Translations under genes and position numbers: made by a program
Assembly (NCBI GenBank): GCA_007695115.1
Contig: REEK01000184.1
Span: 1-38,575, forward strand
Length of the DNA: 38,575 nucleotides
Direction of reading: 5' to 3'
Source: Sphaerobacteraceae bacterium
GTDB taxonomy: Bacteria > Chloroflexota > Chloroflexia > Thermomicrobiales > Thermomicrobiaceae
The notes under the pieces: model-generated
Seen by the model: the letters and a program-made list of their open reading frames with translations, nothing else
Told to the model about the DNA's origin: nothing
Databases searched by the model: none
Shown: piece by piece, positions 1-38,575 of the stretch
Position numbering within the stretch: position 1 is the stretch's first letter
How the letters are laid out: each line of letters starts with the position of its first letter

Positions 1-729
1 CAGGATTCCGGGGTGGACAAGTACGACACCGGCCGGGAGAACCTGGTGCTGCAGGGCCAGCTGATGCGGGTTTCCGCGGATGACCTGACTGAGCGTGTTC
101 CCCGTTTGCTGGAGTGGGTCGGCCTCACCGATGCTGGCGACAAGATGGTCGAGACCTACTCTGGCGGTATGCGGCGCCGTCTCGATATCGCCATGGGGTT
201 GATCAATGAGCCCGAAGTACTCTTCCTCGATGAACCGACTACCGGGCTCGATCCGGAGAGTCGGGCGATTCTCTGGAAAGATCTGGAACGCATTCGCAAC
301 GAGCGCAACATGGCGGTGCTGCTAACGACCCACTATCTGGAAGAAGCCGATGTGCTTTGCGATCGGCTGGCGATCGTGGATCACGGAACCGTGGTTACCG
401 AGGGTACTCCCAAAGCGCTCAAGGCAGAGATCAGGGGCGATAGCATCACCCTCGATCTCAACGGCGAATCATCACAGGCCAGCGACGTGCTGTCCGGGCT
501 GGAGAATATCCTGGAGATCGTCCCCAATGGACAGGGTATGCTCGTCCGGGTGGAGAACGGTGCCGCGGCTATTCCGGTGCTGGTGAGCCGGCTGGAGCGT
601 GCTGGAATCACGGTGCATGAAGTGACGATGAGCCGTCCGACGCTCGATGATGTCTACCTGCATCACACCGGGCATCACTTCAGTGCGGCCGGCGATGATG
701 GGCAAACGGAAGAGGCCGGGATTCGATGA
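1..729 (+). CDS. ABC transporter ATP-binding protein, DrrA type (5' partial)
   Basis: This is the ATPase subunit of an ABC-2 type exporter of the daunorubicin-resistance/multidrug class. It would power export through the permease encoded next. The reading frame is open from base 1, so the gene begins outside the window and the Walker A motif is missing; the GTG at 13 is internal. Visible motifs, in order, are the GREN segment, the signature YSGGMRRRLDIAMGL, Walker B VLFLDEPTTGLDP and the H-loop LLTTHYLEEAD. The last ~90 residues form the accessory C-terminal domain usual in DrrA proteins. The stop codon overlaps the permease start (ATGA, 726-729), so the two are translationally coupled. The substrate cannot be told from sequence. 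Confidence 0.93.
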   Translation, partial: QDSGVDKYDTGRENLVLQGQLMRVSADDLTERVPRLLEWVGLTDAGDKMVETYSGGMRRRLDIAMGLINEPEVLFLDEPTTGLDPESRAILWKDLERIRNERNMAVLLTTHYLEEADVLCDRLAIVDHGTVVTEGTPKALKAEIRGDSITLDLNGESSQASDVLSGLENILEIVPNGQGMLVRVENGAAAIPVLVSRLERAGITVHEVTMSRPTLDDVYLHHTGHHFSAAGDDGQTEEAGIR

Positions 730-1499
730 GGACGTTCGCTGCCGATACCTGGCACCTCTACCTGCGCTATATGCGAAACACACTGCGCCTGCCGATCTGG
801 ATCGCGGTGACGCTGGTCCAGCCGGTGATCTGGCTGTTCCTCTACGGTCAGCTCTTTCGCCGGATCGTAGAGCTGCCGGGCTTTGGCGAGGTCACCTACA
901 TCCAGCATCTGACGCCTGGCGTCGTGATCATGACCGCGATGTTCGGGTCGGCCTGGTCCGGGATGTCGATGATTCGGGATCTCGATGAAGGCATCATGGA
1001 TCGGTTGCTCTCCACCACGGTTCATCGAGGTGCGATTATCTCCGCCCGGGTGATGCATGCCTCGTTTACGGTGCTGGTGCAGAGCATGATCATTCTGCTG
1101 ATGGGGTTGGCGCTCGGGGCGCGGATCGACGGCGGGGTGACGGGCGTTGTGGCGATCATCATTCTGGCGCTGTTGCTGGGGGCGTCGTTCTCGGCGATAT
1201 CCAACGGAATAGCCCTGCTGGCCCGACGCGAAGAGACGCTGATTGCGGTGGTTAATTTCTTCGGCCTGCCGCTGGTGTTCCTGTCCACCGCGTTTATCGC
1301 CGCTGATCTGATGCCCGGCTGGATTCGCAGCGTCTCGGAGTTCAACCCAGTCAACTGGGCGATTCTCGGATCCCGCTCGGCGATGCTCGGTGAGGACTGG
1401 ATGCTGGTGCTGCAGTATTCCGGGTTGCTGCTGGCGTTCGTACTGGTCTGCAGCTACTTCGCTACGCTGGCGTTCCGGGTCTATCAACGGGCTTCGTAG
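726..1499 (+). CDS. ABC-2 type transporter permease, DrrB type
   Basis: This is the membrane subunit of the exporter whose ATPase lies just upstream. At 257 residues with about six hydrophobic segments it is normal for the ABC-2 membrane family (PF01061). The family-typical stretch TPGVVIMTAMFGSAWSG falls in the first third, and the FNPVNWAILGSR motif lies near the C-terminus. The start ATG overlaps the ATPase stop by 4 bp. The last 16 codons recur almost exactly at 4591-4641, described separately. The substrate is unknown; drugs, lipids or glycans are all possible for this family. Confidence 0.92.
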   Translation: MRTFAADTWHLYLRYMRNTLRLPIWIAVTLVQPVIWLFLYGQLFRRIVELPGFGEVTYIQHLTPGVVIMTAMFGSAWSGMSMIRDLDEGIMDRLLSTTVHRGAIISARVMHASFTVLVQSMIILLMGLALGARIDGGVTGVVAIIILALLLGASFSAISNGIALLARREETLIAVVNFFGLPLVFLSTAFIAADLMPGWIRSVSEFNPVNWAILGSRSAMLGEDWMLVLQYSGLLLAFVLVCSYFATLAFRVYQRAS

Positions 1500-1535
1500 C
1501 TGGAGCCGTCCCTCAGACTTCAATTCCTCGGGCAA

Positions 1536-1563
1536 TTGCGATGCGTTGATCCGTGCTTATACT
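1536..1563 (+). promoter_or_regulatory. Candidate sigma-70 promoter of the LuxR-type regulator
   Basis: TTGCGA (1536-1541) and TATACT (1558-1563) are separated by 16 bp, in the gap between the permease stop and the regulator start at 1610. The -10 box is good and the -35 box matches consensus at four of six positions. An AGGAGAGG ribosome binding site follows at 1591-1598. This is a prediction from sequence only. Confidence 0.4.
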
Positions 1564-1609
1564 AGATTAGTGCACTCACATCAGCATCCGAGGAGAGGGC
1601 TGCAAGCGG

Positions 1610-4030
1610 ATGAGCAACCCCGGGGAGTGGGATTCTCACAGGAATCTGCCATACCCGTTGTCGTCACTGGTGGGTCGGGACGACGACCTGGAGTGGGTTT
1701 GCGCACGTTTGCGGGATCCCGGGATTCGACTTCTGACGTTGACCGGGCCGGCCGGGGTCGGAAAGACTCGATTGGGCCTCGAAGCAGCAGCAAGGTTACG
1801 TGGCGATTTCTCCGGCGGGGTCTGGTTCGTTGAGCTGGCGTCGGTCAGCGAACCTGGACTGGTCGCATCTACGATCGCGTCGGTGTTCAGAGCTCGTGAG
1901 CAGCAAGGGACTACAGCGATTCGCACGCTGTCAGAGGTGCTGCAAGCTGGCCCGGTGCTTCTGGTTCTCGACAATTGCGAACACCTCCTCGGCCCGTGCG
2001 CTCAGATCGTTTCGCAACTCCTTCAGAGAAGCCCCGAATTGAAGATTTTGACAACCAGTCGGCAGCGTCTGGGAATCTCAGGAGAGATGTCCTGGCAAGT
2101 CCAGACGCTTGCCCGGCCCGCCTCGCTTGCCACGCCATCAACTGCTCAACTGCAGGCGTTCCCGGCGGTCCGACTGTTTGTCGACCGTGCCCGCGCGTTC
2201 CAGGATAGTTTCGCCATCAACGATGAGAACAGTTCCGCAATCGCCCAGGTCTGCACTCAACTGGACGGAATTCCATTGGCGATCGAGCTGGCGGCTTCCT
2301 GGATACCGGTGCTCAGCGTCGAGCAGATTGCCGAAAGGCTGGATGACAGGTTCAGATTGCTCGAGAACAGGAACCTCCAGTCTGAACCAAGGCAGGCGAC
2401 TCTCCGTAAGGCTATCGATTGGAGCTACGGTCTTCTGACAGAGCAGGAACAGATCCTGTTTTATCGGCTGTCTGGCTTCGCGGACGGTTACACACTGGAC
2501 TCGCTCGAGGCGGTCTGCGCTGACAACGAAATCAGGCGGGGCGATGTTATGCGATTGCTCGCCAACCTGATCGAAAAGTCGCTGGTTTCTGCCGAACCGA
2601 CCCCGGACGAACGCCAGCGATACCGGATGCTTGAAACACTCCGAGCCTATGCCAGAGAGCGGCTCGTCCTGAGTGGGGAGGCGCAGTGGCTATATCGGCG
2701 GCATGCCGAGCACTACCTGACCCTGGCCGAGGAAGCCGAGGCATCGCTATGGGGGCCAGATCAGACAACCTGGCTGCGGCGCCTGAGCAGGGAGCACGAG
2801 AATTTTCGAGTGGCTCTGCGCTGGTCTGCTGGGCGAGGTGAAGCGGAGATCGCACAGCGCCTGGGAGCGGCTCTCGGACAGTTCTGGCGCGTACGCGGTC
2901 ACTTGAGCGAAGGGCGGCGCTGGCTAGAGCAGGCGCTGGAATGGGAGTCCGGTGCGTCGACTATGATCCGGGCCCGGGCGCTGGAGGCGTGCGCTAATCT
3001 GTGCCGAGATCAGGGAGATCTGGACGCGGCCGAGCGATTCTATCGCCAGGGACTCGACTTGCGTGTGCGAAATGGTGACACTCAGGCGATACCGCGCCTG
3101 CTGACCAGCCTGAGTATGGTCGCCCAGTTTCGTGACGATCATGTGCTGGCCATCAATCTGCAGGAGCAGTGCCTCACACTTCATCGCGAACAGGGGGATC
3201 AGCAAGGCATTGCCGTGTCACTGATGACACTCGGCACGCTGGCCCAGCTTCAGGGGGATTCCGAACGTGCTATCCAGCGATATCAGGAAACACTGGCGTT
3301 GTTCCGCGATCTTGATGACAAGCATGGGACCGCCGCCACGCTGAGCAATCTCGGTACGCTGTCCCATCGCCGGGGTGATTACCAGGCAGCTAACCACTAC
3401 TATGGAGATGCGCTGACACTGTTCCGCGAGATCGGCGATTTTCATGAGATTGCGGCATGTCTGAGCAACCTCGGCGGCGTAGCCCGGGACATAGCCGATC
3501 CGAACCGGGCGCGAGCATTCTACAGTGATAGCTTGCAACTGTTTAACGCTCTGTGCGATACGGCCGGCATTGCCGCACTGCTGCTCTGTCTTGGGTCGCT
3601 GAGTGCTCAGCAAGGTGATGCCGGGCGCGCCACGCGCCTGTTTGCCGCGGTCGAGACGCTCCATACCTCCAACGATATTGTTGAACGAGCTTCCCTGGGA
3701 CCAGCTCATCATCGGACGATAGCTGCCTTGCGCGAGCAACTGGGCCAGGTTCGATTCGATCGGATCTGGGCTGAAGGCAGAGCATGGTCTCTTGACGATG
3801 CAGTTACCCATGCGCTCGAAAACCCGACAACTCCCACAGGCGCCCTGATACCGCTGACTCATCGTGAACATGAGGTTGCCCGGTGCATCGCTCAGGGGCA
3901 GACTAACCGGGAGATAGCCGCCGCCCTCTATATCTCCGAGCGAACCGTTGACACTCATGTGGAGCACATCCTTGCCAAACTTGGCGTGCGCTCACGTGTT
4001 CAGGTAGCCGCCTGGATAGCTACCTCTTGA
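1610..4030 (+). CDS. STAND ATPase / TPR / LuxR-type transcriptional regulator
   Basis: An 806-residue signal-integrating transcription factor related to the MalT/AfsR class. The N-terminus carries an NTPase with Walker A GPAGVGKT (residues 46-53), Walker B VLLVLDNCEHLL (116-127) and the GIPLAIELAASW motif typical of NB-ARC/STAND proteins. Roughly residues 450-680 hold about six tetratricopeptide repeats (for example LGTLAQLQGDSERAIQRYQE). The last ~60 residues form a LuxR/GerE helix-turn-helix (LTHREHEVARCIAQGQTNRE, then SERTVDTHVEHILAKLGV). ATG at 1610 is preceded by AGGAGAGG 11 bp upstream. STAND regulators usually oligomerise on inducer and ATP binding. The inducer is unknown; the DUF4242 gene downstream is the obvious first target. 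Confidence 0.93.
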   Translation: MSNPGEWDSHRNLPYPLSSLVGRDDDLEWVCARLRDPGIRLLTLTGPAGVGKTRLGLEAAARLRGDFSGGVWFVELASVSEPGLVASTIASVFRAREQQGTTAIRTLSEVLQAGPVLLVLDNCEHLLGPCAQIVSQLLQRSPELKILTTSRQRLGISGEMSWQVQTLARPASLATPSTAQLQAFPAVRLFVDRARAFQDSFAINDENSSAIAQVCTQLDGIPLAIELAASWIPVLSVEQIAERLDDRFRLLENRNLQSEPRQATLRKAIDWSYGLLTEQEQILFYRLSGFADGYTLDSLEAVCADNEIRRGDVMRLLANLIEKSLVSAEPTPDERQRYRMLETLRAYARERLVLSGEAQWLYRRHAEHYLTLAEEAEASLWGPDQTTWLRRLSREHENFRVALRWSAGRGEAEIAQRLGAALGQFWRVRGHLSEGRRWLEQALEWESGASTMIRARALEACANLCRDQGDLDAAERFYRQGLDLRVRNGDTQAIPRLLTSLSMVAQFRDDHVLAINLQEQCLTLHREQGDQQGIAVSLMTLGTLAQLQGDSERAIQRYQETLALFRDLDDKHGTAATLSNLGTLSHRRGDYQAANHYYGDALTLFREIGDFHEIAACLSNLGGVARDIADPNRARAFYSDSLQLFNALCDTAGIAALLLCLGSLSAQQGDAGRATRLFAAVETLHTSNDIVERASLGPAHHRTIAALREQLGQVRFDRIWAEGRAWSLDDAVTHALENPTTPTGALIPLTHREHEVARCIAQGQTNREIAAALYISERTVDTHVEHILAKLGVRSRVQVAAWIATS

Positions 4031-4194
4031 TCGGGCGCGACATGACAGGTACCGGCGCTATGTCACCCCGCCCAGGCTTAGAAATACGTACCCGTATCCG
4101 CCTTTTGCCCGATACCGCCTGGTTTCTCCGGAACCTATAGTAGACGCATCGAGCTCGGTGAGGCATATCGATTTATCAGAAAGAGGGATTGATC

Positions 4195-4470
4195 GTGGCG
4201 AAGTATCTGGTCGAACGTTACCTTCCTGGCATCACGCCCGAAGAGCTTGCTGCCGCAGCTGGCAGCGCCAAGCGCACGACGTCGGAAATGTCACAGAACG
4301 GAACAACAATCCGCTATTTGCGATCAACGTTCATCCCGGGTGAAGAGAAGTGTTTCTGCCTTTTCGAGGGGCCATCGGCGGAGGCGGTCAAGACAGCTAA
4401 CGAGCGAGCACAGATTCCATATGAGCGGATCGTCGAGGCGATGCACTTGTCTTCAGAGGACGTCGACTGA
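4195..4470 (+). CDS. DUF4242 (SCO4226-like) small protein
   Basis: A small cytoplasmic protein of the DUF4242 family (PF14026). It begins with the family hallmark KYLVERYLPG and contains the conserved FCLFEGPS segment. The streptomycete relative SCO4226 is a ferredoxin-fold nickel-binding protein, but metal binding here is untested. I chose GTG at 4195, giving MAKYLVERYLPG, because AGAGGG at 4182-4187 sits 7 bp upstream; a TTG at 4189 would add two residues. The gene follows the LuxR-type regulator by 164 bp on the same strand. DUF4242 genes often sit next to such regulators, so it may be a target. Confidence 0.8.
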   Translation: MAKYLVERYLPGITPEELAAAAGSAKRTTSEMSQNGTTIRYLRSTFIPGEEKCFCLFEGPSAEAVKTANERAQIPYERIVEAMHLSSEDVD

Positions 4471-4590
4471 GCAAGTAGAGTTGACGAGCAATAACTCTGT
4501 GACCGGCTGGATGATGGTCAGTAACTCGCTTGCGTCGACCGTAACCTCGGAAGATTATCTGAAGAGTAGCCCGGCGCGATAGCGTCGGGT

Positions 4591-4641
4591 TGCAGCTACT
4601 TCGCTACGCTGGCGTTCCGGGTCTATCAGCGGGCATCCTGA
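4591..4641 (+). pseudogene. Relic of an ABC-2 permease C-terminus
   Basis: These 51 bp encode CSYFATLAFRVYQRAS followed by a stop, the exact C-terminus of the permease ending at 1499. The first 38 bp are identical to 1449-1486. The remaining differences are in third codon positions (CAA/CAG, GCT/GCA, TCG/TCC) or swap the stop codon (TAG/TGA). Nothing upstream of 4591 or downstream of 4641 matches the flanks of the first copy. The synonymous pattern suggests a remnant of a paralogous permease gene rather than a very recent copy. There is no start codon or body, so it is not a functional gene. Confidence 0.7.
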
Positions 4642-4649
4642 GCCACTGG

Positions 4650-4763
4650 TTAGCCGGAGAAGATACTCCAGACGATTGCGGACAGGGCGACAAGCACGAG
4701 CACCACGAGAAATACCCATCCGAGCCAGAGGATCGCTGTGGCTCGTCGTTTCCATCCCACCAT
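4650..4763 (-). CDS. Very small single-pass membrane protein (37 aa)
   Basis: A 37-codon frame starting at the ATG complement of 4761-4763 and ending with TAA. It reads MVGWKRRATAILWLGWVF, then a run of Val and Leu, and ends SAIVWSIFSG. That is a positively charged N-terminus followed by one hydrophobic segment of about 25 residues, the layout of a small inner-membrane protein. A strong GGAGGAGAG ribosome binding site lies just upstream (about 4769-4777). It follows padR on the same strand and could be co-transcribed with it. I recognise no family. The ribosome binding site and clean TM profile are the evidence that it is real. Confidence 0.55.
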   Translation of the reverse strand: MVGWKRRATAILWLGWVFLVVLVLVALSAIVWSIFSG

Positions 4764-4828
4764 CGCTTCTCTCCTCCTCGAATCTCAACGGTATCCAGTC
4801 TTCGGCAAGAGGTCAATCCTTGCCTGGC

Positions 4829-5359
4829 TTACGCATCTGAATCCCGGGGGTCTCCGTACTGTTCCAGCGCCCAGTTTGCCCAGGCAATCGCTGCTTCGGC
4901 TTGATAGACACCGGCTTCCAGAACAACACGGGACGCTTTTTCACCCTCGGTTTCCGGCGTCCAGTACTGTTTGATCTCGTTATAGCCGTCGAGGCGTTGC
5001 TGGAACCACGTCCGGTAGTCCCGGAGATAGGTCCGGGCTTCTTCCGGGCTCAGCATCCAGAGAAAGAATGAGCGGAGCAACGGCTCGCTTCGGATGGACC
5101 ACTCGGTTGGGATCTTCGTCAGCCAGTGATGCACGGCAGCCCGTCCGGCGTCGGTTGCCTGATACTCTTTGCGTCCTCTTGGCCCTTCGGCCACGATCTC
5201 GATCAATCCTTCGTTGTTCAGCTTGTTGAGTTCCGGGTAGATCTGACTGTGCCGGGCAGGCCAGACGTTTCCCATCGATTGTTCGAATCGTTTGGTCAGG
5301 TCATAGCCACTCATCGACTGGTCTGAAAGAAGCCCGAGCAGGGCGAACCGTAACGACAT
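4829..5359 (-). CDS. PadR family transcriptional regulator
   Basis: A 176-residue PadR-type repressor. The N-terminal winged helix (about residues 1-75, PF03551) includes ALLGLLSDQSMSGYDL and SQIYPELNKLNNEGLI. The rest is the alpha-helical C-terminal dimerisation domain (PF10400; ...WTPETEGEKASRVVLEAG...). The ATG is preceded by AAGGAGGT with good spacing. PadR proteins usually repress adjacent genes and are released by phenolic or other small ligands. A perfect PadR-type operator lies between this gene and the divergent gene at 5477, so autoregulation and repression of that gene are both likely. The ligand cannot be inferred. Confidence 0.92.
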   Translation of the reverse strand: MSLRFALLGLLSDQSMSGYDLTKRFEQSMGNVWPARHSQIYPELNKLNNEGLIEIVAEGPRGRKEYQATDAGRAAVHHWLTKIPTEWSIRSEPLLRSFFLWMLSPEEARTYLRDYRTWFQQRLDGYNEIKQYWTPETEGEKASRVVLEAGVYQAEAAIAWANWALEQYGDPRDSDA

Positions 5360-5396
5360 GAGCCACCTCCTTTATGTGTAGTCTAACATGTTGATC

Positions 5397-5425
5397 TTGA
5401 CTGGTGCCACGATGCAGTCTATACT
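5397..5425 (+). promoter_or_regulatory. Near-consensus sigma-70 promoter of the membrane-protein gene at 5477
   Basis: TTGACT (5397-5402) and TATACT (5420-5425) are exactly 17 bp apart. Both boxes are close to the sigma-70 consensus. The predicted transcription start, near 5432, falls inside the PadR-type operator immediately downstream, so PadR bound there would block initiation. Confidence 0.65.
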
Positions 5426-5447
5426 GACATGTCAGAAAGTACATGTC
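5426..5447. promoter_or_regulatory. PadR operator, ATGT-N8-ACAT
   Basis: The site reads GACATGT, eight bases, ACATGTC: a perfect 7-bp inverted repeat containing the classical PadR consensus ATGT-N8-ACAT (5429-5444). It overlaps a second 12-bp palindrome CTGACATGTCAG (5424-5435). A related AACATGTT half-site lies at 5385-5392, between it and padR. The position just downstream of a good -10 box fits repression of the gene at 5477. Confidence 0.7.
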
Positions 5448-5476
5448 TAATTCGGCCTTCAGTCAGGAGCGTGTAA

Positions 5477-5917
5477 GTGAGTCATGAATCACGGCAGATG
5501 GCGGGAATCCTTCTCATCGTTCTGCCAACCGTTGCGTTTGGTGGGGTGAGTTTGTTGCGGATGTTGATCGGCGATCCCGAGTACATGGAGAACCCGCTGC
5601 GACAGGATCTCTGGCGGGCAGGGCACGCCCATGCCGGTGTGTTGCTGCTGCTCTCACTGATCGCGTTGCGCTATGTCGATGAGGCTGTCCTGCCCGACCG
5701 GATGAAGACCTTCGTCCGAAACGCCATTCCGCTTTCGGCGATTCTACTGCCGGTTGCCTTCTTTCTCTCGGTGCTCTCTCCGGATGCCGAGGAGCCGAAT
5801 GCACTGATCAACCTGGCGTACGTCGGGGCGATCTCGCTGATGGCGGGGGTGCTGGTTCTGGGGATCGGGCTGATCCGGCGCGAGCCAGATGACACGCACC
5901 GGGAGGTTCCGGAGTGA
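5477..5917 (+). CDS. Four-TM membrane protein of unknown function, probable PadR target
   Basis: A 146-residue integral membrane protein with predicted hydrophobic segments at about residues 9-29, 52-66, 82-101 and 110-133. A GHAHAG motif (49-54) at the mouth of the second segment could bind a metal or haem, but that is speculation. The start is the GTG at 5477, with AGGAG (5465-5469) 7 bp upstream. Transcription probably begins at the promoter at 5397-5425, under the PadR operator. It converges on the small gene at 5922 with only 4 bp between stops. I do not recognise a named family. Confidence 0.8.
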   Translation: MSHESRQMAGILLIVLPTVAFGGVSLLRMLIGDPEYMENPLRQDLWRAGHAHAGVLLLLSLIALRYVDEAVLPDRMKTFVRNAIPLSAILLPVAFFLSVLSPDAEEPNALINLAYVGAISLMAGVLVLGIGLIRREPDDTHREVPE

Positions 5918-5921
5918 TGTG

Positions 5922-6131
5922 CTATCCAGCTGCTCGTCGCTTGTAAGTCACCATCATCATCCCGGCCGGACGATACATCATCACACCGATCAATGGCAGC
6001 CCGCAGCCGGGACGGGAGTCCTGGTAGTCGATGCTGGCCACTTCCCAGCCATCCTGCTCGAACTGGGCGCGCTCTCGATCGAAGGCGAGCTGATTGTTGG
6101 CCGGGTAGGCTCGCGTGGTTGTCTCTTCCAT
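5922..6131 (-). CDS. Small hypothetical protein in the sigma/anti-sigma operon
   Basis: A 69-residue soluble protein starting MEETTTRAYPANNQLAFDRE and ending in a basic tail, KRRAAG. The start ATG (complement of 6129-6131) has GAGAGGTG upstream; an upstream-extended frame lacks such a signal. It lies 58 bp downstream of the anti-sigma gene on the same strand, so it may be the third gene of that operon. The central segment DGWEVASIDYQDSRPGCG suggests a compact alpha/beta fold. No family is recognised and no function can be assigned. Confidence 0.65.
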   Translation of the reverse strand: MEETTTRAYPANNQLAFDRERAQFEQDGWEVASIDYQDSRPGCGLPLIGVMMYRPAGMMMVTYKRRAAG

Positions 6132-6189
6132 CTGCGGTTCACCTCTCTGTTCGATGCGCCGGGGGTAGACGCTGGCTTCCCGGCGCGGA

Positions 6190-6963
6190 TCAATTGAGAA
6201 ATGAACGCACGATCGCTTCCGCCTGTTCCGGGGTGAGCCAGGCGGGCGTGTCCGCTTCCAGAGCAATCAGCTGCAGATGGTGAGCCACACCGTCTGATGC
6301 CCACCGGATTTCCCGAATCGCTTCCGGGTCATCTACCTGAATCGAGATCCCGTCGGCCGTCTGGATCTGATCGACACTCGGAGGCGGTTCGACGCCATCA
6401 TCCGGAAACTGCGTGACCTGGAGGGTGAGATCATCGAACTCGGTCGACGTGTAGGTCAGCGTGGTGATCCCGGCCTGCGTTTCGTGATCGCTGAGCTGGA
6501 ACGTCTCGCCGATCGTCTCCGGAATCTCCCCGTCCTGAATTCCCGCTGGAGCCTGTCCGTTGTCCACCCACTCGATCGACTGGTCCGAGGTTGCCCGCTG
6601 AAATGGCTGGGGGATTGCTTCGATGAATTGTCCGAGCCCAGTCCAGAGGAGAAATGCGGCAATGACAAACATACCCCCGACCGCTGTCAGGCTGGCAGCT
6701 TGCGTCCATCCTCGATGCGGGCGGTCCGTCTGCTGATCGGCTTCCTCATAGAGTCGGATCAGCAGGTCATGCCGGGCATGGTTTTCTGGCTCTGGCATCG
6801 TCTCCCGCAGCACAAGCATGGTGGACTCGGCATCGGCCAGCCGTTGCTGGCAGGTTGGGCAACCGGGCACATGCGCTTCGAGTTGCTTCATGCGCCCCTC
6901 GGGGAGCTCTTCTTCCGTGAAGGCAATCAGTTCATCCGGGGCTACATCGCAAGCTGGGTTCAT
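6190..6963 (-). CDS. Membrane-anchored zinc-finger anti-sigma factor
   Basis: A 257-residue protein with the ZAS-type (zf-HC2) motif HVPGCPTC near residues 31-38, the H-x3-C-x2-C pattern that holds ECF sigma factors inactive. One transmembrane segment follows (about residues 88-110, AASLTAVGGMFVIAAFLLW). The C-terminal ~140 residues would be extracytoplasmic and could sense an envelope signal. The start overlaps the stop of the upstream sigma gene by 4 bp (ATGA, 6960-6963), the usual coupling of an ECF sigma with its cognate anti-sigma. The signal is unknown. Confidence 0.9.
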   Translation of the reverse strand: MNPACDVAPDELIAFTEEELPEGRMKQLEAHVPGCPTCQQRLADAESTMLVLRETMPEPENHARHDLLIRLYEEADQQTDRPHRGWTQAASLTAVGGMFVIAAFLLWTGLGQFIEAIPQPFQRATSDQSIEWVDNGQAPAGIQDGEIPETIGETFQLSDHETQAGITTLTYTSTEFDDLTLQVTQFPDDGVEPPPSVDQIQTADGISIQVDDPEAIREIRWASDGVAHHLQLIALEADTPAWLTPEQAEAIVRSFLN

Positions 6964-7577
6964 TGGTCTGCTCCATCGAGTTGCTGGTAGAGCGTCCGGA
7001 ACTGCTCGTCAGCCCGGCTGATTCGCTGCCGGGCCGCGGTGGGTGAGATGTTGAGAATTCTGGCGACGTCCTTGCTCGGAAATCCCCAGAGTCTGGCGAG
7101 CAGGAGCGCATCACGCAGATTCGGGCTGAGCTCATCCAGTACCTGCTGGATCTGATCACGCTCGGTGGCAGTATGCGGATCGCTGGAGCGATCGTTCGTG
7201 GGCGGGCTGAATCCGAACTCTTCCTTCAGCTTGTCGATCGAGAGAAACTGCCGGATTCTGGCGCGACGCCGGTTCGAACGTAGCTCATTCTGAGCGATCC
7301 GGAAGAGCCAGCCAGCGAATCGCTGCCCATCTTCCAGGGTCCGGACTTTCCGGTAGGCGATGACCATCGTCTCCTGTGCCAGATCCTCGGCCAGCTCCCG
7401 ATCTCCTGTCTGGCGCACCAGATAGCCGAATATCGGTCCGTAGTAGCGCTCCGCCAGCTTGGTGAAGGCATGATCAGATCCTCCGACCGCTGCTGCGACC
7501 AGATCTTCCTCGGTTTCCAGTCCTCGTTTGGACCAGAACTTCTGCGGATGGATCAGCTCTGTCACCTGCTCACTCAT
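6960..7577 (-). CDS. ECF-type RNA polymerase sigma factor
   Basis: An ECF (sigma-70 family) factor. Region 2 is seen as YYGPIFGYLVRQTGDRELAE followed by DLAQETMVIAYRKV. Region 4 is LSPNLRDALLLARLWGFPSK followed by DVARILNISPTAARQRISRA. I used the ATG at 7577 (MSEQVTEL), giving the usual ECF length of 205 residues. An ATG at 7619 (MSQNASW) and further upstream extension are possible, and none has a convincing ribosome binding site. It is coupled to the anti-sigma gene by a 4-bp overlap. It probably controls its own operon, but I could not identify its promoter motif. Confidence 0.9.
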   Translation of the reverse strand: MSEQVTELIHPQKFWSKRGLETEEDLVAAAVGGSDHAFTKLAERYYGPIFGYLVRQTGDRELAEDLAQETMVIAYRKVRTLEDGQRFAGWLFRIAQNELRSNRRRARIRQFLSIDKLKEEFGFSPPTNDRSSDPHTATERDQIQQVLDELSPNLRDALLLARLWGFPSKDVARILNISPTAARQRISRADEQFRTLYQQLDGADQ

Positions 7578-7690
7578 ATCTCTGGCGCTTAACGACGTCC
7601 AGCTTGCGTTTTGTGACATCTTCCGGCTAAATCGAAGAGAATCGACCACATCCGGGCAGTAAACATGCGGACGATTGTGATAGTCAAGCC

Positions 7691-7702
7691 TATTGATCAA
7701 TA
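7691..7702. promoter_or_regulatory. 12-bp palindrome upstream of the sigma-factor gene
   Basis: TATTGATCAATA is a perfect palindrome in the divergent region between the sigma-factor gene and the His-rich small gene at 7807. It is A+T-rich in a G+C-rich background and could be an operator. No protein can be named. Confidence 0.3.
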
Positions 7703-7806
7703 TCGTATGTCACAATTCCACTGTGCCGGTACGTGTTAAGAGAAGAGCGCTGACCATTTCAGGCTACCCTGTACCGGGTTCCTGAACTCAATAAACGGAG
7801 GTTGCT

Positions 7807-8010
7807 ATGCCCTGGGGTACCGGAGGCGGATTCGGCCACAACGATCACGCGCGAATGCACGCAGAGCTTCATCATCGTAAACATGAGATCGAATCACGGA
7901 GACAGGATCTCGACGAGCACCACAACGTCGCCCGGGCCGAAGCCGACGGTGAGCGGCACCGATCCTCGTTCATCGTCCGGGTCTTCCGGCGAGTGTTCGG
8001 TCGCGTCTGA
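7807..8010 (+). CDS. Small histidine-rich basic protein
   Basis: A 67-residue protein starting MPWGTGGGFGHNDHARMH. It has nine histidines, eight of them within residues 11-39, including two HH pairs in a predicted helical stretch. The C-terminal 15 residues are cationic and amphipathic (SSFIVRVFRRVFGRV). The ATG is preceded by GGAGG at 7796-7800 with ideal spacing, which supports real expression. The composition suggests metal binding and possible membrane or nucleic-acid contact, but no family is recognised. It is a single-gene unit: divergent from the sigma gene and convergent with the DUF4015 gene. Confidence 0.65.
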   Translation: MPWGTGGGFGHNDHARMHAELHHRKHEIESRRQDLDEHHNVARAEADGERHRSSFIVRVFRRVFGRV

Positions 8011-8063
8011 GCCTGGCCTGCGTCCGCTGCATCAATCGATAAACGGAAGATCTCGAGCAAGAA

Positions 8064-8099
8064 AACACCCCCGCTCCCAATGAAGGGAACGGGGGTGTT
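8064..8099. terminator. Rho-independent terminator, bidirectional
   Basis: A 15-bp stem (8064-8078 with 8085-8099, one mismatch) has a 6-nt loop. On the minus strand it is followed by a T-rich run, so it suits the DUF4015 gene ending at 8121. It can also stop transcripts from the small gene ending at 8010. Confidence 0.75.
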
Positions 8100-8120
8100 G
8101 CTGTACCGGGCGACGGAGAG

Positions 8121-9791
8121 TTATTCGTCGTCTTCTTCGTCTTCTTCGTCTTCATCCGCTGGTTCGTGCGCGTCCCAGTTGTACTTGCCATCTGGATTCC
8201 AGAGGAACCAGCCGCTGGTCACGGTTGATTCGGCGGCTTCGATTTGCTCGCGCACTTCCTCGGCTCCATAGTCGATCCCCAGTCCGTAGGAGAAATCCTG
8301 AAGCCAGGGGCGGATCTTCCCAGTCAGGTGGCGGGGCAGAATTTCCACGCCGCTCTCCAGGCTCCGGCTGACCATCATGTACGGGTGCTCACCCGGACGT
8401 TCGACACCCAGCGAACCGGTGGCGAAGTGTGATGGATAGAGCAACGGGTTGATATAGTCGATCCGCTCGGCCATGGACTGCAGATCCTGTCCGGTGACAT
8501 CGTTGGTCTCTTCCCACAGGCTCATGGCAAAGATGCTGGCGCTGAGCACTGATTCAGTGCCGGCGATCGCCGCATAGGCATCGTCCAGGAACCCGGAGAT
8601 CGTCTGCTCGCGCAGGCTGGCTGAAGTTGCCTGACCGTAATCTGCCCGATGTACCAGTCCATGTTCCGGGAACTGTGCCGATGCCAGATGGATCTCGTCG
8701 AACCCGAGTCCGGCGGCTTCGGCGATTAGCGCAACGTTGTAGGCCTGAACATCACTGTCGAGCGGGTTGGCCCAGGCGCGACCCTGCCAGGTTCGCCACA
8801 GGTCATCGTTCAGGTTGTCCTGTATTGCCAGATCCGGTCGAGCTTCGGCCAGGGTTGGATCTTCAAATGTCGAGATCCGACCGATTGCGTAGAGATCACG
8901 ACTCTCGAGCTCATCGAGCACCGCGTCTACATCGAAGGTGCCAGCCAGTGCTTCGATCTCCTGAGCCAGCTCGACACCGGAATCGTAGTGAACCTGTCCG
9001 AGGTGATCCTTGAGATCGATCACCACACCGGTCAGGCCAGCTTCGTCGATGCTGTCGAGTACGCTGGCGAATTCATCCGGGTCGGCGACGATCGATGCCG
9101 GGATGTAGACGGCCGAGACTTCCTGCGGTTCGAGGAAGATTCCGCCATCGAATTCGTCGATCGGAATCACGGTTGTCTCGTGTCCGGCCGCTTTCACGAT
9201 GATCTCGGAGGCATCACCCTCGTGCGGCAGCTCGAAGACGCCGTTTTCGACCGATCGAGTGTAGGTATCGCCCACCGCGATCGTGGCACCGCGCAGCGGG
9301 CTACCGATGACGCTGGAGATTCGACCCTCCAGAACCGGGTAGCCGAGCGCGATCTCATGATCGTCATCCGGACCAAGTGTTGCCTCGGTCGTGGCGTAGC
9401 CATTCAGGCTGAACGATACGGTCACGTCGTCGTCGATTCCCTTGAGCTGGAATCGACCATCCGAGCCCGTGGTGGTGAGTATCTCGCCGGATTCATCACT
9501 CTCGGCAACAACCGTTACCCCGGCCAGAGGCTCGCCCGTATCTTCGGAGACAATGATCCCCTCGACGGACGGCTCATCGGCTGGAACGCCACCAACACCG
9601 GCATGGGGGGTGGCAATCTCTTCTGCCGATTCCTCAAACCCCGGCGTATACTCGATTTCCTCGGCCTGCTCGGTCGGCTGTTCATCTGACGATGTCAGTG
9701 GCCCGACCACGATCCCTGTCACGATCAAAACCGCGTAGAGGGCCGCAACGCCGAGTATGATGCGATTCAATGTATAGTGCTTCACCGGCAT
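8121..9791 (-). CDS. Membrane-anchored DUF4015 (putative glycoside hydrolase) with carboxypeptidase-regulatory-like domains
   Basis: A 556-residue exported protein. Residues ~10-31 form one N-terminal membrane anchor or uncleaved signal. Two beta-sandwich carboxypeptidase-regulatory-like repeats follow at about 75-150 and 152-222 (EDTGEPLAGVTVVAESDESG; GSPLRGATIAVGD). Residues ~225-525 match the DUF4015 TIM-barrel-like putative glycosyl hydrolase family (PF13200): AVYIPASIVADPD, GVVIDLKDHLGQVHYDS, GFDEIHLASAQFPEHG, IDYINPLLYPSHF. The C-terminus is a run of Asp/Glu encoded by a simple-sequence repeat. ATG at 9791 has its AAAGGA directly adjacent; GTG at 9785 (third codon) has better spacing and may be the true start. 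A cell-wall or polysaccharide role is likely; the substrate is unknown. Confidence 0.85.
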   Translation of the reverse strand: MPVKHYTLNRIILGVAALYAVLIVTGIVVGPLTSSDEQPTEQAEEIEYTPGFEESAEEIATPHAGVGGVPADEPSVEGIIVSEDTGEPLAGVTVVAESDESGEILTTTGSDGRFQLKGIDDDVTVSFSLNGYATTEATLGPDDDHEIALGYPVLEGRISSVIGSPLRGATIAVGDTYTRSVENGVFELPHEGDASEIIVKAAGHETTVIPIDEFDGGIFLEPQEVSAVYIPASIVADPDEFASVLDSIDEAGLTGVVIDLKDHLGQVHYDSGVELAQEIEALAGTFDVDAVLDELESRDLYAIGRISTFEDPTLAEARPDLAIQDNLNDDLWRTWQGRAWANPLDSDVQAYNVALIAEAAGLGFDEIHLASAQFPEHGLVHRADYGQATSASLREQTISGFLDDAYAAIAGTESVLSASIFAMSLWEETNDVTGQDLQSMAERIDYINPLLYPSHFATGSLGVERPGEHPYMMVSRSLESGVEILPRHLTGKIRPWLQDFSYGLGIDYGAEEVREQIEAAESTVTSGWFLWNPDGKYNWDAHEPADEDEEDEEDDE

Positions 9792-9846
9792 TCCTTTCCG
9801 AGGGTGTGCGATCGGTACCGGCTATGACTCTGGCACCGCCACATAG

Positions 9847-9886
9847 ATACTTCGTAGTATGCCATACGGACACACTGTACGTACAG
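9847..9886. promoter_or_regulatory. Paired inverted repeats in the divergent intergenic region
   Basis: The 335-bp gap 9792-10126 separates the divergent DUF4015 and MFS genes. It holds ATACT-TCGT-AGTAT (9847-9860) and the perfect 12-bp palindrome CTGTACGTACAG (9875-9886), both close to the DUF4015 side. They may be operators. I see no convincing promoter boxes, RNA gene or small ORF with a ribosome binding site in the rest of the gap. Confidence 0.3.
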
Positions 9887-10126
9887 GGGTTCGGTGACAA
9901 ATTGTCGGAATTCGGGTCGGCGAGTCTCATTCAGGCGTGCGCTTGCCCTTGCAGACGCGGTTTGCAGGGTGTCAGAACCACCGGGCGTTTCGTAAGCTAG
10001 TAGCAGACGCGGAATCGATACTGAACATCTTGGGGGACCTGTCGTTATGCTGCCGAGTCTGACTCATCGTTCCGTCTGATCGCGTCTGGACGGGCCGTGT
10101 GCCCGTCGCTGTTTCGGGGCGTGGCG

Positions 10127-11392
10127 ATGACGGAGAAGAAGCCACTCATCTCCATGACGACGATGCGCTGGGGGATCGTCGTTGCGGCAACCCTGGTGCT
10201 GGCTGTGGCCGCCGGAGGACGATTCCTGATCGGTATCGTCTTCGATCAGGTGCGCGATAGCTTCCAGATCACTCACGGCACACTCGGACTGGTTGTCACA
10301 CTCAACGTGCTGGTGATCGCAATCACCCAACCGCTGGTTGGCTGGCTGGTAGACAAGATGCCAGCTCGCTATGTCACCGGTGGCGGGATGGCGCTGGTGG
10401 GCATCGGACTGGTGCTGACCGGTGTATCCGAGACCCTCTTTTCCCTCTTCTTCGGCTATGGTTTGATCGTTGCCCTGGGACTGGCTGCAGTCTCACCGGT
10501 TGCGGTGACGCCGGTCGTGGCTGGCTGGTTTCAGAAGAAGCGGGCAACCGCGCTCTCGATCGTCAATGCCGGTGGCTCGGTGGGTCAGCTGGCAATCGTC
10601 CCAGCACTGACCGTCACGGTGGGCACCATCGGCTGGCAGCTCTCTTACATCTACCTCGGGATTGGCCTGGCGGTTATCGGTGGGCCGCTGCTGCTCCTGC
10701 TTTTGCGGGAACGGGAAGAGACCTCCGAAGGCCCGAGCGATGCCGGGTACGGCTGCAACGTCTATACGGCTTTGAAATCGAGTTCATTCTGGATGCTCGG
10801 CTGGGGCTTTCTGGTCTGCGGGATCACCATGGCCTGGGTGATGACGTTCTTCGTCGATTACGCCCTGCTGACCGGGCTATCCCGGAACAACGCCGCCGTC
10901 GGCCTCTCCCTGATGGGTGGGATGAGCATCATCGGCGCATTGATGATGGGCTGGTGGGCAGACCGTTCCGGTAAATTGCTTCCGCTGGCGGTTACCTACG
11001 CCCTGCGTGGTGGTGGGTTCGTGATGCTCTTTGTGGCGGGAGCGAGTTTCCCGTTGATGCTGATCGCGATGACGATGATCGGTATCTCCTGGACAGCTAC
11101 CGTTCCATTGACGTCGGCCATCAGCGCCGATCTCTATGGCCGACTGCGACTGGGGACCATCTTCGGGATGATGTTCGCGGTTATGCCGCTCGGCTCGGCG
11201 ATCGGTTCAGCAGCGGCTGGATTCCTCTACGACCTCACCGGATCCTATGATGTCTCGCTCTGGATGAATGCGGCAATCGGCATCGCCGCCGGGATCGTGG
11301 TCTATCTGGTGCATTCCCGACCGCTGTTCGATCGGGAAGCTCAGCAGCAGCAGATGAACAGCCAGACCCCGGCAGCTCTTCATGCTGACTAG
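10127..11392 (+). CDS. MFS transporter, OFA/monocarboxylate-like
   Basis: A 421-residue major facilitator protein with twelve predicted transmembrane segments. The cytoplasmic loop between TM2 and TM3 carries GWLVDKMPARYVTGGG, a variant of the MFS signature G-x3-D-x3-R/K, and a second copy is MGWWADRSGK in the C-terminal half. The architecture and the QPLVGWLVDK segment resemble the oxalate/formate-antiporter and monocarboxylate groups. ATG at 10127 (MTEKKPLI) is chosen; an upstream GTG at 10097 would add ten residues. The ribosome binding site is weak in both cases. The gene converges on the liaF-like gene with a 4-bp overlap of stops (11389-11392). The substrate is unknown. Confidence 0.88.
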   Translation: MTEKKPLISMTTMRWGIVVAATLVLAVAAGGRFLIGIVFDQVRDSFQITHGTLGLVVTLNVLVIAITQPLVGWLVDKMPARYVTGGGMALVGIGLVLTGVSETLFSLFFGYGLIVALGLAAVSPVAVTPVVAGWFQKKRATALSIVNAGGSVGQLAIVPALTVTVGTIGWQLSYIYLGIGLAVIGGPLLLLLLREREETSEGPSDAGYGCNVYTALKSSSFWMLGWGFLVCGITMAWVMTFFVDYALLTGLSRNNAAVGLSLMGGMSIIGALMMGWWADRSGKLLPLAVTYALRGGGFVMLFVAGASFPLMLIAMTMIGISWTATVPLTSAISADLYGRLRLGTIFGMMFAVMPLGSAIGSAAAGFLYDLTGSYDVSLWMNAAIGIAAGIVVYLVHSRPLFDREAQQQQMNSQTPAALHAD

Positions 11393-12060
11393 GCGTGTTT
11401 GATGTCGATATCGGCGAGGATCGAGACCCCGGTGATCGTGATCGCCGGTGCGTTGGCTGGAAGTTCCTGGCCATGGTCGGTGTTGTCTTCGAAATCCCCC
11501 AGGATCGGCATTCCGTTGACATGAACCCGCCAGCCACGCGGAACGAAGATCGTGATGTCTCCAAGCAGGCAGAACGTATCGATTACCGCGCCATCAGGAT
11601 GTAGCTGGGCGTTCCGGAGATCGAGCTTCACCTCGCCAAGCACTGATGTCAGCGATCCGCCGTCGAATTTCGTTGCCTCGCTCCGGATCTTCTGTTCGCT
11701 GAGGACGCCAACCAGTGTGAGCTGATTGCTGTGGTCTGCCTTGCCACCGCCAAGGCCCCGGAATACGAGGCTCAAGCCAATACTGATCAGGACCAGCGCG
11801 ATGATCAACTGCCAGATCGCGATATCCAGAACATCGAGCGTGGCCAGCAACAGGACGCCACCACTGATCACCAGGATCGTCCCGCCGAGGATCGAGCCAG
11901 GCCGGATCAGCAGCATGTATCCGCCGATCGCGATCAGAATCAGCGGCCACCAGTTGCCGATCAGACTTCCGATCGGGATTATCCCGGTCGAATTGAGCAG
12001 AAATGCCACACCAGCCAGCACCAGCAGGATGCCGAAGATTGCTCGAGATCGATCAACCAT
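11389..12060 (-). CDS. LiaF-like envelope-stress membrane protein (second of tandem pair)
   Basis: A 223-residue protein with about four N-terminal transmembrane segments (AIFGILLVLAGVAFLL; WPLILIAIGGYMLL; and two more), followed by a soluble domain of the LiaF C-terminal type (PF09922). The recognisable part is FCLLGDITIFVPRGWRVHVN, then GMPILGDFED. LiaF proteins hold the LiaRS two-component system inactive until cell-wall antibiotics or membrane stress relieve it; many distant homologues are simply uncharacterised. The start MVDRSRAIFG at 12060 has GGGAGAG upstream, whereas the longer frame reaches into the neighbouring gene. It lies 23 bp downstream of its paralogue, so the two form one operon. 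No LiaRS genes are in the window. Confidence 0.82.
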   Translation of the reverse strand: MVDRSRAIFGILLVLAGVAFLLNSTGIIPIGSLIGNWWPLILIAIGGYMLLIRPGSILGGTILVISGGVLLLATLDVLDIAIWQLIIALVLISIGLSLVFRGLGGGKADHSNQLTLVGVLSEQKIRSEATKFDGGSLTSVLGEVKLDLRNAQLHPDGAVIDTFCLLGDITIFVPRGWRVHVNGMPILGDFEDNTDHGQELPANAPAITITGVSILADIDIKHA

Positions 12061-12082
12061 GCCTGGTTCTCTCCCTTCCTCG

Positions 12083-12769
12083 CTAGCTTGACTCGTGCTT
12101 GACGTCAACCCCGCCGAAGAGTGCCACACCGCTGACGATCAGCCGCGGCGCATCCGGAGCTGGTTCGATTGAGCGATCCACATTGTCCTCGAACGAGGCA
12201 AACAACGGCATACCGGAGACGGTTACGCTCCATCCACGCGGCACGATGACACTGATCGAACCGAAAGCCGTGAAAACCTCGATGCCAGCTCCGTCGCTAA
12301 CCGGGGTGGTCGAGCGCAGATCGAGATCGATACTGCCGAAGATCGCCGTCAGCGCGCCACCGGTCAATTCGCTGGCCCGGGCCACGATGTTCTGCCCGCC
12401 AAAGATCGTGAAGCCGCTGACCTGGCTCTGAGCATCTCCACGTCCAGCTGTGGTGATCCCGGAGCGGATCAGCAACAGACCGAGGCCAACCGAGATCAGA
12501 ATCAGCGGGAAGATCAACTCTCCTGACGATACCGGCAGCAGACCGAGCGACGCAATCAGCAACAACACTCCAGCGAAGGTGATGATGCTGCCGCCGATCA
12601 TCGAGCGAGATGGGCCGACCAGCGCCATCACCCCGAACGCGATGACAGCCAGCGGCCACCATGTACTGACAATGCTGCCCGCGTTGACGATATCGCCCAG
12701 ATCGAGCAGATACAGCCCACCCACCGCGAGCAGTCCGATTCCAAGAAGTAACCTGCCAGGGTTGTTCAT
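12083..12769 (-). CDS. LiaF-like envelope-stress membrane protein (first of tandem pair)
   Basis: A 228-residue paralogue of the next gene downstream, with the same plan. The N-terminal hydrophobic segments include LLLGIGLLAVGGLYLL and WPLAVIAFGVMALV. The C-terminal LiaF-like domain contains FTAFGSISVIVPRGWSVTVS, then GMPLFASFED. The shared VPRGW...V.GMP..F.D core shows the pair arose by duplication. ATG at 12769 is preferred, with GAGGTG about 6 bp upstream; GTG at 12772 is adjacent. A 50-bp promoter-like element shared with the LolD/FtsX operon lies about 155 bp upstream. Confidence 0.82.
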   Translation of the reverse strand: MNNPGRLLLGIGLLAVGGLYLLDLGDIVNAGSIVSTWWPLAVIAFGVMALVGPSRSMIGGSIITFAGVLLLIASLGLLPVSSGELIFPLILISVGLGLLLIRSGITTAGRGDAQSQVSGFTIFGGQNIVARASELTGGALTAIFGSIDLDLRSTTPVSDGAGIEVFTAFGSISVIVPRGWSVTVSGMPLFASFEDNVDRSIEPAPDAPRLIVSGVALFGGVDVKHESS

Positions 12770-12923
12770 CACCGCACCTCAACCTTCACCAGAGGGTATC
12801 GATCAGACGGATTGTTCGCTATAGGGTAACAGGAACAGCTGCATTACAGAGATTTTGCGGGCAGAGGAGATTGGAGTGCAGGAGCCCGCATACCGACATC
12901 TATAGAATGGCATAGCGCTCGTC

Positions 12924-12973
12924 GCGGGTGAGTGTACTGCCGGTCACCGCAGTCTCAGATTCGTGACAGATTT
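12924..12973 (-). promoter_or_regulatory. Shared 50-bp promoter-like element, copy 1 (liaF-like operon)
   Basis: This element is 47/50 identical to 18185-18234. Read on the minus strand, it carries two AATCTG hexamers exactly 11 bp apart (complements of 12967-12972 and 12956-12961), then a TACACT -10-like box (complement of 12931-12936). The -35 position is poor, as in activator-dependent promoters. It points toward the liaF-like pair. The rest of the gap 12770-13045 holds only a TGCGGGC/GCCCGCA hairpin (12856-12890) and the arsR operator. Confidence 0.5.
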
Positions 12974-13025
12974 CCCGACGCAACAGCACGTGCGCCAGGA
13001 ACACGGCCCTCGTAATAGTTGCATT

Positions 13026-13046
13026 TAGCGTGTATGATTCACGCTA
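13026..13046. promoter_or_regulatory. ArsR operator overlapping -10 box and start codon
   Basis: TAGCGTG-TATGATT-CACGCTA is a perfect 7-bp inverted repeat with a 7-bp spacer. The spacer contains TATGAT (13033-13038), a good -10 box, and the right arm ends on the A of the arsR ATG. A bound ArsR dimer would cover the promoter of its own gene. Confidence 0.6.
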
Positions 13047-13387
13047 TGGTTAACGATATTGATCAGACAATCTCCGCGCTGGCAGACCCGATACGACGGC
13101 AAGTCGTTGAGCATCTCCGGCACGGTTCCCATCGAGCCAGTGAGTTGGCTGACCTTGTTGGAGTCTCGCGTCCTGGACTGAGCCGGCATCTTCGGGTGCT
13201 TCGAAGATCAGGAATTGTTCAGGTGACCATCTCGGACGCTGACGCCCGGGAGCGATTCTACGAACTCCGGCCGGAGCGATTTCTGGCGCTACAGGCCTGG
13301 CTAGACCAGGTGCAGGCGTTCTGGGAAGACCAGCTGTCATCGTTCCAGAAACATGCCAGCGAGACCAGAACGGACAAGACACCATGA
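13046..13387 (+). CDS. ArsR family transcriptional regulator
   Basis: A 113-residue winged-helix repressor. It has the core ALADPIRRQVVEHLRHGSHR, then ASELADLVGVSRPGLSRHLR, and a wing ending RERFYELRPERFLALQAWLD. The metal-binding ELCVCDL motif of arsenic sensors is absent, so it belongs to the SRPBCC-associated, non-metal ArsR group. ATG at 13046 has no ribosome binding site. A -10 box 8 bp upstream implies the transcript starts at or next to the ATG, so it is probably leaderless. The gene overlaps the SRPBCC gene by 4 bp, a common repressor-target pair. Confidence 0.9.
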   Translation: MVNDIDQTISALADPIRRQVVEHLRHGSHRASELADLVGVSRPGLSRHLRVLRRSGIVQVTISDADARERFYELRPERFLALQAWLDQVQAFWEDQLSSFQKHASETRTDKTP

Positions 13388-13824
13388 GCTATCGGGATAG
13401 TGTGACGGTTTCCGTGCAGGTTCCTCAAGAGCCGGATGAGGCGTTTCGGATGTTTACGGAGGAGATCGACCACTGGTATCGGAAGGACCGCAACACACTT
13501 TTCGATGTTGATCGTACAAAGCGACTCGCCTTCGAACCCTTTCCAGGTGGCCGGTTGCTGGAGATCTATAGCGAAGAAACCCTTGAAGGCCGTGAGCTTG
13601 GCCGGATAACCAGCTGGGTTCCTGGCCGGCACCTGATCTTCAAAGACCATCACGGGACGACCGTATCAGTCACGTTCGCCACTCATGGCGATGGAACCTG
13701 CGTGACCCTGACGCATTCCGGGTTCAGCCTGGTTCCCGAATCAGAGCGAGAGACGGTGCGGCAGTTTGGGTGGACGATCACGCTTCCGTGGTTTGCAGCA
13801 GCAACCGGGGCAGCAATTGACTGA
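13384..13824 (+). CDS. SRPBCC / AHSA1-domain protein
   Basis: A 146-residue START-like protein of the SRPBCC (activator of Hsp90 ATPase homologue, AHSA1-like) superfamily. Family-typical segments are VPQEPDEAFRMFTEEIDHW, EPFPGGRLLEIY, GRITSWVPGRHLIF and VTLTHSGF near the end. Members have a deep hydrophobic pocket for small lipophilic ligands, and many are encoded next to ArsR repressors as here. It is translationally coupled to arsR (ATGA, 13384-13387). The ligand is unknown. Confidence 0.85.
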   Translation: MSYRDSVTVSVQVPQEPDEAFRMFTEEIDHWYRKDRNTLFDVDRTKRLAFEPFPGGRLLEIYSEETLEGRELGRITSWVPGRHLIFKDHHGTTVSVTFATHGDGTCVTLTHSGFSLVPESERETVRQFGWTITLPWFAAATGAAID

Positions 13825-13837
13825 GAGGAAATCGGCT

Positions 13838-14302
13838 GTGGATAGCTCCCTAGACGCGAGTAACGACAACATCAAGGGAATCAGCCCGTATCTCTACTAC
13901 GCCGACCTCGGTGCGGCACTCACATGGCTGGGCGAAACGTTCGGCTTTACGGAGGATGTTCGCTTTGTGGATGCTGACGGTGTTGTTCAGGAAGCAGAAA
14001 TACTGGCCGGCGAAACGCGAATTCACATGGGCGGGTGTGCTCCGGGTCCGAATGATGGACCGGGGCAATTGCTGATCGTCAATGTGAATAATGTGGATGC
14101 AATCTACAGTCAGATGGTCGAAGCAGGAGTTGACGCGGAGCCTCCCGAGGACAAACCGTACGGGCCACGAGTCTGCGAGACTGTGGATCCATGGGGTTAC
14201 AAGTGGGCGTTCTGGCAATGGAGCTCACGGCCGGTTGAGATGCCGGAAGGCTGGAGTATGATCAGCACGACGAGCGGATCATCAGACAACGCGTCACGAT
14301 AA
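13838..14302 (+). CDS. VOC (glyoxalase/bleomycin resistance) family protein
   Basis: A 154-residue protein of the vicinal-oxygen-chelate superfamily. It shows the paired beta-alpha-beta-beta-beta layout: YLYYADLGAALTWLGETFGF, then AEILAGETRIHMGG, VNVNNVDAIYSQMVEAGV, and the closing VDPWGYKWAFWQW. The start is GTG at 13838, with GAGAGGAA about 8 bp upstream, 13 bp after the SRPBCC gene. It is likely the third gene of the arsR operon. Dimeric metal-dependent enzymes or antibiotic-binding proteins are both found in this family. Confidence 0.85.
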   Translation: MDSSLDASNDNIKGISPYLYYADLGAALTWLGETFGFTEDVRFVDADGVVQEAEILAGETRIHMGGCAPGPNDGPGQLLIVNVNNVDAIYSQMVEAGVDAEPPEDKPYGPRVCETVDPWGYKWAFWQWSSRPVEMPEGWSMISTTSGSSDNASR

Positions 14303-14316
14303 CCGAACACCTGGCC

Positions 14317-14351
14317 AGTCACCAGCCGCTATCCTGATACGGCTGGTGACT
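14317..14351. terminator. Bidirectional hairpin terminator
   Basis: A perfect 12-bp stem, AGTCACCAGCCG (14317-14328) with its complement at 14340-14351, and an 11-nt loop. It fills the 51-bp gap between the converging VOC gene and the FtsX-type permease. There is no T-run, so its efficiency is uncertain. Confidence 0.6.
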
Positions 14352-14353
14352 CG

Positions 14354-17353
14354 CTATTCATAGCGGAGCGATTCAGCGATCGGCACCCGGGCGGCCTGCC
14401 GGGCGGGAATCCAGGACATAATCAGCGACGCGGAGATGGCGATGACGGCGAAGACCAGAATCTGTCCCCACGGAATGAGAAATCCTGCGCCGCCCATTGT
14501 TCCGGCAAACACGTCCGATGTCATCACTTGCCAGGCGAGAAGCAACCCCAGCACGATGCCGGAGATCACGCCGAGGACGGTGACGATTGTCGATTCCAGA
14601 ACAAAACTGGCGGCCAGCATGCTCCGGCGATAGCCGATCGCCCGCAGCATCCCGATCTGTTGACGCCGCTCGACAACGGCCCGGAACGAGATCACACCCA
14701 GAGCAGCAATGCCGACCACCAGCCCGAGCGCCATGAACCCTTCGAACAGGTACAGGATGGCCCGTGATTGCTGCGTAGACTGCTCCTGAATCGAGGCAGT
14801 CGACTGAGCCATGACGCCGAACGTCATCAATGCCTGCTCCATGCTGGTTGCTGCGGCATCGGTATCGATCGATCCAGAGACCGCGGCATAGTGCAGCAGG
14901 GCATCAGGTTGCTCATAGAGTCGGGCGAAGCCATCCTCGCTCAGATAGATCCCTAATAGCAGATGAACACGCATGTCGACAACGCCGATTACCGTGATCG
15001 TTTCCGGTTGCCCTGTCACCGAGCTGCGGACTTCGATGTCCATCGGAGTCATCGTTTCGTCGTCCGGGCTGACTCCGGTGAGTTCGAAATTTGCGGTGTC
15101 GAGCCGCATGATCAACGGTCCGGGTACAGCCTGCCCGTCGACCACGGCGAGAGTTGGATCCTCGCGAAGGGCGTTCCAGACATCCTGACTGGTCTCATAA
15201 CCCTCTGCCCTGATACTGATTGGGACTTCGTTGATTGCGTGGTCGATGAAGCCGTCATTGGCACCACTGATCGGGTACCGGCCCCACTCCGAATCGCCGG
15301 AGACGCGAACCTCGGTGCGAAACGCCCCCATCTGCTGTAAACGCCCAGCCGATGTGATCACGGACGTGTCGAAATCGTGCGTTTCCAGCGTGGCTGGGAG
15401 ATCCTCGATCGGGTTGTTCGGTGCCTGGATCAACTGGACATCCCAACCGGCGGCCGATTCGTCGCCGATGAAGGCGTTGGAGACGTTGAGGTTCATGGAT
15501 GCCATCATGACCAGGCTGAAGATGATCAGGCTGAACATGGCGATCGTCAGACCTGTGCGACCCCGGTTGGCCATTGGATAGGAGACGGCGGTTTTGACAG
15601 CTGGCACCCAGCGGCTGAACCGGCGGCTGGTGAGGGCAACCCCCCGTGTAATCAGGTCGGCGTTCCACATGATGAGGACGGTTGATCCGGTCACCAGAAT
15701 CAGCCCAGAGATGACGAACATCTCGATGCCGCCGGATGGCATGTCCGGGCTGATGCCGAGCGTGGACCTGACCGGGAAGAGCCAGTAGATCAGCACCAGC
15801 AGCGAGGCCGTGCTGAAGACGCCCCGCCCGGAAACACCCCGCCGGTGAAGCAGCATGGCAATGGCGAACGGTATCAGGGTAATACCCAGTCCGAAGACGA
15901 ACGGGTTGAGAATAAGATGCCCGCCGATCAGCGCAACCATTCCACCTGTCAGCAGAGCAATTTCCAGAATCGATCCTCGGAGCCCACCAGCCGGCCGGGT
16001 CGGGTCCGGCAGGTTCCGGATGGCCGATACGATCGTGATCCGGCTGACTCTCCATGCAGAGATCGCGATTGTAATGAAGGTGATCGTCACGCCGAGTGTG
16101 TAGGCAATGGTGAGTGATCGCCAGCTCGCGGTTGGCTGCATCGAGAAACCGAGGTCGGACAGGATGACGGTCATCAGGTTGACCATGACGATAGCAACGC
16201 CGATCCCCGTTATTGCTCCAATCAGAGCTGCGCCGAGGTCGTAGGCCAGCCCTTCAGCCATGAACATCTGGGTTAGCTGTCGCCGCTTCATGCCGATTGC
16301 CCGGGCGATACCCATCTCCGGTTTTCGCTCTGCAGCAAGCAGGACGAAGATCAGGAAAATCAGCAGAATGCCTGCGGCGATCGAGAACATGCCGAATATC
16401 ATGAAGATGGAGCTGAACAGCATGCCAAACTCTTCTGCGGTCTCTATAGCCTGCTGTTTGACCGGAATGACGGTGTATTCGCTACCGTCCAGCACGGCCC
16501 GGAGTGTGGCAACGACTTCATCCGACAGTTCCACCCCGCTGGCGATGTCGCCACGGTTGGTGACTGCGATGTAGCTGATCTCTCCTGGTTTCCCGGTGGC
16601 CGCCTGTACTGCCGACAGCTTCATCGAGAAGCCGCCGGGTTGCCCGACATCGTTCATTCCGGTGAACGCGGAGTCCGCAGCAATGGCTGCTACCGTGACG
16701 CTGAGTGGCTGGTTCTGGACGAAGAGCTGCAGGCTATCCCCGGGTGCGGCATCGAGTCGCTCGGCCGGGGTCTCCCCCAGAATGACGTCGCGTTCGGAGA
16801 GCGCGTCAAAATCGATGGCCTCACCATTGATCGTGCTCAGACCACCGAAGACATCGATCTGGTCGAAATCGAGCCCCACCATATTCAGCGCAGGTTGCCC
16901 GAGATCGACTTCCTGGTGCAGTACCGGCACTGGCTCCGACAGCACCGGCATCATGCCGTCGATATTCGGATCATCTCCGACCGCCGCTTGAAGATCGTGG
17001 ATCACGGCCTCGGGGAATGTCACGCCATCCAGCGGCCGGGCCTGCTCTTCATCCTGGCCGGCTTTGACGATGAATTCATCACTGTAGCCGGCGACCTCGA
17101 AGACATCGCTCCTGATCGTGTTCTGCATGATGTCGCCGGTCGTCAGTGCGGCGGCGATGATCGTGGTGCTCAGCATCAGCCCGATCATGATCAGAATGGT
17201 CTGGGTTGGGCGTCTGGGGATGTTCCGGATTGCCATGCGGAAGATCACCCGGTGCCGGATAATGATCCAGACCGCTACCAGCAGGCAGGCAGCAAATGCA
17301 CCGAGGAGCACGTACATCAGTGTGTCAGCGGGAATACCAAAGATCCTGCTCAT
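14354..17353 (-). CDS. FtsX/MacB-type ABC transporter permease, fused two-module form
   Basis: A 999-residue membrane protein with two FtsX-like permease domains (PF02687). The first, at about residues 325-450, contains [20 protein letters not shown]. The second, at about 870-990, contains [20 protein letters not shown]. Each is preceded by a large extracytoplasmic region like the MacB periplasmic core. Additional hydrophobic segments lie near residues 13-33 and 50-72, and between the modules (470-560). The start overlaps the upstream ATPase stop by 4 bp. Such transporters act as mechanotransmitters for lipoproteins, lipids, peptides or antibiotics rather than moving solute through the bilayer. 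The ligand is unknown. Confidence 0.92.
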
Positions 17354-18111
17354 GGCTCTGCCTCGTTTCGGGCCAGGCCGTCATCGATAATGCGCCCGTC
17401 ATGCATCTGGACAATCCGGTCACAGCGCGCACCGATCCCCGGATCATGGGTCACGAGGACAAACGTTTCCTGGAATGCCTCGTTCAGGTCACGAAGTAGC
17501 TCCATGATTTCATCGGCCGCTTTGCTGTCCAGATCCCCGGTCGGCTCATCTGCCCAGACGATCGCTGGACTGTTCACCAGGGCCCTTGCAATCGTCACGC
17601 GTTGTCGCTGGCCGCCGGAGAGCGCAGCTGGCCGGTGATGCGTTTGCGGGTCGAAGATACCCACCCGCTCCAGCATGGCAATCGCCTGAGTACGGGCTTC
17701 AGCGATCGATACCCCGGCGATGAGCAGCGGCAGTTCGACGTTCTCCACAGCACTCAGCACCGGAAGCAGGTTGTAGAACTGGAAAATGAATCCCATGTGC
17801 AGGGCACGGAAATCGGTGCGGTCGTTGTCTGACATATGGGAGAGTTCGACGCCGTCGATATGGATCGTTCCTGTATCGATCGTGTCCAGCCCGGACAGGC
17901 AGTTGAGGAGCGTTGTCTTGCCACAGCCAGACGGCCCCATGATCGCGACCATTTCTCCTCGTGAGACACGGAAGTCGATATCGCGCAGGGCGTGAACACG
18001 GATCGACCCGGATTCATACGTCTTCGAAACGTTCTGGGCCTCGATCATTGCGCCGGTGCGCGGTCTTTCGACCTGGTGTTTTCGTTCGGTCACTGGTGCG
18101 GTGACAGCCAT
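17350..18111 (-). CDS. ABC transporter ATP-binding protein, LolD/MacB type
   Basis: A 253-residue ATPase of the LolD/MacB/FtsE group. Walker A is GPSGCGKTT (residues 59-67), the signature is [19 protein letters not shown], and Walker B is [13 protein letters not shown] with the group-typical D-loop, then the H-loop [13 protein letters not shown] at 18111 adds about 21 residues before the domain start [14 protein letters not shown], which could be an alternative start. It is coupled to the FtsX-type permease by a 4-bp overlap. The shared 50-bp promoter-like element lies 74 bp upstream. Confidence 0.93.
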
Positions 18112-18184
18112 GAGACAGCCTCGATTCAGTCAGGTTCTGATTACGACAGAAATCCCTCGACCTCAGCATGACAGCGTCTCCGTG

Positions 18185-18234
18185 GCGGGCGAGTGTACTG
18201 CCGGTCACCGCAGTTTCAGATTCGTGTCAGATTT
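18185..18234 (-). promoter_or_regulatory. Shared 50-bp promoter-like element, copy 2 (LolD/FtsX operon)
   Basis: The counterpart of 12924-12973, with only three substitutions. On the minus strand the AATCTG hexamers are the complements of 18228-18233 and 18217-18222, again 11 bp apart, and TACACT is the complement of 18192-18197. It points toward the ATPase-permease operon. The divergent deacetylase gene begins at 18371; I see nothing else in the 259-bp gap. Confidence 0.5.
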
Positions 18235-18370
18235 GCTGTCCGGACATGCTGCATATTTCCTCGACCTGTGCAACGATAGTGCCCATGAGTCACGCTGAAG
18301 GGAGAGTCTGGTTCGGCGTGTCTCGGGGGAGCGATTGGGGAAGCGCGCGAGCTACAGGGGGAAAGACAAT

Positions 18371-19624
18371 ATGATAGCGCGGATTCTGCTGGCAACACTG
18401 ATTGCCATTACCGCCGTCCTTGCGCCGTTGCCGATGACTGGCGAGTCATCCGACGTCTCGGCCCAGCAGTTTGCACCGGGACCGGAAGCGGTCTATTTCA
18501 GTCCGACAGGTCACTACCTGGAGGGCGATTTCCTCGAATTCTGGTGGAAGTACGGGGGGATGCCCGTGTTCGGGTATCCGGTTTCCCCGGAATTCGAGCA
18601 GGACGGCATGACCGTCCAGTATTTCGAACGCGCCGTGCTGGAGTATCACCCGGATAATCCGCAGGAGTGGCAAATTCTGCTGCGCAGGCTCGGAGCCGAG
18701 GCGCGAACCGACGAGCTCCGCCAGCATCCGGCGTTTGCTCCCCACCAGAAGGCAGAGCCCGGGCTATTCTTCCCGGAGACCGAGCACAACCTTCGTTTCG
18801 GATTCCGGGACCACTGGGAGAAGAATGGCGGTATCCGGATTTTCGGATATCCATTGAGTGAAGAGTTCAATCAGGACGGTCTGACCGTCCAGTTCTTCGA
18901 GCGGGCGATCTTCGAGTTTCATGCCGATAACCCGCCGGAGTGGCGTATTCTCCAGCCGTTGATCGGCTCTCAGGCTGCTCGTGAAGACGGGGTGGATCGC
19001 AGCCCACAGGAGTGGGACGAAGAGACTCCGGAATATCACCCGAACCTCTGGCGGCAACCACCACCCAGAGTGGTCTATCTGACGTTCGATGACGGTCCGC
19101 ATCCGACCTGGACGCCACAGATTCTCGATATTCTGGCGCAGTACGATGCCGATGCCACCTTCTTCGTACTCGGTGAACTTGCACGCATGAACCCGGGTCT
19201 GATCCAGCGCATGCAGCGTGAGGGTCACTCGATTGCCAACCACAGCTACAACCATCCTTCGATGGCCGGCATGTCGTTCAGTCAGTTCCAGTGGCAGGTG
19301 CAGGCCACGGAGAACGCAGTCCGGAATGCTGGTGGCCAGATGGCTCCCTGCCTCAGACCGCCCTATGGCGCTATGGATGGCAATACCCGCTCGTTTGCCG
19401 CCGCGCTGGGATATAACATCGTTCTCTGGGATGTCGATCCGCAGGACTGGCGCCAGCCGGGGGCGAACGTCATTGCTGATCGAGTGGTCAACAACACCCG
19501 AAATGGCAGCGTGGTCCTTCTTCATGATGGAGGGGCAAACCGTGCCCAGACCGTCACGGCGCTCCGCTCGATCATGCAGCGGCTGGATAGCCAGGGCTAC
19601 GTGTTCCAGGCGATGTGCCAATAG
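18371..19624 (+). CDS. Secreted polysaccharide deacetylase with duplicated N-terminal repeat
   Basis: A 417-residue exported enzyme. Residues 1-32 are a signal peptide (hydrophobic ILLATLIAITAVLAPLP, Ala-rich end). Two repeats of about 75 residues (41-113 and 131-204) each show GG....FGYP.S.EF.QDG.TVQ.FERA..E.H.DNP.EW.IL, similar to cell-wall LGFP-type repeats. The catalytic NodB domain (about 230-417, PF01522) has TFDDGP (238-243), HSYNH (291-295, metal His), RPPYG (329-333), LWDVDPQDW (352-360) and LLHDGG (383-388). All carbohydrate-esterase 4 metal and catalytic residues appear present. ATG at 18371 follows GGGGGAAAG; a longer frame from 18335 would disrupt the signal peptide. The likely substrate is peptidoglycan or a chitin-like glycan. 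Confidence 0.93.
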   Translation: MIARILLATLIAITAVLAPLPMTGESSDVSAQQFAPGPEAVYFSPTGHYLEGDFLEFWWKYGGMPVFGYPVSPEFEQDGMTVQYFERAVLEYHPDNPQEWQILLRRLGAEARTDELRQHPAFAPHQKAEPGLFFPETEHNLRFGFRDHWEKNGGIRIFGYPLSEEFNQDGLTVQFFERAIFEFHADNPPEWRILQPLIGSQAAREDGVDRSPQEWDEETPEYHPNLWRQPPPRVVYLTFDDGPHPTWTPQILDILAQYDADATFFVLGELARMNPGLIQRMQREGHSIANHSYNHPSMAGMSFSQFQWQVQATENAVRNAGGQMAPCLRPPYGAMDGNTRSFAAALGYNIVLWDVDPQDWRQPGANVIADRVVNNTRNGSVVLLHDGGANRAQTVTALRSIMQRLDSQGYVFQAMCQ

Positions 19625-19651
19625 ATCACGCAACCGAACGCACAGACAGGC

Positions 19652-19681
19652 AAACCGGGGGAATCGTTGTTCCCCCGGTTT
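19652..19681. terminator. Rho-independent terminator
   Basis: A perfect 12-bp stem, AAACCGGGGGAA (19652-19663) with its complement at 19670-19681, a 6-nt loop, and T residues after the stem. It ends the deacetylase transcript and probably also the converging histidine kinase. Confidence 0.85.
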
Positions 19682-19707
19682 TGCTGATTAACTGAGATTT
19701 GCCGGAA

Positions 19708-21168
19708 CTAGTTCACCTGTGATGCCAGCGAGGCTGACGAGAGCGGAAGGCGGACGACGATCCGGGTGCCGCCCCGGTCGGGGAACTCGGCCAGCACATC
19801 GCCACCGTGCAGCTCGACGATCTCCCGACTGATATAGAGGCCGAGGCCCATCCCACCGCTGGAAGGTCCCTGCTTGTCAGCCTGATAGAAGCGATCGAAG
19901 ATCCGTGGCCTGTTTGCCAGTGGAATTCCGGGCCCCTGATCCTGCACGCACAGTTCGATGCAATCGCCATCTGGCCAGTCCAGTGAGATCGTGACTTCGC
20001 TATCCGGCGGGCTGTACTTGACGGCGTTGTTGACCAGGTTGATGATCACCTGCTCCATCCGGATAGGATCGATCTCCACCACCATTGTCTCCGGTGTTTG
20101 CACGGTGATGGTGTGACTGTTGGCGCCGATGTAGGCCGAGTCGATCGATTCGTGGATCAGGTCCACCATGTCCACCGGCTCTCGATCGATCGAGAGCTTG
20201 CCTCCCTTAAGGCGGGAAACGTCCAGAAGTTGTCCCACAAGACGGGAGAGTTTGTCGGCCTGAGTGACCACTGATTCCATCAGTTTGTCGAGCTTCGCTG
20301 GTTCATCAGTCCCGGCTGTTCTGAGCCGTTTCAGTGCCAGCTGCGCTCGACCGATGAGCGATGTCAGCGGTGTTTTCAGCTCATGTGCCGCAATCGAGAC
20401 GAATTCTTCTCGAATCTGGAGCGCAGATTCGGCGTCCTGACGGGCGGAACGCTCGGCATCGAGGGCATCGCTCAATCTCTGCTGATCCCGAGCGCGTTCT
20501 GCAAGCTCGTGCTCCAGCTGAGTCGCCTTCTGCTGAAGCAGGGCAACTTCGCGAAATCGTTCGGATTCCGAGGTCAGCGACGAATAGCTTTCAGCGGGAA
20601 ATACCGCACTGTGCTGCTCGCAGATGTCCCGCAGCATACTTGCGGTCTCCTGATCCCGGAATGTTTTGATTGGATAGGCGCAGCAGAGCGAGAAATCCTG
20701 CTGTTCCAGCAAATCGTTCCAGAGATGTTCCAGATCCACCGTCGCGGATGCGTAATTGAGCTCTGCAGTCAATGCCACCATCTCACCGAAAATGCGGACA
20801 GATGACCACTCGGCTCGAATTTGCGCGATCAGTGAGCCAAAGAGGTTCCGGAACAGTTCCGGATCTGGCTGACCGGCCACCATAAACTGCGGCATGATCT
20901 TCGAGGTATCCAGAGGAGTGAACTGGCCCGCCGCCTTCTGAGCGGAGACGTCCAGCCCGTTGCTTTGCAGTATCTGTTCGATCATGGTCAGGTGATCACC
21001 AGTGGCGACGACAATACTGGCTTCATTGTTTTCGAGCGTGGTTGTCACGAACTGTGACAGCATGAGCAGCAGGTAATCTTCAGACTCATAGAACTGCACG
21101 AGATGGCGATACGCCGGACTGGCGTGCCAGGGACCCTGATGAAATGATTGCTCAACATCCGAATTCAT
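19708..21168 (-). CDS. Sensor histidine kinase with N-terminal MEDS domain
   Basis: A 486-residue soluble histidine kinase. Residues ~18-175 match the MEDS (DcmR-type sensory, PF14417) domain: HLVQFYESEDYLLLMLSQFV, RIFGEMVALTAE, FSLCCAYPIKTF. A coiled coil (~205-255) leads into HisKA with the phosphoacceptor His262 in HELKTPLTSL. The ATPase domain has NLVNNAVKYS, DQGPGIP and GGMGLGLYISREIVELHGG. There is no transmembrane segment. ATG at 21168 is chosen because GGAGG lies 7 bp upstream; the preceding ATG (21171) is only 4 bp away. No response regulator is adjacent, so its partner is elsewhere. MEDS domains are thought to sense hydrocarbon-derived or small organic signals, which is only a hint. 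Confidence 0.92.
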   Translation of the reverse strand: MNSDVEQSFHQGPWHASPAYRHLVQFYESEDYLLLMLSQFVTTTLENNEASIVVATGDHLTMIEQILQSNGLDVSAQKAAGQFTPLDTSKIMPQFMVAGQPDPELFRNLFGSLIAQIRAEWSSVRIFGEMVALTAELNYASATVDLEHLWNDLLEQQDFSLCCAYPIKTFRDQETASMLRDICEQHSAVFPAESYSSLTSESERFREVALLQQKATQLEHELAERARDQQRLSDALDAERSARQDAESALQIREEFVSIAAHELKTPLTSLIGRAQLALKRLRTAGTDEPAKLDKLMESVVTQADKLSRLVGQLLDVSRLKGGKLSIDREPVDMVDLIHESIDSAYIGANSHTITVQTPETMVVEIDPIRMEQVIINLVNNAVKYSPPDSEVTISLDWPDGDCIELCVQDQGPGIPLANRPRIFDRFYQADKQGPSSGGMGLGLYISREIVELHGGDVLAEFPDRGGTRIVVRLPLSSASLASQVN

Positions 21169-21283
21169 CATCTTGCCTCCATCAGAACTGCCGGTTTCCT
21201 GAACCAGCCACTAAGGCGGGTATAGCAAACAGCGTTCCGTAGCGTGAGGCTATTAAGTTAAGTAAGGTCGGCTGGATCGGCGA

Positions 21284-22579
21284 TTAGCGCAAGGCTGGCT
21301 TGTGCCATCCACCCAGATGGTGTTCGAGTGTCATGGCCACACGCATGGCGAGGCGATCCTGCCAGGGGTGCGCAATCACCTGTAGCCCGATCGGCAGTCC
21401 CTCGGCCGAGGTCCCGCAGCGCACCACAACCGCTGGCCAGCCGGTGAGGCTGAAAGGCACGGTATACAGCGCATCGGGAGTGGTGGTTCCATGAACTGGA
21501 GCTGGCGTAGCGTTGACGGGTCGGATAATCAGATCGTAGGACGCGAACCATGTGGAGAGTCGCCTGCGATACTGATCCCACGCTCCCAGTATCTCGTAGA
21601 GCTCTTTCGCGCTCATCTCATCGCCATACGATCGCCAGATACCCTTGATGAGGGACATCCCCTCGTCAGGAAGTTCAGCATTGCTGACGGCTGCACGGTT
21701 CTCGGAAAGTACCTGAGCCGCGGCCTGGACCGTTGCGATTGTCTCTCGGGAAGGGGCGACTTCTCCGTTGTCGAGCTGCACCGCGATACGCAGCTCGTCC
21801 GGCGCAATGGTCTCCTGAACTTGCGGTGTGAACGGGATCACTCCCGGGTCTCCGGTATCCGGCCCGCTGATGACCTTCAGGAGTGTCGACAGGTCAGCAA
21901 CGCTGCGGGCCATGGGGCCAGCCTGGGTACGTGGATCCCGGCGAACACCGAGATTGCCCATATCGTCCAGAATACCGGTCAGCGGGACTCGCCCGGGGGT
22001 TGGATTGATAGTGGCGATACCGCAGGCGTGCGCCGGATAGCGCAGGCTTCCACCGGAGTCGGTTCCGATACCGCAGGCAGACATGGCGGTGGCGATTGCT
22101 GCCGCCTGTCCTCCGCTACTTCCCCCGGCTGTCCGGGCGGAATCATATGGATTGACGGTCTGTCCATAGACCGGATTATCGGTTTCGAGCCCACCGCCCC
22201 ATGGCGGGCAGTTGGTCTTTCCGATGAGTATTGCCCCGGCAGCCTTCATGCGGTTAACAACAGTGGCATCCTGATCAGGAACAGTGCGCCGGCGATCGGG
22301 AACTCCGATTGCGGATATCATATCGGCCGTTTCGATGTTGTCTTTAACAGTGAAGGGCACTCCGGCCAGCGGCCCGACGGATTCTCCCGCCCGAATCGCG
22401 CGATCGATCTGGCCAGCGCGGTGAAGCGCCTGATCGCTGTCGGTCTGGACCACCGCATTGATGAACGGATTCTGTGATTCGATCTGTTTCAGGTGAGCAT
22501 GAACCAGCTCAGTGGCGGAGATCTCTCCGTCAACAACTGCGTTGGCCTGATCGAGTGCTGATTTCCAGATCAATTCCAT
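21284..22579 (-). CDS. Amidase (amidase-signature family)
   Basis: A 431-residue hydrolase of the amidase-signature family (PF01425). The Ser-cisSer-Lys triad is visible, numbering from the upstream ATG at 22594: Lys84 in GVPFTVKDN, the cis-Ser in AGGSSGGQAAA (around 159) and the nucleophile Ser183 in GTDSGGSLRYPA. I prefer ATG at 22579 (MELIWKS) with GGAG upstream; the ATG at 22594 adds five residues. Substrate specificity, whether aryl amide, acylated amino acid or nitrile-derived amide, cannot be predicted. The glutamyl-tRNA partners GatB and GatC are absent nearby. It lies 112 bp upstream of the histidine kinase on the same strand. Confidence 0.92.
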   Translation of the reverse strand: MELIWKSALDQANAVVDGEISATELVHAHLKQIESQNPFINAVVQTDSDQALHRAGQIDRAIRAGESVGPLAGVPFTVKDNIETADMISAIGVPDRRRTVPDQDATVVNRMKAAGAILIGKTNCPPWGGGLETDNPVYGQTVNPYDSARTAGGSSGGQAAAIATAMSACGIGTDSGGSLRYPAHACGIATINPTPGRVPLTGILDDMGNLGVRRDPRTQAGPMARSVADLSTLLKVISGPDTGDPGVIPFTPQVQETIAPDELRIAVQLDNGEVAPSRETIATVQAAAQVLSENRAAVSNAELPDEGMSLIKGIWRSYGDEMSAKELYEILGAWDQYRRRLSTWFASYDLIIRPVNATPAPVHGTTTPDALYTVPFSLTGWPAVVVRCGTSAEGLPIGLQVIAHPWQDRLAMRVAMTLEHHLGGWHKPALR

Positions 22580-22739
22580 GTGCAAAAGCTCCATCGGGCC
22601 GGCAGCAGGTTGATAATCGCCACAGAGGTGTGGATCGTGGCCAGGCGCAGACGCATGAGAGATGTCTCGTCAGAATAACCGAATCGGTGCATTTTTGGGA
22701 ACGACGGGTGCGATTGTGCCTGTGTGGAAAGGCAAGAAT

Positions 22740-23399
22740 ATGGACGAACAGACTTCCCGGAAAACGTTTGACCCCCGACCCTACCTGCGAACCATCTCTG
22801 CTGATGGAAGGCAGACCGAGTATCTCGACGTTCGCTGGCGTCTGGCCTGGTTGCGCACCGAGCAGCCGAACGCCCGGATCACTACCGAGCACATTATTCT
22901 GGAACAAGATGAGGCCGTCTTTCGGGCACTAGTCCAGATCCCCGATGGCGGCTGTGCGACTGGCTACGGCAGTGAGACCCGGGACGACTGGGACGATTTC
23001 ATCGAAAAAGCCGAAACCAAAGCAATTGGCCGGGCACTGGCTGCGCTCGGTTATGGCACCCAGTTCGCTATCGATTTCGAGTCGGATGGCGATGCTGAGA
23101 AGAAGAAGTCCGGTAGGGCATCCGGTGAGCGCCAGCGATCCCGCCGTAATGATGAAGAGCGCAAATCAGCACCAGACGCTGCCGGATCTCGCGCTCCGTT
23201 GCCCGGTGGCCGTGAAGAGTGGGATGAGTTCTGGCGCTGGGCGCGCTCGATCGGATACATGAACCGGCCACAGCTGGAGGAGATCTTCGACCACCCGCTG
23301 GACGGGATGACCCCGCGAGAAGTCCGCGAGGAGTTGAATGATTACCTCCAACGCAATAACCTGACAGAAGCACCAGTTGTGGAGCCGGACGAAGAGTAA
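22740..23399 (+). CDS. Putative Rad52/DdrA-like single-strand annealing protein
   Basis: A 219-residue protein in three parts. Residues ~12-115 include YLDVRWRLAWLRTEQPNARI, IPDGGCATGYGSETRDDW, and the hallmark EKAETKAIGRALAALGYGT (89-107), which strongly resembles the core of Rad52-type annealing proteins of phages and DdrA of Deinococcus. A charged disordered linker follows (116-158). The C-terminal domain (159-210) contains WDEFWRWARSIGYMNRPQLE and TPREVREELNDYL. ATG at 22740 has GGAAAGG upstream; the frame extends to 22662 without a ribosome binding site. A role in annealing single-stranded DNA is inferred from the motif only. No phage or other recombination gene is adjacent. Confidence 0.6.
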   Translation: MDEQTSRKTFDPRPYLRTISADGRQTEYLDVRWRLAWLRTEQPNARITTEHIILEQDEAVFRALVQIPDGGCATGYGSETRDDWDDFIEKAETKAIGRALAALGYGTQFAIDFESDGDAEKKKSGRASGERQRSRRNDEERKSAPDAAGSRAPLPGGREEWDEFWRWARSIGYMNRPQLEEIFDHPLDGMTPREVREELNDYLQRNNLTEAPVVEPDEE

Positions 23400-23439
23400 C
23401 CGGACCACCGAACCGGAAAGACAGGGAAGGGACAACGCA

Positions 23440-24273
23440 ATGAGAGTGCTCATCTCCGCCGATATGGAGGGCACGGCCGGTGTTGCCGTCTGGCAGCAGG
23501 TCATTCCGCCTGACCTCGCCGACAAGGGCGCACCTCCCGAGTATGAATCCTCACGCCGGCTGATGACGGCTGAAGTCAATGCCGCGATTCGGGGAGCCCG
23601 TGCGGCTGGGGCAACCGAGATCATCGTCAACGATTCACACGACGGTATGCGGAACATCATCCCGGCTGAGCTCGATCCCGATGTCTGGCTGATAACCGGC
23701 AACCAGAAGCCGCTGGTGATGGTCTGTGATGTCGACAAGGATGTCGATGCGCTCGTCTTCACGGGATACCATGCCCGGGCCGGGACCCAGGACGGCGTGC
23801 TGGCCCACTCTTTCACCGGCTGGATCATGGACATATGGATCGGTGACATACAGGTCGGCGAGCACGGCATGAACGCCGCCACGGCTGGACACTGGAATGT
23901 GCCCGTGGTTGCGGTGAGTGGCGATGAGGCTGCGGTGCTTCAGACGCAGCAACTGGTGGGGAACGCCTGTGCCGGAGCGATCGTGAAATATGGCCGTGGT
24001 CGACATGCCGCGAAGCACATGCACCCGAACAGGGCCTGCGAATTGATCGAAGCCACGGTCAAGGATGGCGTCTCCCGTGCCGGTGACATCCCGCCGTTCA
24101 AGCCATCATTCCCGACCACGGTCACCGTTCGGCTGGATACCGCCGATCGGGCCGACAAGATGGCCAAAGTGCCCGGAACCAGCCGCCCGGACGGCGACAC
24201 CGTCAGCTTCGAGGCCCGGAACGGCCAGCATCTGATGGAGCACTTTCTGGCGATGATGGGTTGTGCTGGATAG
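23440..24273 (+). CDS. D-aminopeptidase, M55 (DppA) family
   Basis: A 277-residue zinc aminopeptidase of peptidase family M55. Metal-ligand motifs are SADMEG (Asp8, Glu10), NDSHDG (~61-66), TGYHARAG (~112-119), and a conserved VGEHGMNA segment. The length equals that of Bacillus DppA, which forms a decamer and releases D-alanine from D-Ala-D-Ala peptides. ATG at 23440 is preceded by AGGGAAGGGA. It is 40 bp after the Rad52-like gene and starts the peptide-catabolism run. A role in salvaging peptidoglycan-derived D-peptides is likely. Confidence 0.92.
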   Translation: MRVLISADMEGTAGVAVWQQVIPPDLADKGAPPEYESSRRLMTAEVNAAIRGARAAGATEIIVNDSHDGMRNIIPAELDPDVWLITGNQKPLVMVCDVDKDVDALVFTGYHARAGTQDGVLAHSFTGWIMDIWIGDIQVGEHGMNAATAGHWNVPVVAVSGDEAAVLQTQQLVGNACAGAIVKYGRGRHAAKHMHPNRACELIEATVKDGVSRAGDIPPFKPSFPTTVTVRLDTADRADKMAKVPGTSRPDGDTVSFEARNGQHLMEHFLAMMGCAG

Positions 24274-24350
24274 CGCCACACGATGCCAGATGGCCGGGCA
24301 TCTGCGAAACTGATGTCCGGCCCCCTCGATCATTCAGAGAGCAGAAGCCG

Positions 24351-25445
24351 ATGTTCCGTCTGATTCCGATGATCATTGCTCTGGCAACGCTGTCCCTGAT
24401 CGCTGCCTGTGGCAGTGATGATGACGCAGATGTGCTCGAGATCGACGACTTTCAGGTGACGCCGTACATCGAGAATCTCGATATGCCCGGAGCTATGGCC
24501 TTCACCCCGGATGGTCGACTCCTCTTTACCGAGGTCCACACCGGACAGATCAGGGTGGTGGAAGATGGCGAGCTGAGAGAGGAGCCGTTCGCCGAGCTGG
24601 AGGTTGCCCGTCCGGATGGCTACACCGAACATGGCCTGCTCGGGATGGCGCTTCATCCGGCGTTCGAGGAAAATGGCTATGTCTACGCGTTCTACACTGC
24701 GACAGATCCGGCCGGGGAGCCAGACGGACAGCGAATCGTGCGCCTGACCGATGACGATGGCTACGGAATCGACGAGACCGTGCTGGTCGATGATCTCCCG
24801 TTCGGCCCGAGCTGTTGCCACAATGGCGGCCGGATCGTCTTCGGTCCGGATGGTTACCTCTACGCCACCATCGGAGATATCGAGCAACCATCGATCAGCC
24901 AGAATCCGGATCTGCCGGCCGGCAGCGTGCTGCGCTACACGGAAGATGGCGCGATTCCGGATGACAACCCGTTCGGACCGGACAATCCGGTCTACGCTTA
25001 TGGCCTGCGCAATCCATTCGGTATGGCGATCCACCCGGAGACGGGGGATCTTTTTTTGACTGAGAATGGCCCGGACGGCTACGACGAGGTCAATCTGATC
25101 CAGTCCGGCGGCAACTACGGCTGGCCGGAGGTTCAGGGGATTGCCGAAGAGGACGAGTTCATCGATCCGATCTGGTCCACCACCACAGAACGAGTTGCCC
25201 CCACCGGCATTCACATCCCGTCGACTGACGAGACGCCGGAACTGGCTGGCCGGGTTCTCTTCTGTATCTGGAATCTCTCGATGCTGATGGCCCTGGAGCT
25301 CGATCCAGACGACCATGCCAGCGTCGTGGATCAGTCAGAATTACCGGTCAACTGCAACCTCGATGTGGTGACAGGGCCGGACGGCGCCATTTACACCTCC
25401 ACCGACATCCGGATCTACCGCTATGGGCCCGCCGAAACCGATTGA
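24351..25445 (+). CDS. PQQ-dependent sugar dehydrogenase-like lipoprotein
   Basis: A 364-residue exported lipoprotein. The signal peptide ends in the lipobox LIAAC with Cys20 as the lipidated residue. The rest is a six-bladed beta-propeller of the glucose/sorbosone dehydrogenase family (PF07995): MPGAMAFTPDGRLLFTE, GLLGMALHPAFEENGYVYAF, CCHNGGRIVFGPDGYLYATI, YGLRNPFGMAIHPETGDLF, GGNYGWPEV. The His in EHGLLGMALHP and the Arg in GLRNPFG match the catalytic and cofactor positions of the family. PQQ use is inferred and no PQQ biosynthesis genes are in the window. ATG at 24351 directly precedes the signal peptide. It would act on the outer face of the membrane. Confidence 0.88.
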   Translation: MFRLIPMIIALATLSLIAACGSDDDADVLEIDDFQVTPYIENLDMPGAMAFTPDGRLLFTEVHTGQIRVVEDGELREEPFAELEVARPDGYTEHGLLGMALHPAFEENGYVYAFYTATDPAGEPDGQRIVRLTDDDGYGIDETVLVDDLPFGPSCCHNGGRIVFGPDGYLYATIGDIEQPSISQNPDLPAGSVLRYTEDGAIPDDNPFGPDNPVYAYGLRNPFGMAIHPETGDLFLTENGPDGYDEVNLIQSGGNYGWPEVQGIAEEDEFIDPIWSTTTERVAPTGIHIPSTDETPELAGRVLFCIWNLSMLMALELDPDDHASVVDQSELPVNCNLDVVTGPDGAIYTSTDIRIYRYGPAETD

Positions 25446-25529
25446 CGAGCCGCCATTCCTCCGCCATATTGGACGGCAACGCTTGATCGTTGATCGTTAC
25501 CATCAGAGCAAGGCACAGGGGTCCATTCA

Positions 25530-26723
25530 ATGCCACGACCACTCGACGGTGTCCGAATTCTGGCGCTCTCCCAGTTCGGGGCGGGCCCGTTCGGGATGTT
25601 GCAACTCGCCGATCTCGGCGCCGAAATCATCAAGATCGAAGACCCGACCACTGGCGGCGATGTCGCCCGCTATGTCCCGCCCTATCGATCCGGCCAGGAC
25701 AGTCTCTACTACCATTCGTTCAACCGGAACAATCGCGGCATCACGCTCAATCTCCGGGTGCCGGAAGCTCGCGAGGTACTGCACGATCTGGTGCGGGAGT
25801 CCGACGGGTTCTTCAGCAATCTCCGTGGTGATCAGCCGGAACGGCTGGGGTTGACCTACGAGCAACTCGGCGAGATCAATCCGAAGATCGTCTGCTGCTC
25901 GCTGAGTGGCTTCGGGATGACCGGCCCCCGGAGGACCGAGCCGGGCTACGACTATCTCTTTCAGGCCTACTCCGGGTTCATGAGTCTTACCGGCGATCCA
26001 TCTACCCCACCGACCAAAGCGGGGGTGTCGATCGTCGATTACGCCGGTGGCCTGAATGCGGCGCTCGGGCTGATGATCGGCATCTTTCAGGCTCAGCGAA
26101 CCGGCAAAGGATGCGACGTCGATATCAGCCTGCTCGATACCGCGGTGTCGATGCTGGCCTACGTCGCCACCTTCAGTCTGAACTCGGACTACGAGCCGAA
26201 GCGCCTGCCGGAATCATCACATCCCACGCTCTACCCATCGCAGGTCTACGCCGCCAGCGACGGCTATCTGGTGATCATGGTGGCCAAGGAGAAATTCTGG
26301 CCACCGCTCTGCACCGCACTGGAGCGACCGGATCTGATCGATGACCCGCGGTTCCGGACCTTTGATGACCGCTACCAGCACTATCAGGAGATGAACGCGA
26401 TCCTCAAGTCCGTCTTCAAAACGCGCACGGTTGAGGAATGGATGGACCGGTTGCGGGGATCGGTTCCCTGCGCGCCGGTGAACTCGGTGGAAGAGGCGCT
26501 CAACGATCCGCAGATTCTCTCCCGGGAGATGATCATCCAGACCGAGACCGAACAGTTCGGCACGGTTCGTCATGTCGCCAGCGCTATCCGGATGAACCCG
26601 GGTGAGCCGACACCGACCAGGCCGGGACCGGCGCTTGGTGAGGATACCGATGATGTGCTGCAGAGCCTGGCCGGCTATGACGAGCAGCGTATTCAGCAGC
26701 TTCGTGACCTTGGCGCTATCTAA
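25530..26723 (+). CDS. Family III CoA transferase (CaiB/BaiF)
   Basis: A 397-residue CoA transferase of the CaiB/BaiF family (PF02515). The N-terminus PLDGVRILALSQFGAGPFGM and LADLGAEIIKIEDP are typical, as are GLTYEQLGEINPKIVCCSLS, GFGMTGP and YDYLFQAYSGFMSLTGDP. The catalytic aspartate is most likely the Asp of SIVDYAGGLNAALG. The full family length is present. Enzymes of this class move CoA between acyl-CoA and free organic acids; the substrate pair cannot be told. It sits 84 bp after the sugar dehydrogenase and 29 bp before the gamma-glutamyltransferase on the same strand. Confidence 0.92.
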   Translation: MPRPLDGVRILALSQFGAGPFGMLQLADLGAEIIKIEDPTTGGDVARYVPPYRSGQDSLYYHSFNRNNRGITLNLRVPEAREVLHDLVRESDGFFSNLRGDQPERLGLTYEQLGEINPKIVCCSLSGFGMTGPRRTEPGYDYLFQAYSGFMSLTGDPSTPPTKAGVSIVDYAGGLNAALGLMIGIFQAQRTGKGCDVDISLLDTAVSMLAYVATFSLNSDYEPKRLPESSHPTLYPSQVYAASDGYLVIMVAKEKFWPPLCTALERPDLIDDPRFRTFDDRYQHYQEMNAILKSVFKTRTVEEWMDRLRGSVPCAPVNSVEEALNDPQILSREMIIQTETEQFGTVRHVASAIRMNPGEPTPTRPGPALGEDTDDVLQSLAGYDEQRIQQLRDLGAI

Positions 26724-26752
26724 TTCAAAAACTCAAGAGAGGAATCTGGATC

Positions 26753-28468
26753 ATGGGTACTCGTAGCCGCTGGCTGATCGACAAGAGCGAGGCCACATCG
26801 CCGACCGGGATGGTCAGCGCCATGCAGCCACACGCTGCCGAGGCCGGCGCAGAGATGCTTCGCAAGGGCGGCAACGCGATCGACGCGGCAATCGCCACGG
26901 TGTTTGCGATCGGCGTGGTCGAGCCATACATGAGCGGGCTCGGCGGGATCTCCTTTCTGGTCTACCGGGATGCCAGCAGTGGCGAGACCGTCTGTCTGGA
27001 TGGCAGCACGATTCTGCCCCGGGCGATGCGTCCGGAGCTGTTCGAACTGCTCGGTGAGGATCAGCGTTCCGGCATGTACGGCTGGCGAGCAACGAAGGAC
27101 AACGCTGCCGAGGAAGGCTGGCTGACCCCGGCCGTACCGGGAATGCCCGGCATGGCGGCCGAGGCGCACCGTCGCTGGGGCAAACTCTCCTGGGATGAGG
27201 TGCTGGCTCCGGCAATCCGGCTGGCAGAAGAAGGGTTCGAGGTCGATCACTACTTCACCTCGATGACCGCCGTCAGCTACCGGAAGCTTCAGAAGGTCGA
27301 TGAAGCGCGCAAGACATTCTTCAGTGCAGATGGCGCCCCGCTTGCTCCGGCGATGGGAAGCCCGGGAGACCTGTTGAAGCAGCCGGATCTCGCCCGCACT
27401 CTGCGGTTGATTGCCCGTGATGGCGTCGATGTGATCTACCGCGGGGAGATCGGCCAGCGAATCGTCGATGACATGCAGCGACATGGTGGACTGCTCACGA
27501 TGGACGATCTGGCTGATTTCTCAGTGCAGGAGTTTGCTCCGCATCAGGCGGACTACCGGGGACATCAGGTTCTGGGGCAGCTCCGGAACACCGGCTATCC
27601 GACGGTGGTCGAGGCGCTGCAGCTACTGGAGGGCTTCGATATTCCCGGGATGGGGTTTCAGTCTCCAGAAGGATCGCACCTGATTGCCGAATCGATCCGC
27701 CATGCCTTCATCGACCGGCTTCGCTATCTCGGGGATGTCGATCTGCAACCGATTCCGTTGCAGGGTGTCGTCTCCCGGGCGTATACCGATCAGCGGCGTG
27801 GCGATATTCATCCAACCCGTGCCATGCCGAATGCCGCACCCGGTGATCCCTGGCCGTTCGATCCGGGACAGGGGCAGATGCCGGATCGGAGTGGTAACGG
27901 TGGGGACAGCCTGACGACGCACATGTCGGTCATCGATAGTGATCACAACATGGTCTCGCTTACCTCGACGCTCGGTGCGCTGTATGGCTCCGGGGTGGTA
28001 ATCGAGGGAACCGGCATCGTGCTGAACAACGCCACCATGTGGTTCGATCCGGAGCCGGGCGCCGTCACCACGGTTGGGCCGGGCAAACGGGTGATGTCTG
28101 CCGCCACCCCGGTGCTGGTGCTGCGAGATGGACAGCCATTCGCCTCGATTGGCTCACCGGGAGGCCGCCGGGTCATTTCGGCCGTCTACCAGATTCTGGT
28201 CAACTTGATCGATTATGGAATGAGCGTCCAGCCGGCGATCTCGTCGCCCCGGCTGCATAGTGAAGGCCCGCTGACCGAGATCTCGTCCCGCTATCCGGCG
28301 GCGGTGATCGAGCATCTGCAGTCGATTGGCCATCAGGTAGCTGTGCGGGAAGAGACGCTCTCCAGCAGCTACTTTGCCCGTCCCAACGGCGTGATGATCG
28401 ATCCGGAAACGGGTGAGCTGCGTGGTGGGGCGTTCCCTTATTCGCCGTCGACAGCGGTCGGCATCTGA
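26753..28468 (+). CDS. ggt: Gamma-glutamyltransferase
   Basis: A 571-residue Ntn-hydrolase precursor (PF01019). The self-cleavage site and nucleophile are in DSLTTHMSVID, with Thr388 as the predicted first residue of the small subunit. The substrate-binding arginine is probably in the DGSTILPRAM region. GSPGGRRVI carries the glycine-rich oxyanion segment (equivalent to the Ser-Ser/Gly-Gly motif). The start ATG follows GAGAGG. Unlike most bacterial homologues it has no signal peptide, so it may act in the cytoplasm on imported gamma-glutamyl compounds. With the M55 peptidase and CoA transferase upstream, it fits amino-acid scavenging. Confidence 0.92.
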   Translation: MGTRSRWLIDKSEATSPTGMVSAMQPHAAEAGAEMLRKGGNAIDAAIATVFAIGVVEPYMSGLGGISFLVYRDASSGETVCLDGSTILPRAMRPELFELLGEDQRSGMYGWRATKDNAAEEGWLTPAVPGMPGMAAEAHRRWGKLSWDEVLAPAIRLAEEGFEVDHYFTSMTAVSYRKLQKVDEARKTFFSADGAPLAPAMGSPGDLLKQPDLARTLRLIARDGVDVIYRGEIGQRIVDDMQRHGGLLTMDDLADFSVQEFAPHQADYRGHQVLGQLRNTGYPTVVEALQLLEGFDIPGMGFQSPEGSHLIAESIRHAFIDRLRYLGDVDLQPIPLQGVVSRAYTDQRRGDIHPTRAMPNAAPGDPWPFDPGQGQMPDRSGNGGDSLTTHMSVIDSDHNMVSLTSTLGALYGSGVVIEGTGIVLNNATMWFDPEPGAVTTVGPGKRVMSAATPVLVLRDGQPFASIGSPGGRRVISAVYQILVNLIDYGMSVQPAISSPRLHSEGPLTEISSRYPAAVIEHLQSIGHQVAVREETLSSSYFARPNGVMIDPETGELRGGAFPYSPSTAVGI

Positions 28469-28482
28469 TTCCGGGCATAAGA

Positions 28483-28525
28483 AAGCGGTGTCACCGGGCG
28501 TGGGCTACCGGCGGTGACACCGCTT
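28483..28525 (+). terminator. Rho-independent terminator after ggt
   Basis: A 14-bp stem (28483-28496 pairs with 28512-28525; the arm starts AAGCGGTGTCACC) with a 15-nt loop, 14 bp after the ggt stop. It closes the plus-strand run that begins at 22740. Confidence 0.8.
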
Positions 28526-28564
28526 CTTCGTGAGGAGGAGTAAGAATCGTCGAGATGATCGAAA

Positions 28565-28780
28565 TTAGCTGAGACCGGAAATCTGTTCCGGCACCGTTTC
28601 TCCGTTAATCAGGAGGAACGAAAGAAGATCATTTGAGTCTACGATCCATTCCCCGCGGTGCTGATCCTGGATTCCAGGCAGCTCACCGACGCGAACCCAG
28701 TAGTGAACCGCATCCGGATGATAATCCGTGATCCGGGCTACCTCTGCGATGGTGTATTCCTGACGCGCTGCGACTTGCAT
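28565..28780 (-). CDS. Small excisionase/MerR-like helix-turn-helix protein
   Basis: A 71-residue DNA-binding protein with one winged helix-turn-helix of the HTH_17/excisionase kind: YTIAEVARITDYHPDAVHYW, then VRVGELPGIQDQHRGEWIV. ATG at 28780 (MQVAARQEY) is preceded by AGGGGGGA; a longer frame reaching 28861 lacks this. Such proteins include prophage excisionases and small regulators, but there is no integrase nearby, so a regulatory role is more likely. The region 28781-29012 upstream is more A+T-rich than its surroundings and holds no gene I can support. Confidence 0.75.
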   Translation of the reverse strand: MQVAARQEYTIAEVARITDYHPDAVHYWVRVGELPGIQDQHRGEWIVDSNDLLSFLLINGETVPEQISGLS

Positions 28781-29012
28781 CTGATCCCCCCTGACGCGAT
28801 CGTACAGATCCCTGAACTGTGTACGTACTATCAGCCTAGCAGTGCTGTGACAGCCTGGCAATAGATCAGATGTTCCAATTCTGGAGGGTGATTCCGTTGT
28901 TTATGCTGTTTTTCCCATGAGAATCACGAAAATAGCGTGTGTTGTTTCCCGGAATTGCTTGTTGGTCCTGCATGAAGTTGTGACTTTCAGGGCATTAGTC
29001 AGATTGCGATTG

Positions 29013-29882
29013 TCACGGAAGTGCCTGTTCGAGGCGGGAAATCTGATCGACGTCTGCGCTCAGGGGATGAAACAGGAGCTCATCAGCACCGAGCTCTTCT
29101 ATTCGGTCGATCATCCGACGAACATCGGCTTCGCTCGTCGGAATCATCGCAGCCATTGCCTGCAGGTCGTACTCCGGTGATCCAGCGTAGGCACTACGGA
29201 GGTACTCTTCGCGTTGCGCGTCCGATTGCTCACCGAGCGCAAAGTAGATAGCCTGTACGTGGCGTGGCCTTCCCTCCCGACCCTCGTCCTGCCAGGATTT
29301 CAGGGCAATCTGGTAATGCTCGTCTGTCAGGAGCTCTTCACTAAGGACTGCACCAGCGTATCCATCAGCGAAACGGCCGATGCGTCTCAACGCCCGGGGT
29401 GCCCATCCACCAAGCAATAACTCGGGGCCTCCCGGCTGGACAGGCGTAGGACCAATTGCTCGGCCAGTGTCACCAACCGGCTCGCCGTTCCATATCTGCC
29501 TCAACTCAGTGAGCTGCTGATCGAACCGTTCTCCACGCCCTCGCATGTCAACGCCTGAGACGGCGAAGTCATCAACCAGTTCGCCAACTCCCAGGCCCAG
29601 CGAGAGCCGTCCGCCCGAGAGCACGTCGATGGTGGCAGCCTGCTTTGCCAGCAACGCGGTGTTGCGGGCGAGACTGCCAATCACGTAGGTCATCAACCGA
29701 ACCCGAGTGGTCAGCGCCGCAACGGCAGCCAGTGTCGTTAGCGACTCAAGACTCGGACTGACAATCTCGTCAACAATGGCAATGGTGTCGAAGGGGCCCG
29801 CTTCAGTTCGCTTCGCCCACTCGAACAGCTGTGTTTCCGTGAGTCCCGGGACTTCCACTGGTAGCCCAACACCGAACTTCAT
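29013..29882 (-). CDS. LLM-class (luciferase-like) flavin/F420-dependent oxidoreductase
   Basis: A 289-residue TIM-barrel oxidoreductase of the luciferase-like monooxygenase superfamily (PF00296). Recognisable segments are MKFGVGLPVEVPGL, ALTTRVRLMTYVIGSLARNT, LLAKQAATIDVLSGGRLSLGLGVG (split for length) and LLGGWAPRALRRIGRFADGY. The cis-peptide bulge region around LMTYVIGS fits F420- or FMN-binding members. The downstream ends of these enzymes vary, and the substrate is unknown. It stands alone, with the small HTH gene downstream on the same strand. Confidence 0.9.
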   Translation of the reverse strand: MKFGVGLPVEVPGLTETQLFEWAKRTEAGPFDTIAIVDEIVSPSLESLTTLAAVAALTTRVRLMTYVIGSLARNTALLAKQAATIDVLSGGRLSLGLGVGELVDDFAVSGVDMRGRGERFDQQLTELRQIWNGEPVGDTGRAIGPTPVQPGGPELLLGGWAPRALRRIGRFADGYAGAVLSEELLTDEHYQIALKSWQDEGREGRPRHVQAIYFALGEQSDAQREEYLRSAYAGSPEYDLQAMAAMIPTSEADVRRMIDRIEELGADELLFHPLSADVDQISRLEQALP

Positions 29883-29975
29883 GGGAACCCCTCCGCTCGC
29901 TGTAAACGGTATGGTGAGTTACCAGTATACGGTGCTAGAGCTCAGAAGGAAATATTGTGTTGAGAAGAAGTGGGT

Positions 29976-30015
29976 AAAAGAGCCTGACGGCTATTCCGCC
30001 GGAGCAGGCTCTTTT
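29976..30015 (-). terminator. Terminator overlapping the pdxT stop codon
   Basis: AAAAGAGCCTG (29976-29986) pairs perfectly with CAGGCTCTTTT (30005-30015). On the minus strand the stem starts inside the last pdxT codons, the stop codon is in the loop, and the stem ends in TTTT. It is a compact intrinsic terminator. Confidence 0.8.
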
Positions 30016-30605
30016 GCCGAGGAAACAACGAGATTGACGAACCAGCTGTGCAGGCGGCGGTCGCCGGTCAGTTCCGGGTGGAACGCGGTGGCCACCAGAT
30101 TGTTCTGGCGCACGGCGATGATCTTGCCGTCGGACAGCGTGCCGAGTACTTCGACATCCGGTCCGGTGCGGGAGACGATCGGTGCCCGGATGAAGACCGT
30201 CGGCATTGGTTCACCGGAGATCGCTGGCATCTCCAGATCAGCTTCGAAGCTATCGAGCTGAGTGCCGAACGCATTGCGCTTGACGGTGATGTCCATCAGT
30301 TCCAGGAGTGGTTGATGCTGGGCACGAGTGCTCTGATCGACATCGGTTGCCAGCAGGATCATTCCGGCGCAGGTTCCCCAGACTGGTTTGCCATCGCTCG
30401 CCATCTCTGTGATCGGCTCACGAAGCTCGTACCAGTCGATCAACCGGCCGATCGTTGTGCTTTCGCCACCCGGGATGATCAGTGCTTCCACCCCGTCGAG
30501 GTCCTCCGGCAGCCGAATCTCAACGGCTTCGGCACCGATTTCCCGGAGCCGGTGGACATGCTCGATAAATGCTCCCTGTAGTGCCAGAACGCCGATTTTC
30601 GGCAT
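29991..30605 (-). CDS. pdxT: Pyridoxal 5'-phosphate synthase glutaminase subunit PdxT
   Basis: A 204-residue class I glutaminase that releases ammonia from glutamine and passes it to PdxS for the one-step synthesis of pyridoxal 5'-phosphate. The start MPKIGVLALQGAFIEH, GGEST (46-50), the nucleophile Cys79 in GTCAGM, and the His176/Glu178 pair in FHPEL are all present. The ATG has GAGGAG upstream. It follows pdxS by about 158 bp, a gap that contains repeat-like hairpins. The final codons lie inside a terminator hairpin. The enzyme is cytoplasmic and forms a 12:12 complex with PdxS. Confidence 0.96.
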   Translation of the reverse strand: MPKIGVLALQGAFIEHVHRLREIGAEAVEIRLPEDLDGVEALIIPGGESTTIGRLIDWYELREPITEMASDGKPVWGTCAGMILLATDVDQSTRAQHQPLLELMDITVKRNAFGTQLDSFEADLEMPAISGEPMPTVFIRAPIVSRTGPDVEVLGTLSDGKIIAVRQNNLVATAFHPELTGDRRLHSWFVNLVVSSAKEPAPAE

Positions 30606-30671
30606 AGGTGAATCTCCTCAGTGCTCTCACCATCAGCGCTGGACGGAATCGACGTTTCGCGAACGTCTGAG

Positions 30672-30733
30672 ATCTCTCGACAAGCTCGAGATGACATCAA
30701 TTCCGCCCCCCTCTCCCAGATTTGGGAGAGGGG
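30672..30733. repeat. REP-like palindromic sequences between pdxS and pdxT
   Basis: CCCCTCTCCCA (30708-30718) pairs perfectly with TGGGAGAGGGG (30723-30733) over a 4-nt loop, followed by GCCGGGGGTGAGGGC. Just to its left, ATCTCTCGACAAGCTCGAGAT (30672-30692) forms a shorter imperfect hairpin. Both resemble short intergenic palindromes that occur in many copies in some genomes. Copy number here cannot be judged from one window. Confidence 0.55.
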
Positions 30734-30763
30734 CCGGGGGTGAGGGCCTACTTACAAAACCCT

Positions 30764-31645
30764 CTACCAGCCGCGGGCGGCCAGCAGTTCCTTCTCTTCG
30801 ATCTGACCAATCTCCAGGCCGCGCATCGGCTCGCCGAGGCCACGGCTGATCTCGGCCAGCTTGGCCGGGTTCTGGTAGTTGGTGGTTGCTTCCACGATCG
30901 CCTTGGCACGGACGGCCGGATCTTCTGACTTGAAGATACCGGAGCCTACGAAGACACCCTCGGCACCGAGCTGCATTACCAGCGCGGCATCGGCCGGGGT
31001 GGCGATACCACCGGCACAGAAGACCACCACCGGCAGCTTGCCGGTTTCGTGGATCTCACGGACCAGGTTGTACGGCGCACCCAGATCACGGGCGGCGCTC
31101 ATCAGCTCTTCCTTCGGCATCGCCTGAATTTCCTTGATGCCGCCGTTGATCTGGCGCAGGTGCAGGACTGCCTCGACGATGTTGCCGGTTCCGGCTTCGC
31201 CCTTGGAGCGAATCATCGCGGCACCTTCACCGATACGTCGAAGCGCCTCGCCCAGATCACGGGCACCACAGACGAACGGAATGTTGAAGTCTTCCTTGGC
31301 AATGTGGAAGAAGTTGTCGGCCGGAGTCAGCACTTCGCTCTCGTCGACATAGTCGACACCGAGCGCCTCGAGGATTTGCGCCTCGACGAAGTGGCCGATA
31401 CGCGCCTTGGCCATGACCGGAATAGTAACCGCGTCCTTGATCTGAACGATCAGTTCCGGATCACTCATTCGGGCGACACCACCATCGCGGCGGATGTCGG
31501 ACGGTACGCGCTCCAGCGCCATAACGGCACAGGCGCCGGCTTCTTCGGCGATTTTGGCCTGCTCAGCGTTGACGACGTCCATAATGACGCCACCCTTGAG
31601 CATCTGTGCCAGGCCAGCTTTGGTCTTGAAGGTCGATTTCTCCAT
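30764..31645 (-). CDS. pdxS: Pyridoxal 5'-phosphate synthase subunit PdxS
   Basis: A 293-residue TIM-barrel synthase that builds pyridoxal 5'-phosphate from ribose 5-phosphate, glyceraldehyde 3-phosphate and ammonia. Diagnostic parts are Asp23 in [24 protein letters not shown], the Schiff-base Lys80 in [11 protein letters not shown], Lys148 in [12 protein letters not shown], and [16 protein letters not shown]. The ATG has AGGAGAAAGGA upstream. It follows the MocR-type regulator gene by 75 bp on the same strand, and pdxT lies downstream. Confidence 0.97.
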
Positions 31646-31720
31646 AACGTGTGTCCTTTCTCCTGTAATGTTCGTCCGACAGGCAACAGCTTCCTGCCGG
31701 GTTGAAACCAGTTTTGTGAT

Positions 31721-33232
31721 TCAGACGATCGGGGTTACGGCCTCTCTGGCCTTCCGGTCGTCCGTTCCGCGGAGTGATCGCAATGATTCGATCGCTCCAG
31801 CCAGCCGGCGGATACCTTCGTCGATCTCCTCCGCTGCAGGCAACGTGAAATTCAGACGCAGGGTCGATTCACCCTCATCGTCGACGTGGAAGCTCTCGCC
31901 AGGCGCCACCGAGACGCCAAATCGTGCCGCTTCCGGCAACAGATCGCGAGCCCGCAACCCATCGGTAAGGCGTGCCCAGATGTAGAACCCGCCGTGTGGT
32001 CGGTTCCACTGTAGCAGGCCGGTACAGTGTCGCTGCAGAGCCTCGAGCATGAGATCGCGTCGATACGGATAGATCGACTGCAACTCCTCGACATGCTCTC
32101 GCAGGTGACCGCGATCCAGCAGTGCCCAGACCGCCCACTGTGCCAGTGGGTTGGTGTCCAGGTCAACAATCTGCTTCATCAGGGCCAGTCGCTTCAGAAT
32201 CGGCTGCGGTCCAGCGATCCAGCCAATCCGGAATCCCGGAAACAGGATCTTGGAAAAGGTGCTGAGATGAATGACGATCCCGCGCTGATCCATCGCATGC
32301 AGGGTCGGCAGCGCCGGCCCCTCGTAGCGAAGCACGCTGTACGGATCATCCTCGATAATCGGAATCCGGTAGCGTTCGGCCAGATCGAGCAGGCGTCGGC
32401 GCCGATCCAGGTTCATCGTGCCACCGCTCGGGTTCTGGAAACTCGGCAGCGTGTAGATCAACTTCGGCCGTCGTCTGGCCAGCAGATCTTCCAGCAGTCC
32501 GACCCGCATGCCGTTGCTATCGACCGGAATCGGTAGCAATCGCGCTCCGGCTGCCCGAAAGACCTGCAACGCCCCGAGATAGGTCGGTGATTCGATCACC
32601 ACCAGATCATCGGGATCGAGCAGCGTCCGGGCCAGCAGGTAGAGTCCCTGTTGCGAACCGGCTACCACCAGCACGTTCTCCGGATCGACGGGTTTACCAT
32701 CTCCGGCCATCCAGTCACCGAGCGAGCTCCGGAGCGGCCAGTAGCCCTCTGTGGGACAATGCTGGAGAAGCGCCTGCCCATCGGTATGCAGCGCCTCATC
32801 GAGCAAACCACGGATCAGCTCGATCGGGTAGAGTTCGGGAGATGGAATGCCGGTGGCCAGAGAAATGACATCCGGACGGGACGAGATCATCGTGGTATCC
32901 CGGAGCAACGGATCGTTCATGACCTCGGTGGTGGAGGTGAACAACTGACTCCACGGAATCTGCTGATGATTACTGGACTGGCCCGTATCCGGATCGGGAT
33001 CGGCGACAACGGTTCCACGCCCGACGTGACCTTCCACCAGCCCGTCGGCCGCCAGTTCACGGTAGGCGGTGACGATGGTGGTTCGGTTGACGCCGAGCAT
33101 CGCTGCCAGGCGTCGTTCAGGCGGGAGTTTGCTCCCCACGGCGAGATCGCCAGTGTGGATCCGCTCCCGGATCTGGTTGCTGATTTGCAAATAGAGCGGA
33201 AGATCGCTCTCGCGGTCCAGTTCGACCAGCAT
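31721..33232 (-). CDS. MocR/PdxR-type transcriptional regulator (GntR HTH + aminotransferase fold)
   Basis: A 503-residue regulator. Residues ~1-75 form a GntR winged helix (LPLYLQISNQIRERIHTGDL; SKLPPERRLAAMLGVNRTTI). The rest is a fold-type I aminotransferase domain with FQNPSG (265-270), IIEDDPYSV (292-300) and the PLP lysine Lys328 in STFSKILFPGFRIGW. These proteins bind PLP and control B6 or amino-acid genes. Next to pdxS it is probably the PdxR-like sensor of PLP, but GabR- or TauR-like roles are not excluded. I chose ATG at 33232 with GGAGGG upstream; ATG at 33244 is possible. It likely also acts on the divergent pucR-type gene. Confidence 0.88.
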   Translation of the reverse strand: MLVELDRESDLPLYLQISNQIRERIHTGDLAVGSKLPPERRLAAMLGVNRTTIVTAYRELAADGLVEGHVGRGTVVADPDPDTGQSSNHQQIPWSQLFTSTTEVMNDPLLRDTTMISSRPDVISLATGIPSPELYPIELIRGLLDEALHTDGQALLQHCPTEGYWPLRSSLGDWMAGDGKPVDPENVLVVAGSQQGLYLLARTLLDPDDLVVIESPTYLGALQVFRAAGARLLPIPVDSNGMRVGLLEDLLARRRPKLIYTLPSFQNPSGGTMNLDRRRRLLDLAERYRIPIIEDDPYSVLRYEGPALPTLHAMDQRGIVIHLSTFSKILFPGFRIGWIAGPQPILKRLALMKQIVDLDTNPLAQWAVWALLDRGHLREHVEELQSIYPYRRDLMLEALQRHCTGLLQWNRPHGGFYIWARLTDGLRARDLLPEAARFGVSVAPGESFHVDDEGESTLRLNFTLPAAEEIDEGIRRLAGAIESLRSLRGTDDRKAREAVTPIV

Positions 33233-33240
33233 ATAGCCCT

Positions 33241-33335
33241 CCATTGGCCCCGTCCAATTGATTCTACTTATTGTGGTCGTATGATGAAACATCCATTGTC
33301 CGGCGTGCCGACCCCTCCAGTTACCATCCAATTGG
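33241..33335. promoter_or_regulatory. Four CCA(A)TTG motifs between the MocR- and PucR-type genes
   Basis: CCATTGG (33241-33247), CCAATTG (33254-33260), CCATTG (33293-33298) and CCAATTGG (33328-33335) lie in the 130-bp divergent region. MocR regulators usually bind direct repeats near their own promoters, so these may be the operator half-sites. The first overlaps the alternative regulator start. Confidence 0.35.
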
Positions 33336-33362
33336 CTGGTGCGAACCAGTCGGAGGTGGCCC

Positions 33363-34910
33363 ATGCCTGAGATCACACTCCGGGATCTCTGCCGGTGGGA
33401 TCGCCGTATGCAGCTGGTTCCCCCCACGACACTCAGCCGGGACGCGGCGTACGACCGCGGGGTGTCATGGGTCGTCTCCGTCCGGACTTCTCCGCCATTG
33501 CTGCCACCACTGCGAGGCGATGAGCTGGTGGTGATTCCGCGCCGCGTGCTGGAACAGATCGAAGATGCCGCGATGATCACTCGCGACCAGCTTCTCAAGA
33601 CGCTGGTGGAGCATGGGATATCGGCAATCCTCACCGAGCCAGCCTTCAGTGAAGACCCGATCGAGCATCTGCCGATGATCACCATGCCGGCGCCGTTTCC
33701 TCAGGATGCCGAGGGCACACTGAATCGGCTTCTCACCGAACGCCGGGCCGAGCTCTACCGTCTGGGAAACGATCTCTCCCGCCGGTTGTCCGAGGCCGCA
33801 ATGGATCCGCGCGGGGTGGAGGGAATTCTCGACGTCGTTGCCGAGTTCTCCGGCCATCCAGTCATGCTTCAGGATACGGACGGCCAGTTGATTGCCAGTG
33901 GTGGAACCCACGACCCTGACCCTGCTCCGATCGATGCTCTGGATCTGGCCCGGACGTCAGGGCAATCCGTGACCGTGGTTGATGACCACGGCAGCGAGCG
34001 ATTGGTCGTCCCGATGCTGGCTCCGACCGGGAGTGCCTATCTCAGTGTGGTGGCGCCGGTTGGCAGGCTAACCGAGGTCGATCGACTGGTACTGACACAG
34101 ACTGCCGGAACCGCGGCGATCGTGCTGGCTCAGGGAAATGCCGCTGGCGCCCGGAGTGCCCGGCAACGGGCGATTGCCGAGTTGCTGGAAGGTCGCCTGG
34201 CATCAGAGACCGCCGCGATTGCCCGCGCCAGGGGTCTGGGGATCGAGGCAGTCCGCCCGGTCCGGGTCGGAGTCATCGATGCCGGTGAAGATCTGGAGCG
34301 GGCCCATCGGATCGCGGATCAGCTCCTCGGCGGGCTGAGCGGTGTGGAACGAGCCGAGCTCGATGGCGAGATCGCCTTTCTGGTGACTGACGCGGATCGG
34401 GAGACGCTGGAGCAACGGCTCCACCGGATGGAAGCACGCGATGGTTCTCAATCTTTGTGTGTTGCAATCGGCTCGGTGGTACCGGTCATCACCGGTGCAT
34501 CTTCGAGCCTCGATCAGGCCCGGTTTGCCCGGGGACTGGTGCGGGCTGGCGTGTTGACCGGTCCGGTCAGCTGGTTTGATTCACTGGAGGATATCGGGGT
34601 GTTCGGCTTGCTCTATCACCTCTGGGGAAATCCGGCTGTGGAACAGTTCCGTCAGGATGTCCTCGGCGCGCTCGAGGCGTATGACGATCGCCGGGGAACC
34701 GAGCTGATTCCGACGCTTCGCGCCTATCTCTCGAGCGGCGGATCGATCGCTGAAGCATCGGCAATGCTCAATGTTCACCGTAATACGCTCTCCTATCGAG
34801 CTGCCCGTATCGGCGAACTGAGTGGTCGGAACCTGAACAATCCGAACGATCGCCTGCTGATGCGCGTGGCGCTTCTCTGTCTCGATCTGCAGCAGGTTTC
34901 CAGAAGCTGA
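33363..34910 (+). CDS. PucR family transcriptional regulator
   Basis: A 515-residue regulator with three parts. The N-terminal PucR domain (PF07905, about 1-120) contains GVSWVVSVRTSPPLLPPLRG, then DELVVIPRRVLEQ. A central sensor-like region (about 150-260) and a GGDEF-like module (about 280-400) follow. The C-terminal HTH_30 (about 440-505) contains LRAYLSSGGSIAEASAMLNV, then HRNTLSYRAARIGELSG. ATG at 33363 has GGAGGTGG just upstream. PucR proteins control purine, nitrogen or amine use depending on the organism. Its target here is not evident, and it is divergent from the MocR-type regulator. Confidence 0.9.
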   Translation: MPEITLRDLCRWDRRMQLVPPTTLSRDAAYDRGVSWVVSVRTSPPLLPPLRGDELVVIPRRVLEQIEDAAMITRDQLLKTLVEHGISAILTEPAFSEDPIEHLPMITMPAPFPQDAEGTLNRLLTERRAELYRLGNDLSRRLSEAAMDPRGVEGILDVVAEFSGHPVMLQDTDGQLIASGGTHDPDPAPIDALDLARTSGQSVTVVDDHGSERLVVPMLAPTGSAYLSVVAPVGRLTEVDRLVLTQTAGTAAIVLAQGNAAGARSARQRAIAELLEGRLASETAAIARARGLGIEAVRPVRVGVIDAGEDLERAHRIADQLLGGLSGVERAELDGEIAFLVTDADRETLEQRLHRMEARDGSQSLCVAIGSVVPVITGASSSLDQARFARGLVRAGVLTGPVSWFDSLEDIGVFGLLYHLWGNPAVEQFRQDVLGALEAYDDRRGTELIPTLRAYLSSGGSIAEASAMLNVHRNTLSYRAARIGELSGRNLNNPNDRLLMRVALLCLDLQQVSRS

Positions 34911-34921
34911 GCGATGCCTGC

Positions 34922-35335
34922 CTACCCGAGGTAGTCCCTGGCGGCACGCCGGAGGATGACGCGTTCCATCGAAACCGTCTGGACTTCATCGAGAGCGATC
35001 CGGCGGCGACCGAACAGCCCGTACCAGGTACCCACCAGTATTGCGCCCGCACCAAGTGGCTCGCCGGCGGTGGTGTCCGCCCCGTAGCGATGTTCCGGAG
35101 TCTGAGTGGCCGGGCCGAAGTTGCCGACCTCACGCGTTGGCGCAGGGCCGAGTGCCTCGCCGTCGTATGCGCGTATCTCCGGCGTAAACGGTGGATTATC
35201 CGGGATGTTGCTGGCGGCTTCCGGCCCACGAATCACCCGAATGATCGTGCCGACTTTCTCGCCATCCAGCCCGAAAACATCCATACTGCGCCGGATTTCG
35301 GGAGAGCGAAACCCGTGGGTCTGCGGTGACGTCAT
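34922..35335 (-). CDS. PRC-barrel/DUF2171-like protein
   Basis: A 137-residue soluble protein. The first part, MDVFGLDGEKVGTIIRV (residues ~18-34), and the last, RRRIALDEVQTVSMERVIL, match the two halves of a PRC-barrel/DUF2171-like fold. Between them lies a ~70-residue Gly/Pro-rich insert that is not usual for the family. The start overlaps the stop of the upstream DUF4870 gene by 4 bp (35332-35335), so it is in the same operon. It converges on the pucR-type gene with 11 bp between stops. Its function is not known. Confidence 0.6.
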   Translation of the reverse strand: MTSPQTHGFRSPEIRRSMDVFGLDGEKVGTIIRVIRGPEAASNIPDNPPFTPEIRAYDGEALGPAPTREVGNFGPATQTPEHRYGADTTAGEPLGAGAILVGTWYGLFGRRRIALDEVQTVSMERVILRRAARDYLG

Positions 35336-35841
35336 GGACGATGCTCCCCACGGACATCCGGCATCGGGCTGATCATCTCGGCCAGCAGGCCTACAAGGGG
35401 AATCCGGAACGGCTGGGCCTGGTAGGAACGCACCGCGGCGTAGATCGCATAGGCATAGAACGCAAACGTGACGACCATGATGCTGACAACGAAGACCATG
35501 ATGCCGACCGTCATTGCGATGCCGAAGGCAACCTCACCGGTGCCGGAGCTGGCGGCAAATGCCAGTCCGAACGCGCCGAAGGCAAAGGCCATCACGATCA
35601 GGATAACGATGACGGTCAGCACCATCACCAGGAGCTGAAAGATAACCGCCTGACCAGCCTGGAACGCGCCATAGGGCTGATTTTTCCGGGTATGCAGGTA
35701 GATCCAGAGTCCAACTGCGACCAGAAACCCGATGGATGACACGAAGACTGAGAGGTGTGAGATGCAGGCCAGCGTGCGTTCATCCTGGGTCGGCCGGTAG
35801 AACTCGTCCGCAGTGTGATCGGCTCGATGTTCAGTGCTCAT
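35332..35841 (-). CDS. DUF4870 (Tic20-like) membrane protein
   Basis: A 169-residue membrane protein of the DUF4870 family (PF09685). It has the recognisable LACISHLSVFVSSIGFLVAV, then KNQPYGAFQAGQAVIFQLLV. There are about three to four hydrophobic segments (residues ~28-48, 65-95, 105-135). The family is widespread and largely uncharacterised, with a distant likeness to Tic20. It is the third gene of the minus-strand operon that begins with the HNH-like pair, and it is translationally coupled to the PRC-barrel-like gene. Confidence 0.82.
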   Translation of the reverse strand: MSTEHRADHTADEFYRPTQDERTLACISHLSVFVSSIGFLVAVGLWIYLHTRKNQPYGAFQAGQAVIFQLLVMVLTVIVILIVMAFAFGAFGLAFAASSGTGEVAFGIAMTVGIMVFVVSIMVVTFAFYAYAIYAAVRSYQAQPFRIPLVGLLAEMISPMPDVRGEHRP

Positions 35842-35916
35842 GAGTCAGCAACGCTTTCAGCGAACCGTGGTTGATCGTCTATTACACTGAGTATGACGTA
35901 TCTGTACCCGGGTTTG

Positions 35917-36285
35917 TCACACCCAGCGGTCGTCGTCGCGCGAGCCGAGATCGGGCTGATCCTTCTGCAACGTTTTCCACTGATCGAAGTAACAGGCGAC
36001 ACAGGTAGCTTCCAGATCATCGGCGGTGATCCGCTCAGCGCTATCCCCGCGTGGGGTTTCTCCGACGAAATCGACCCCGACGCGCTCCGTGGCACCACAT
36101 CGCTGGCACGTCTGGTTATCGCGTTCGAGCGCTGCCTGCACGATTCCGCCGTCGAGGCTCTCCAGTTGTCGGATGCGAACATCTTTGTCGAGCACATCCC
36201 TGCGGATGCGGGTGGCATAGCGCACCATCACCCAGAGCAGGATCAGCAGCGGTATAAAGACGATCGCGCCGATCAGGAGTTCCAT
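35917..36285 (-). CDS. Membrane-anchored HNH-like zinc protein, catalytic His lost (paralogue 2)
   Basis: A 122-residue protein. Residues 1-22 form one hydrophobic anchor (MELLIGAIVFIPLLILLW) followed by a charged helix (28-55). The soluble part opens with ERDNQTCQRCGA, the hallmark start of HNH-fold zinc domains, with Cys60/Cys63 and Cys95/Cys98 as metal ligands. At the position where nucleases have the catalytic H-H or D-H pair it reads VDFV (71-74). The usual nuclease activity is therefore not expected. ATG at 36285 has GGAG upstream. It lies 35 bp downstream of a paralogue with the same plan, and DUF4870 follows. A structural, redox or sensing role is possible. Confidence 0.7.
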   Translation of the reverse strand: MELLIGAIVFIPLLILLWVMVRYATRIRRDVLDKDVRIRQLESLDGGIVQAALERDNQTCQRCGATERVGVDFVGETPRGDSAERITADDLEATCVACYFDQWKTLQKDQPDLGSRDDDRWV

Positions 36286-36320
36286 CTGATCTGCTCCGTT
36301 CCCGGTGAAATGCCGTGCGT

Positions 36321-36671
36321 TCAGTCGATGATACCTGACTGCCGGGTAATTGCTGTACAGCGAGCGCAACGAGTGATGAGCTGGCGCAGCTGCACCTGAT
36401 CATCGGCTGGCGGGTCATCCACGAAGTCGACCAGTAGATCGCGACTGTCGCCGCAACGCTGGCAGGTGTAGCTGTCTCGCTCGTAGACACGAAAGCGTAA
36501 CTCCGACGGTATATCGTTGAGCAACTGTACCCGCCGCGCATCGGCCGATACCCGCGCGCGCACTCGTGTGGTGTGACGCGAGATCAACACCATGATGACG
36601 GTGGCGATCAGAATCATCCCCACCGTAGACGGTATCCAGCTGGAATCGACCATTGCCTGCACCGTGTCCAT
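36321..36671 (-). CDS. Membrane-anchored HNH-like zinc protein, catalytic His lost (paralogue 1)
   Basis: A 116-residue protein and the first gene of a minus-strand operon. A hydrophobic segment spans residues ~13-31 (IPSTVGMILIATVIMVLIS), followed by a basic helix. The zinc domain begins RFRVYERDSYTCQRCGD, closely matching HNH nucleases, with Cys70/Cys73 and Cys102/Cys105. VDFV (81-84) replaces the catalytic His pair at the same spacing as in the next gene. The exact start is unclear: ATG at 36671 or 36653, neither with a strong ribosome binding site. It is divergent from the MFS gene. Confidence 0.7.
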   Translation of the reverse strand: MDTVQAMVDSSWIPSTVGMILIATVIMVLISRHTTRVRARVSADARRVQLLNDIPSELRFRVYERDSYTCQRCGDSRDLLVDFVDDPPADDQVQLRQLITRCARCTAITRQSGIID

Positions 36672-36741
36672 CCTGTTGATGGTAGCCTATAGGGTCGAAA
36701 TAAGAGCGCAATGACGCGTTCGGCAGGAAGAGGCACCACAA

Positions 36742-38031
36742 ATTTCCACGCACGATGAGACTCCGGACGGGCGTCCACGCCGAGGTCGACGCCTGCAGCC
36801 GTTCTATGGCTGGTGGATCGCCGGAGTTGCCGCACTGGTAGCGTTTGCTTCGGGACCTGGTCAGTCCTACGGCTTCTCCGTATTCATTGACCCCCTCATC
36901 GAGGACACCGGATTCTCTCGTACCGAAATTTCGGCCCTGTATGCGGTCGGTACCGGCCTGAGCGCGATCATGGTCTTCCTGGTCGGTCGACTGGCAGACC
37001 GCTATGGCGCCCGGGTGATGCTGATGTTTGCCGTCACCGGCCTCGGACTGGCCTGTTTCGGTATGGCGTTCGCGGTTGGCCCGATCGCCTTCTTCTTCGC
37101 GTTCGCCTCGTTGCGCGCATTCGGGCAGGGATCGCTGCCGGTCAACGGTACATTGCTGGTGGCCCAGTGGTTCGTGAAATACCGCGGCCGGGCGATGGCC
37201 GTCATGGGCATCGGTGGTGCTGCGTCCAACGCAGCCTTCCCCACGATCTCTCAGCAGTTGATCGAGATGTTCGGCTGGCGCGAGACCTACATGATTCTCG
37301 GTGCCTTCGTCTGGATACTGATCATCCCGCTGGCGATCTTCGTGGTGCGCAATCGTCCGGAAGATCGTGGCGAGAACCCGGATGGTGCCGACGAGTTGCC
37401 AGCCTCGGAGCGGAGAGCTGCCGAATCGACTGATGCCCCGTTGAGTGACAACGCACTGAAAACGCTCTTCTTCTGGGTGACATCGCTCTCGATCGGCGTG
37501 CCGTCGATGGTCGGCACGGCCTACGTCTTTCACCAGATCTCGATCCTCACCGATTTCGGCCTGTCGGCCAGCCTGGCGGCCGGACTGTTCGTTCCATTTG
37601 CGATCACCGCAACGATCTCCAGCTTCATCGGTGGCTATCTGGTGGATCGCTACGATCCGATCCGGGTCTATACCGGAAATGCGATGCTGTTCATTGTTGC
37701 CACGATCGTTCTGGTTTTCGTCACCAACCCGTTTCTCGGGTTCGTCTATGCCGGGCTGATGGGGCTGTTCCAGGGAATTCAGATGATTATCATGAACTCC
37801 ACCTGGGCTTATTTTTACGGGCGGCAAGGACTGGGCAAGATTCAGGGTGCCGGATCGATGACCAACATCGCCTATTCGGCGATCGGCCCACTGCCACTGG
37901 CGGCCCTCTACGGAGTGTTCGGAGACTTTCGCCCGGCGATTCTGATTCTCGGGACACTGATGATCGTCTCGGCGATTTCGATCAATCTGGTTCGATCGCG
38001 GGCGCCAATCGTAGAATCCTATGAAGATTGA
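36742..38031 (+). CDS. MFS transporter with a non-canonical start codon
   Basis: A major facilitator protein of about 429 residues, of the same general class as the MFS gene at 10127. The first TM begins PFYGWWIAGVAALVAFASG (from ~36799); the loop 2-3 motif is VGRLADRYGARVM and the second half carries GGYLVDRYDP. The first in-frame ATG is at 36970, after TM1, so it cannot be the true start. The frame is open from 36715 and contains no ATG, GTG or TTG before 36970. I propose ATT at 36742, with AGGAAGAGG 8 bp upstream, or CTG at 36793, with GAGGT 6 bp upstream. A sequencing or assembly error cannot be excluded. The substrate is unknown. Confidence 0.8.
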   Translation: MSTHDETPDGRPRRGRRLQPFYGWWIAGVAALVAFASGPGQSYGFSVFIDPLIEDTGFSRTEISALYAVGTGLSAIMVFLVGRLADRYGARVMLMFAVTGLGLACFGMAFAVGPIAFFFAFASLRAFGQGSLPVNGTLLVAQWFVKYRGRAMAVMGIGGAASNAAFPTISQQLIEMFGWRETYMILGAFVWILIIPLAIFVVRNRPEDRGENPDGADELPASERRAAESTDAPLSDNALKTLFFWVTSLSIGVPSMVGTAYVFHQISILTDFGLSASLAAGLFVPFAITATISSFIGGYLVDRYDPIRVYTGNAMLFIVATIVLVFVTNPFLGFVYAGLMGLFQGIQMIIMNSTWAYFYGRQGLGKIQGAGSMTNIAYSAIGPLPLAALYGVFGDFRPAILILGTLMIVSAISINLVRSRAPIVESYED

Positions 38032-38054
38032 TGCGGGAAAGGAACAGACACACG

Positions 38055-38462
38055 ATGCTCGATGACAAGCAGCGCGGATTGCTGGACAAGCAGGCGTTCG
38101 CCAAGCTCGTGACGCTGATGCCAGACGGCCATCCGCACGGGACGGTGATGTGGTACCGACGTGAGGGAGACACCGTCCGCATGATGGCGCCGGAGAGTGC
38201 CGTGAAGACGAAGAATCTCGATCGTGATCCCCGGGCAACCGTGGTGGTCGATGACCCCGATTCGGGCTACAGCTATGTCGAGCTTCGGTGCCGGTGCGAG
38301 GTTGTCCATGACGATGCCGCAGCCCGCGAAGAGCTGCATCACATCGCCAGTCGGTATATCGGTGCCGATAAGGCCCCGGACTTCGTCGCCGCACTGGATG
38401 ATGCCCCGCGGGCCATGTTCATCTTTCATCCGTTCCGGGTTCAGGGACAGATCCGGGATTAG
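38055..38462 (+). CDS. Split-barrel F420/FMN-binding (PPOX-class) oxidoreductase
   Basis: A 135-residue protein of the pyridoxamine-phosphate-oxidase-like split-barrel fold (PF01243), closest in look to the F420-dependent subgroup. It starts LDKQAFAKLVTLMPDGHPHG and contains WYRREGDTVRMMAP, KTKNLDRDPRATVVVDDPD and YVELRCRCEVV. These are the cofactor-binding strands. ATG at 38055 follows GGAAAGGA with a long spacing; ATG at 38031 would add eight residues and start at the MFS stop. It is close downstream of the MFS gene and may share its transcript. The substrate is unknown. Confidence 0.85.
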   Translation: MLDDKQRGLLDKQAFAKLVTLMPDGHPHGTVMWYRREGDTVRMMAPESAVKTKNLDRDPRATVVVDDPDSGYSYVELRCRCEVVHDDAAAREELHHIASRYIGADKAPDFVAALDDAPRAMFIFHPFRVQGQIRD

Positions 38463-38516
38463 TTCGTCGGTCTCTGGTTCCGAACATCCACCGAGACCCA
38501 GGAGAGGTTGGCCATC

Positions 38517-38575
38517 ATGAGCGCCGGACACGCATTCGCCTTTCCCGATCTGCCATACGATGACTGGGAAGACAG
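38517..38575 (+). CDS. Start of a further gene, possibly DUF5996 (3' partial)
   Basis: Only 19 codons are visible, beginning MSAGHAFAFPDLPYDDWED. ATG at 38517 has AGGAGAGG at 38500-38507, which makes a real gene likely. The PDLPYDDW segment resembles the N-terminus of DUF5996 proteins, but this rests on very few residues. The gene continues beyond the window. Confidence 0.5.
   Translation, partial: MSAGHAFAFPDLPYDDWED

Follow-up and report, generated by a model that had tools for sequence, protein, structure and literature searches.

Two adjacent genes, here named B and A, encode paralogous proteins in which a single N-terminal hydrophobic helix precedes a domain homologous to HNH endonucleases, and in both the catalytic histidine has been replaced. 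The loss is conserved, both genes are under constraint, and their order is maintained among related genomes. With the zinc fold of HNH enzymes but without the cutting histidine, the two proteins most likely serve as docking pieces rather than as nucleases, and we judge the chances slightly better than even that A and B are a membrane-tethered pair of pseudo-HNH adaptors, similar in kind to Legionella DotN, that act as docking modules within a membrane complex. The genes lie on contig REEK01000184.1 of Sphaerobacteraceae bacterium (GCA_007695115.1; lineage Thermomicrobiaceae, Chloroflexota), positions 1 to 38,575 of which (forward strand) are called the window. The host is an uncultured Thermomicrobiaceae lineage; sister MAGs carry CSSed16 isolate names, which we take to denote soda-lake sediment. 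The features of the pair are as follows.

36321..36671, minus strand: gene B, predicted membrane-anchored pseudo-HNH protein of 116 aa (P0002); dN/dS 0.15-0.39
36579..36635, minus strand: B residues 13-31, predicted transmembrane helix, N-out/C-in; KD19 2.28, net +5 in the next 20 residues
36333..36509, minus strand: B residues 55-113, Cys4 HNH-fold domain (profiles, alignment, model)
36423..36425, minus strand: B codon Phe83, at the HNH catalytic His position (alignments)
35917..36285, minus strand: gene A, predicted membrane-anchored pseudo-HNH protein of 122 aa (P0001), paralogue of B; dN/dS 0.16-0.35
36223..36279, minus strand: A residues 3-21, predicted transmembrane helix; KD19 3.00, net +4 in the next 20 residues
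35968..36153, minus strand: A residues 45-106, Cys4 HNH-fold domain without histidine (profiles, alignment)
36067..36069, minus strand: A codon Phe73, at the HNH catalytic His position (alignments)

Gene A lies 35 bases downstream of B on the same (minus) strand; its start was taken as the ATG at 36285, as the listed TTG at 36369 would overlap B. The two proteins share 31% identity over 80 aa (BLASTP, E 3e-11). Each begins with one hydrophobic helix (best 19-residue Kyte-Doolittle window 3.0 in A and 2.3 in B), followed by an arginine-rich linker that is predicted to be helical. The net charge of +4 (A) or +5 (B) in the 20 residues after this helix predicts, by the positive-inside rule, that the zinc domain is cytosolic, and we infer membrane insertion, topology and zinc occupancy for both proteins. 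The domain contains the motif ERD..TC..C (in its fuller form ERD..TCQRCG), carries VDF with its phenylalanine exactly 13 residues past the first cysteine (C60/F73 in A, C70/F83 in B), and contains a second CxxC (C95/C98 in A, C102/C105 in B). The preliminary description of tandem paralogues, each with an N-terminal hydrophobic segment, a linker and an HNH-type domain, was thus right in its main points; of the VDFV that it placed at equal spacing, VDF holds in both copies while the fourth residue varies between V, I, T and A.

Sequence comparison identifies the A and B domains as HNH homologues. The family available for comparison was a thin sample, seven proteins from four related genomes of one genus, two of them near-identical. 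In a single hhalign comparison this family matched ten intact HNH proteins with a probability of 98.5 (E 1.9e-15), and an HMM built from intact HNH proteins alone matched all seven members at 23-46 bits. PHROGs HNH families matched B at E 8e-6 and A at E 1e-4, and the B core aligned to the closest canonical sequences without gaps over the first zinc pair and the DH region. In a tree of 74 rows (the seven members and 67 other HNH rows), A and B formed one group with support of 99/100, and this grouping persisted when the His column was masked (SH-aLRT 81). Searched at E<=10, Pfam HNH matched none of A, B and four orthologues, so that the gathering score was not reached, and NCBIfam assigned neither A nor B to a family. 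A structural model of B (pLDDT 79; HNH core block means 86-97) comprised a long transmembrane-plus-linker helix (residues 12-52) and a core matching HNH structures, a shape partly imported because the underlying alignment contained intact HNH sequences; for A, an AlphaFold2 model based on nothing but the seven family sequences was of low quality (pLDDT 52). The profile comparisons and the tree support the domain assignment made from the letters alone.

The same anatomy could describe zinc- or redox-responsive membrane sensors, whose Cys4 site would react to zinc or thiol stress and signal through the long helix to the products of the neighbouring DUF4870 and PRC-like genes. Four invariant cysteines in a predicted cytosolic domain would suit such a role, as would the continuous transmembrane-linker helix in the B model, and the N-terminus of A (residues 3-44) weakly resembles the envelope-stress membrane protein PspB (TIGR02976; 16.4 bits, E 0.008, below the cut-off of 51.7 bits). 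However, conservation of the Cys4 site can be explained without sensing, since members of this HNH subfamily ordinarily use it as a structural zinc site. Neither protein is fused to a regulator or output domain, and the likeness to PspB may be generic for a transmembrane segment plus helix. We regard sensing as unlikely, though it is the strongest of the alternatives.

Among 76 HNH frames in the fetched loci, the aligned catalytic position was occupied by His in 69/69 frames outside the family and by Phe in 7/7 family members. The soluble domains of A and B from the window contain no histidine at all, and no His column is conserved within the seven-protein family. The aspartate preceding the His position is retained. 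Beyond the histidine, the domains have lost the loop's GG, the Asn that follows the second zinc CxxC, and the basic CN..K tail; only the A protein of genome G004 keeps the HNH Asn. The earlier proposal that the loss is ancestral and conserved is supported, and none of the seven members carries an intact histidine at the VDF site. The simplest reading of the tree is that the histidine was lost before A and B duplicated, and we infer that neither protein has nuclease activity.

Loss of cutting could still leave A and B as membrane-tethered binders that retain DNA or RNA close to the membrane. Binding of DNA is normal for HNH folds, and both the HNH ancestry and the retained zinc Cys4 core fit this idea. 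Against it, the domain cores are acidic, with a net charge of -1 to -7 compared with 0 to +7 in ten intact HNH domains, and the GG loop and basic Asn/Lys tail are gone, leaving nucleic-acid binding improbable and a little behind sensing. Of the reuses earlier suggested for the zinc fold, binding, if of nucleic acid, is disfavoured by the acidic domain, whereas assembly, in the manner of DotN, is the best reading. That A and B are active nucleases with unusual catalytic residues is very improbable: the Asp of the DH motif remains, together with one Asn in the G004 A protein alone, but there is no conserved His column and the window domains lack histidine altogether. A role as defence nucleases was ruled out because the histidine is missing; PADLOC returned no defence match for A or B.

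Both genes were found in three genomes and A alone in a fourth (G004), all of one genus. Identity of the orthologues to A and B was 94-95% in G002 and 46-54% in G001, and in G004 the locus is contiguous between the MFS and DUF4870 genes, with A present and B absent. The statement that the pair is kept in duplicate thus applies to three genomes, G004 having just A. No match was found in G003, the fifth member of the genus, an 84%-complete MAG. Beyond the genus, no orthologue was detected in 158 genomes of the class, 400 genomes of the phylum, the GTDB contig collection or viral contigs; these searches returned just ordinary His-intact HNH proteins and a His-intact clostridial protein with one transmembrane segment, and a plasmid search yielded one ordinary HNH protein.

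The orthologues in G002, G001 and G004 keep the transmembrane segment, ERD..TC..C, VDF and the second CxxC, and 17 columns are invariant in the seven proteins, including both CxxC pairs and V-D-F. The dN/dS of A and B was 0.15-0.39, similar to or somewhat higher than that of neighbouring genes (0.11-0.27), with dS near saturation in the wider comparisons; these values indicate that both genes are under constraint. The narrow distribution within one genus might suggest decaying or spurious genes without function, the least probable reading of all given frames that stay intact at 46-54% identity, the dN/dS values and the invariant columns. Spurious open reading frames were ruled out by the purifying selection.

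Two further genes follow the pair on the same strand.

35332..35841, minus strand: DUF4870 membrane protein of 169 aa, the gene after A (Pfam PF09685, E 3.7e-8)
34922..35335, minus strand: DUF2171/PRC-like protein of 137 aa (Pfam DUF2171, E 0.0085, below cut-off)

The start of the DUF2171/PRC-like gene overlaps the DUF4870 stop (ATGA). DUF4870 is the next gene in G000, G001, G002 and G004 alike; the order B-A-DUF4870-PRC is kept across the genus, and G004 has A-DUF4870-PRC. The association of A and B with these two genes, noted at the outset, is accordingly one of co-orientation and of an order kept in related genomes. The locus is flanked on the left by a convergent PucR-type regulator gene and on the right by a divergent gene for an MFS transporter; a scan of 34700-37000 revealed no sigma-70-like promoter. 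Copies of the DUF4870 protein share 55-98% identity inside the genus, but only about 29-42% with those elsewhere in the family and order. Elsewhere in the window are a histidine kinase with an N-terminal MEDS sensory domain (19708-21171) and a PLP synthase pair, SNZ and SNO, adjoining a class I/II aminotransferase gene (29991-33100).

Homologues of the PRC-like protein are found widely in the family and in other orders of the class as well, and A/B-like genes were absent from the PRC-like and DUF4870 homologue loci of other genera. In G005 a PRC-like gene remains convergent with the PucR gene, but A, B and DUF4870 are absent. A PRC-like gene converging on a PucR-type gene lies at positions 3843-4442 of locus L107, from another Thermomicrobiaceae genus. 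The persistence of this arrangement in another genus, with homologues in other orders, indicates that the PRC-like gene predates the insertion of A, B and DUF4870. Together with the wide spread of the PRC-like gene, the G005 locus suggests that the pair is a genus-level addition, and the locus that received it seems to be older.

The docking reading draws on the comparison with DotN (IcmJ). In a profile search of the PDB, DotN came first (E 8e-5), above every active HNH structure, and it was also the best phmmer match of B (E 0.005); it occupied Foldseek ranks 1-7, with weak E-values (0.02). VIA-align superposed the B model on DotN with Z 8.1 and rmsd 3.4 over 71 residues, near ties with active HNH structures at Z 6-7.4, and a Z of around 8 is the tool's own noise level. 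When intact sequences were added to the profile, an active HNH protein scored above DotN. The aligned stretch of DotN (5x1h) reads RDRYTCQFCG...QDIV...CCFC, and QDIV in place of VDFV indicates the same kind of histidine loss as in A and B. Against the DotN model NF038221, B scored 22.1 bits (E 8.9e-5), short of the curated cut-off of 100 bits, and the model scored the ordinary HNH protein of this genome above B, so the resemblance to DotN is not specific.

To our knowledge, DotN has no transmembrane segment of its own in the solved complex. It shares with A and B an HNH-derived, cysteine-rich fold with CxxC pairs, a retained Asp, a lost His and no GG loop, and its place in a membrane complex is on the cytosolic side (PMC7280309), where A and B are also predicted to be. 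There it is a multi-interface scaffold of the Legionella type IVB coupling complex, with large protein interfaces to DotM, DotZ and the tail of DotL (PMC7280309). DotN is, however, about 200 aa long and encoded in the dot/icm locus, whereas A and B are 116-122 aa, tandem and putatively anchored by a transmembrane helix, and they score below the DotN family cut-off. No type IV secretion genes were seen beside the pair, and neither DotL nor DotM was among its Pfam-scanned neighbours. The likeness is one of analogy, not of membership.

The adaptor reading implies the following course. In an ancestral HNH endonuclease, Phe would have replaced the catalytic His, and the GG loop, the post-zinc Asn and the basic tail would have disappeared; the zinc-stabilised module that remained would serve protein-protein contacts, as DotN does. 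An ancestral duplication would then have given B and A, in each of which a single N-terminal helix (N-out/C-in) and a helical linker would hold the Zn-Cys4 domain at the cytosolic face of the membrane. The two probably act jointly, or next to one another, with the products of the DUF4870 and DUF2171/PRC-like genes as parts of a complex in the cell envelope, although the scaffold role and the partners are our guess by analogy. A more tentative proposal, appreciably less probable than the adaptor reading itself, is that the genus-specific A and B, with these two products, form an undescribed envelope complex and are, besides DotN, another case in which an inactive HNH fold was independently recruited as the scaffold of a membrane complex. 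A literature search for HNH together with DUF4870 gave nothing. A and B add to DotN a compact natural case of a histidine-stripped nuclease fold kept under selection, with the dead fold here joined to a predicted membrane anchor and duplicated. Should a partner be found, the pair would provide a test of whether HNH folds have been repeatedly recruited as protein-docking modules at membranes; for annotation pipelines, it cautions against naming such proteins nucleases.

Intact HNH endonucleases (PF01844/PF14279; the phage GVE2 HNH protein, 5h0m; Chloroflexota HNH proteins) share with A and B the ERD..TCQxCG motif, the spacing of the DH motif, the second CxxC and the fold. Unlike these enzymes, A and B have no catalytic His, GG or CN..K tail, are acidic rather than basic, carry an additional predicted transmembrane helix and have no Pfam HNH match. 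A HNH protein of roughly 160 aa with one transmembrane segment was observed in rumen Clostridia MAGs (Saccharofermentans, Ruminococcaceae).

L071, 492-968: one-TM HNH protein, Clostridia
L072 and L073, about 5953 to 6429: one-TM HNH protein, Clostridia

The claim that no system of this arrangement had been described is not supported, given DotN as a structurally solved His-less HNH-fold scaffold at a membrane and these clostridial proteins. The latter have the same order of N-terminal transmembrane segment, linker and HNH domain as A and B. They differ in keeping the catalytic DH, the Asn and CN..KKG, in matching Pfam HNH (E 1.5e-11), in occurring as one copy at the match and in falling outside the A/B group in the tree. 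By its sequence, the clostridial protein is a candidate membrane-anchored active HNH nuclease.
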